Assembly (NCBI GenBank): GCA_028819565.1
Contig: JAPPLD010000016.1
Coordinates: forward strand, 1-48,350
Direction of reading: 5' to 3'
From: Gammaproteobacteria bacterium
Lineage (GTDB): Bacteria > Pseudomonadota > Gammaproteobacteria > Poriferisulfidales > Poriferisulfidaceae
Length of the DNA stretch: 48,350 nucleotides
Shown: positions 1 through 48,350 of the stretch, one piece after another
Numbering within the stretch: position 1 is the first letter of the stretch
Layout of the letters: each line of letters starts with the position of its first letter
Notes under the pieces: generated by a model
Databases searched by the model: none
What the model was told of the DNA's origin: nothing
Seen by the model: only the letters and a program-made list of their open reading frames with translations
Position numbers and translations under genes: made by a program

Positions 1-44
1 GCGCTTGAAACCAGCTTGATCTTTTCGCGGACTGCCTTGGCCAT
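1..44 (-). CDS. rpmG: Ribosomal protein L33, 5' end only (truncated by window edge)
   Basis: Reading leftward from the ATG at 44 gives MAKAVREKIKLVSS, the usual N-terminus of gammaproteobacterial L33, a small protein of the large ribosomal subunit near the E site. Only the first 14 codons are inside the window. It follows rpmB with a gap of 5 bp, the normal rpmB-rpmG order, so both are probably translated from one transcript started at the promoter near 314-342. Zinc-binding status cannot be judged from this fragment. Confidence 0.85.
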   Translation of the reverse strand, partial: MAKAVREKIKLVSS

Positions 45-49
45 GATCG

Positions 50-286
50 TCAGACTCGTTCGCCGCGGCTGCGAATTTCGTTCAGAACCACTTCAATGCC
101 TTTCTTGTCAATGATCCGCATCCCCTTCCGGGAGACCCGCAACTTGACCCAACGATTCTCGCTTTCCACCCAGAAACGCTGGGTGTGAAGGTTCGGCAGG
201 AAACGTCGCCGCGTCTTGTTGTGCGCGTGCGAAACGTTGTTGCCCGACATCGGGCGCTTGCCGGTAACCTGGCAGATCCGTGACAT
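50..286 (-). CDS. rpmB: Ribosomal protein L28
   Basis: This is a 78-residue basic protein beginning [20 protein letters not shown], the hallmark N-terminus of bacterial L28, and the length is exactly that of the family. It is a component of the 50S subunit. The segment around residues 19-34 ([16 protein letters not shown]) and the C-terminal [14 protein letters not shown] are typical. A GAGG motif lies about 11 bases before the ATG. The gene is first in the rpmB-rpmG operon, read leftward, with a good sigma-70 promoter just upstream. Nothing is unusual about it. Confidence 0.97.
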
Positions 287-313
287 GGGGAAAGCCTCAA
301 ACTTGAGCGGCGA

Positions 314-342
314 ACTTTAGCAGAAACCGCGTCCGGGCGCAA
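314..342 (-). promoter_or_regulatory. Sigma-70 promoter of rpmB-rpmG
   Basis: On the minus strand TTGCGC (342-337) and TAAAGT (319-314) are separated by exactly 17 bases. The predicted transcription start is about 20 bases before the rpmB ATG at 286. The spacing and location fit a ribosomal-protein promoter. This is sequence inference only. Confidence 0.6.
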
Positions 343-584
343 ATTTCAGCGAGGACTTCTGGGCACACCGCACCCGCCCGGCATCCGGTCTGGTAAAGGT
401 TCCACTATCAGACGAAAACACTGAATCTATCGGCCTCAAGCCAAAAACCCCACTCCAACAAGCCGCCTGATCGAGAAAATCTAACAAATTTGACATCCAC
501 CCCTTCTCGCTCTCTCGTTAATTCAATAACTCCTGAACTCCAAGACATCCGGCACCCCGTACTTTGTCAATCCCATCCTATGCA
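343..584. other. Non-coding stretch between rpmB and vapBC promoters
   Basis: This is the middle of a 364-base gap (287-650) between divergent rpmB and vapB. I see no credible gene, tRNA or terminator. I looked for a thi-box (TPP riboswitch) because thiC lies just beyond vapBC, and found no CTGAGA-containing aptamer core. The stretch becomes AT-richer towards vapB. Confidence 0.4.
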
Positions 585-643
585 TTGTTTGTCATATCTT
601 TTTAGTATATCTTTTATGATACGATAGACTTGGATTTCGGGAG
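585..643 (+). promoter_or_regulatory. AT-rich promoter/operator region and RBS of vapBC
   Basis: The run before vapB holds a near-repeat (ATATCTTTTT, then ATATCTTTTA) and an inverted element GTAT-N10-ATAC at 605-622. VapB-type antitoxins usually autoregulate by binding such elements over their own promoter. Candidate hexamers are TTGTCA (589-594) and TATGAT (615-620), but the 20-base spacer is long, so the exact promoter is unsure. CGGGAG (638-643) is a good ribosome binding site 7 bases before the ATG at 651. Confidence 0.4.
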
Positions 644-650
644 TTTAATC

Positions 651-920
651 ATGGCCACATCCGACCTGCAGAATTACGCAAAAATCTTTATGTCGGGGCG
701 ATCCCAAGCGGTACGCATACCCAAGAGGTTTCGTTTCCCGGAAGGATGCGACACGGTGGCGATACGCCAAGTCGGGCCACATCTAATCCTGAGTCCCCGC
801 TTCGCCAGTTGGGAAGACTATTGGGCAAACTCGATCCGACCCACAGAGGATTTCTCAGAGACGGTGCTGAAACTTCGCGCCAAGGATCTTCCCGTTGAGG
901 AGCGACAAGGTTTCGATTGA
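651..920 (+). CDS. vapB: VapB-type antitoxin (AbrB/SpoVT-like)
   Basis: This 89-residue protein starts MATSDLQNYAKIFMSGRSQA and continues AVRIPKRFRFP, the N-terminal swapped-hairpin DNA-binding fold of VapB/MazE-like antitoxins, in which the SGRSQAVRIPK pattern is characteristic. The C-terminal half (from about residue 50) is acidic and aromatic, as expected for the toxin-wrapping tail. The ATG at 651 is chosen because CGGGAG lies 7 bases upstream; an in-frame TTG at 630 is less likely. The stop overlaps the vapC start by one base (TGATG), so the two are translationally coupled. It probably neutralises VapC and represses its own promoter. Confidence 0.85.
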   Translation: MATSDLQNYAKIFMSGRSQAVRIPKRFRFPEGCDTVAIRQVGPHLILSPRFASWEDYWANSIRPTEDFSETVLKLRAKDLPVEERQGFD

Positions 921-1321
921 TGCTCTGCATGCTCGATACGGATCACTGCGTGTACCTCATCAAGGGGTCACCGAGGATTACGGCCAAGGTGCCGATGGGC
1001 GATTGCCTGATCTCTGCGATCGTCGCTGGCGAACTGCATACCGGTGTTGCCAAATCGGACGAATCACGCCGGAGTTGGAATCGGCAGGCTTTGGCTGATT
1101 TTCTGAGTATGGTGCGCGTCGCTCCGGTTGATGAACAGGTGGTTGATGCCTATGCCGAAGTCCGTGCATATCTGGAGGCAAGCGGCCAGAGAATTGGCCC
1201 CCACGATACCTGGATCGCCGCGCACTCCATTGCCTTGGGACTGCCCCTTGTGACCAACAACATGCGCGAATTTTCTCGCGTGCCCGAACTTGTCGTCGAG
1301 AATTGGTTGCAACCTTCTTAG
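920..1321 (+). CDS. vapC: VapC toxin, PIN-domain ribonuclease
   Basis: This 133-residue PIN-domain protein belongs to a toxin class that cleaves tRNA or rRNA when freed from VapB. The metal-binding acidic residues are visible: D6 in MLDTDHC, E38 in AGELHTG, D96 in GPHDTWIAAHS, and N114 in the VTNNMREFSRV signature. The C-terminus VPELVVENW is typical of the VapC/FitB-like subgroup. The ATG at 920 overlaps the vapB stop; a TTG at 917 is possible but less likely. thiC begins 52 bases downstream. All active-site positions look intact, so it should be a working toxin. Confidence 0.9.
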   Translation: MLCMLDTDHCVYLIKGSPRITAKVPMGDCLISAIVAGELHTGVAKSDESRRSWNRQALADFLSMVRVAPVDEQVVDAYAEVRAYLEASGQRIGPHDTWIAAHSIALGLPLVTNNMREFSRVPELVVENWLQPS

Positions 1322-1338
1322 ACGACAGGTGAAGCGAA

Positions 1339-3266
<1,928 letters not shown>

Positions 3267-3354
3267 GTTTTACGCGAAAAACAGCAAGCGGATAGTGCCG
3301 CGACCTTGTTAAAATGGCACGTTCCAAGCGTGCACAAGCCCTCTCGCCCATCAC

Positions 3355-3993
3355 ATGGAAATCGAAACAGCCCGCCGCAACATGGTGGAGCAGCAATTAC
3401 GCGGAAGCTCCGTCCTCGATACACGCGTGTTGAATGCCTTTTTAGAGGTTAACCGGGAAAATTTCGTCCCTCCCGACTATGCTTGGCAGGCTTTTGCGGA
3501 CACAACCATTCCCCTGCCCTGCGGGCAGCACATGATGTCGCCACGCAACCAAGGGCTTCTGTTGCAGTCTCTCGACCTGCGACCAGGAGAACGCGTGCTG
3601 GAGGTCGGCACCGGCTCAGGCTTCCTGACCGCCTGCATGCGGCACCTCCATGTCCGGGTCGACAGCCTCGAAATCCATCCTGAACTTGCGGCAACCGCAG
3701 AAGAAGCATTGTCTACCCGAATAGACCCCGATGTTTCCGTCCGTGCCATAAACGCCTGGTCTTTTCGGACGCACATCCGCTACGATGCGGTTGTAATCAC
3801 CGCTTCAATGCCAAACTACGACCCCCATTTCGAGCAGTGGCTGAAAACTTCCGGCCGCTTGTTCGTCGTGATCGGCCACCCTCCAGTGATGGAGGCTTGC
3901 CTGATTCGCCAGTATGGATCCGACAAAACTTCCTGCAGCCGGCTGTTCGAACTGGAGTTGGATCCCCTCGCCCGGCCAAGCGCCTCCGCCTGA
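3355..3993 (+). CDS. pcm: Protein-L-isoaspartate O-methyltransferase family protein
   Basis: This 212-residue class I SAM-dependent methyltransferase resembles Pcm, which repairs isoaspartyl residues in aged proteins. The N-terminal ARRNMVEQQLRG, the segment REN(F)VPPDYAWQAFADT and the SAM-binding VLEVGTGSGFLTA (about residues 81-93) are characteristic. It lacks parts of the canonical C-terminus and belongs to the shorter group found next to tolC. No clear ribosome binding site precedes the ATG. A rhodanese gene follows 2 bases after the stop and a TolC-like gene after that, so they are probably one operon. The true substrate of this subgroup is less certain than for E. coli Pcm. Confidence 0.85.
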   Translation: MEIETARRNMVEQQLRGSSVLDTRVLNAFLEVNRENFVPPDYAWQAFADTTIPLPCGQHMMSPRNQGLLLQSLDLRPGERVLEVGTGSGFLTACMRHLHVRVDSLEIHPELAATAEEALSTRIDPDVSVRAINAWSFRTHIRYDAVVITASMPNYDPHFEQWLKTSGRLFVVIGHPPVMEACLIRQYGSDKTSCSRLFELELDPLARPSASA

Positions 3994-3995
3994 CT

Positions 3996-4319
3996 ATGCG
4001 CAATATTTCTCCAGTCGAACTCAAGCAACGCTTGGACTCGGATGCCCCGCTTCCATTACTCCTGGATGTCCGCGAACCCTGGGAGATCGAGCGCGCCTGC
4101 CTGCCGCACAGTCATTGCATTCCCATGAAAGAGTTGACCACCCGGCTGCAGGAACTGGACCCAGAACGGGAAACCGTAGTCCTCTGCCACCACGGCATTC
4201 GCAGCCGCTCGGTTTGCCTGTTCCTCGAACAGCATATGCAGTTCTCGAATGTTCTGAACCTGGATGGAGGTATTGACGCCTGGGCACGACAGGTCGACCC
4301 TGACGTCCCTACATACTAA
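3996..4319 (+). CDS. Single-domain rhodanese-like sulfurtransferase
   Basis: This 107-residue single rhodanese domain starts MRNISPVELKQRL. It shows LLLDVREPWEIERACLPHS near residues 25-43 (the CH2A motif, D-V-R-E) and the active-site loop CHHGIRSRSV, whose cysteine would carry the persulfide. It ends LDGGIDAWARQVDP, as usual for GlpE/PspE-like proteins. The reading frame stays open to the left inside pcm, but the ATG at 3996, two bases after the pcm stop, gives the normal domain length. The rhodanese-TolC neighbourhood is common in gammaproteobacteria. The sulfur donor and acceptor are unknown. Confidence 0.9.
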   Translation: MRNISPVELKQRLDSDAPLPLLLDVREPWEIERACLPHSHCIPMKELTTRLQELDPERETVVLCHHGIRSRSVCLFLEQHMQFSNVLNLDGGIDAWARQVDPDVPTY

Positions 4320-4350
4320 TGCAACATATGGCAGACACCCTGAACTGGCT

Positions 4351-5676
4351 ATGACTTTGTTGAGGCACCTCACAACCCTGCTCGCGTGCAGCTTGACCGG
4401 CATAGCGCACGCCGGTGACAGCCTGCTCGACATCTATCTGCTGGCCCGGCAGAACGACGCCGAGTTGCAGGTGGCCGAGGCCCGCTATCAAGCCACCGCC
4501 CAAGGGGACTCTATCGCCCGATCGAACTGGCTGCCACACGTCGCGTTCGAATACAACCTTTCCGAAACCCGCCAGTCGGTCGCCGGAGAGAGTTTCGGCA
4601 GAAGCGGTCGCGACCGATTCACCACCCGGAATGATCGGCTGACCCTCACGCAGACCCTGTACCACCACGACCTGTACGTTGAACTGGACCGCGCCGGCGC
4701 CAATACCGCCCGGGCGCTGGCACAGCGTGACGCGGCTCGCCAGAAGTTGGTCGTGCGAACAGCTGAAGCCTATTTCGACGTCCTGGCCGCCCAAGACGGC
4801 ACCCTGTTTTCGCGCAAGGAAAAGGATGCCATTGCCCTGCAACTGGAACAGGCCGAAGCGCGCTTCCAAGTCGGGCTGACCGCCATCGTTGAAGTCAAGG
4901 AGACCCAAGCCTCTTACGATCTGGCGGTGGCAAGGGAGATCGAGGCTCAGAATCTCTTGGAAAACCAGTTGGAAGCCCTAGCCGTAATCACCGGTCATCC
5001 GCACCAGAGCCTGTCTCCCCTGTCGGATCGACTTCGACCAATCCCGCCGAAGCCGGCCAATATCCAGGAATGGACCGAGGCGGCACTGGAACACAACTTG
5101 AACTATCTGATCCAGAAACACACGCTGGATGTGGCCCGCCACACCGTGCGGTTCGAACGGGCCAAGCACTTGCCAACCCTGGATCTGCACGCCAGCCTGA
5201 ATGATACCGAGGATACCGGCGGCGTGTTCAGCCCCGCCGGAAGCAAGACGCATGCGGATCGCGTCTCGATCCAGTTGAAAGTCCCGCTGCTGGCCGGAGG
5301 CGAAACGTATTACCGCACCCGTCAGGCCATATTCGAACGGGAAGCCGCCCAAGCAGAGTTATTGGCCACGCAGCGTAAGGTCGAACAGGATGTCCGCTCC
5401 GCCTACCGCGATGTTACGGCCGGAACTTCGCGGGTTCGCGCCTTCGAACGGGCCTTGGAGTCCGCCCGAGTAGACCTAGAAGCCCATCAGGCGGGTCTTG
5501 AGGCTGGCACTCGCGACACGGTTGACGTAGTTCAGGCGACTAGTCGGCTTTATGCCGCCGAACGCGACTATTCACAGGCCCGCTACGATTACATTGTTGA
5601 CACCTTGCGCCTGCGCCAGGCCACAGGCCAGCTCAGTTTGGAAGACATCGAGTGGGCGAACAGCCTGCTTGACTAA
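4351..5676 (+). CDS. tolC: TolC family outer membrane efflux channel
   Basis: This 441-residue outer-membrane factor starts with a signal peptide (MTLLRHLTTLLACSLTGIAH, cut near AHA-GDS). It is then rich in long amphipathic helices and has the internal two-fold repeat of the OEP family: SLLDIYLLARQNDAELQVAE and YHHDLYVELDRA in the first half, FEREAAQAELLATQRKVEQD and ARVDLEAHQAGLEAGTRDTV in the second. The segment GTRDTVDVVQA matches the conserved equatorial region. TolC is the exit duct for RND, MFS or ABC tripartite exporters and for type I secretion. No inner-membrane partner is encoded nearby. The frame is open upstream, but the ATG at 4351 is the one that yields a signal peptide. Confidence 0.9.
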   Translation: MTLLRHLTTLLACSLTGIAHAGDSLLDIYLLARQNDAELQVAEARYQATAQGDSIARSNWLPHVAFEYNLSETRQSVAGESFGRSGRDRFTTRNDRLTLTQTLYHHDLYVELDRAGANTARALAQRDAARQKLVVRTAEAYFDVLAAQDGTLFSRKEKDAIALQLEQAEARFQVGLTAIVEVKETQASYDLAVAREIEAQNLLENQLEALAVITGHPHQSLSPLSDRLRPIPPKPANIQEWTEAALEHNLNYLIQKHTLDVARHTVRFERAKHLPTLDLHASLNDTEDTGGVFSPAGSKTHADRVSIQLKVPLLAGGETYYRTRQAIFEREAAQAELLATQRKVEQDVRSAYRDVTAGTSRVRAFERALESARVDLEAHQAGLEAGTRDTVDVVQATSRLYAAERDYSQARYDYIVDTLRLRQATGQLSLEDIEWANSLLD

Positions 5677-5681
5677 AAATT

Positions 5682-6932
5682 TTGAAACCGGAACTGGAAA
5701 ACCGCGCTCCCCTGACTTATCGCGCGCTTGCATTCACAGCCGCCATTCCCGCGTTCCTGTACACCGCATCGCGCTCTCTGCGCGACGGCGGCAGGCGTTA
5801 CCTGCGCCAGCGTTATGCCAGCGGATTGCCCACAGACCTGAAAGATCGAATCTGTCTGCACTGCTGTTCGGTTGGTGAAGTCCGTGCAGCCCTGCCACTG
5901 GCACGGGAACTGCTTGGAAACGGGCACAATCTTTTCATCAGTGTCGGGACTCCGACTGGGCGGCATATGGCACGCACGCTACTGCCGGAAATCCCCTGCA
6001 TCTATTTCCCTTTGGATCATGTCTCGGTGGTTAGCCGCTGGCTGAAACGGCTGAATCCTAAAACCATCCTGATCGTCGAGACCGAGTTGTGGCCGAATTT
6101 CTTTCACGCGGCCCGTCGGCTGGACATTCCGATGGCGTTGGTGAACGCCCGCCTCTCGCAGCGAACGCAGAATCCCCCCTTCCTGTTGCGCCCCGCATTG
6201 CGCCAAGCGGCACAGCAACTGCACTGCATCCTGACACGCAGCGAAAAAGATGCCGAACGCTTCGCCGCACTGGGAGCGCCCCCCGACCGGATCGAGAACC
6301 TGGGCAACATCAAATACGCAGCCGCCATCGACGACATCCCCGACGACGCCCCGATTCAGCGCCCTTACGTCCTGGCCGTATCCACGCATAAAGACGAGGA
6401 GAAGTTGATCGCAAAGCTATGGAAGACGCTCGACCCCCGAGGCAAATTGCTGGTGTTGATGCCACGCTATCCGGATCGCGCTCCGGAAATTCTGAAGCAC
6501 TTGGAAGCGCTCGGCCTGCGAGCCGGCCTGCACTCCCGCGACCACCAACCCCGACCGGACGATCAGACCTATCTGGCGGACACTTTGGGCGAGGCGCTGT
6601 GGTGGATGCGGCATGCTGCCTTTGTGTTTGTGGGAGGATCCCTAATCCCGCGCGGGGGACATAACGTGATGGAGCCCGCAATGCTCGGCAAGGCCTGTGT
6701 GGTCGGGCCTCACACCGATAATTTCGAGGCAGAGGTTCGAGCCCTTCTGGACTGTGACGGGCTACGGCAGGTGAAGGATGCCAAAGAATTAAGCCAAACT
6801 TTCTCGCAATGGCTGGAACATCCGGACGAGGCTAAGCGCATCGGCATGCGGGCGCAAATCCATGTCCGAGACCGGAACCAGTTAGTCAAGCGTTATGTGG
6901 AAACCCTGCGCCGATACTCTGTGATTAACTAA
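5682..6932 (+). CDS. waaA: 3-deoxy-D-manno-octulosonic acid (Kdo) transferase
   Basis: WaaA moves Kdo from CMP-Kdo to lipid IVA at the inner face of the inner membrane, an essential step of LPS core synthesis. The 416-residue length fits. Near the N-terminus a hydrophobic stretch (RALAFTAAIPAFLYTAS) is the membrane anchor, followed by the family motif HCCSVGEVRAALPL and VETELWPNFF. The C-terminal lobe has FVGGSLIPRGGHNVMEPA, the conserved nucleotide-sugar binding loop. The only plausible start is TTG at 5682, 5 bases after tolC. A Kdo kinase gene lies beyond the 7-12.3 kb cassette, so the cassette interrupts an LPS neighbourhood. Confidence 0.95.
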   Translation: MKPELENRAPLTYRALAFTAAIPAFLYTASRSLRDGGRRYLRQRYASGLPTDLKDRICLHCCSVGEVRAALPLARELLGNGHNLFISVGTPTGRHMARTLLPEIPCIYFPLDHVSVVSRWLKRLNPKTILIVETELWPNFFHAARRLDIPMALVNARLSQRTQNPPFLLRPALRQAAQQLHCILTRSEKDAERFAALGAPPDRIENLGNIKYAAAIDDIPDDAPIQRPYVLAVSTHKDEEKLIAKLWKTLDPRGKLLVLMPRYPDRAPEILKHLEALGLRAGLHSRDHQPRPDDQTYLADTLGEALWWMRHAAFVFVGGSLIPRGGHNVMEPAMLGKACVVGPHTDNFEAEVRALLDCDGLRQVKDAKELSQTFSQWLEHPDEAKRIGMRAQIHVRDRNQLVKRYVETLRRYSVIN

Positions 6933-7003
6933 AGATATAAGAACAATAAAACAATGTTTATCAAAATCTTATCATATTTTATATATAAAAATTAGTACGA
7001 TAG

Positions 7004-7031
7004 TTGACAGAATTGAAAAGGGCTGTACCAT
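7004..7031 (+). promoter_or_regulatory. Promoter of the DUF4143-NACHT cassette
   Basis: A perfect TTGACA (7004-7009) is followed after 16 bases by TACCAT (7026-7031, four of six matching). It sits at the end of an AT-rich 105-base gap after waaA. The predicted transcription start is near 7038, the ATG itself, and no Shine-Dalgarno site precedes that ATG, so the message may be leaderless. Confidence 0.5.
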
Positions 7032-7037
7032 AAATGT

Positions 7038-8261
7038 ATGAGTCCATTCCAGCGCAGCCAGCTATCAACCCTTTTGGAAAGGGTCGAGGAGTGTCCAAAA
7101 GAACCTCCGCGACATATGATCGTGGTGACCGGGCCGCGCCAAACCGGAAAAACCACGCTGGTCCAGCAAGCCCTGGAACAAACCGACATCCCTTCTACCT
7201 ATGTGCGCGGCGACCAGCCCGTGCCGGCAGGTATTAACAAGGATAGTCTGTGGCTAGAACAGATCTGGAAGCAAGCTAGAAAAGACGCTGAAGAATCGGA
7301 ATTCGGACACCTCTTGGTGTTGGACGAAATCCAGAGAATTAGGGAGTGGTCCAGTGCGGTCAAGGTCTTGTGGGATGCCGATCGCTTCCACAAGCGCAAT
7401 CTCCGCGTCATCATTCTCGGCTCATCGCCATTGATGATGCAAAAAGGGCTCAGCGAAAGCATGGCGGGGCGCTTCGAGACCATCCGGTTGACCCAGTGGT
7501 CGTACCCGGAAATGTCCGAGGCATTCGGCTTCACCCTGGACCAGTATTTCTACTTCGGAGGCTACCCCGGTGCGGCTCCCTTGATCTATCGGCCGGAACG
7601 ATGGCAGCAGTATCTCCAGAGCGCAATCATCGAGACGAACATCGAGCGGGACATCATTGAGCGTATGGAAGTCCGCAAGCCTGCCCTGCTCAAGCAGTTG
7701 TTCGAAATAGGCTCGGAATTCAGCGCACAGATCGTGTCTTACAGGAACCTGCTCGGTCAACTCGACGATAAAGGTAATGTCACGACACTGGCAAGTTATC
7801 TGGATCTTCTGGGACGCGCCGGCCTGCTGGCGGGACTCCAGAAATATGCGGGAAACATCGTCCGGGTCAAACGGTCAGAACCAAAACTCCTGGTGCTGGA
7901 CTCCGGGCTCATGACCGCCAATTGCGGGTACACCTTCGAACAGGCAAGGGCGGACCGCAGTTTTTGGGGCCACTTAGTAGAAAGCGCTGTTGGCGCGCAC
8001 TTGTGCAATTCTGGTCTCCCCAACATAAAGGTCTACTACTGGCGGGAGCCTCCTCATGAAGTGGATTTCATCCTTCAGTACGGCCAAAGGCTTTTGGCCA
8101 TTGAAGTGAAAAGCGGGAGGCGAAAGAGAAATGTCTCCGGCCTAGCCAAGTTCAAGGAGCGGTTTCCGTCCGCAGACACGATGATAGTCGGAACGGGAGG
8201 GGTTCCGTTCAAGGAATTCCTGTCTATTCCGGCCCAGCACTGGTTCCACGGAAATGACTGA
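7038..8261 (+). CDS. AAA_14/DUF4143 ATPase with C-terminal PD-(D/E)XK-like domain
   Basis: This 407-residue P-loop ATPase is of the AAA_14 plus DUF4143 type, widespread in bacteria and without an agreed function. Walker A is VTGPRQTGKTT (residues 30-40), Walker B is HLLVLDEIQRI (91-101), and VIILGSSPLM holds the sensor serine. The C-terminal DUF4143 part has FWGHLVESAVGAHL followed by EVDFILQYGQRLLAIEVKSG, which reads as a PD-(D/E)XK core with D343, E356 and K358. The ATG at 7038 directly follows a good promoter. Its stop overlaps the next gene by 8 bp, so both products are translationally coupled and probably act together. Base composition is a little lower in GC than waaA. Function is inferred only as part of a defence-like cassette. 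Confidence 0.85.
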   Translation: MSPFQRSQLSTLLERVEECPKEPPRHMIVVTGPRQTGKTTLVQQALEQTDIPSTYVRGDQPVPAGINKDSLWLEQIWKQARKDAEESEFGHLLVLDEIQRIREWSSAVKVLWDADRFHKRNLRVIILGSSPLMMQKGLSESMAGRFETIRLTQWSYPEMSEAFGFTLDQYFYFGGYPGAAPLIYRPERWQQYLQSAIIETNIERDIIERMEVRKPALLKQLFEIGSEFSAQIVSYRNLLGQLDDKGNVTTLASYLDLLGRAGLLAGLQKYAGNIVRVKRSEPKLLVLDSGLMTANCGYTFEQARADRSFWGHLVESAVGAHLCNSGLPNIKVYYWREPPHEVDFILQYGQRLLAIEVKSGRRKRNVSGLAKFKERFPSADTMIVGTGGVPFKEFLSIPAQHWFHGND

Positions 8262-11200
8262 ATTCGCCCCCCGCACCGTTTCTGTCATCGAAGAGGGCCT
8301 GGAGGATAGTCTGGAAGCTGCCCCCCAGCGACTGGCAGCCTATCGGGATTGCCCGGCCTATGTCCTGCTGGGCTCGCCCGGAATCGGAAAAACCACCGCT
8401 TTTCGGCAAGAGGCGAAGGCGCATTCAAACGGCAAGCGCGTCCCGGCCCGGGGCTTTATTAATCTGGACAACCCTGAATGGCCTGACAAACTTCTGTTCA
8501 TCGACGGCTTGGACGAAATGCGGGCTGGGGCACAAGACGGACGGACACCTATCGATCAAATCCGCAGCAAACTTCAAAGGCTTGGATGTTCAAAGTTTCG
8601 CCTGTCCTGCCGCACGATTGACTGGTGGTGGACAAACGACCGGCAAAAACTGGAGCAACTCGGGATAGACATTCTGTTGTTGGTACTCGACCCGCTCACC
8701 GATGAAAGTATCCTAGAAGTCCTCCGGCTACATGGCAAGCCGAAAAACGGCAATCCCGAAGAATTTGTTTTCCAGGCACGCGCGCACGGCCTTGGCGAAT
8801 GGCTGAAGAATCCCCAAACCTTATTGCGACTGGCTGATTCCATCGACGAACAAGGTGGCTGGCCACACAGTCGTCGGGACTTGTACGAGAAAGCGTGCGA
8901 AACGCTGCTGTCTGAACCGAACGAGGAACACATCCGCTCCGGAGCTAGGCAAATCAGTCTGGACACCTTGTCGAAAACGGCGGGTCGCATGTGTGCTGTT
9001 CAGCTATTGAGTGGCGGTGCGGGCTACACGCTGCCCCCCGGCAAACCCGATAAGGATTACCCTGCGCTGGAGAAAATCGTCCCAATAGAGAACGGAAAGA
9101 AAACTGCACGAACTGAGGCTTTCGACAAAATCCCGGGACTGGAGCGGGTTGTACCCGAACACCAGTCTACGGCAGAGTTTTTGGGTGGACGCTACCTCGC
9201 TGAACAGGTCGAACGAGGTTTTTCCGCCAACCGGATTCTCGCATTGATGTCCAGTGCGGATAAGGTCGTCGTCCCGAAACTTCAGGGAGTCGCCGCCTGG
9301 TTTTCAGTGTACAGCCACTCAGGGAGAAAAAAACTGATTGAGAAGACCCCCTTGGAAATTACTCTCTATGGTGATGTCGAGTCTTTCGCTACCGAAGACA
9401 AGCTCCTATTGTTCGACAAACTAAAAGAAAAGACGAGCCATAATCCTTGGTGCATTGACATCGTACGACGAAGCACCCCGTTGCGAGGTCTGGCTAGCCC
9501 CGACCTGCATAGATATTTCAAGGAGACATTATGGCAACTGGCAGTCGGCGATGGCGAACAGGCTTTTCGTTACCTCGTGCTCAAAGCCCTTCACTGCAGC
9601 CCGACCCTACCGGAGATTTCAGACTCCCTGCTGGAAATCATCCGGGACGATAAGTCCTGGCCGGTCAACAAGGAACTGGCTCTCGACATTTTCATACGAA
9701 ATTGCGCAGGTACTGCAGAAACAGGGGGCCGCCTAAAAGAATTACTTTCTGAAATTAGGGAGGGCACTATACGAGATTCCCACGGCAGGTTACTGGATAC
9801 CGTATTGGCCGAGCTGTTCCCCCGGTACATCTCTGCCGATGAGACACTGGATTGCCTGATGGATTCGGGACAACCCTCTACCGCAACCTTCCACATCTCC
9901 TGGGCCGACCGCTTTGTCAAACAGTTACGCCCGGAGCAACTGACTGACATCCTCAACAAGTTGGTCGTCCGGGTCAATGATGCCAGAAAACCTAATCTTT
10001 CGCGGGCAAGTTTCAGGACATTTCGGACTTTTCTTGCCATTTTGCAAGGTATTGTTCCACCTGCGCCTGGCAAGGAAATCAGTTTGCTCAATCTCCGCCA
10101 CTGGCTGGAAGTCGCTTGGTGCTCGGAGATCCAGCACACCGTGGCCAGCACCTATAGGCAGTTGGCTTCTTCCGTTCATGATTGGCTCAAGCTCCAACCG
10201 GACAAACAGCGGGAGATATTTGAAAGCGGAGCTAGGGAGTGGACCGACACTAAGAATTTCAAATTGCTTGCACACGAAACAGGAAACTGGCTGTTCGGGC
10301 TACGCCCTGAGCCAGACTTCTGGCCTTGGTGCCTTGATCTCGCCATTCAGTCCCAAGCCCCGAAAACCGCAGAATTCTATCTCCGGCAAGTTGTCAGGGC
10401 TCTGTTTGATGGAAACACTGGAGTCAACCTTTCTCTGGACGACATCCAGGCGCGGATCGCCAAGCATCCAGAATTGGAAGAGACGCTTGAAGGCATGCTG
10501 GTTTGCCCTTTGCCCGAAGAGCACTTCAAGGACATCGAAGCGCGTCAGCGGCGAATAACTATAGACCTTCATGAGCGGGAGCAACTACACCAAAACTGGG
10601 TTGCAAACGTCAAGGCTCACGAGACTGAACTGCGCGAGAATCGTGGACCGTTGGGACTTCTTCACGATCTTGCCCTTGCCTACTTCGGTGGCTTTTATGA
10701 TGTCGCGGGCGATCAGCCACTGGAGCGAATCTGCGACCTGCTGGGCCACGACTCCTATTTGGTTCAATTAGTACTCAAATCTTTTAAAAATTCCATCTCG
10801 CACGCAGACACTCCGAGCGTGGGTGAGATCATTCGCCACGCAGAACAAGGCCGGCCCCACCTATTAACTTATCCCTGTCTGGCCGGATTGGAAGAAACTG
10901 GAATTCCACCTTCGACAGATCAGAAAATCCGACAGGCATTAACTTTTCATTACTTCGCTGATTACGATCTTTTGGGTGAAGTCAACCCAGTATGGTACAA
11001 ATCCCTGCTTGTCAAACAACCTGAACTTGTTGCTGAAATTCTCATCAGGCGCATTCGTTTTCAAATGCGTAAAGGAGAAGAATTCTTAACTGACTCGTAC
11101 GAGCTCGCTTTCTCAGGCACCCATGCGAAAGTCGCCAGCCTGGCAGCCTTGCCGTTGCTCAAGTCCTTTCCGATCCGCTGTGCCACTCGACAACTTCATG

Positions 11201-12333
11201 ACTTGAGACATCTGCTCGCGGCGGCACTACTTCATTGCAAGCACGCCGGTCTACGAAAACTGTTGAAAGAGAAACTGGCGGGAAGCAAGACGAAAAGCAT
11301 GAATATTGGTCAGCGCGTCTACTGGTTGACTGCCGGATTTCTCATCTCTCCAAAAACCTGCCGCCATCAATTGGAGTCATACCTCCATCAAGACGACCGT
11401 CGGATGAGACACTTCGCAGAATTTGTCTGCCAAGGCAATACATCACCAGAATGGGGTGACCTGTTGAAAGGAAAATGCCTTGTATCCCTCATTCAATTAC
11501 TCGGTTTCTCTTTCCGGTACATCTCTCTTGATGAGGGAATGGCATGGAGTTCCCCTCCTATGGCCGCCTCAAGCATGATCCGCGAATTGACCAATCATCT
11601 AGCAAACGATCCTTCTCCAACTGCGACAGAGGCCCTCAGCCATCTAGTCGCCGATAACTCTCTATCCCAGTGGCGGATCTATCTTCAGGACGCAGCCGAT
11701 GAACAAAGTTCTCTCCGTCGCCAGTCCGAATTTGTACATTGTAGTGTGGATGAGCTTCTCCAAACCTTGGACAAAAAGAAGCCGGCCAGTATGGACGACC
11801 TAGTCGTGCTTCTCCTAGAAGGCTTCGATGAAATGAGCAAAAAAATCAGAGACGGCAGCACAAACGACTGGCATCAATACTGGAATCAATCACCCAAGCG
11901 AAGCCCGAAAGAATGGAGTCCGAAGGATGAACCCGACTGTCGGGATGCATTCCTTTCCGATTTGCAAGAAAAACTCAAACCTCTGGACGTCCATGCATAC
12001 AGAGAAGGCTCTTATGCGGATGATACGAAAGCCGACATTCAGGTGTCCTATAAAAACCTCAACCTCCCCATCGAGGTGAAGAAGAACCATTCCAAGGATC
12101 TTTGGAAGGGGATTAAAGAACAACTTGTTCCGAAATACACCCGGGACCCCGGCGCAGATGGCCGGGGAATCTACCTAGTGTTTTGGTTCGGAGAAGAATT
12201 CACAGTCAAAAGCCCTGAAATCGAGGTGCGTCCGGCCAACCCCGACGAACTCCAGCACCAACTAGAGGACTCCCTGACACCGGAAGAAGCAGACAAGGTG
12301 TCCATTCACGTGATTGATGTCGCCCGACCCTGA
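8254..12333 (+). CDS. NACHT-like STAND NTPase with helical repeats and C-terminal nuclease-like domain
   Basis: This 1359-residue protein starts inside the end of the DUF4143 gene. Walker A is GSPGIGKTT (residues 40-48), Walker B is LLFIDGLDEMRAG (80-92), and RLSCRTIDWWW (116-126) follows as in NACHT domains. HQSTAEFLGGRYLAEQ (about 303-318) is the winged-helix hallmark that closes a NACHT module. The next roughly 850 residues are leucine- and tryptophan-rich helices, as in STAND sensor regions. Near the end, D1261, E1274 and K1276 (KADIQVSY and LPIEVKK) form a PD-(D/E)XK-like core, followed by GIYLVFWFG. The effector-like part is therefore C-terminal, with no effector before the P-loop, unlike the usual Avs arrangement. 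By family logic it may sense a phage or plasmid product and degrade nucleic acid; this is inference. The frame is intact. Confidence 0.8.
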   Translation: MTEFAPRTVSVIEEGLEDSLEAAPQRLAAYRDCPAYVLLGSPGIGKTTAFRQEAKAHSNGKRVPARGFINLDNPEWPDKLLFIDGLDEMRAGAQDGRTPIDQIRSKLQRLGCSKFRLSCRTIDWWWTNDRQKLEQLGIDILLLVLDPLTDESILEVLRLHGKPKNGNPEEFVFQARAHGLGEWLKNPQTLLRLADSIDEQGGWPHSRRDLYEKACETLLSEPNEEHIRSGARQISLDTLSKTAGRMCAVQLLSGGAGYTLPPGKPDKDYPALEKIVPIENGKKTARTEAFDKIPGLERVVPEHQSTAEFLGGRYLAEQVERGFSANRILALMSSADKVVVPKLQGVAAWFSVYSHSGRKKLIEKTPLEITLYGDVESFATEDKLLLFDKLKEKTSHNPWCIDIVRRSTPLRGLASPDLHRYFKETLWQLAVGDGEQAFRYLVLKALHCSPTLPEISDSLLEIIRDDKSWPVNKELALDIFIRNCAGTAETGGRLKELLSEIREGTIRDSHGRLLDTVLAELFPRYISADETLDCLMDSGQPSTATFHISWADRFVKQLRPEQLTDILNKLVVRVNDARKPNLSRASFRTFRTFLAILQGIVPPAPGKEISLLNLRHWLEVAWCSEIQHTVASTYRQLASSVHDWLKLQPDKQREIFESGAREWTDTKNFKLLAHETGNWLFGLRPEPDFWPWCLDLAIQSQAPKTAEFYLRQVVRALFDGNTGVNLSLDDIQARIAKHPELEETLEGMLVCPLPEEHFKDIEARQRRITIDLHEREQLHQNWVANVKAHETELRENRGPLGLLHDLALAYFGGFYDVAGDQPLERICDLLGHDSYLVQLVLKSFKNSISHADTPSVGEIIRHAEQGRPHLLTYPCLAGLEETGIPPSTDQKIRQALTFHYFADYDLLGEVNPVWYKSLLVKQPELVAEILIRRIRFQMRKGEEFLTDSYELAFSGTHAKVASLAALPLLKSFPIRCATRQLHDLRHLLAAALLHCKHAGLRKLLKEKLAGSKTKSMNIGQRVYWLTAGFLISPKTCRHQLESYLHQDDRRMRHFAEFVCQGNTSPEWGDLLKGKCLVSLIQLLGFSFRYISLDEGMAWSSPPMAASSMIRELTNHLANDPSPTATEALSHLVADNSLSQWRIYLQDAADEQSSLRRQSEFVHCSVDELLQTLDKKKPASMDDLVVLLLEGFDEMSKKIRDGSTNDWHQYWNQSPKRSPKEWSPKDEPDCRDAFLSDLQEKLKPLDVHAYREGSYADDTKADIQVSYKNLNLPIEVKKNHSKDLWKGIKEQLVPKYTRDPGADGRGIYLVFWFGEEFTVKSPEIEVRPANPDELQHQLEDSLTPEEADKVSIHVIDVARP

Positions 12334-12358
12334 AGAATAACTGCGCGTAACGGAGCAA

Positions 12359-13432
12359 TTACTCTGCTCGCGCCTCCAAGTACGCCTTCTCGGAAATGGC
12401 GGTCCAGTCCCGCACTTGGGCGTAGAACGCTTGGTAGCTGTCGTTCACCCTCCGGACGAAAGGGTCGCTTTCAGCTACTTCTTCGATTACCGTCTCGGTG
12501 TGCTGTCGCAGGACGCGCAATATTTCCGACGGAAATTGCCGGAGCTCGACCCCGTATTCCTCGACCAACGCTTTCAATGCATCGTTGTTGTGCGCGGTGA
12601 AATCGGCCACCGTGTCTCCACTGGCCGCGGTGGCGGCATGCCGCACGATGGCTTGGAGGTCGCCCGGCAATGCTTCGAGCGCCGAACGATTGACCAGGCA
12701 TTCCAGGGTCGTGCCGGGATCGTGCCAACCGGGATAGTAGTAGTACTTGGCCGCACGGTGCAATCCAAACGCCAAGTCGTTCCATGGGCCCGTCCATTCG
12801 GTGGCGTCGATGGCCCCAGTCTGCAGCGCGACCAGCAATTCCTTCCCGCTGAGCACCACGGGCGTGACGCCGACCCGGCGCAGTACTTCGCCTCCCAGCC
12901 CTGGGATGCGCATGCGCAGACCCTGCAGGTCCTCGAGCCGATGGATTTCCCGCTTGAACCATCCGCCCATCTGGACCATGGAATTGCCTGCGACCAGAGG
13001 AACGATGTCGAACGGGGCGTAAGCTTCTTCCCACAGCTCCATGCCCCCTCCCTTGTACAGCCAACTGTTCATCTCATTGGCCGTCATGCCGAACGGCAGG
13101 GCGGAGAAAAAGTGAAACGCCGGGTTCTTGCCTTGCCAGTAGTAGGAGACGCTGTGTCCCATCTGTGCCGCCCCCTGGCTGACCGCATCGAACACCTCAA
13201 ACGCTGGCACCAGTTCGCCGGCGCCGTACACTTGCACCTGTAGGCGCCCATCGGACATCTCGCCGATCGTCCGAGCCAGAAACTCCGCGCCCGTGCCAAT
13301 CCCAGGGAAGTTCTTCGGCCAGGCGGTCACCATCTTCCAGCGCAGCGGTTCTTCGGCATCCGACCGCCGGAGCCGTCCCAATCCGGCCGCTGCGGCAATC
13401 CCGCCTGCGCCTAAAAATTCGCGCCGTCGCAT
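12359..13432 (-). CDS. dctP: TRAP transporter periplasmic binding protein (DctP family), Tat-exported
   Basis: This 357-residue solute-binding protein starts MRRREFLGAGGIAAAAGLGR, a twin-arginine signal. The mature part has WKMVTAWPKNFPG, then GGEVLRRVGVTPVVLSGKE and ATEWTGPWNDLAFGLHRAAKYYY, the pattern of the TakP-like group that binds 2-oxoacid-type ligands with a bound cation. It would deliver substrate to a DctQM membrane pair, but no dctQ or dctM lies in the window. The ATG at 13432 overlaps the kdkA stop (TGATG), so it is translated with Kdo kinase; a GTG at 13435 is an alternative start. The ligand is not known. Confidence 0.88.
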   Translation of the reverse strand: MRRREFLGAGGIAAAAGLGRLRRSDAEEPLRWKMVTAWPKNFPGIGTGAEFLARTIGEMSDGRLQVQVYGAGELVPAFEVFDAVSQGAAQMGHSVSYYWQGKNPAFHFFSALPFGMTANEMNSWLYKGGGMELWEEAYAPFDIVPLVAGNSMVQMGGWFKREIHRLEDLQGLRMRIPGLGGEVLRRVGVTPVVLSGKELLVALQTGAIDATEWTGPWNDLAFGLHRAAKYYYYPGWHDPGTTLECLVNRSALEALPGDLQAIVRHAATAASGDTVADFTAHNNDALKALVEEYGVELRQFPSEILRVLRQHTETVIEEVAESDPFVRRVNDSYQAFYAQVRDWTAISEKAYLEARAE

Positions 13433-14163
13433 CACGAGCCGGGAGCAGACGCCCCGCTGGCATACCCCTGCAACAAGGCTTCAAAGTCCTGCTCCCTGAA
13501 GTAAAACTCCGGGTTCTTCGCCTGTTCCTTGAGACAGGATCGGTAAAGACGCTTGAGGTTTCGCCGCTTCCAGAGCCCTCCGGAACGAATTCGGCACCGG
13601 TCGAAGTCGATCAGGAAGAAATCATCCGGAGTACGTAGCAGAATATTGCTCAAGTTGAGGTCGGCGTGCCAGACCTGAAAGTCATGAAACCGGCGCAACA
13701 ATGCCCCAAGACCTTCCCATTCAGCCACTTCCAGGGCTCGCTCACGCAGGATCTGAGTGAGGGGGCGGGCGTGGGAAATCCGGGTCACGATCAGATCCGC
13801 GCGGTACATCAGGCCACTGCGAATCACCCTCCAAGCCACTGGACTGGGCACGGGCAGCCCCTGCCCGGCCAGCTGGCTCAAGATTCTGACCTCCCGTGCC
13901 GGGCGCGACCGGTTCAAACCCACCCACAAGTAGCGATCTTCGAGGAGTCGGGCTACCTTGCCCCCTCGATGGTAGTGCCGCAACGCAAATTCTTTTCCTT
14001 CATGCCGGAACAACCAGACCGTCCCCCGCCCGCTGCCGAAACTGGACAGCATTCCCTGTACGCTCAGGTGGTGCGGGTCGAAAAACTCCGGTGTCACTTC
14101 CGAAAGCCACTCGGGGTCGTATACGATATGACCCTGCCCTTCGTCTGGCATGCCTTGCTGCAT
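13432..14163 (-). CDS. kdkA: 3-deoxy-D-manno-octulosonic acid kinase
   Basis: This 243-residue member of the Kdo kinase / lipopolysaccharide kinase family phosphorylates the Kdo residue of LPS at O-4. The protein-kinase-like core is visible: an FALRHYHRGGKVARL lysine region (59-73), the catalytic loop HADLNLSNILL (166-176) and the metal-binding FFLIDFDRCR (182-191). The length is close to KdkA of Haemophilus. A single Kdo with phosphate is typical of organisms carrying a monofunctional WaaA, and waaA lies about 6 kb to the left. The start ATG at 14163 begins MQQGMPDEGQG; an internal ATG at residue 5 is also possible. Confidence 0.92.
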   Translation of the reverse strand: MQQGMPDEGQGHIVYDPEWLSEVTPEFFDPHHLSVQGMLSSFGSGRGTVWLFRHEGKEFALRHYHRGGKVARLLEDRYLWVGLNRSRPAREVRILSQLAGQGLPVPSPVAWRVIRSGLMYRADLIVTRISHARPLTQILRERALEVAEWEGLGALLRRFHDFQVWHADLNLSNILLRTPDDFFLIDFDRCRIRSGGLWKRRNLKRLYRSCLKEQAKNPEFYFREQDFEALLQGYASGASAPGS

Positions 14164-14276
14164 CAGTGAACTCCCGCGCCCATCATAGCCACCAAAAAAT
14201 CCCTACTTTATCGAGTCAAGCACACAACAGGTCGGTGCCCACCCGAAAACACACAGGTTGAATTCTCAGTTCAAGC

Positions 14277-14594
14277 TTATCTGGCAAGTTTTCCGCTCGC
14301 AGAATCGCGTGATTTTCTTTCCTTCGTTCGCGCCTGATGAAGCCGGTAATTGGCTTCAATCCCTAGCCAGACGCTTGTATCCAGACCCAAAGTTTTCTCG
14401 AATTGAAGCGCTGTTTTAGCTTCGAGCGGAGCTTCCCCCGAAATAATCTCGCTGATTAGTTTTGGCGAGCACCCGCACTGGTACGCAAATTCGGCATGCG
14501 AGATGCCTAGTGTTTCCAGATACTCCTCTAGAATCCACCCCGGCGGGACCGAGTAGTCCGGATCAAATTGGTGCAGCGGAGTCTCCAATGTCAT
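14277..14594 (-). CDS. higA: HigA-type antitoxin (XRE family), no partner toxin visible
   Basis: This 105-residue protein has a helix-turn-helix of the VapI/HigA type: PPGWILEEYLETLGISHAEFAYQCGCSPKLISEIISGEAPLEAKTA spans about residues 17-62, followed by LEKTLGLD-like SVWLGIEANYRL. Such proteins normally repress a higBA operon and neutralise the HigB mRNA interferase. Here neither the gap to DUF6165 (73 bp) nor the gap to kdkA holds a toxin gene, so it is an orphan. GGAGG lies directly against the ATG at 14594, while a TTG two codons in would have better spacing, so the start is uncertain. It could be a solitary regulator. Confidence 0.82.
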   Translation of the reverse strand: MTLETPLHQFDPDYSVPPGWILEEYLETLGISHAEFAYQCGCSPKLISEIISGEAPLEAKTALQFEKTLGLDTSVWLGIEANYRLHQARTKERKSRDSASGKLAR

Positions 14595-14667
14595 CCTCCA
14601 TCAGCAGCCCAATTCAAACGTCCCTAAGATTTCAATCTCAGCGACTGACAGAGAAGGCATAGGCCGC

Positions 14668-15057
14668 TCAATACTCGGCATAGGACTTTTCTTCCATAAT
14701 ACTGGAACCAAGCATTGCGTTGATCTGCTTCTTGGCCGCGGCGCGCTGATCGTTCTGAACATAGACGGAACGCGCCAAATTTATGAACTCCTGATCAAAT
14801 TCCTGCCTGGATTCCTTGATACGAATCTGATCCTCGATATCCCACAGGGCCTGGTTAATGCCTTTCAGCGTCTCCTTCAGCGGAAGAATCGCCTCGGTAT
14901 CCAACGAAACCGCCTCCCAAACCTGAACCAGCAACTCCAATTCCGTTTTCACATTTTGCAGTTTCTCTTCGTCGGTAATCCGCTCCGCCTTGATTTCCAA
15001 GATGGTGATCTTGTCCACCAATTCCCCGGGCGAGACGGGCACACTGATCTGTTCCAT
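14668..15057 (-). CDS. DUF6165 family protein
   Basis: This 129-residue soluble, mostly helical protein starts MEQISVPVSPGELVDKITIL and has IKAERITDEEKLQNVKTEL and DQIRIKESRQEFDQEFI. This is the DUF6165 pattern, whose members often sit beside LPS or surface-sugar glycosyltransferase genes. No catalytic motif is evident; the charged helices suggest a small coiled-coil partner protein. AGGA lies 9 bases before the ATG. It follows the GT9 gene by 20 bases in the same direction, so it may assist or regulate that transferase. The function is unknown. Confidence 0.8.
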   Translation of the reverse strand: MEQISVPVSPGELVDKITILEIKAERITDEEKLQNVKTELELLVQVWEAVSLDTEAILPLKETLKGINQALWDIEDQIRIKESRQEFDQEFINLARSVYVQNDQRAAAKKQINAMLGSSIMEEKSYAEY

Positions 15058-15077
15058 GGCTTGAATCCTGATACCCG

Positions 15078-16118
15078 TTATTGAATCCCGGCAAGAGCAT
15101 CCAGACGAGAGGTGACTTCATCTACTTCGATCAAGTCCATGACGCCCTCATATTCCAGTTTCGTGCCCCATTTTAATTCATCCTCGGACTTGTCCTTGAA
15201 AGTTTGCGCGGCCATTCCGTACTTGTTCACGCACCATTGCCGGCTGAGATAGGGCCCGCTGCGATGCGGATTGCTTGCGGCGTACAGGCCGACGACGGGC
15301 GTACCGACCCCGGCGGCCATGTGCGCGGGACCCGAGTCCGGCGAAATGAGGACATCCGCGCCCTGTAGCAAGGCCAGGAACTTTTTCAGGGTATCCCTGC
15401 CGATCAGGTTCAGGGGTTTCGATTGCATGTGCTTCTCTATCTCTTGGCCCATTTGACGCTCTTGGGCTGACGGCCCGCCACAAAGAATGACTCGGGCATC
15501 CAGTGTGCGGGCTGCATGGTCGGCGACGGCCGCATAACGCGGTGCGCTCCAGTTCCGCAACAGATGACTGGAACACGGGCTGATGAGCATGTTGAAACGG
15601 TCATTTGCCAAATGTTGCCCGGCAAATTCGCGAGCCTCGTCTGGAATGTGGTAGTCCCAGCGCAGGTCGCGTTCCCGTAAGCCCAGATGTTCAATGAAGC
15701 TAAAAAAACCGTCCAGCACATGCTGGCGCGATGCCGGTGCAACGTGCTGGCGGAGGAACAAGGAGTGCAGATCCTTGGCGCGCGCGCGGTCGTAGCCCAG
15801 TTTCAGGTCGGCACGAACAAGTGCACTGGCCAGATTCGCCCTGAACGAGACTTGGGGACACAGCAGGACATCGAATCGCCGACCCCCCAGTTTCCGGGCA
15901 AGAGATCGATAGCCGGACAAAGTGCCCGCTTTGTCGAATTCGATGAATTCGATGCCTGAAATGCCATGGAGCAGCCGGGCCTCGCCCTTCCCGATAATCC
16001 AGCTCAACTCGGTGGCGGGCCAGTATTTCTGGATCGTGCGCGCGACCGGCACCATGTGCGCAACGTCGCCAATTGCGGAAAGCCGTAAAAGGCAAATTGA
16101 TTTTGGCGGATGGTCCAT
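15078..16118 (-). CDS. Glycosyltransferase family 9 (heptosyltransferase-like)
   Basis: This 346-residue protein belongs to the ADP-heptose:LPS heptosyltransferase fold (GT-B, GT9). The N-terminus ICLLRLSAIGDVAHMVPVAR (8-27) is the family signature, and the C-terminal nucleotide-sugar site is ADVLISPDSGPAHMAAGVGTP with GLYAASNPHRSGPY. It should add a sugar to LPS core on the cytoplasmic side. The frame is open upstream to 16403, but the ATG at 16118 fits the family start. It forms a unit with DUF6165, divergent from manC. Whether the donor is heptose or another sugar cannot be told from sequence. Confidence 0.9.
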   Translation of the reverse strand: MDHPPKSICLLRLSAIGDVAHMVPVARTIQKYWPATELSWIIGKGEARLLHGISGIEFIEFDKAGTLSGYRSLARKLGGRRFDVLLCPQVSFRANLASALVRADLKLGYDRARAKDLHSLFLRQHVAPASRQHVLDGFFSFIEHLGLRERDLRWDYHIPDEAREFAGQHLANDRFNMLISPCSSHLLRNWSAPRYAAVADHAARTLDARVILCGGPSAQERQMGQEIEKHMQSKPLNLIGRDTLKKFLALLQGADVLISPDSGPAHMAAGVGTPVVGLYAASNPHRSGPYLSRQWCVNKYGMAAQTFKDKSEDELKWGTKLEYEGVMDLIEVDEVTSRLDALAGIQ

Positions 16119-16342
16119 AGCGCCCGTATTGAAAAACCCAAAGTCGGGAGAGTCGAAAGGCCGGCAGCCGTTCATGCCGCGAAATCTGAGATCGCAGGCC
16201 AACCACGCCGGAATCGCTTTTCCGGGCTGTACGGATCCCCAGCCCAGTAATCGGCGTATCTTCCAAGAGGGCATATTAGCAGTCCCGAAGGGTTTATCTG
16301 ATACACTCCCCATCCCTGCGCCGAAGACAGGCATGTCACACT

Positions 16343-17806
16343 GTGGGCCGCCCCGTATTTCCTGTAATTCTCTCTGGTGGCTCGGGCAGCAGACTCTGGC
16401 CACTGTCCCGAGAAACCTATCCGAAGCAGCTCATCGCCCTTGTGGATGAGCACACTTTGCTTCAGGCCACCGCCCTGAGACTCACGGCACTTGAAGATCT
16501 TCGTTCGCCGATCGTAGTCTGCAATGAAGCACACCGGTTCATGGTGGCGGAACAACTTCAAGCCATCGGGATGGCACCCAATGCCATCCTGCTGGAACCC
16601 GTGGCACGGAACACGGCCCCTGCCATCGCCACAGCGGCACTGGCGGCCTTGGGCTTGTGCGATGAAAACGATGAGCCAATTCTTCTGGTCATGCCGACGG
16701 ATCATGTTGTCCGCGACAACAAGAAATTCGCCTGCGCAGTCCAAGAGGCCGTGCAGGAGGCTGCCTTCGGGAAGCTGGTCGCGTTCGGCGCCACCCCAGA
16801 GTATGCCGAGACGGGTTACGGGTACATCAAGGCCGGGCCCGCGACCGATACCGGCAAAAGCGCCCGAGTCGTAGAAGCCTTCGTGGAAAAACCGAGTCAC
16901 GAAGAGGCCGTCGCGCTGATCGAGGCCGGCAATTGCTACTGGAACAGCGGCATATTCGTATTCGGCGCCCGTCAGTACCTTGAAGAACTCGATTGCCATG
17001 CGGCTTCGATCCGAGAATCCACACAAAAAGCCCACGAGAATGCGAAGCAGGACCTGAATTTCCTGCGCCTGGACGCGAAATACTTCGCTGAGGCACCTAA
17101 TTTGTCAGTGGACTATGCCGTAATGGAGCGCACTTCGAATGCGGTCATGGTACCGTTCGCTGCGGGTTGGTCTGACATCGGCTCTTGGGCGGCTCTGGTG
17201 GAATTGTCCGCATCTGCCGAGAAAGACGAAGCCGGGAATGTCGTACAAGGCGACACCGTGCTGCAAGACACCCAGGATACTTACGTCCGTGCAGAAAGCC
17301 GGGTTGTCGCGGCGCTTGGTGTAACGAATCTTGTCATCGTCGACACCCCCGACGCACTGCTCGTGGCAGACAAGAACGCCACTCAAGACACCCGAAAAGT
17401 GGTGGAACAACTCAAGCAGGCTGGTCGAAGCGAACACCGCTACCATAGAAAGGTCTATCGCCCGTGGGGCCACTACGAGCAAGTAGACAGCGGTGAAGGT
17501 TTCCAGGTCAAACGCCTCACCATCCGCCCCGGGGGGCAATTGTCACTTCAGATGCACCGGCACCGTGCGGAACACTGGGTGGTGGTGCGTGGTACCGCCA
17601 AGGTGACACGCGGAGAAGAGACCTTTATGCTTTCGGAAAATCAATCAACCTATATTCCGCAGGGCACCCGACACCGATTGGAGAACCCTACAGAAGAAAT
17701 ACTGGACCTGATCGAGGTACAGTCAGGCGATTATCTCGGCGAGGATGACATTGTCCGTTTCGAGGACATCTACGGACGCGCTGACCCGGAATCTTCGCAA
17801 GAGTAA
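16343..17806 (+). CDS. manC: Mannose-1-phosphate guanylyltransferase / mannose-6-phosphate isomerase
   Basis: This bifunctional enzyme of the ManC/AlgA/XanB type has 487 residues. The N-terminal nucleotidyltransferase shows VILSGGSGSRLWPLSRETYP (8-27), which binds GTP, then FVEKPSHEEA and WNSGIFVFGA. The C-terminal cupin carries isomerase motifs YRPWGHYEQVDSGEGFQVKR and GGQLSLQMHRHRAEHWVVV, with zinc-ligand histidines. It makes GDP-mannose from mannose-6-phosphate via mannose-1-phosphate, for LPS or exopolysaccharide. The start is GTG at 16343 (MGRPVFPVIL); no ATG fits. It is divergent from the GT9 gene, with a shared 224-base control region, and ends before a strong terminator. Confidence 0.95.
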   Translation: MGRPVFPVILSGGSGSRLWPLSRETYPKQLIALVDEHTLLQATALRLTALEDLRSPIVVCNEAHRFMVAEQLQAIGMAPNAILLEPVARNTAPAIATAALAALGLCDENDEPILLVMPTDHVVRDNKKFACAVQEAVQEAAFGKLVAFGATPEYAETGYGYIKAGPATDTGKSARVVEAFVEKPSHEEAVALIEAGNCYWNSGIFVFGARQYLEELDCHAASIRESTQKAHENAKQDLNFLRLDAKYFAEAPNLSVDYAVMERTSNAVMVPFAAGWSDIGSWAALVELSASAEKDEAGNVVQGDTVLQDTQDTYVRAESRVVAALGVTNLVIVDTPDALLVADKNATQDTRKVVEQLKQAGRSEHRYHRKVYRPWGHYEQVDSGEGFQVKRLTIRPGGQLSLQMHRHRAEHWVVVRGTAKVTRGEETFMLSENQSTYIPQGTRHRLENPTEEILDLIEVQSGDYLGEDDIVRFEDIYGRADPESSQE

Positions 17807-17898
17807 CCGACGTGAATCTACACGCGCATTCCCGAGAAAGGCAACTTTAGAACGAGAACGGCTACGAACCGGACAATTCGGCGGGTTTTTCGTACAAC

Positions 17899-17923
17899 AA
17901 AAAGGGGGCCTAAGCCCCCTTTT
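17899..17923. terminator. Strong bidirectional intrinsic terminator
   Basis: A 10-bp perfect stem (AAAAGGGGGC and GCCCCCTTTT) closes on the 4-base loop CTAA. The T run serves manC on the plus strand and the complementary T run serves the convergent Tll0287-like gene on the minus strand. Confidence 0.9.
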
Positions 17924-17944
17924 CTGGTTCTGCCAATCTACCGT

Positions 17945-18463
17945 TTACTGGATCAGCGGCACGGTATACATCAGTGATCCGATGGCGCCGTCGTTCCCCG
18001 CGAAATTACCGTGGCACATCACGCATCTTTCCAGGACGACAGGCACGGCCGTTGCCTTGCGTAGGTAGCGTTTGCCATCGACAGTGACCACCTCTTCGTG
18101 GGTCGCCTCGCCCGCGAGGATCTTTTCCTTGGCCGCTTTCTCGAAAGCATCCTGCGGTGCATTGATGCCCGGGTTGACCATTACGTCGGTCAGCCCGACC
18201 AGGCGGACCTCGTGGTAGCCGCTCTCCTTCATGGCATCAAACATCATCTTCGCCGCACTTGCGCCTGAAAACTTGGAGGGGTCCGTCACGTACTTGTCCG
18301 TGATCAGGACGATAGCGGTTTTGTAGAGTGTGTCCAGCATCTCGACGTGCTGGCGTGTTCGCGTCACTTCCGGGTCTTCGTCCGCAGTCACGATGTCATG
18401 CAGAAAAACCACGGCTAGGCTGACAGCAGCCAATCCGGCGAACAGGTAGTTATGTTTCTTCAT
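17945..18463 (-). CDS. Tll0287-like (DUF3365) exported haem-binding protein
   Basis: This 172-residue protein starts MKKHNYLFAGLAAVSLAVVF, a signal peptide or single membrane anchor, then a DUF3365/Tll0287-like domain with VRLVGLTDVMVNPGINAPQDAFEKAA. A c-type haem site CVMCH (residues 147-151) sits near the C-terminus, after RYLRKATAVPVVLERC. Such proteins are thought to be periplasmic haem sensors or redox proteins. AGGAGG lies 6 bases before the ATG, one of the best ribosome binding sites in the window. It stands alone between terminators and htpG. The ligand or electron partner is unknown. Confidence 0.88.
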   Translation of the reverse strand: MKKHNYLFAGLAAVSLAVVFLHDIVTADEDPEVTRTRQHVEMLDTLYKTAIVLITDKYVTDPSKFSGASAAKMMFDAMKESGYHEVRLVGLTDVMVNPGINAPQDAFEKAAKEKILAGEATHEEVVTVDGKRYLRKATAVPVVLERCVMCHGNFAGNDGAIGSLMYTVPLIQ

Positions 18464-18589
18464 CTAGTCCTCCTGGGCACATCTATAGGCATAGATTTCT
18501 TGGGGCTAAATACTTTACCCGAGGCTTGGCCGAATGAGAAGCCCTCAGATTTTTTGGCCAAGACGACAGGTCATTCAGAAAATCGGCAA

Positions 18590-20473
18590 CTACGTTCCTG
18601 CTTCGTCCGGCTCCGGTGGAGAAGCCAATAGCTCATTCATCCGGCTGACGAAGCTGCCAGGGTCTTCGAGCGGTCCGCCGTCCGCAAGTACCGCCTGATC
18701 CAAGAGCCAGCGCGCCCATTCCGAGAAGCGCCCCTCGTCGGCTTGCATCCGTTGCAACAGCGTGTGGTCCGGGTTGATCTCCAGAATCAGTTTTGGTTTC
18801 GGCAGAGGCTGTCCCTGTCGGCGCATTAACTCCCACATCGCCGGCGAGAAGTCGTGCTCCCCCCGAACCAAGCAAGACGGCGAATCGGTCAGACGTGAAG
18901 AACGACGCACTGCCTCTACCTCGTCACCTAGAGCCTCTTGAATCTGTGCGCACAACGGATCCTCGTCGGTCTCTTCCTCGGGTTTCTCTTCCGCATCCGC
19001 CCCTGGCAGGTCCAACTCCCCCTTGGCGACTGACTGAAACGATTTGCCCTCATATTCCCGAACCCAATCCATCACCCATTCGTCGACCGGATCCGTCATC
19101 AGCAGCACCTCGATGCCCCGTTGCCTGAAGACTTCCAAGTGAGGGCTGCGGCGGGCAGCCGCCAAGCTGTCAATCGTAAGGTAGTAGATCTTCTCCTGCC
19201 CGTCCTGCATGCGCTCGATGTAGTCATCCAAGGTGACCTTCAGTGCGTCCTCATCGTCCTGCGTCGAATGGAAACGCAGCAATTTGAGAATCTGGGCTTG
19301 ATTGCCGATGTCTTCAATCGTGCCTTCTTTCAGCACGTGCCCGAATTCTGTCCAGAATTTCTCGTAGGTTTCTTCCTGACTGGTGCTCAGGTTCTCCAGC
19401 AGGTCCAGCACCCGCCGCACGCAGGCACTGCGGATGGTGTCCAGGGTGCGATTGTTCTGCAACAACTCCCGGGAAATGTTCAGCGGCAGGTCGTTCGAAT
19501 CGACGATGCCACGAACAAAGCGCAGGTAGCGCGGCATGAGCTTGTCCGGCTCGTCCAGAATGAATACTCGCTGCACGTACAGCTTGACGCCGTGCTGCGG
19601 ATTCGGGTCTGCCAAATCAAACGGGGCCTTGCTCGGCAGGTACAGCAACAGGCTGTACTCGTTGCGTCCTTCCACCCGATGGTGGGTCCAGGCCAACGGC
19701 GGGTTCGGGTCATGCGCGACGTGCGGGTAGAACTCTTGGTAGTCTCCGTCGTTCAGTTCCTTCTTCGGACGTGCCCAGAGTGCCTTCGCTTGGTTGACCG
19801 TGTCCCGGTCGTCCGTGGGCTGCCCCTTGTCATCGCGCGACTGCAGGGAGATCGGGAATGGCGTGTGATCCGAATAGCGCTTGATGATCTCGCGCAGGCG
19901 GTAGTCTTCCAGGAACTCCGACTCATCCTCCTTCAGGTGTAGGGTGACCGAGGTGCCGCGTGAAGCCGAATTCACCCGGGACAAATCGTAACCGCCGCGC
20001 CCGTCGGATTCCCAGCACGCGCCCTGCTTGCCGCCGGCGCGACGGGTGACCAAGGTCACCCGGTCGGCAACGATGAATGCCGAGTAGAAACCGACCCCGA
20101 ATTGACCGATCTGGCTGACCTCGCCCTGCTTCTCTTCGCCAAGTGATTTTAGGAACGCGCGCGTGCCAGAGCGGGCGATGGTACCGATATTGCTGGTCAC
20201 CTCCGAGCGGCTCATGCCGATCCCGTTGTCGGAGATGGTCAGCGTCCGAGTCTGCTCGTCCACCTCGATACGGATGCCCAGATCGCTGTCTCCTTCGTAC
20301 AGGCTATCGTCCGACAGCGCTTCGAAACGGAGCCGGTCCAACGCGTCCGCCGCGTTGGAAATCAGTTCGCGTAGAAAGATTTCCTTGTGGGAGTACAGGG
20401 AATGGGCGACCAGGTGCAGCAATTGGTCGACTTCCGCCTCGAAGGCATGGTGTTGTTTCTTCGGTTCGGACAC
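18590..20473 (-). CDS. htpG: Molecular chaperone HtpG (Hsp90)
   Basis: This bacterial Hsp90 of 627 residues from the GTG at 20473 starts MSEPKKQHHAFEAEVDQLLH, which matches the normal HtpG N-terminus. An ATG at 20515 would add 14 unusual residues and is less likely. GHKL ATPase motifs are intact: EIFLRELISNAADALDRLRF, ITDN-type TISDNGIGMSRSE, GQFGVGFYSAF and RGTSVTLHL. The middle domain holds the arginine of SRELLQNN (NISRELLQ), and the C-terminal dimer region LVRGEHDFSPAMWELMRR is present. It remodels client proteins under stress. It is divergent from nadA; no heat-shock promoter was clear. Confidence 0.95.
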   Translation of the reverse strand: MSEPKKQHHAFEAEVDQLLHLVAHSLYSHKEIFLRELISNAADALDRLRFEALSDDSLYEGDSDLGIRIEVDEQTRTLTISDNGIGMSRSEVTSNIGTIARSGTRAFLKSLGEEKQGEVSQIGQFGVGFYSAFIVADRVTLVTRRAGGKQGACWESDGRGGYDLSRVNSASRGTSVTLHLKEDESEFLEDYRLREIIKRYSDHTPFPISLQSRDDKGQPTDDRDTVNQAKALWARPKKELNDGDYQEFYPHVAHDPNPPLAWTHHRVEGRNEYSLLLYLPSKAPFDLADPNPQHGVKLYVQRVFILDEPDKLMPRYLRFVRGIVDSNDLPLNISRELLQNNRTLDTIRSACVRRVLDLLENLSTSQEETYEKFWTEFGHVLKEGTIEDIGNQAQILKLLRFHSTQDDEDALKVTLDDYIERMQDGQEKIYYLTIDSLAAARRSPHLEVFRQRGIEVLLMTDPVDEWVMDWVREYEGKSFQSVAKGELDLPGADAEEKPEEETDEDPLCAQIQEALGDEVEAVRRSSRLTDSPSCLVRGEHDFSPAMWELMRRQGQPLPKPKLILEINPDHTLLQRMQADEGRFSEWARWLLDQAVLADGGPLEDPGSFVSRMNELLASPPEPDEAGT

Positions 20474-20612
20474 AGAATTTCGTTTAAAACTTCGACACGG
20501 CTTAAATTGCGGCATCAGAGGCCTTTTTCAAGTCACCGGTGGGCTTCTTCTGCTCAATTTTTTCCTTGCCTAGAGTCCTATAATGGTTAGTGGCACTGTA
20601 TGGGCTGCTTAT

Positions 20613-21656
20613 ATGACAGGAATTTCCGCGCCTGCGGTCGATTTTGACTACCCCGAGACCCGGGTCATCGAAGCTGGGCTGGGCGGATATACTCGTGCCG
20701 AACGATCCCGGTTGATGAAGCAGGCGCAAGAGCTCCTGGCACATGAAGACGCAATCCTGGTCGCCCACTACTACACCCATCCGGACCTGCAGGAACTGGC
20801 GGACAGCAGCGGCGGTCTGGTCGCCGATTCACTGGAGATGGCCCGCTTCGGATCAACCCAGTCAGCCCGAACTCTGGTCGTGGCCGGCGTCCGCTTCATG
20901 GGTGAGACCGCGAAGATCCTGAATCCTGAGAAACGCATCCTAATGCCTTCGCTGGAGGCAGAGTGTTCATTGGACCTCGGGTGCCCAATCGAGCCGTTCT
21001 CGGCATTCTGCGACGAACACCTGGACCGGACCGTCGTGGTCTACGCCAACACCTCCGCAGCCGTCAAGGCACGCGCCGACTGGGTGGTCACTTCAAGTTG
21101 CGCGGTACGGATCATCTCGCACCTGATGGATCAGGAAGAAAAGATCCTGTGGGCGCCCGACCGGCATCTCGGCCACTACCTGCAACGCGTCACCGGAGCC
21201 GACATGGCACTGTGGCAAGGTCACTGCGTGGTACACGACGAATTCAAGTCGCGAAAACTCGGCGAACTGGTTTCAGAACATCCGGAAGCGGCCGTATTGG
21301 TGCACCCGGAATCTCCCGAGGACGTCATTGACATGGCCGACGTGGTCGGCTCCACGACGGCCCTGATCCAGGCCTGCCAGAAACTGCCCCACCCGACCTT
21401 CATCGTCGCCACCGACCGCCAGATCTTCCACAAGATGCAGCAAGCCGCCCCCGGCCGGAACTTCATCGAGGCGCCAACCGGCGGCGAGGGCGCCACCTGC
21501 AAAAGCTGTGCACATTGCCCCTGGATGGCCATGAATGATCTCACCCGGCTTATCGAAACCCTGGAGACTGGAAGCAACGAAATTCACGTCGACGAGGATG
21601 TCCGCCGCCGAGCGTTGCGCTCAACCCGACGGATGATCGAATTCACGGCGCACTAA
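20613..21656 (+). CDS. nadA: Quinolinate synthase A
   Basis: NadA condenses iminoaspartate with dihydroxyacetone phosphate to quinolinate in NAD synthesis and needs a 4Fe-4S cluster. The 347-residue protein shows [20 protein letters not shown] and DSLEMARFG, and cluster cysteines in [24 protein letters not shown] and [16 protein letters not shown]. An in-frame ATG at 20583 overlaps a TATAAT (20579-20584), so transcription probably starts downstream of it. I therefore prefer the ATG at 20613, [14 protein letters not shown]. The stop codon is immediately adjacent to the priA stop on the other strand, leaving no intergenic DNA. No nadB or nadC is nearby. Confidence 0.95.
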
Positions 21657-23822
21657 TCAGGCGATATCCAGCGGATCCACGTCCAGCGTCCAATTTACCC
21701 GGCCCTTTTTGCCTGGATCCTGGAGCCAATTTTCCAAGCAACGTTCCAGCGCCTTTCGGGAAACTGCCTGTAGCAGGAGTTGCACACGCCAGACACCGGC
21801 GCGCTTCGGCATCATGGCCGGTGCCGGTCCCCGTACGAGCACACCCGCAGCGTCCTCGATCCGGCGGCAAACATCCACCAAGAAAGCTTCCGCTTTCCGG
21901 TAGTCCTTGTGCTGCGCCCGCAGCACCGCCCAATGACTGTAGGGCGGCAATCCCAGTTCGTGCCGTCTGGCCGACAGACGCTCCAGCCAGTCTTCATAGC
22001 TCTCGTTCAGCAGTTGCTGAAGCATTGGGTGCTTTGGCAGGCAGGTCTGAAGCAGGACCTTTCCGGGTTTGATCCGACGGCCCGCTCGACCTGAAACCTG
22101 AACCAGCATTTGCGCCATCCGCTCCGGTGCCCGCAAGCGGGGACTGAACAACTGGGAGTCAATATTGATGACCCCGACCAGCGTGACTTCAGGAAAATCG
22201 TGCCCCTTGCACAGCATCTGGGTGCCGATCACGATCCGATAATCACCCCGCCGTGTTTTCTCAAGGCTTCGCTCCAGTTCTCCACGCCCGCGGATATGGT
22301 CTCGGTCCAGGCGCAGGATCGGGCAGTCCGGGAATTCGGCGCGCAGTCGGTCTTCGACCCGCTGCGTTCCTTCTCCCAGAAGGATTGCTCCTTGTTCGAC
22401 TTCTTGTTCGCCCGACTGGCGGAATCCGCAGTGATGGCAAATCAGCTGCTGGCGTGGCTGGTGATACGTCAGGCAAACCTGGCAGTCGGGACAAATCACC
22501 GGCTCGCCGGTTTGGGGCGAGAACAGAACCGGGGCGAAACCGCGCCGGTTCAGGAACAGCAGGGCTTGGTCCCCGCCATCCAACGTCTCACGCAAAGCCT
22601 CCAGAAGCGGCTCCGACAAGCCGTCCGTCATCGGGTACTGGTTGAGGTCGATCAGTTCCGTGTTCGGCAAGACGGCCGGGCCAGCACGCGTCGGCAGGCG
22701 CAGGTGCCGGTATTTCTCCACCTGTATGTTGCGCCAGGTCTCGATCGATGGCGTGGCCGTGCCAAGGACGACCGGGATTCCGGCTTGGTGCGCCCGATAA
22801 ACCGCGACATCGCGGGCGTGGTAACGGAATCCCTCCTGCTGCTTCAGCGAAGGATCATGCTCTTCGTCGACCACGATCAACTGTAGATCCCGGAACGGCA
22901 GGAATACTGCCGAACGGGTCCCCACCATGATATCCGCCTGCCCACTTTGCGCCAGAAGCCAAGCCAAGTATTGTTCACGTGCCGTACATTCGGAATGGTA
23001 GACCGCTACGCAGGTTCGTTCATCACGCGCCAGCCGGTCGCGCAATTGGGGGGCGAGGCCGATCTCCGGAGCAATCACCAGGACCTGTCCGCCACGTTCC
23101 AGCACCGAGCGGATCACGGCGCGGTACACCTCGGTCTTGCCGCTCCCGGTGACTCCGTGCAGCAGCGTGCAACTGTACGCGCCCAAACATTCCTGCAGGG
23201 CCTGCACGGCTTCACGCTGGTGGGGATTGTGCGGCACATCTCTCGGGACCACCGGGAGGGGTGGAGCCGGCAACCTGAACTCGGCTTCAACCAGCCCCTG
23301 CCCGATCAGCGCCTTGAGCGGGGCGGCGGGATTACGGCATAGTTTCCGCAACTGTTCCCTGGTCAGGCCTTCCTCGCAGTCTTGGAAGGCTCGTAGCAAT
23401 GCTTGACGGACTGGTGCGCGACGGTGCTCCTCGGGGTCGGCCTTCCGCCCGTCTTCCGTCATCCGCCACACGGTCGTCCCGGCAAGTTCGGCCGACTCGC
23501 CCTTTCGCAGGCGGACCGGCAACGCCACATTGATAACCTGTCCGATCGGGTGCTGATAGTATCGAGCCGCCCAAATCATCAACTCCAGCACACCGGGCTC
23601 GATGACCGGGGCTTCGTCCAGCACGGCCCCCACCCGTTTGAGTTCCGGCACCCCGACAGGCCGTGACCGAACCTCCAGGACCACGCCAACCTGTTTGCGG
23701 GGACCGAACGGCACCCGCACCCGCACACCCGGTGGCGGCACTGCTCCCTGAGCCGGCGGCAGATAGTCGTATCCGTGGCGGATCGGCGCGTTGACGGCCA
23801 CATGCAGGCAGAGTTCAGTCAT
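21657..23822 (-). CDS. priA: Primosomal protein PriA (replication-restart helicase) lacking one zinc site
   Basis: This 721-residue superfamily 2 helicase loads DnaB at stalled forks. The N-terminal 3'-DNA-binding domain (LHVAVNAPIRHGYDYLPP) precedes the helicase core with Walker A HGVTGSGKTEVY and the DEEH box LIVVDEEHDPSLKQQEG, then LLFLNRRGFAPVL. E. coli PriA has two zinc sites of four cysteines each. Here C444, C447, C462 and C465 (CPDC and CHHC) keep one site, while the other four positions are replaced (SPQTG at 435-439 and an EVEQGAILL stretch later). The C-terminal VQVSGRAGR motif is intact. The ATG at 23822 gives the normal N-terminus. Confidence 0.95.
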   Translation of the reverse strand: MTELCLHVAVNAPIRHGYDYLPPAQGAVPPPGVRVRVPFGPRKQVGVVLEVRSRPVGVPELKRVGAVLDEAPVIEPGVLELMIWAARYYQHPIGQVINVALPVRLRKGESAELAGTTVWRMTEDGRKADPEEHRRAPVRQALLRAFQDCEEGLTREQLRKLCRNPAAPLKALIGQGLVEAEFRLPAPPLPVVPRDVPHNPHQREAVQALQECLGAYSCTLLHGVTGSGKTEVYRAVIRSVLERGGQVLVIAPEIGLAPQLRDRLARDERTCVAVYHSECTAREQYLAWLLAQSGQADIMVGTRSAVFLPFRDLQLIVVDEEHDPSLKQQEGFRYHARDVAVYRAHQAGIPVVLGTATPSIETWRNIQVEKYRHLRLPTRAGPAVLPNTELIDLNQYPMTDGLSEPLLEALRETLDGGDQALLFLNRRGFAPVLFSPQTGEPVICPDCQVCLTYHQPRQQLICHHCGFRQSGEQEVEQGAILLGEGTQRVEDRLRAEFPDCPILRLDRDHIRGRGELERSLEKTRRGDYRIVIGTQMLCKGHDFPEVTLVGVINIDSQLFSPRLRAPERMAQMLVQVSGRAGRRIKPGKVLLQTCLPKHPMLQQLLNESYEDWLERLSARRHELGLPPYSHWAVLRAQHKDYRKAEAFLVDVCRRIEDAAGVLVRGPAPAMMPKRAGVWRVQLLLQAVSRKALERCLENWLQDPGKKGRVNWTLDVDPLDIA

Positions 23823-24326
23823 GCGGCATTTCCGAGGCATCCGGATTGTGGATAACTTTGGGGATAACACTGGGTAGAAAACCGGAAAAGCCTATAAATA
23901 AAGGGTTTTCTTGGAATTGTCCCCCCGCTATGCAAGGATTCAGTAATATTTTTGTTTTTCATATACTTAGAATATTTTCGCAGTAAATCTCTCTTGCTTC
24001 GGCAGAAATATACGGACGGACACACAATTTTCATAAGTATATGTTGGCAATTGTGGATTTATCAGGCACATTCTGACGCATTCCCGAATTCAATTTAACA
24101 AGTGCTCCTGCCTTACGATACGGAAATTATCCATAAATCCTTCACCCTATCGGCAGAATATCGCGCCACTGCACCGTGATTTAATCCTGCGACCCGCTAC
24201 TTTCCAAAGACACCATCTTCGATTCGCCCAAAGGTTTCCTGCATGGAATCGCCCTTACACACATCGCCATCCAGTTGTAAAGTCGTGCAAATCAGTATAA
24301 AGTGGCGCGCAAAATAGGATGTGACC
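23823..24326. other. 504-base AT-rich gap with DnaA-box-like sites
   Basis: This gap lies between divergent priA and the HNH gene and has no credible open frame. It holds one perfect DnaA box on the minus strand (TTATCCACA, 23855-23847), two single-mismatch copies (TTATCCCCA, 23867-23859; TTATCCATA, 24127-24135) and a weaker one (24060-24052). An AT-rich stretch covers about 23936-24000. This could be a DnaA-regulated control region for priA or a minor or main replication origin. No dnaA, dnaN or mnmG is near, so an oriC claim would be speculative. Confidence 0.45.
24275..24301 (+). promoter_or_regulatory. Promoter of HNH-hemH-fxsA unit
   Basis: TTGTAA (24275-24280) and TATAAA (24296-24301) are separated by 15 bases, about 26 bases before the HNH start at 24327. 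AGGAT (24316-24320) is the ribosome binding site. The spacer is short, so strength is uncertain. Confidence 0.45.
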
Positions 24327-24914
24327 ATGTTGGATGTCCTGACGCAGCAAATCCTCCGGACCGATATCTCCGGAATGCCGCTGGAGTGGATCGGTTATCA
24401 GGATGCGGTCCGCCTGCATTATGCGGGGCAGGTCGCTTACGTCAGTGGCCAAGATATCTTGCGCGTGCGCGGCGGATACAACGCCATCACCGGCCGACGC
24501 ACCATTCTCGCCCTTAACTCCATCGTCTCGACCTACGGCCGCAACCGTCTGCTGCATGAGACTTACACGCCGCCCCTGAACAACCCGACCTTGTTCAAGC
24601 GCGATGCTTGGCTATGTCTCTACTGTGGCGATTCGTTCGAGCGCCGCGAATTGTCTCGCGACCATATCCGCCCCCTGAGCCTGGGCGGAATGGACGAGTG
24701 GAACAACGTGGTCACCGCCTGCAAGCGATGCAATAACCAGAAGGCCAGCCGAACCCCAGAGGAAGCCGGCATGCAGTTGCTTGCGGTTCCGTTCGTGCCG
24801 ACCCACGCTGAGTACATCTACCTTCAGGGCCGCCGGGTGCTGGCGGACCAGATGGAATTCCTGCGCGCCCACTTCCCCCGCACCAGCCCATTGCGCGAGC
24901 GGATTGCGAAGTGA
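24327..24914 (+). CDS. HNH endonuclease family protein
   Basis: This 195-residue protein has a C-terminal HNH nuclease fold: CLYCG (97-101), the catalytic SRDHIRPLSLGG with D112-H113, N127 in DEWNNVVTACKRCNNQK, and the second zinc pair C132 and C135. The N-terminal 90 residues (QILRTDISGMPLEWIGYQDA and VRGGYNAITGRRTILALNSI) are those of the stand-alone HNH group found in many proteobacteria, not a group I intron type. AGGAT precedes the ATG at 24327; GTG at 24321 is an alternative. It overlaps hemH by 4 bases (GTGA), so the two are co-translated. Its cellular role is unknown. Confidence 0.9.
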   Translation: MLDVLTQQILRTDISGMPLEWIGYQDAVRLHYAGQVAYVSGQDILRVRGGYNAITGRRTILALNSIVSTYGRNRLLHETYTPPLNNPTLFKRDAWLCLYCGDSFERRELSRDHIRPLSLGGMDEWNNVVTACKRCNNQKASRTPEEAGMQLLAVPFVPTHAEYIYLQGRRVLADQMEFLRAHFPRTSPLRERIAK

Positions 24915-25891
24915 CGGAATCGCCGGGATCCCGTACCGGGGTCCTGATCTCCAACCTCGGAACTCCTGACGAACCCACTCCGCGGGCGGTTCGCCGTTAT
25001 CTGGCGGAGTTCCTGTCGGATCGGCGCGTGATTGCGCTGTCCCCACTGCTCTGGAAACCGATCCTGCACGGCTTCATCCTGCGCATCCGTCCCCGACGCA
25101 GCGCCCGGCTGTACCAAAAGATCTGGACGGAGGAGGGCTCGCCGCTGCTGGTCTACAGCCAGCGCCAACGCGACGCATTGCAGAAAGAGTTGAATCAGCG
25201 TGGGCACGCAGTGCCGGTCGCCCTAGGAATGCGCTACGGCCGCCCTTCCATCGCACAAGCTCTCGACGAGCTGAAAGCGGTTGACGCCCTGATTGTCCTG
25301 CCTCTCTACCCGCAATTCTCGGTCACGACTACGGCTTCCACCCGCGATGCGCTGACCCACGCTCTTAATCACCGGGGCAACACCCCCGAGATTCGTTTTA
25401 TCGAGCACTATGCGCACGATCTCGCCTACCTCAATGCCTGCGCCGCACAAATTCACAACTTCCGGGCGCAACGCGATGCTGGAGAAAAGCTCATCCTCTC
25501 CTTCCACGGCTTGCCCAAGGAATCCATCGGGCAAGGCGACCCCTATGCCCGGCAATGCCGCGAAAGCGCGAGCGAAATCGCCCGGATTCTGAGCTTGCGG
25601 TGGGATCAGTGGTGCATCACGTTCCAGTCACGGTTCGGGCCCAAGGAATGGTTGACCCCCTATACTGACGGGACGCTGCGCAAACTATCCGAAACCGGCA
25701 TTCGCTCCGTCGATGTGTTCTGCCCCGGCTTCTCTGCCGACTGCCTGGAAACCCTGGAAGAGATCGAACAGGAAAACCAAGCCGTGTTCCGCGCGGCAGG
25801 CGGAGAGACTTTCCGGTATATTCCCGCTCTCAACGACAATGTCGACTACGTGCACGCCTTGGCGGGCCTAATCGAAGCTCACATACCCTGA
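24911..25891 (+). CDS. hemH: Ferrochelatase
   Basis: HemH inserts ferrous iron into protoporphyrin IX, the last step of haem synthesis. The 326 residues show GVLISNLGTPDEPTPRAVRRYLAEFLSD at the start, the metal-site histidine in ILSFHGLPKESI, and FCPGFSADCLETLEEIE carrying the conserved glutamate. FQSRFGPKEWLTPYTD is also diagnostic. The start is GTG at 24911, overlapping the HNH stop. fxsA follows 3 bases after the stop. Active-site residues are all present. Confidence 0.97.
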   Translation: MTESPGSRTGVLISNLGTPDEPTPRAVRRYLAEFLSDRRVIALSPLLWKPILHGFILRIRPRRSARLYQKIWTEEGSPLLVYSQRQRDALQKELNQRGHAVPVALGMRYGRPSIAQALDELKAVDALIVLPLYPQFSVTTTASTRDALTHALNHRGNTPEIRFIEHYAHDLAYLNACAAQIHNFRAQRDAGEKLILSFHGLPKESIGQGDPYARQCRESASEIARILSLRWDQWCITFQSRFGPKEWLTPYTDGTLRKLSETGIRSVDVFCPGFSADCLETLEEIEQENQAVFRAAGGETFRYIPALNDNVDYVHALAGLIEAHIP

Positions 25892-25894
25892 TTT

Positions 25895-26356
25895 ATGCCG
25901 ATTTTCGCGTTCTTCGTCCTGTTCTTCTTCCTGGAACTGTTCCTGATGGTGATGACCGCCGTCGAACACGGCTGGGGCTGGGGGGTGTTCTGGTTCGAGG
26001 TCGCAACCGCGATCCTCGGAGTCGCGCTGATCCGGCACAACCAGGAAGTGACGATGCAGTCGCTGTTCCAGCAGGCGACCGGACGCGTACGTCCCGACTT
26101 CAGCCTGGCCCTGTTTCGAAGCGCCCGCGTCACGGTCGGGGGAATTCTGCTGATCCTGCCGGGATTCATCACCGACGGCTTTGGCGCCACCTTGCTGATT
26201 CTGCCCGGGCTTCATTCGTTTTTGATCAGGCTGCTGAAAGCCCCCGCCCCGCCACGTCAACCCCCCGAATCGCCCGAACCATCTCATTCCAGCCGGTCCG
26301 CACACATTATCGAAGGAGAAATCGAACCCCCGCGGAATGATTCCGAAAACCGGTAA
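25895..26356 (+). CDS. fxsA: FxsA family membrane protein
   Basis: This 153-residue inner-membrane protein begins MPIFAFFVLFFFLELFLMVM. Further hydrophobic segments (FWFEVATAILGVALI and VTVGGILLILPGFITDGFG) are followed by a proline-rich charged cytoplasmic tail. The PGFITDGFGATLLI motif is the FxsA signature. E. coli FxsA relieves exclusion of phage T7 by the F plasmid, and its normal role is unclear. It lies 3 bases after hemH and is likely its operon mate. Its 3' end is followed after 46 bases by a TonB-dependent receptor gene. Confidence 0.92.
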   Translation: MPIFAFFVLFFFLELFLMVMTAVEHGWGWGVFWFEVATAILGVALIRHNQEVTMQSLFQQATGRVRPDFSLALFRSARVTVGGILLILPGFITDGFGATLLILPGLHSFLIRLLKAPAPPRQPPESPEPSHSSRSAHIIEGEIEPPRNDSENR

Positions 26357-26402
26357 ACTGGATAATTCAAATTGTGTGACAACCCTTGCGAGGATTTTTG
26401 CC

Positions 26403-29393
26403 ATGAACTTTTCGTCGCCTGAAGCCTGGGGTAGGCTTTTGTCTCTCGCCCTCGTCCTGATCGCCATGCCCACGGTTCAGGCGAAAGAACAGCCGGAGCA
26501 GATCGAAACCTTCACCGTTACCGGTTCGCGCATCCAATCACCCAGTCCGGTCGCCCCCAACCCCGTCACCGAAGTCGGGGCGGAAGAGGTCCTGCTCCAG
26601 GGCACCGCCCGGGTGGAAGACATGTTGCGCTCGTATCCGCAGGTTTACGTCTCGCAGGGGGCCGGAGACTCGAATGGCGCCACCGGCACCGCGATGGTGG
26701 AACTGCGCGCCCTGGGGCCCCGGCGCACCCTGGTGCTGCTCAACGGCCGTCGCATGCCGAGCGGGACCCCGACGGCTGCCGCCATACCGGACATCAACCA
26801 GATTCCCGGCCCGCTTATCGAACGGGTGGATATCTATACGGGAGGGGGGGCCGCCGTCTACGGCTCCGATGCGGTTGCGGGCGTGGTCAATTTCCTATTG
26901 ATGGACGATTTCGAGGGCCTGCGCACAGATTTCCAGTACAGCGAATACCAGCATCACAACGACAGCGACCACTGGCGGGGACTCGTCGCCGCAGCCGGCT
27001 ACCCGGTGGCCAAAGGCTACAAGAGCGATGGAGACATTGTCCGAGCGTCCCTGATCGCCGGATTCAACTTCGGCGAAGATCGCGGCAATCTCACCGCCTA
27101 CGCCACCTATCGCGACATCGAACCGGTTCTGCAAGGCTCACGCGACTACAGTTCCTGCTCGCTTGGCGCTGATTTGAGCCGGTGTCTCGGGTCCTCCACG
27201 ATTCCGGAAGGGCGTTTTACCGACTTCGGGGTGGCGAGACTGGCGGCCAGTTTCAATCCGAGTTTCGTCGGCGGAGACTCTTTCGACTACCTCGTCGAGG
27301 GGCACAAATTCGTGTCCCGGGAGAACAAGACCTACAACTATGGTCCGGCCAACTACTTCCAGCGCCAGGACGAGCGCTACACCTTCGGTGCCTTCGCCCA
27401 CTACGACCTCAACGACCGTGCGGAAGTCTATGCCGAGCTCATGTACAAGCGGGACCGGACCACCTCGCAGATCGCCCCCTCCGGGAGCTTCTTCAGAACC
27501 AGCAACATCCTGAGATGCGGCCACCCGTTCCTGTCGCAGGAACAGCGCCGGGCGATTTCCTGCCTGGACGGAAACGGCGATGTGATCGAAAACGGGGAGC
27601 AGGTGGTCTATCTGGGTCGGCGGAGTGTGGAAGGCGGGCCGCGGCAGAACAAGATCATCCATGCCAGCTACCGCGGGGTGGCCGGTCTGCGCGGCGCCCT
27701 CAGCGAGACCTGGGACTACGATGCGTTCGTCCAGTACGCGAAAGTGGAAATGCGGGAAGCCTACCTGAACGACCTGTCGGTGAGCCGGATCCACCGGGCC
27801 CTGGACGTGGTGATGCACAACGGCGAAGCCGTCTGCCGGTCCACCCTCCCGGATGCCGACGGGGTCGTGGAAGACCCGGGCTGCGTGCCCTGGAACATCT
27901 TCGAAGAAGGAGCCGTGACTCCGGCAGCAGTCGACTACCTGGAGATTCCCCTGCATGCCCGGGGGACGACCGACCAGCTCGTGCTGTCCGCCGCGTTTTC
28001 CGCAAACCTTGCGGACTACGGAATCAGATTGCCCCTGGCTGCCCATAGTCCAAGCATCGTTCTCGGCGGCGAGTTCCGCAAGGAGAGCCTGGATCTGAAC
28101 CCGGATGCGAATTACCAGTCCGGCGAGGGGGCCGGCCAGGGCGGCGAGTTCGTCCCGATCAGCGGCGATTATCATGTGACCGAACTGTTCGCGGAAGCCC
28201 GCATCCCCCTGATCGAAGGCGCGCCGTATGCAGAGGAACTGATTCTCGACGCGGCGTACCGCTATTCGGACTATGACTACGGCGAATACATCGACACCTG
28301 GGCCTTCGGGCTGAACTGGGCGGTCAATCCGGAAATCCGGCTGCGCGGCAGCGTTCAGCGTGCGGTCCGAGCCCCCACCGTGCACGATCTGTTCTTGCCG
28401 CAGAAGTTCAGGCTATTCAGCATGATTGCAGATCCCTGCGCAGGCGAAATCAAGGACGGGAAAACCGCCTCGGGCTACACGTTCGAAGAATGCCAGCGCA
28501 CCGGCGTGACGGAGGCGCAATGGGGAGAGATCCAGAATTCGCCGGCCGGGCAATACAACGCGAAAGTGGGCGGCAACCCTGAGTTGAGCCCGGAAGAAGC
28601 CAAGACCTGGACTGCCGGCATCGTCTTTACTCCTGAATTTGCCGATGGGCTGAACCTGACGATCGACTACTACAAGATCGAGATCGAGGGCGGCATCGGC
28701 TACGTCGGCGCCAGCTATACTCTCGCCCAGTGCCTCAAAAACGGAATCCTGTGCGACAAGGTGATTCGGGGGGTCGCCGGCGACCTGTGGGTTGGCTCCA
28801 ACAGCCAAGGTGTCGCATGTACTGGACAGCAGGCCGGGGAAAACACGGAATTGAACTTGTCCAACTGCCTGAGCGGACACTTGCAGCTGACGCGGGACAA
28901 TCTGGCCATTGAGAAGAGCAATGGCGTGGACGTCGGCTTGGATTTCGCCCTCGATATCGGCATGCAGGGGGAGGTGCGGTTCAACAACGTCCTGACGCAC
29001 ATCAACGTCTTGAGATTCCAGGCCGTGGACGGGGCTCCGGTCGCCCGTTGCGCGGGCAGGCGCTACTGCGGGCCGGTTCCGGACCTTCAAAACCGGTTGC
29101 GTATCACCTGGGACACCCCATGGGATGTCACCGCCAGCGCCATGTGGCGCCACACCAGTGCGGTCAGGGGTTCGGGACGATTCAGCGTGGACATCCCAAA
29201 AATGAACTACCTCGACCTGGCTGCAGTCTGGCAGGTCACGGGCCAAGCGAAGATCTATGCCGGCATCAATAATCTGACGGACCGGGAACCCCCGATCGTC
29301 GGCAACTCCTCCGGCACCAACGGCAACACCTTTCCCGGCCTGTACGACGCGCTCGGCCGATACCTGTTCATGGGCGCGAGCATGGAATTCTGA
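26403..29393 (+). CDS. TonB-dependent outer membrane receptor, copy 1
   Basis: This 996-residue receptor has a signal peptide ending TVQA-KEQ (about residue 27), a TonB box ETFTVT (35-40) and a plug domain with VEDMLRSYPQVYVSQ, RTLVLLNGRRMPSG, IERVDIYTGGGAAVYGSDAV and AGVVNFLLMDDFEG. A large beta-barrel ends GRYLFMGASMEF, with the terminal phenylalanine needed for barrel assembly. It would import a scarce ligand using TonB energy; no TonB, ExbBD, sigma factor or substrate enzyme is nearby, so the ligand is unknown. Cysteine pairs in extracellular loops are shared with copy 2. The ATG at 26403 has GAGGA upstream; the earlier in-frame ATG at 26337 lies within fxsA. Confidence 0.93.
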   Translation: MNFSSPEAWGRLLSLALVLIAMPTVQAKEQPEQIETFTVTGSRIQSPSPVAPNPVTEVGAEEVLLQGTARVEDMLRSYPQVYVSQGAGDSNGATGTAMVELRALGPRRTLVLLNGRRMPSGTPTAAAIPDINQIPGPLIERVDIYTGGGAAVYGSDAVAGVVNFLLMDDFEGLRTDFQYSEYQHHNDSDHWRGLVAAAGYPVAKGYKSDGDIVRASLIAGFNFGEDRGNLTAYATYRDIEPVLQGSRDYSSCSLGADLSRCLGSSTIPEGRFTDFGVARLAASFNPSFVGGDSFDYLVEGHKFVSRENKTYNYGPANYFQRQDERYTFGAFAHYDLNDRAEVYAELMYKRDRTTSQIAPSGSFFRTSNILRCGHPFLSQEQRRAISCLDGNGDVIENGEQVVYLGRRSVEGGPRQNKIIHASYRGVAGLRGALSETWDYDAFVQYAKVEMREAYLNDLSVSRIHRALDVVMHNGEAVCRSTLPDADGVVEDPGCVPWNIFEEGAVTPAAVDYLEIPLHARGTTDQLVLSAAFSANLADYGIRLPLAAHSPSIVLGGEFRKESLDLNPDANYQSGEGAGQGGEFVPISGDYHVTELFAEARIPLIEGAPYAEELILDAAYRYSDYDYGEYIDTWAFGLNWAVNPEIRLRGSVQRAVRAPTVHDLFLPQKFRLFSMIADPCAGEIKDGKTASGYTFEECQRTGVTEAQWGEIQNSPAGQYNAKVGGNPELSPEEAKTWTAGIVFTPEFADGLNLTIDYYKIEIEGGIGYVGASYTLAQCLKNGILCDKVIRGVAGDLWVGSNSQGVACTGQQAGENTELNLSNCLSGHLQLTRDNLAIEKSNGVDVGLDFALDIGMQGEVRFNNVLTHINVLRFQAVDGAPVARCAGRRYCGPVPDLQNRLRITWDTPWDVTASAMWRHTSAVRGSGRFSVDIPKMNYLDLAAVWQVTGQAKIYAGINNLTDREPPIVGNSSGTNGNTFPGLYDALGRYLFMGASMEF
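29361..29393 (+). repeat. 33-bp identical 3' end of receptor copy 1
   Basis: The last 33 bases of receptor copy 1, from TAC CTG to the stop, are identical to 32296-32328 at the end of copy 2. They encode the last 10 residues, YLFMGASMEF. Confidence 0.85.
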
Positions 29394-29409
29394 AGACCCG
29401 GACATCGAT

Positions 29410-32328
29410 TTGGAAAATCGACTTTACTCGCTTCTGGCAAGCGCCACATTCGGGCTTGCCGTGGTGACCACACCCGATGCCCAGGCGCGGGATGATGCCG
29501 AGGACCTCGAGGAAATCACGGTTACCGGCTCGCGAATCCAGAGAGACGACCTGATCGGCTCCAGTCCCATCACCCAGATTCAGGCAGAAGAGATCGAATT
29601 TCAGGGCGCAGTTCGCGTCGAGGACATGCTGCGCTCATACCCGCAAGTTTTTGCATCCCAGAGCGCGGGACAATCGAACAGTTCCACCGGCACCGCGACC
29701 GTGGATCTGCGCAGTCTCGGTACCGAGCGTACGCTGGTGCTGGTCAATGGCCGCCGCTTGCCGGCTGGCTCGCCACTGCAGGGAGGCATCGCACCCGACA
29801 TCAACCAGATTCCCGGCGCACTGATCAAGCAGGTGGAAATCCTGACCGGAGGGGCTTCTGCCACATACGGCTCCGATGCCGTCGCCGGTGTCGTCAATTT
29901 CCTGTTGATGGACGATTTCGAGGGCATTCGCCTGGATGTCCAGTACAGTCAATACAACCATGACAACGATAATCGCCGGTGGCAGGAGATTGTCACCAAG
30001 GCCGGCTATCCGGTTGCCAGCGGTTACGAGACGGACGGAGAAATCTCCGAGTTCTCCCTGGTTGCCGGCTTCGGCACCCCCAACGGTCGCGGCAACCTCA
30101 CCACCTACGCGACCTATCGCGAAATCAACCCGGTCTTTCAGGATGCCCGCGATTACAGTTCCTGCGCACTCTCCCGTGACCTGAACGAATGCAGGGGATC
30201 CTCCACCATCCCCCAAGGGAGATTCACTAACTTCAAGAGAGAAAAGGACAAACTTTTCGACTATATGGTGGAGGGTGATCAGTTCGTAAATCGTGACGGC
30301 ACGACCTACAACCACAACCCAGTCAACTATTTTCAGCGCCCCGATGAACGGTACACCTTCGGTGCCTTCGCTCACTACGATGTCAACGAACGAGCGGAGG
30401 CCTACGCCGAATTCATGTACATGAACGACCGTTCCACGGCACAAATCGCACCTTCCGGAAATTTCTTCCACACCGATGAACTGAACTGCGGTCACCCATT
30501 CCTGTCGGAACAGCAATTTGAAGCCATTTGCGGCTCCCAGAACCTGACCCTGGATGATACGCAGGTCGTCTATATTGGCCGCCGCAACGTGGAAGGCGGC
30601 AACCGGATGCATGAGTTGCGCCATGCCAGTTACCGGGGCGTTCTCGGCCTGCGCGGGGACCTTAGCGATTTATGGCGCTATGACGCGTTCGTCCAGTACG
30701 CAAAAGTGGAAATGCGGAATATCTACCGCAACGACCTTTCCATTTCCCGGATCAGGCGCGCACTTGACGCCGTGCGCAAGGATCCGGACGATCCGAACAG
30801 CGAGATCGTGTGCCGGGCCTCCTTGGCGGATACCGACGGGACGGTGGAGGATCCGGACTGCGTGCCTTGGAATATCTTCGAAACCGGGGCGGTGACCCCG
30901 GAGATGGTCAAGTACCTGGCCAAGCCCCTCCAAGCCCGCGGTACGACCGAACAGATCGTGGCCTCTGCCTTCATCGCCGGCGACCTGGACGAGCACGACA
31001 TCCGGTTCCCGCTCGCCGACAATGCCGTCAGCATCGTGCTGGGCGGTGAATATCGAAAGGAGATCCTCGACTTCAACCCCGACGAAGGGTTCCGAACCGG
31101 CGACGGCTCCGGCCAGGGCGGAGCTACCAACCCTGTCAGCGGCAGCTACGACGTGGCCGAGTTTTTCGCAGAGGCCAGCATCCCCCTGATCGAAGGAGAG
31201 ACATACGCCGAGGAACTGCTGCTCGACGCAGCCTACCGTTACTCGGACTACGACTACGACGAGACGACGCACACTTACGCGTTCCGCCTCGGCTGGCAGG
31301 TCGATTCGAACGTCAGGATCCGCAGCAGCTATCAGCGGGCGGTTCGGGGTCCGAACGTGCAGGAATTTTTCCTGCCGGAAAGATTTACCCTGTTCGAGAT
31401 CGGGGGAGACCCTTGTGCGGGAGAAATCACGGACGGCAAAACCGAATTGGGTTACACCCTCGAGCAATGCAAGTTATCGGGCGTGACCGAGGCTCAATGG
31501 GGCAAAATCGAGCATTCGCCTGCCGCGCAGTACAACGCACTGCAGGGTGGCAACCCCGATTTGTCACCAGAAGTCGCGAAAACCTGGTCGATCGGCATCG
31601 TGTTCACGCCCGAAGCCGTTGACGGTCTGTCCCTTATGGCGGATTACTACAACATCCAGATTGAACAGGGCATCCGCTTCCCGGACCCCGAAGAGGTTAT
31701 TAGGCAGTGCCTCGCCGGCAACCTACCCCTGTGCGAGCGAATCAATCGGGGCAGGAACGGCGATTTATGGATCGGTTCCGATATCGAAACCAGCGGTCAT
31801 GTCGTCTCGCACAAATCCAACCTGCCGGGCGAGGAAGTGGAAGGCTTGGATGTCGTGGTCGACTATGCCGTCGACATCGGGGTGTGGGGCGACCTGTCGT
31901 TTAACAATGTCCTGTCGTACATCAATTCTTGGGATTTGCAGGAGCTTGAGGGCGCACCGACGAAGAGTTGCGCCGGGAACTGGACCTGCGGCCCTCCAAT
32001 CCCGGATCTTCAGAACCGACTACGCGCGACTTGGAGTTCTCCGTGGAACGTCACGGCAAGCCTCATGTGGCGTCACATCAACCGGGTCGACGGCGATGGA
32101 GGGAGCCTGGTCGACTTGCAGAAAATGAACTATCTGGATCTGGCTGTCACCTGGCAAGTCACGGAAGACGCGAAGATTCGGTTCGGGGCCAACAACCTGC
32201 TGGACAAGTCCCCGCCCGTCGCGGGCAATCCGGCAGGACCGTCCCGGCTTGGAAACGGCAATGTCTTCCCTGGTACCTACGATGCCCTGGGGCGCTACCT
32301 GTTCATGGGCGCGAGCATGGAATTCTGA
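29410..32328 (+). CDS. TonB-dependent outer membrane receptor, copy 2
   Basis: This 972-residue paralogue of the preceding gene starts 16 bases after it. The signal peptide MENRLYSLLASATFGLAVVT is cut near AQA-RDD, the TonB box is EEITVTG (34-40), and the plug shows VEDMLRSYPQVFASQS and VEILTGGASATYGSDAVAG. The barrel ends with the same residues as copy 1. The start appears to be TTG at 29410, without a clear ribosome binding site, consistent with coupling to copy 1. Loops differ most around YIGRRNVEGG and the segment before FDLGVW-type strands, so ligands may differ. The pair looks like an old tandem duplication with conserved plug and terminal strand. A terminator-like hairpin follows at 32375. 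Confidence 0.92.
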   Translation: MENRLYSLLASATFGLAVVTTPDAQARDDAEDLEEITVTGSRIQRDDLIGSSPITQIQAEEIEFQGAVRVEDMLRSYPQVFASQSAGQSNSSTGTATVDLRSLGTERTLVLVNGRRLPAGSPLQGGIAPDINQIPGALIKQVEILTGGASATYGSDAVAGVVNFLLMDDFEGIRLDVQYSQYNHDNDNRRWQEIVTKAGYPVASGYETDGEISEFSLVAGFGTPNGRGNLTTYATYREINPVFQDARDYSSCALSRDLNECRGSSTIPQGRFTNFKREKDKLFDYMVEGDQFVNRDGTTYNHNPVNYFQRPDERYTFGAFAHYDVNERAEAYAEFMYMNDRSTAQIAPSGNFFHTDELNCGHPFLSEQQFEAICGSQNLTLDDTQVVYIGRRNVEGGNRMHELRHASYRGVLGLRGDLSDLWRYDAFVQYAKVEMRNIYRNDLSISRIRRALDAVRKDPDDPNSEIVCRASLADTDGTVEDPDCVPWNIFETGAVTPEMVKYLAKPLQARGTTEQIVASAFIAGDLDEHDIRFPLADNAVSIVLGGEYRKEILDFNPDEGFRTGDGSGQGGATNPVSGSYDVAEFFAEASIPLIEGETYAEELLLDAAYRYSDYDYDETTHTYAFRLGWQVDSNVRIRSSYQRAVRGPNVQEFFLPERFTLFEIGGDPCAGEITDGKTELGYTLEQCKLSGVTEAQWGKIEHSPAAQYNALQGGNPDLSPEVAKTWSIGIVFTPEAVDGLSLMADYYNIQIEQGIRFPDPEEVIRQCLAGNLPLCERINRGRNGDLWIGSDIETSGHVVSHKSNLPGEEVEGLDVVVDYAVDIGVWGDLSFNNVLSYINSWDLQELEGAPTKSCAGNWTCGPPIPDLQNRLRATWSSPWNVTASLMWRHINRVDGDGGSLVDLQKMNYLDLAVTWQVTEDAKIRFGANNLLDKSPPVAGNPAGPSRLGNGNVFPGTYDALGRYLFMGASMEF
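32296..32328 (+). repeat. 33-bp identical 3' end of receptor copy 2
   Basis: This is the second copy of the 33-base direct repeat described at 29361-29393. The two copies lie about 2.9 kb apart and could support recombination that would fuse or delete one receptor. Confidence 0.85.
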
Positions 32329-32374
32329 TTCCTCTATTCGGCACATAGACAAGTCGTTGAAGCATCCTGTTTCT

Positions 32375-32401
32375 AGTCAGAGTCGTCTGACTTACTTCTT
32401 T
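32375..32401 (+). terminator. Probable intrinsic terminator of the receptor pair
   Basis: AGTCAGA (32375-32381) and TCTGACT (32386-32392) form a perfect 7-bp stem with loop GTCG, followed by a T-rich tail (TACTTCTTT). It lies 47 bases after the stop of receptor copy 2. The stem is short, so strength is moderate. Confidence 0.55.
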
Positions 32402-32451
32402 CCCATCGCCTCCGAATATCAGTATTTACCCTAGGATAATATTTTATATTT

Positions 32452-32469
32452 TAGATATTATATTATCTA
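32452..32469. promoter_or_regulatory. HipB-type operator O1
   Basis: TAGATA-N6-TATCTA, an inverted repeat with the same spacing as O2 at 32493-32510. The two centres are 41 bases apart, close to four helical turns. Confidence 0.6.
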
Positions 32470-32473
32470 TTAC

Positions 32474-32512
32474 TTTACAAATAAATTTATTTTAGATATA
32501 ATAATATCTAAA
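32474..32512 (+). promoter_or_regulatory. hipBA promoter overlapped by operator O2
   Basis: TTTACA (32474-32479) and a perfect TATAAT (32497-32502) are separated by exactly 17 bases, a near-consensus sigma-70 promoter. The -10 box lies inside the palindrome TTTAGATAT-AATA-ATATCTAAA (32491-32512), whose core is TAGATA-N6-TATCTA. A repressor bound there would block RNA polymerase directly. Transcription should start near 32509, so the leader before hipB is very short. Confidence 0.7.
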
Positions 32513-32519
32513 TCATTAG

Positions 32520-32810
32520 ATGGTGATGATTATGACGCTGCTTTCCATTCACAGCCCTTTTGAGATCCAGCAAAAACTGGCTAACGCCGTCCGCGCCAAG
32601 CGAAAAAAGATGAAACTCTCACGCCAGGCCTTGGCCGAGCACAGCACGGTGCCTGCTCCAACTATCAAACGTTTCGAGACCACCGGGGAAATTTCCTTGC
32701 GCCAGTTCGTCATGCTGTGGCAGTGCGTGGACCGCTTGGATACGCTGGCCGCACTGGCGAATCCGCCGAAACCTACCCCGCGTACCATTACCGAGGTTTT
32801 GGTCTCCTGA
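32520..32810 (+). CDS. hipB: HipB-like antitoxin, XRE family DNA-binding protein
   Basis: This 96-residue helix-turn-helix protein has KLANAVRAKRKKMKLSRQAL, then AEHSTVPAPTIKRFETTGEISL, the XRE fold at about residues 18-60, and VDRLDTLAALANPPKP at the C-terminus. It would repress the hipBA promoter by binding the two palindromes upstream and hold HipA inactive. Three in-frame ATGs lie close together (32520, 32526, 32532); GGTGAT before the third makes that start possible. The stop overlaps the hipA ATG by one base (TGATG). Confidence 0.85.
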   Translation: MVMIMTLLSIHSPFEIQQKLANAVRAKRKKMKLSRQALAEHSTVPAPTIKRFETTGEISLRQFVMLWQCVDRLDTLAALANPPKPTPRTITEVLVS

Positions 32811-34105
32811 TGTTTCGGCCTGTCGACAAGCTCCGAGTCTCTCGGCGTCTAAGCGACGGACGAAAAGTGCAAGTCGGGGAACTCGCGCAGAACAGCCGCG
32901 CGGTCTTCTTCCAGTATGACGCTGAATATCTGGAACGCTTCCACAGCCTGTCTCCTTTTACGCTCTTCTTCAACAACGAGTTACAACAAGCTCCGGCAAG
33001 ACCCCACTATGGGTTGCACGGTGTTTTCGCCGATTCGCTTCCGGACGGATGGGGCCTGTCACTGATGGACCAGGTCTTCACCCGACACGGCCTAGCTCTA
33101 GATCAGGTGACGGTTATGGACCGCCTCGCTTATATGGGTAAGCAGGGTCTAGGCGCCCTCAGCTACGATCCGATTTCTGAATTTTCACCGGACGAACCAG
33201 ACGATCTGATCGACATAGCAGATCTAGGCAAAAGTGCCGTGCAATTTTTCGATGGCCTGACCACGACGGTCACGGCAGCGCTGGCTCGTCACGGTGGCAG
33301 TCCCGGCGGCTCCCGGCCGAAAGCACAAATCCACATGTCACCCGGGGATGTCCGACATGCTTCCACGGTGCCTCAACCCGAACTGGAGCCGTGGATCGTG
33401 AAGTTCACCTCGGAGCGCCTGCCGCTGAAACACCAAGAAGGGTTATGCGAGGCCGCATACCTGACCCTCGCCGAAAACGCCGGTATTAAGGTTCCCGACT
33501 GGCGACTCATCGACCCTCCGGATGATTTTCCAGCTCCCGCCTGGCTAGCCCTGCGCAGGTTTGATTGCCCTCCTGACAATCCTGGAAACGGTCGCTTTCA
33601 CATGCACACTCTGTGCGGCCTCCTGGATGCAGACTACGCCCAACCTTCCCTAGACTATGAAACCGTCATCAAAGCCACCATGTCGCTCTGCCAAAGCCCA
33701 GTCGCCGGGCAAGCGCAATTTGCCAGAGCCATATTCAACTTGTTCGCCTGCAATCAAGACGATCACAGCAAAAACTGGTCGCTTTTGATGGACGACAATG
33801 GGAGATGGAACCCGGCTCCGTTCTACGATGCCACGTTCAGCCCACATCCATACGGAGAACATACGACAGCCTTCATGGGACATGGCAAGACCCCATCATT
33901 TGAGGCGGTGCGTCAACTGGCTTTACTTGCCGGCTTGAAAAATTGGAAACAGGCCAAAGACGTGATTGATCGGATCGTGGAGGCGATCGGTCAATGGCCG
34001 ACAGTCGCAAAAGAGTTAGACGTCAAGGATGACACCCGTAAACATATACAACAACACCTCGAAACTATCCGTGCGCAAAACCGGCATCTGCTCACGGCAT
34101 CTTAG
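32810..34105 (+). CDS. hipA: HipA-like serine/threonine kinase toxin
   Basis: This 431-residue protein has a PI3K-like kinase fold close in length to E. coli HipA (440), which phosphorylates glutamyl-tRNA synthetase and causes persistence. Visible motifs are LPDGWG (77-82), the phosphate-binding and autophosphorylation loop SPGGSRPKAQI (164-174), the catalytic NQDDHSKNW (315-323) and the metal-binding FYD (338-340). All look intact. It is coupled to hipB, which should inhibit it. Its stop codon overlaps the 3' end of the convergent M14 gene by 4 bases. The target of this subgroup is not known. The AT-rich promoter suggests acquisition by transfer. Confidence 0.93.
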   Translation: MFRPVDKLRVSRRLSDGRKVQVGELAQNSRAVFFQYDAEYLERFHSLSPFTLFFNNELQQAPARPHYGLHGVFADSLPDGWGLSLMDQVFTRHGLALDQVTVMDRLAYMGKQGLGALSYDPISEFSPDEPDDLIDIADLGKSAVQFFDGLTTTVTAALARHGGSPGGSRPKAQIHMSPGDVRHASTVPQPELEPWIVKFTSERLPLKHQEGLCEAAYLTLAENAGIKVPDWRLIDPPDDFPAPAWLALRRFDCPPDNPGNGRFHMHTLCGLLDADYAQPSLDYETVIKATMSLCQSPVAGQAQFARAIFNLFACNQDDHSKNWSLLMDDNGRWNPAPFYDATFSPHPYGEHTTAFMGHGKTPSFEAVRQLALLAGLKNWKQAKDVIDRIVEAIGQWPTVAKELDVKDDTRKHIQQHLETIRAQNRHLLTAS

Positions 34106-35100
34106 TAGTCCGTCATCCGTTCCATGAGGTAGCACAGGCAATCCTGCTCCACGATCTTCTCTCGTGTGGTCAACATCGACAGGAAAAACGGTTGTCGAAC
34201 TATTAACTGACGATCCCGATTCTCGAAATACATGTCGAAGACATCTTTCCCTTCTTCATCCTGAACTTTCAGACGAGGGTCGACCCCATCTCCCCACATC
34301 CCGAAGGCCGTCCCTTCGGGCAACTCCCGAAAGTTTTGCTCCACTAGTTCCCCCGGCATGTAGAAATCGGCATCCTGATGCTGAAAACTGAATGACAGGC
34401 CTTCGGGAATCCGTACCCGGGCCCGGGTATGGAATAACTCCAGCTCGTCTGCGGTCGGTAGATGGTCCGGAATGGACTCTTCGAACAACCGCTGCTCCAA
34501 GTACGCCTTGGCATGGACGATGCCCTCCGGGCTTTCCGGCAGGCCGCATTCGATGGTTATGGACGGGCACAATTCGCTGAATGCCATCGACTGCATCCCG
34601 AGCAATGCCCGAAAATACACCGCAGTCCTGGAGAATCTCTGTGCGAGATACAGCGAGCGTCCGTCCAGCCAATTGACGCAGGCGTAGTGTGGGTTCGGAC
34701 CCGTCGTGTTGTGCACGTCGATGCTGGCGATCGGACTGCGGCGGCGCATCTCCTCCACCACCTGGCGTGCCATGCGGTGTTCCGGACTGTCGCCGCCATC
34801 CCAGACCCGGTTGTAATCCTGTTGGTCGTCGAGACGACGCAGGCCAAGACGGGCCGCCTTGACGTTGCCGATCAGGACGGACAGTGAACGCGGCAGACGC
34901 GCTTCGGAGAAATCCCTAAGGATCCCGCGTACCGCCTCCCAGCCTGCAATCTCGTTGCCGTGGAGCAGGACCGACAGAAACAGCGGGTCGGGGCGCTCCC
35001 CGGGCAGATGCAGCAGGGTTGGCCCGCCAAGAGCCTCTTCCAGACCTTCGGCCGGGCAGTCCGCTAGTCCCGGCGGCAGGTGGTCCAAGATTTTCAGCAT
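34102..35100 (-). CDS. M14-family deacylase (succinylglutamate desuccinylase/aspartoacylase-like)
   Basis: This 332-residue zinc carboxypeptidase-fold protein shows the zinc ligands H47 and E50 in LLHGNE and H130 in SIDVHNTTG, an arginine-containing QDYNRVW (94-100), and the likely catalytic glutamate in ITIECGLPES. Family members remove acyl groups from N-acylated amino acids or cleave peptides. The ATG at 35100 gives MLKILDHLPPG. It follows the GCS2-type ligase by only 7 bases and is third in the argA-GCS2-M14 operon, so the ligase product may be its substrate. Gene pairs of COG2170 and COG3608 type are recurrent in proteobacteria. It is convergent with hipA. Confidence 0.85.
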   Translation of the reverse strand: MLKILDHLPPGLADCPAEGLEEALGGPTLLHLPGERPDPLFLSVLLHGNEIAGWEAVRGILRDFSEARLPRSLSVLIGNVKAARLGLRRLDDQQDYNRVWDGGDSPEHRMARQVVEEMRRRSPIASIDVHNTTGPNPHYACVNWLDGRSLYLAQRFSRTAVYFRALLGMQSMAFSELCPSITIECGLPESPEGIVHAKAYLEQRLFEESIPDHLPTADELELFHTRARVRIPEGLSFSFQHQDADFYMPGELVEQNFRELPEGTAFGMWGDGVDPRLKVQDEEGKDVFDMYFENRDRQLIVRQPFFLSMLTTREKIVEQDCLCYLMERMTDY

Positions 35101-35107
35101 GGCTCGC

Positions 35108-36538
35108 TCACAGCGGCCACTCGTGAACCGGCACTCCACTCTGCTGGCGCGTCAGGTAGGCACCGACCAGAGCCTGCATGTTTCCATCGTGAGAATAGCG
35201 CCAAGCGCGCATCCAGCGCGCACCGGTCCGCCTCTTCTCCACGCGCGCTTCGATGATGTCGAGATAGCGATCCGATTCCGATTCGTCGAGGCCGCTAGTC
35301 TTCAATCCCCGGCGTGCCATTGGCAGCAAAGTCTCCAGGATCAATTCTGAAATCGGGTGCTCGGCACCGTCGCTCCAAACGATCTTGGTATCCAGGCCGG
35401 TGCAGGCAGCTCGGTAGAAGTTCTCCCGCGCCGTCGCGAACGGGATATCCAAGACGGCTCCTTCTCCCCCTTCCAGAGCCGCCATCATCGCACCTACCCA
35501 GAATGCGACGTTCGCGATCATGTCGATCCCGGTCGGCCCCGAAGGCATGACCCGGTGTTCGATGCGCAGGTGCGGCACACCGTCCTCGCTTCCGATTAGC
35601 GGGCGATTCCAGCGCCAGATCGTACCGTTGTGCAACTTCAGGTGCATGAACTGCTCATCCTTCGACTGGAAAGGCTGCGGCAGGATGACCGGAAAAACAT
35701 TCAGGTTTTCCTCGAAGAACTCGAACAGGGACTCGCGCGCAGAGCCACTGCCGCAACCGACCCGTCCGATGCGTTGCTGAGCCTGACCGGCAAAAGTGGA
35801 CAAACTGACCGACTGCTCGAACAGCGGCACCCGCGTCTCATCCCACAAGTCCCTCCCGAACAGGAACGGCGCGTTGCAGGACATGGCAACCGTGGTCGCG
35901 GACAGGGCCATCGAGGCATTGTAGGCCGCGACCGTGCGCGACTGGGGGACCTGGAGGTGAACCTGGAACGAGGTGCAGGCGGATTCCAGCATCACATCCT
36001 CGTGCAGGCTGAACAAGTGATCCCGCCCACGGATGTCGATCTGCAGCGGGCGATTCTTGCGCAGATCCATGACGCGTTCGTTGAGTGCCCGGTAGCGCTT
36101 CAGTTGGCTCATGCTGTCGACCGTCAGGTCGCTCTCCTGCACGGTCGGAAGAATGCCGATCATGCCGAGCCGCATGTCCATGGATTCCGCCACTTCCGTC
36201 GCCTGCTGCCAGGACTCGTCCAGCTGCTGGTGGAGGAGGGACAGCATGCCGGAACCTACCTGAGTGTGCGGCGTATTGAATTCGATGTTGAATCGTGACA
36301 ATTCCGGCAGGCAAAGCGGATTGTTGTACCGCTCAAGGTAGACGTCGTTATGCGGCAACGGATGACAGTCCAGGTCGATCAGCCAGGTTTCCAACTCGAA
36401 GCCGACCTGGTACGTCTGGTCGTCGAAACGCCCGTCCCGAAACCAGCGACCGAGCAGTTCGGTTTCGCGCTCCAGCGCCTGCCGGAAACGTTTCGTGTCG
36501 GATTCGCTGAACTGGTCCGTACGGATCTCGTCACCCAT
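35108..36538 (-). CDS. GCS2-family carboxylate-amine ligase (glutamate-cysteine ligase-like)
   Basis: This 476-residue enzyme is of the GCS2/YbdK type, an ATP-dependent ligase that joins the side-chain carboxyl of glutamate to an amine. The glutamate-binding region is VGFELETWLIDLDCHPLPHND, the nucleotide-site part RFNIEFNTPH, and SFQVHLQVPQSRTVAAYNAS and RIEHRVMPSGPTGIDMIANV are typical. E. coli YbdK has weak glutamate-cysteine ligase activity, so the true substrate is open. The ATG at 36538 overlaps the argA stop by 8 bases (ATGGGTGA). The upstream frame inside argA is not used. No gshB is nearby. Confidence 0.87.
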   Translation of the reverse strand: MGDEIRTDQFSESDTKRFRQALERETELLGRWFRDGRFDDQTYQVGFELETWLIDLDCHPLPHNDVYLERYNNPLCLPELSRFNIEFNTPHTQVGSGMLSLLHQQLDESWQQATEVAESMDMRLGMIGILPTVQESDLTVDSMSQLKRYRALNERVMDLRKNRPLQIDIRGRDHLFSLHEDVMLESACTSFQVHLQVPQSRTVAAYNASMALSATTVAMSCNAPFLFGRDLWDETRVPLFEQSVSLSTFAGQAQQRIGRVGCGSGSARESLFEFFEENLNVFPVILPQPFQSKDEQFMHLKLHNGTIWRWNRPLIGSEDGVPHLRIEHRVMPSGPTGIDMIANVAFWVGAMMAALEGGEGAVLDIPFATARENFYRAACTGLDTKIVWSDGAEHPISELILETLLPMARRGLKTSGLDESESDRYLDIIEARVEKRRTGARWMRAWRYSHDGNMQALVGAYLTRQQSGVPVHEWPL

Positions 36539-37859
36539 GCCGGTTCTCCAAGACCTTGACCAGCACCCTGGCATTGCGCTGGTTGTTGTAGAACTTCCGT
36601 CGTGCCACTGGCAGGGAGCGCGGCGATGAAGTCCGGAACCCCTGCTCCCGGAACCAGTGCATGGCTCGCGTAGTCAGGACATAGATCTGCCGGAAGCCGT
36701 TCTCGAACGCACGGGTCTCCGCATCATCCAGCAAGGCATGCCCGAATCCTTGGCCTTGGTATTCCGGGTGAATCGCAAGGCAGATTAGTTCCGCATGGGT
36801 TTCGCTGAGCGGATGCAGGCAGGCACAGGCCGTGATCAGCCCGTCCAGTTCGATCACACGGAAATTATGGATACGTAGTTCCAGTTCCTCGCGGGTTCGC
36901 TCCGCCAGGACACCCTGTCCGATCAACGGTTCCAGCAAGCCCACGATGCCGCCGATGTCTGCAATCTCCGCCTGTCGGGGCGCATAGGCCTCGGTACGAG
37001 TAACCATGACTCCGGCACCGGTCCGGGTGAACAGTTCCTGCAACAGTACGCCATCGCGGCGTGCATTCAGCAGGTGAATTCGGCCTACCGAAGACAGGCT
37101 GGCATCAACGGCACCCTGAAGCATCTGACGCTGAACGGGACTGAGCTTGCGCCTGCGAATCAACGCAAGCGTTTCGCCTGAAGTCATTTGCCGGATCAGG
37201 CCTCGGCGGGTCCGCAGGGCTGGTTCCGCATGCAGGTAGATCAACTTGTCTGCAGAAATGGACTGGGCCACCGTGCAGGCCAATGCCGCCGCATTGAGAT
37301 TGAACGTCTCGCCAGTCGCCGAGTAACCGAGCGGCGGAATCAAGACGATCGCGTCCTGCTGTAACAGGCTCTCGATAGCGTTTGCAGCCACCCGTCGTAC
37401 TTCGCCCGTATACTCGAAGTCCACCCCGTCATGAACCCCGCGGGGCCGGGCGGCTACCAGGTTGCCGGTCAAGACGCGCAGCCGCATGCCGGCCATCGGC
37501 GTATTCATCAATCCCCGCGACAGGCGCGCTTGGATATCGGACTGCAGGGCTCCAACAGCCTCCAGCACCGCAGGCATATCCGAGGCCCGGGTAATTCGGC
37601 AACCGTCATGAAAGTCGGAGTTCGGAAGCCGCCGATTAATCTGGCAACGTGCACCGAACACCAGCACCAACCGGATTCCCAGCGCCTGCAGCTGGGCGAT
37701 ATCCTGCAACAACGTGTCCTCGCCGGGATGCTCCAGCACTGCGCTGTCCAGACACAGAACGAACGTCCGCCCCCGGTGGGCGTACACGTAGGGCGCGGTA
37801 TCGCGAAACCCTCTCAGGTTGAATGAATCCAAGGTGTGTTCCGTGTGTGGTAACGGCAA
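36531..37859 (-). CDS. argA: N-acetylglutamate synthase
   Basis: ArgA makes N-acetylglutamate, the first step of arginine synthesis. The 442-residue protein has the amino-acid-kinase-like domain (APYVYAHRGRTFVLCLDSAV and LGIRLVLVFGARCQINRRL), which binds arginine for feedback control, and a C-terminal GNAT domain with acetyl-CoA loop IHPEYQGQGFGHALLDDA. The start seems to be TTG at 37859; later TTG codons are possible. The 3' end overlaps the GCS2 gene. argD and argF lie about 9 kb to the right in the window on the other strand, so arginine genes are dispersed. Confidence 0.94.
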   Translation of the reverse strand: MPLPHTEHTLDSFNLRGFRDTAPYVYAHRGRTFVLCLDSAVLEHPGEDTLLQDIAQLQALGIRLVLVFGARCQINRRLPNSDFHDGCRITRASDMPAVLEAVGALQSDIQARLSRGLMNTPMAGMRLRVLTGNLVAARPRGVHDGVDFEYTGEVRRVAANAIESLLQQDAIVLIPPLGYSATGETFNLNAAALACTVAQSISADKLIYLHAEPALRTRRGLIRQMTSGETLALIRRRKLSPVQRQMLQGAVDASLSSVGRIHLLNARRDGVLLQELFTRTGAGVMVTRTEAYAPRQAEIADIGGIVGLLEPLIGQGVLAERTREELELRIHNFRVIELDGLITACACLHPLSETHAELICLAIHPEYQGQGFGHALLDDAETRAFENGFRQIYVLTTRAMHWFREQGFRTSSPRSLPVARRKFYNNQRNARVLVKVLENRHG

Positions 37860-37883
37860 AATGTCCTGCTATATTGTACGGGG

Positions 37884-38717
37884 ATGCCCGCCATGCCGAC
37901 CTCCCTGACCCGCTTGTACCCGCCGGATGCCGCTCGCCATCCACTGTCAGGCTTATGTCTTGGACACCGGCTGGTCGAACGGGCAGAAGCAGACCAACCC
38001 TACATCTATAGCAGCTTCATCATGAGCCTCAACGGCGCCATCGCGATCGACGATGGCCAAGGCAACTGGACGCATCCTGAAACCCTGACCGACCCGCGCG
38101 ATCTCAGGCTTTTGTGTGAACTCATGGCCCAGGCCGACTGCCTGATCACCAGTGGCGGCTACCTGCGCGACTTGGAACGCGGCAGCCTCGGGAACCTGCT
38201 GCAATTGCCGCAGACGCCAGAATTCCAAGACCTGCTTGACTATCGCAAGCAGAATCACGACTCACCTTTCCCCACCGTGCTGGTAGTCAGCCGAAGCCTG
38301 GATTTTCAGATCCCGGCATCCATTGCCGAACACCGTCAAGTCCTGCGCGTCCTGGCGCCGGCAAATGCCCCGGAACAGCGAGCCACCGAACTGCGCAATC
38401 AAGGCGTCGACGTGGTTCTCGGCGATGAGACTGACTGGGTCGGAAGCGAGACCGTGATCGCCAACCTGAAGGAGCTTGGCGCACGTACGGCTTATCTTTT
38501 CTGCGGCCCGCGGATGAACGGAATCCTGATGCAATCCGGCCAAGTCAGCCGCCTGTACCTGACATGGCTGCACCGGCTTCAGGGCGGGCATCCCGCCTTG
38601 ACGGTCGGGTCGTTCCTGCCTGCCTCGCAAGCCAGATCACTCAGGCTCGTGGAACTGCACCAGGCGGAAGCCGAAGGGGATTTGCCGGGGTTGTGGTTCG
38701 GCTACTTCGACACGTGA
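37884..38717 (+). CDS. RibD C-terminal-like reductase (dihydrofolate reductase superfamily)
   Basis: This 277-residue protein has the fold of the RibD reductase domain. YIYSSFIMSLNGAIA (about 40-54) is the start of the NADPH-binding core, followed by ADCLITSGGYLRDL and the C-terminal LFCGPRMNGILMQSGQVSRL. No deaminase domain is present, so it is a stand-alone reductase; substrates may be a pyrimidine or pterin intermediate. The ATG at 37884 lies 9 bases after a TATATT box; ATG 37893 is an alternative. It is divergent from argA with a 24-base gap, so their promoters must overlap. Assignment to riboflavin synthesis is uncertain. Confidence 0.82.
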   Translation: MPAMPTSLTRLYPPDAARHPLSGLCLGHRLVERAEADQPYIYSSFIMSLNGAIAIDDGQGNWTHPETLTDPRDLRLLCELMAQADCLITSGGYLRDLERGSLGNLLQLPQTPEFQDLLDYRKQNHDSPFPTVLVVSRSLDFQIPASIAEHRQVLRVLAPANAPEQRATELRNQGVDVVLGDETDWVGSETVIANLKELGARTAYLFCGPRMNGILMQSGQVSRLYLTWLHRLQGGHPALTVGSFLPASQARSLRLVELHQAEAEGDLPGLWFGYFDT

Positions 38718-38738
38718 AGACCGACCGGCGAATTCCGG

Positions 38739-39929
38739 TCAACTGTACTCCGGCATCTTGTTGAAGTAATTCCGGATGCCGCTGCGCAAGGCCAGCGCGA
38801 CACGGCGCTGGTGATTCTTGGTACGCAGGAGTTTTTCCTCGTGGACGTTGGAAATAAAGCCGGTTTCCACCAGGATCGAAGGAATATCGGGTGACTTCAG
38901 CACTGCAAACCCGGCCCGTTCGACCCGTTGGCTGTGCATCTTGCCGACCCGCTTCAGCGAATTCACCATCAGTTCCCCCGCATTCAGACTGTACTCCTGC
39001 ACGGCATTTTGAGACATAGACAACAACACTTTCTGCACATCCGGGTCCCGGCCCGATATCTCGATGCCCCCTTTCAGGTCCGCCGCGTTCTCCCGGTCTG
39101 CGAGCCACCGCGCGTGGGCACTGCTGGACCCCCTTGTGGAGAGCGCATAAACGGATGCCCCACGCGCGCTGCGGCGGCGTGCCGCATCCGCATGCACCGA
39201 AACGAACAGGTCGGCCTTCTTGTTGCGCGCAATCCGGGTGCGCTGATGCAGACGCAGGAAGACATCCCGATTGCGAGTCAGGTACGGCGTGATTCGAGGA
39301 TCCGCCTTGAACAATTTGTAGAGCTTCTTCGAAATCGACAACACCACGTCCTTCTCGCGCGTTTTGCCCTTGCCAACCGCCCCGGGATCCTTTCCGCCAT
39401 GCCCGGGGTCAATCGCCACGACCAGACGCCGTGACCGGCTTGAGATCGATGGGGTGGGTGCGCGATCAGAAGGTTTTCTCTCGGGAGTGGATGGCTTTCG
39501 GGTCTGCTTGGGCACAACGAACGACCCGAGAAAATCCACCACGATCCGGTCTTTCTTCCCGTCGGTCGTCAGCCACTTGCTGACCTCCGCAGGAACCAAG
39601 CGCTTCAGGTCCAGTACCAAACGCAGGGTTCCATCCTTCGACACGTTTGAGCGCAGCCCCTTGACGATGCCATTGCGGTCGAAGCGTGGAGACTTGGGGA
39701 CGGATTTCGAGATTCTCGCCCGCTTGATGTCCAAGACGTAGCGCGGCGGATTCTTGATTGCAAATTTTCTCTCGATTTCGACTTTTCCGTCGAATTCGAA
39801 TACGATCCGGTTGCGCTGCTCGTTGACGCTTTGGCGCAGCGTCACCAGTTGTCTCGCTGCCAGTACAGCAGTCGGGAAGCCCCATGGCAGCAACGCCAGC
39901 AGACTGAGGAATCTTCGGCGATTCAGCAT
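38739..39929 (-). CDS. amiC: N-acetylmuramoyl-L-alanine amidase, AmiB/AmiC type
   Basis: This 396-residue periplasmic amidase cuts the bond between muramic acid and the stem peptide during cell separation. It has a Tat-type signal (MLNRRRFLSLLALLPWGFPT), an AMIN domain (about 30-135) that targets septal peptidoglycan, a low-complexity linker, and an Amidase_3 domain from about residue 165. Zinc ligands are seen in IDPGHGGKDPGA, FVSVHADA and the glutamates of GKTREKDV and ILVETGF. It follows tsaE by 9 bases, the same neighbourhood as E. coli tsaE-amiB. No LysM repeats are present, unlike AmiB. An activator such as EnvC or NlpD is not in the window. Confidence 0.93.
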   Translation of the reverse strand: MLNRRRFLSLLALLPWGFPTAVLAARQLVTLRQSVNEQRNRIVFEFDGKVEIERKFAIKNPPRYVLDIKRARISKSVPKSPRFDRNGIVKGLRSNVSKDGTLRLVLDLKRLVPAEVSKWLTTDGKKDRIVVDFLGSFVVPKQTRKPSTPERKPSDRAPTPSISSRSRRLVVAIDPGHGGKDPGAVGKGKTREKDVVLSISKKLYKLFKADPRITPYLTRNRDVFLRLHQRTRIARNKKADLFVSVHADAARRRSARGASVYALSTRGSSSAHARWLADRENAADLKGGIEISGRDPDVQKVLLSMSQNAVQEYSLNAGELMVNSLKRVGKMHSQRVERAGFAVLKSPDIPSILVETGFISNVHEEKLLRTKNHQRRVALALRSGIRNYFNKMPEYS

Positions 39930-39938
39930 GGAGTCATA

Positions 39939-40418
39939 TTATGTTTGAGATTTTATTTTTCGCAATTCCGTCCGCTCCAGCAAATCCTGCCCGCGCTCGC
40001 TTGCAGCGTCCATCTTGAGCTGCCGCGCCGACTCCGAATCCCCGTGTTGAAAGTCCAGGTTGATATCTGAGCGGGCTTCGATCTCGGGCCACCGTTCCGG
40101 CCACTCCACCAGCATCACCGCGTTGCCATCCAATAGTTCCCGGACCCCCAGTCCCTCCAACTCGAGCGGATCCTGCAGGCGGTACAAATCCACGTGCCAG
40201 ATCTTCAGGCCGTCCGCCTCGTAGGGCTCCACCAAAGTATAAGTGGGACTCGGCACGACCCCATCGTGACCAAGAGCTCGCAGAAAGGCCCGGACCCAGG
40301 TCGTCTTGCCTGCGCCGAGGGGACCACGGAGGGCGAATACGCATGAGGCATCCAGCGCTCGGGCCGTTGCGGCGGCATGAGCCTCGGTCTGATCCTGTGT
40401 CGCGAAATCAAACAGCAT
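39939..40418 (-). CDS. tsaE: tRNA threonylcarbamoyladenosine biosynthesis ATPase TsaE
   Basis: TsaE, with TsaB and TsaD, makes the t6A modification at position 37 of ANN-decoding tRNAs. The 159-residue protein carries Walker A RGPLGAGKTTWVRAFLRALG (about 30-49), then VPSPTYTLVEPYEA and IWHVDLYRL with the conserved histidine and aspartate, and VMLVEWPERW. The ATG at 40418 overlaps the end of nnr by 11 bases, which fits the conserved nnr-tsaE-ami operon of gammaproteobacteria. No mutL follows. Confidence 0.95.
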   Translation of the reverse strand: MLFDFATQDQTEAHAAATARALDASCVFALRGPLGAGKTTWVRAFLRALGHDGVVPSPTYTLVEPYEADGLKIWHVDLYRLQDPLELEGLGVRELLDGNAVMLVEWPERWPEIEARSDINLDFQHGDSESARQLKMDAASERGQDLLERTELRKIKSQT

Positions 40419-41880
40419 CCGGCGGATCCGACAGCGCCCGAAGGTGGGGCAGTAAATCACTGGCCGTCATGCCGTGCATCCCGCGCTCACAGGCCAAGTC
40501 ACCCGCCGCCGCATGCAGGCAGGCCCCGGCAAGAGCCGCGTGGCCGATATCCAAGCCCTGGCCAATCAGGGAGGCAATGACACCGGTCAGCACATCGCCC
40601 ATCCCAGCCGTTGCCATGCCGGGATTGCCGCCGGCGCAGACGCCGATTCCTCCGTCGGCATCGGCGACGAGCGTGCCACACCCTTTGAGGACGATGACAC
40701 CCCCGTAGGTTTCCTGGATACGCCCGACTGCCGAGAATCGATCCTTCTGGATTTCCGCGGTCTTCGTGACGAGCAATGCTGCCGCTTCTCCCGGATGCGG
40801 AGTCAGGACCCAGTCTCCAGAGGAATTCTTGCAAGGATCGGCAGCCAACAAACGAAGTGCGTCTGCATCGATTACCCGGGGAAGCGACATCTCGAGAACC
40901 GCTCCGAGCATGTCCTGTGCCCAAGCATCCTGTCCAAGCCCGGGTCCAATGGCGATCACCGAAGCCCGGTCCGCCAGATCCCGGAGAGCCCGCCGGTTCG
41001 CCACTGCATGGCACATCAACTCCGGCATCGGGGAGCGCATCTTCAAAGCTTCCGGCGGCTGGACAAGACTCACCAAGCCGCTCCCGCAGCGCAAGGCGGT
41101 AATGCCGCACAGTTCGGCTGCGCCTTGATAGCCAACATGCCCGCCGATTACCAGCACGTGTCCAAACTCATTCTTGTGCGAACTCCGGCGACGCCGGGGC
41201 AGGTCCCGGCGGATCTCCGCCCAATCACACAGCACAACCGCCGAAGAATTGTCGGACTCCACTTCCAGGTCGTCGTAAATCACCCAGCCGGCGCAATCCG
41301 GCCCATCCGCGGTGTACAGCCCGCGCTTGCGCGCAATGAAGGTCACCGTGTGATTGGCCCTCACGGTATGCGGATCCGCCACTCCAGTGTCCGCATCCAG
41401 ACCGGACGGGATGTCCACGGATACGACACCCGCATTCGACTGGTTGATGTGATCCATGGCTTCCGCCCAATCTCCCTCAACCGGGCGGGACAGGCCCGTA
41501 CCCAAAAGCGCGTCCACGACCAAGTCCTCGTCGATCGGATTCGCCTCCGCAAACGGTTGCATGGGGACCTCGGCACGCGTCGCTTCCTCGCAAGCGGCCC
41601 CGGCATCGCCTTGCAGGGACTCTCCCGGAACCAGCTGCACGATACGCACGGATTTCCCAAGACCCTGCATCCGACGAGCCACGAGATAGCCGTCACCGGC
41701 ATTGTTGCCGACCCCGGCATAGACCACGATCCGCTCAATCTCCGGGTATTCCTTCTGGATCAACCGGCAGACCGCTTCCGCTGCACGCGCCATCAGCTCA
41801 GGGCCGGGAATGCCTTGGCGTTCGATCGCATCCCGATCAATCGCGCGGGTCTGCTCTGCCGTGTACAGCGGTCGGGTCAC
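40408..41880 (-). CDS. nnr: Bifunctional NAD(P)H-hydrate epimerase/dehydratase
   Basis: This repair enzyme restores NADH and NADPH from their hydrates. The 490 residues contain an N-terminal YjeF_N epimerase domain (VYAGVGNNAGDGYLVARRMQ and VDIPSGLDADTG) and a C-terminal ADP-dependent dehydratase domain with VIAIGPGLGQDAW, VLTPHPGEAAAL and the nucleotide-binding loop ATAGMGDVLTGVIASL. The start is GTG at 41880, which forms a GTGA overlap with the hyuB stop. It also overlaps tsaE downstream. The frame is open far upstream but that part is antisense-like shadow of hyuB. Confidence 0.94.
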   Translation of the reverse strand: MTRPLYTAEQTRAIDRDAIERQGIPGPELMARAAEAVCRLIQKEYPEIERIVVYAGVGNNAGDGYLVARRMQGLGKSVRIVQLVPGESLQGDAGAACEEATRAEVPMQPFAEANPIDEDLVVDALLGTGLSRPVEGDWAEAMDHINQSNAGVVSVDIPSGLDADTGVADPHTVRANHTVTFIARKRGLYTADGPDCAGWVIYDDLEVESDNSSAVVLCDWAEIRRDLPRRRRSSHKNEFGHVLVIGGHVGYQGAAELCGITALRCGSGLVSLVQPPEALKMRSPMPELMCHAVANRRALRDLADRASVIAIGPGLGQDAWAQDMLGAVLEMSLPRVIDADALRLLAADPCKNSSGDWVLTPHPGEAAALLVTKTAEIQKDRFSAVGRIQETYGGVIVLKGCGTLVADADGGIGVCAGGNPGMATAGMGDVLTGVIASLIGQGLDIGHAALAGACLHAAAGDLACERGMHGMTASDLLPHLRALSDPPDAV

Positions 41881-43412
41881 GATGTGCGCCCCCAGCCACC
41901 CGCCCCCGGTGTCTCGATCACCAGCCGGTCTCCCTCCTCGACCTGATGCTGGCATTTGCCGGGAAGATCTTCGCCGTTGAGGCAATTGCGCCCTGGCTGA
42001 CCGTCCGCGCCTCCGGCGGCACCCGACGGTGCCCGGCGGCGGCGTTCCGCCAACAGGCTGAACTGCGCCGGAGCCCGGAATTCGTACTCCCGGATTACCC
42101 CGTCCCCGCCCGGATGCCGGCCCCGCCCGCCGGAACCTCGGCGCAATGCATATCGGCGCACCCGCATCGGATACACCTGCTCTACCACTTCTACCGGTGT
42201 ATTCAGGGTATTGGTCATGTGCGAGTGACGGGCCGACGGGCCAGGTCCACCGCCGTGGGCGCCCATTCCCCCGGCCAAGGTTTCGTAGTAGGCCCAAGAC
42301 ACCTCGCCATCTTGGCCGACGGCGAAATTGTTCATGGTGCCTTGGCTTGCCGCCGGAATGCGCTCGGGAAGGGCCTGCTGCAATGCCGCGAGCACCAAGT
42401 CCACCACGCGCATGGAGGTCTCAACATTCCCTGCCGCCACGGCGGCGGGCGATTGCGCGTTGAGCAGGCATCCTTCCGGGGCAGACAGTTCAATCGCATC
42501 GAAGCAACCGGCACATGCCGGGGTGTATGCGGGCATCAGGCAGCGGAACGAATAGTAGACTCCCGCAGCCGTTACTGATATCGGACAGTTGACCGGGCCT
42601 TCCGCCTGTGCATCAGTGCCCTCGAAATCGACATGGATCCGACCATCCTGGGCTTGGATCCGAACCTGCAAGCGGATATCCTCGTGACCCAGACCGTCAT
42701 CCTCCATTACCTCGGTAGCTTCGTAAGTTCCATCCGGAATAGCCCGCAGGGCGTTGCGCGCAATGGTGCGCCCGTAATCGTTCAGTGCCTCCAAGGCTTG
42801 CGCATAGGCTTGTGTTCCCATCTCGCCAACCTGCTCCCGCAGGCGTGCGCAGCCCCGGTCATTCACATGCACCTGAGCCAGGAGATCGCCGCGCATGTCC
42901 CGTGGCGCCCGCGTCGCACTTACGATGGCCTCGATTCTCGACTCGTCCAAACTCCCGCCCCGGCAAATCCGTTGCGGTGGCAGAATCAGGCCCTCCTCTT
43001 CCAGCCGGCTCGAAGTTGGCATGGAACCTGGCGATTCGGCCCCGACGTCCGCATGGTGCGCCCGGTTTACCGCAAAACCCTGGAGTTTGTCATCCAGGAA
43101 ACACGGGGTGACCACGGTAATGTCAGGCAGGTGGGTGCCTCCGAGGAATGGATCGTTGAGCAGGACAGCATCACCGTCGTTCCAATCGAAACGATCCACC
43201 AGATCCTGCATGGCGTAGGCCATGCTGCCCAGATGCACCGGAATGTGTGCCGCCTGGGCGACCAGCCGGCCATCCCGATCGAAGATCGCGCAGGAGAAAT
43301 CCAGGCGATCCCGGATATTGGGCGAGAATGCCGAGCGGCGCAGAGTCGCGCCCATTTCCTCGCACAACGCTTCCATGCGGCTCGAGAACACGGCGAATTC
43401 TACGGGGTCCAT
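41877..43412 (-). CDS. hyuB: Hydantoinase B/oxoprolinase family protein
   Basis: This 511-residue protein of the HyuB family is the beta subunit of ATP-dependent N-methylhydantoinase/oxoprolinase enzymes. Recognisable parts are [20 protein letters not shown] with [47 protein letters not shown] and [20 protein letters not shown]. HyuB normally works with HyuA, but no hyuA is in the window. The ATG at 43412 gives [20 protein letters not shown], the family start, in preference to 43466. It is translationally coupled to nnr. A substrate such as 5-oxoproline or a hydantoin would be a guess. Confidence 0.88.
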
Positions 43413-43475
43413 GAGGGAGCACCAAAAATAACTTTCAGGCAGTTTAACAAATGGCAAAAAATTCAAGATTAACCA

Positions 43476-43499
43476 TAGGGTACTAACTTTAGGGTACTA
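43476..43499. repeat. Tandem 10-bp direct repeat before the restriction operon
   Basis: TAGGGTACTA occurs twice (43476-43485 and 43490-43499) with a 14-base period. It lies between divergent hyuB and the EcoRV-like gene, 79 bases before the latter's ATG. Each copy holds the palindrome GTAC. It could be an operator; no controller gene is seen. Confidence 0.6.
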
Positions 43500-43577
43500 T
43501 GATTACGGGAAATCACCCACCCTGCAGACCTTGTTCAAATCGATTGAAAACAGCCTCTATCTCGATTGAGCACCAAC

Positions 43578-44429
43578 ATGGCATCAGCCAAGAAATCTGG
43601 AAGATCGACCGAAGCGCCAAAAAAACGCTTTGGCAGACTGCTCGCCGATTTCGTAGCAGAATTGGGCCCGCAAATTGTGACAGAAAGCGGAGAGTGGGTT
43701 GTCAAGGGATTTATTGACACGGACCAACGCATCTATATGGTCTCATCGGACACAAAATTAATCTCGAAGATATTGGAAATTCATCTCCTTCCACATTTGT
43801 TTTATTTTGCCAAGATACACGACTACGAAATGATGTTGGCAGACCATCAAAACTACTATCCCGACATTACCTTCATCGAAGATACTGGCGTTAAGTTTGC
43901 TCTTGATTTCAAAACCTCATACAGGCTCCCCAACAATCCAGAACACTGCAATGGTTTCACCCTTGGCTCACATGGAGAGTATTTCATCGATAGGCTCAGC
44001 ACCAAAAACATTCAGTTCCCATATAGCGAATATTCTGGTCATTTTTGCCTGGGCATTATCTACAATCGCCAAGAAGAACAAGATGCAGAAAGGCCTGAGC
44101 GTTACCCAATTGTGGAGATTGATTCAATCGGATCGGCAATTCGGGATCTTGAACTTTTCGTGGTGGAAAAATGGCGCATTGCGAGCGATAAAAGGGGAAG
44201 CGGAAACACAGCAAATATTGGCAGTATCAAACATATCGGAGACATGAAAGCTGGAAAAGGCATGTTTCACAAACTGGGGGAGAAATGGTTTGATGATTAT
44301 TGGGTGAACTATGGGAAAATCACGAGTGAAAGTGACCAACCAATCAAGTCACTCAAGGATTTTGTTAAATATAGAGGAGGCGACCTTTCTAAAGTGGTAG
44401 AAAAACATCCGCCAAATAGAAAAAAATGA
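43578..44429 (+). CDS. Type II restriction endonuclease of the EcoRV family
   Basis: This 283-residue protein aligns by eye along most of EcoRV. QNYYPDITFIEDTGVKFALD resembles the EcoRV segment QNHYPDFTLYK...IAIDIKT and supplies the catalytic D96, D110 and K112 (D74, D90 and K92 in EcoRV). The recognition loop GSGNTANIGSI (207-217) matches EcoRV GSGNTTNIGSI, with T187 changed to alanine. YGSDTK-like SSDTKLISKILE and the C-terminal WFDDYWVNYGK also match. Predicted target GATATC with a blunt cut is inference from this similarity. It has about 25 extra N-terminal residues. The ATG at 43578 is chosen over a TTG at 43566. The gene is far more AT-rich than its neighbours and overlaps the methylase by 4 bases (ATGA). 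Confidence 0.93.
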   Translation: MASAKKSGRSTEAPKKRFGRLLADFVAELGPQIVTESGEWVVKGFIDTDQRIYMVSSDTKLISKILEIHLLPHLFYFAKIHDYEMMLADHQNYYPDITFIEDTGVKFALDFKTSYRLPNNPEHCNGFTLGSHGEYFIDRLSTKNIQFPYSEYSGHFCLGIIYNRQEEQDAERPERYPIVEIDSIGSAIRDLELFVVEKWRIASDKRGSGNTANIGSIKHIGDMKAGKGMFHKLGEKWFDDYWVNYGKITSESDQPIKSLKDFVKYRGGDLSKVVEKHPPNRKK

Positions 44430-45337
44430 GTACAGTCAAAGTTCCTCCAATCAAGTCACAGGGCATTAAAACAAAACTTGTGCCGTGGATTCGTGAGGCT
44501 TTGGACTGGGATGGAAAAGGCACATGGGTTGAACCATTCATGGGAACCGGTGTGGTTGGTTTTAATGTGGCACCCAAGCAAGCTTTATTCTGCGACACTA
44601 ACCCTCATCTGATTACGTTTTATCAAGCAGTCAAAAAGCACTCCATAACCCCGCCCATTGCCAAAGCATACCTCGAAGAAGAAGGCAAACATATGAAAGA
44701 GATGGGGGGTGAACATTACTATCGCATACGAGAAAGGTTTAACAACAAGAATGACCCACTGGATTTCCTTTTCTTGAATCGATCTTGTTTTAACGGGATG
44801 ATCCGTTTCAATGGGAAAGGTAAATTCAACGTGCCATGGGGCCACAAATCTAACCGCTTTGCCAAAGCTTACATAACCAAAATTATCAACCAAATTAGGT
44901 GGGTTCAGGAACTCATGGACAACTCCGATTGGAGATTTGAAGTGTGTTCTTTTGAGTCCGCGATCCACAGAGCTTCTGCAAATGATTTTATTTACTGCGA
45001 CCCCCCTTATATAGATCGCCATACCGATTACTACAACGGATGGGAAGAAGAACAAGAAAAGCGGCTATTCGTTACACTGCGTGCATCTGATGCGAAATTT
45101 CTCTTGTCAACATGGCACAGTAATAAATACCGAGAAAATCCATATATTGCCGACTTATGGTCCGAGTTTCGTGTGCTCACCAAAGATCACTTCTATCACG
45201 TTGGAGCATCTGAAAGAAATCGTAATTCGGTAAAGGAGGCGCTTATCGCGAATTATGTAACCCATGCTGAAGAATTCCAGGGGGCTGATCGTTCCATGTC
45301 TGACCATTTAATTTCAAATACGCATGTGGGAGCATAA
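44426..45337 (+). CDS. DNA adenine-N6 methyltransferase of the M.EcoRV/Dam family
   Basis: This 303-residue class alpha (D12) methyltransferase is closely similar to M.EcoRV: the start VPPIKSQGIKTKLVP, the SAM motif VEPFMGTGVVGFNVAPK (35-51), FLFLNRSCFNGMIRFNGKG (114-132), RFAKAYITKI and the catalytic DPPY (192-195) in YCDPPYIDRHTDYYNGW. It should methylate adenine in the site cut by the adjacent nuclease, so protecting host DNA. The ATGA overlap with the nuclease stop couples their synthesis. The C-terminus (HVGASERNRNSVKEALIANY) also matches M.EcoRV. Base use is AT-rich like the nuclease gene, and the PuuD-like gene after it is not. Confidence 0.95.
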   Translation: MSTVKVPPIKSQGIKTKLVPWIREALDWDGKGTWVEPFMGTGVVGFNVAPKQALFCDTNPHLITFYQAVKKHSITPPIAKAYLEEEGKHMKEMGGEHYYRIRERFNNKNDPLDFLFLNRSCFNGMIRFNGKGKFNVPWGHKSNRFAKAYITKIINQIRWVQELMDNSDWRFEVCSFESAIHRASANDFIYCDPPYIDRHTDYYNGWEEEQEKRLFVTLRASDAKFLLSTWHSNKYRENPYIADLWSEFRVLTKDHFYHVGASERNRNSVKEALIANYVTHAEEFQGADRSMSDHLISNTHVGA

Positions 45338-45458
45338 AAGTATGACTTTTTTCTAAAGAAAGATTTGTTCCATACATATCAAGGCTTTAGATCGACGCCC
45401 TGCGCAACCCAAACTTTGCTACAATTCACCTGACAGTGATGTCGCAGGAGACGTCCCC

Positions 45459-46046
45459 ATGAAAAACCCTCTGACTTCCGTCAAAGGCACCCTGATCTCC
45501 GGGCTGGTCCTGGCGGTCGTCTTGGGCTGGCTGGTCGACATGAAGCTCGACCTCAACTGGATTTCGCTGGTTGTCTGGGCGCATGTCTTCGTTGGCATTA
45601 TCTGGATCGGATTGCTGTACTACTTCAATTTCGTACAGATTCCCGGGGTTGCTGCAGCACTCGCAGACAGCGATGGCCCGGGACCCGCGGCCATCAACAA
45701 GTACATTGCCCCAACGGCATTGCTATGGTTCCGCTGGGCGGCACTGCTGACCTGGCTGACCGGCGCAGCCGCACTGGAGATGCTCGGCATCGGCATCGGC
45801 AACGCCTTCTCGCTCGCTAGCCCGAATATTGGCATTGGCGTCTGGCTTGGTACTATAATGCTGCTCAACGTCTGGGGCTTGATCTGGCCCAACCAGAAGA
45901 AGGTGTTGGGCATGGTAGAAGCCACCGACGAGGAAAAGGCGAAAGCCAAGAAGGTTGCTATGCTGGCATCACGGACTAATACGTTACTGTCGATTCCCAT
46001 GTTGATGTCGATGGTATCGTTCGGCCACGGGGGGTTGGCTTTCTAA
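45459..46046 (+). CDS. PuuD-like (urate hydroxylase membrane domain) protein
   Basis: This 195-residue inner-membrane protein has about five hydrophobic helices: near residues 12-25, 36-60 (LVVWAHVFVGIIWIGLLYYF), 85-110, 125-143 and 176-190. WAHVFVGIIWIGLLYYFNFVQ is the signature of the urate-oxidase N-terminal membrane domain, here without the cytochrome-c part found in full-length PuuD. Conserved histidines (WAHVF and FGHGG) could bind haem. AGGAG lies 9 bases before the ATG. It stands alone between the restriction operon and the argDF terminator. Urate metabolism is not supported by neighbours, so the real role is unknown. Confidence 0.85.
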   Translation: MKNPLTSVKGTLISGLVLAVVLGWLVDMKLDLNWISLVVWAHVFVGIIWIGLLYYFNFVQIPGVAAALADSDGPGPAAINKYIAPTALLWFRWAALLTWLTGAAALEMLGIGIGNAFSLASPNIGIGVWLGTIMLLNVWGLIWPNQKKVLGMVEATDEEKAKAKKVAMLASRTNTLLSIPMLMSMVSFGHGGLAF

Positions 46047-46072
46047 ATACCTCGCGACCACCCCCTGTTGAG

Positions 46073-46106
46073 GGCAAGGCGGCAGCTACGGCTGCCGCTT
46101 TGCCTT
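46073..46106 (+). terminator. Hairpin with UACG tetraloop between PuuD-like gene and argD
   Basis: A 14-bp stem (46073-46086 with 46091-46104, one G-T wobble) closes on TACG after a C, a stable UNCG tetraloop in RNA. Only two T residues follow, so termination may be partial. It ends 8 bases before the argD start and could also modulate argD expression. Confidence 0.6.
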
Positions 46107-46113
46107 AACGACT

Positions 46114-47304
46114 ATGCTAGAGACTGACTCCGCCCTGCTTCCCACCTACGCCCGGCTTCCGGTACGCTTCGTGCGCGGGCAAGGGTGTCGGCTGTGGGAC
46201 GAAAACGGCGACGAATACCTTGATGCCGTCGCTGGAATCGCTGTGTGCGCGCTGGGGCACTGCCACCCCGACGTGACTGCGGTCCTGCGCGAACAGGCGG
46301 GCGCTTTGGTCCACACCTCCAACCTTTACCGGATTGAACCGCAAGAAACTCTGGCAAGCCGGCTGACCGAAGCTTCCGGCATGGAACGCGCCTTCTTCTG
46401 CAATTCCGGGGCGGAAGCGAACGAATGCGCGCTGAAGATCGCGAGGCTGCACGCCGCCCGGAAAAACATCACGTCTCCGGAAGTGCTTGTGGTCGAGGGC
46501 GCGTTTCACGGACGTACCCTGATGACACTCAGCGCCTCGTCGGGAGCCCGGGTCCGCGATGGCTTCGCCCCTTACGCCGAAGGTTTCGTGCGGGTCGGCT
46601 TCAATGACCTGCCCATGATGCAGGCCGCCCTTGCCCAGCACCCGAACGCGGTGGCAGTATTGATTGAGCCCATCCAGGGCGAAGGTGGCGTCCGCCCGGT
46701 CGACGACGATTACCTAGTCGGCCTGCGCAAACTGTGCGACGCGCACGACGCGCTGCTGATTCTGGACGAAGTGCAAACCGGAATGGGCCGGACCGGCCGG
46801 CTGTTCGCCTACCAGCATGCCGGCATCCTGCCGGATGTCGTGACGCTTGCCAAGGCACTCGGCAATGGCTATCCTATCGGGGCCTGCCTGACACGGGGGA
46901 CCGCAGCGACCGCCCTGACGGCCGGGCAACACGGCACGACGTTCGGAGGCAGTCACCTCGCCTGCCGGGTCGGGCTTTCGGTTCTTGATGCCCTGGACAA
47001 GGAGCAGCTTCTGGAACGCGCGGAGCAACTGGGGAATACCCTAATGGAACGTTTTCATGCCGCACTGGCGGAATTGCCCGGAATCGAGTCCATTCGCGGC
47101 CGGGGGCTGATGATCGGCATCGAGCTGAGCGAGCCGGTTCCCGATCTCGTTGCGCGGGCCCTGCAGGCGCGCCTGCTCATCAATGTGACCCAAGAACGGG
47201 TGATACGGCTCCTGCCGCCTTTGGTGATGAGCGACGAGGAAGCCGACCTTCTTTGCGAACGCCTGATTCCTCTCTTGGCAGAAACTGCAGGAGGGACGGC
47301 ATGA
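46114..47304 (+). CDS. argD: Acetylornithine aminotransferase
   Basis: ArgD converts N-acetylglutamate semialdehyde to N-acetylornithine using pyridoxal phosphate and may also serve lysine synthesis. The 396 residues show [31 protein letters not shown] (phosphate binding), [25 protein letters not shown] with the cofactor aspartate, and the Schiff-base lysine in [18 protein letters not shown] 46114 lies just after a stable hairpin. The stop overlaps argF by 4 bases (ATGA), so argD and argF are co-translated. argA is on the opposite strand about 8 kb left. Confidence 0.95.
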
Positions 47305-48203
47305 GCGTGCAGCACTTTCTGAGCCTGATGGACCTGAGCCCGGCCACGCTCGACAGCATCCTTGATCGGGCGGTGGAACTGAAGGAGATGCGCCGGAGCG
47401 GAACCGACTGGGGACTGCTGGCCGGCAAGACCCTGGCCATGGTGTTCGACAAGAACTCGACCCGGACCCGGGTGTCGTTCGAGGCGGGCATGGCCCAGCT
47501 CGGCGGCAGTGCATTGTTCCTGTCCCCGCAATCCACGCAACAGTCACGCGGAGAGCCTGTCGAGGATGCGGCACGGGTGCTGTCCTCAATGGCCGACGCG
47601 ATCATGGTGCGCACCTACGCGCATGAGACGCTGGAGAATTACGCCCAAGCTTCGTCCGTGCCAGTCATCAACGGATTGACCGACCGGCTGCATCCTTGCC
47701 AGCTTCTGGCTGACCTGTTGACGTGGCGGGAGTTGCGTGGCGACATCCGCGGTGCTCAAGTCGCGTTTGTGGGCGACGGCAACAACATGTGTCGCTCGTA
47801 TATCAATGCGGCCCGGCAATTCGGTTTTTCCTTGCGCATCGCCACGCCCGCTAGCTATACGCCCGGCGAGGAGTGGCTGAACTGCGCCCCGGACCAGGTT
47901 CAGTGGCACGAAGATCCGAATGCCGCCGTCGCCGACGCACAGTTGGTTGTCACCGATGTCTGGGCCAGCATGGGACAGGAAGACGAGCACTCCGACCGCT
48001 GCCAAGTGTTCCAGCCCTATCAGGTGAATGCCGAATTGATGGCCCGGGCTGCCCCGGATGCCCTGTTCATGCACTGCCTCCCGGCCCACCGCGGCGAGGA
48101 AGTGACTGCCGAGGTGATCGACGGGCCGCAAAGCGTGGTCTGGCAGGAAGCGGAAAACCGGCTGCACGCGCAAAAGGCCCTGCTGGAATTCCTTCTGGCC
48201 TGA
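47301..48203 (+). CDS. argF: Ornithine carbamoyltransferase
   Basis: ArgF transfers carbamoyl phosphate to ornithine, giving citrulline. The 300-residue protein has the carbamoyl-phosphate loop [11 protein letters not shown] (51-61), the second phosphate-site [24 protein letters not shown] for ornithine, DVWASMGQE and the catalytic [21 protein letters not shown] precedes the ATG at 47301, which lies within the end of argD. The gene is complete and a hairpin follows 29 bases after the stop. Confidence 0.96.
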
Positions 48204-48232
48204 TTTTTCAGTCGATTCCGCGCATTCCAAGA

Positions 48233-48255
48233 CTTTCGGCCACCCGGGCCGAGAG
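48233..48255 (+). terminator. Hairpin after argF, possible terminator
   Basis: CTTTCGGCC (48233-48241) pairs with GGCCGAGAG (48247-48255), including one wobble, around loop ACCCG. No T run follows, so it may be a weak or Rho-assisted terminator or an mRNA end stabiliser. From 48256 to the window end I see no gene. Confidence 0.4.
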
Positions 48256-48350
48256 ACGGAAACCTAAGAAACCCGGTCCTCAGGTCACCGCGGAATGTAC
48301 GGGTTCAAACACATATCGGAATAAGCAGCGGGTCGCGGCAGCAGGAGACT

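Follow-up and report, generated by a model that had tools for sequence, protein, structure and literature searches.

The catalytic residues of the restriction endonuclease EcoRV are D74, D90 and K92, its recognition elements are the R- and Q-loops, and its Lys38 intrudes into the minor groove (PMC4081073). Regulation of the EcoRV system relies on overlapping divergent promoters of C/R and M (PMC11736437). In the EcoRI and Eco29kI operons, R precedes M, a promoter located within R can drive M expression, and reverse promoters act on the forward ones (PMC3874152). Our literature search found no paper on EcoRV T187 or on C-less relatives of EcoRV.

Here, we analyzed a gammaproteobacterial contig stretch of 48,350 nucleotides (JAPPLD010000016.1), the whole of which is referred to as the window. 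The preliminary description had reported an EcoRV-type restriction-modification (R-M) operon on the chromosome. Indeed, both open reading frames, encoding a nuclease (R) and a methylase (M), were recovered at the positions given there, with family-profile E-values far beyond chance, and the chromosomal location was supported. The features are as follows.

43450 to 45413, no strand: A+T-rich inserted segment (the cassette), GC 42.8%, delimited by alignment with the insert-free sites in G001, G005 and G002; edges approximate (left 43449-43470, right 45413-45437)
43470 to 43497, plus strand: two tandem 14-bp repeats, TAACCATAGGGTAC and TAACTTTAGGGTAC, upstream of R
43578 to 44429, plus strand: R gene, ATG start, 283 aa; PF09233, E 8.5e-101
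44426 to 44429, plus strand: stop-start overlap ATGA of R and M, read from the sequence; couples R and M
44426 to 45337, plus strand: M gene, 303 aa; PF02086, E 4.3e-50
L012:1249-1407 and L013:846-983: broken nuclease remnants of genomes G187 and G047

R is followed by M on the same strand with a 4-base overlap, the start of M lying inside the stop of R, and a TTG at 43566 is in frame with R upstream of its ATG. A 4-base R/M overlap was also found in L005, L009/L040, L010 and L032/L041. Taken as a whole, the locus is very probably a type IIP R-M system of the EcoRV family which was horizontally acquired into an intergenic gap and would act on GATATC.

The cassette has a GC content of 42.8% versus 58.4% in the remainder of the window, where the lowest-GC other 1.9-kb stretch has 50.2%, confirming the AT bias against a GC-rich backbone that had been described. 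A PF09233 gene is present in one of six genomes of the genus. In G001, G005 and G002, the site has the same flanking genes, one hydantoinase-B-like and one urate-oxidase-N-like, with a gap of about 130-145 bp and no insert, and the flanking DNA is up to ~96% identical to that of the siblings. We favor insertion of the cassette in the present lineage over its loss in all others, because insertion is simpler and agrees with the composition. The horizontal acquisition proposed earlier is thus well supported by the composition, the distribution in the genus, the three empty sibling sites and the different content of the site in a fourth sibling. The edges of the cassette showed neither mobile-element genes nor clear target duplications.

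In the sibling G003 (L029:1967-2649), a FitAB-like pair consisting of a PIN-domain toxin and a FitA-like antitoxin occupies the gap in which the cassette lies, hinting that this gap is a minor site of insertion for modules of the addiction type. This toxin-antitoxin pair at the same site, and the postsegregational killing shown by examined type II R-M systems (PMC3874152), are in favor of an R-M system that owes its maintenance mainly to selfish addiction and less to defence. However, such a role is compatible with defence, and the common site may be merely a neutral gap between genes. We regard maintenance mainly by addiction as possible but on balance doubtful.

Two other loci were observed in the window. 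At 7038-12333, an AAA_14/DUF4143 ATPase matches the PADLOC candidate defence system PDC-S01 (E 1e-160). It overlaps the beginning of an ORF of 1359 aa, in which a P-loop is apparent and which gave no Pfam or PADLOC match. At 32520-34105, a HipA-like kinase gene with a small HTH-like ORF upstream (identified by eye) forms an apparent HipBA toxin-antitoxin pair adjoining an A+T-rich stretch.

R matches PF09233 over nearly the complete profile (positions 2-243 of 244) and shares 33% identity with EcoRV. In a phmmer search of the PDB with R, solved structures of EcoRV were the sole matches (E 4e-35). Further, the AlphaFold2 model of R (pLDDT 85.5, pTM 0.84) was searched with Foldseek, and the first 39 matches were EcoRV crystal structures, the best with an E-value of 3.3e-18, a probability of 1.00 and a TM of ~0.81 by target. 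R is therefore predicted to have the EcoRV fold. As had been claimed for D96, D110 and K112, alignment matches these residues to EcoRV D74, D90 and K92, so that the PD-(D/E)xK centre is kept; together with E67, at the position of EcoRV E45, which is also kept, they make up the catalytic set of R. EcoRV T37, K38, T93 and K119 are conserved in R, as are the Q-loop contacts Q69 and N70 and, in the R-loop, G/S/G/N/T at EcoRV positions 182-186 and N188. The recognition loop of R, G207-S216, reads GSGNTANIGSI, which agrees with the preliminary description, including an alanine at the EcoRV T187 position. R also departs from EcoRV by T94 to S, R221 to K and R226 to S, and its N-terminus is ~20 residues longer.

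M matches the D12 methylase family PF02086 (E 4.3e-50) and NCBIfam TIGR00571 dam (E 9.8e-59), is 59% identical to M.EcoRV of pLG13-type E. coli plasmids, in line with the match reported before, and retains the SAM motif EPFMGTG and the catalytic motif DPPY. Judged by its sequence, M is an M.EcoRV-type Dam/D12 adenine-N6 DNA methyltransferase. An M.EcoRV-type M adjoins R in many relatives. Because of the 59% identity of M to M.EcoRV and the conservation of the base-contact residues in R, GATATC is the likely target of both enzymes.

The spacing between the two aspartates is 14 in R and 16 in EcoRV, two residues shorter as described. This spacing and the T187 change had been put forward as features that could alter flanking preference or activity, but both are unremarkable within the family, and their use as distinguishing features is not supported. 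Among 13 other aligned homologues, position 187 is A in 6, K in 6 and T in EcoRV; A is the rule in the subclade of R, and T, K, R or A is found elsewhere. The D-to-D spacing runs from 14 to 20 across the aligned homologues and is also 14 in L002, L003, L033 and L034. In the tree, several forks of which have moderate support only, R groups with nucleases that have A187 and precede M, namely those of G052 (58% identical to R), viral contig L042, G320, Rhodothermus, Antarctobacter and G626. The branches leading to R and M are rather long (0.87 and 1.05 substitutions per site), and drift in activity is therefore possible. These long branches, the R identity of only 33% to EcoRV and the changes R221K, R226S and T94S are among the points that stand against an EcoRV-like system acting on GATATC. 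Low identity and the differences at position 187, R221 and R226 could reflect a family member whose recognition has drifted to another hexamer or to a version of GATATC that is degenerate or depends on the flanks. However, the examined Q- and R-loop contacts are conserved, M is 59% identical to M.EcoRV, and R and M would need to have changed jointly; we consider such drift improbable.

The description of EcoRV as having few known homologues holds only loosely: EcoRV-type matches occur in 7 of 369 genomes of the class and 5 of 398 of the phylum (own genome counted), yet also in 23 viral contigs. Within the family, K187 nucleases (L002:4239-6120, L003:4879-6792, L036:3313-5171, L037:3393-5271 and L038:2657-4596) adjoin a longer, different D12-class methylase of 357-377 aa, which is not of the M.EcoRV type. 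Thirteen viral contigs (L049-L061) encode closely similar short EcoRV-type nucleases of 197 aa; no recognizable M.EcoRV-type or longer D12 methylase was found in their fetched flanks, and the next ORF in L052 and L061 is ThyX-type thymidylate synthase-like by eye. In G187 and G047, which belong to one family of the same class, only C-terminal EcoRV-type nuclease remnants with internal stops are present.

The host genome contains 388 GATATC sites in 1.80 Mb (~216 per Mb), and the four genomes of the genus that are more complete and lack the system have roughly 187-208 per Mb. With these sibling counts per Mb as the baseline (genome sizes rounded), GATATC is not avoided in the host genome. The cassette itself contains zero GATATC. 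The undepleted sites fit methylation protection, recent arrival or an inactive nuclease equally. An inactive or silent nuclease, leaving mainly a solitary GATATC methylase, would also suit the long R branch, but the R frame is open over its full length and has lost none of the catalytic residues, M sits on an equally long branch and the truly broken copies of the class (G047, G187) look different, which leaves this reading little credit.

For the preferred EcoRV-family system, we infer that M would add m6A at GATATC and thereby shield the host, and that R would form a homodimer which, with Mg2+ at the D96/D110/K112 centre, makes a blunt cut (GAT/ATC) at GATATC sites lacking the modification when phage or plasmid DNA comes in. 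The preliminary description had overlooked that the operon lacks both the controller gene and the divergent layout of EcoRV. No HTH-type controller ORF was found in the cassette. Two small ORFs were considered as hidden controllers and rejected: the 72-aa ORF at 43499-43717 has no family match and no match to C.EcoRV, and the 65-aa ORF at 43535-43732 has no family match. Since R precedes M without a controller, M-first timing must have another source, of which promoters inside R or antisense control would be the simplest. A consensus scan for promoters and terminators gave matches not above the shuffled expectation, and no promoter is claimed. The 14-bp tandem repeats are a possible operator or promoter element, with no evident counterpart by eye in the upstream regions of relatives. 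Tandem R-M layouts were also found in L005, L006, L010 and L039-L045. It is conceivable, and we suggest it tentatively, that the present locus belongs to a separate branch of the EcoRV family that is C-less, has R before M and is timed by promoters inside R as in EcoRI; the repeats may be part of its control. If so, one enzyme family would operate under two unrelated control schemes.

The controller-free tandem layout of the EcoRV family is already in public records, some of them annotated as EcoRV family, and the present locus leaves existing knowledge of restriction unchanged and is of low surprise. With it, the EcoRV family gains a divergent chromosomal member for which a clean comparison with empty sites is available, and the controller-free tandem layout is seen to occur in the family. 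This might be used to compare the establishment of a single restriction specificity in new hosts between systems that have a controller protein and systems that lack one. The EcoRV system of E. coli plasmid pLG13 (NC_005019) shares PF09233, the fold, the catalytic and base-contact residues and the M type with the present system, but its C gene overlaps R and its M is divergent, whereas R and M here are tandem, overlapping and C-less. The pairs of Rhodothermus marinus pRMAR01 (WP_244870288.1/WP_012845362.1) and Antarctobacter pSMS3-1 are likewise tandem R-M with no annotated adjacent C, and have A at 187 and an N-terminal extension as here; their identities to the present pair are 47-48% for R and 53-55% for M. 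They differ in being plasmid-borne and in having a D-D spacing of 16 instead of 14. EcoRI and Eco29kI, in which intragenic and reverse promoters have been demonstrated, resemble the present system in layout only, with R before M in one operon, and have other specificities and belong to other enzyme families.
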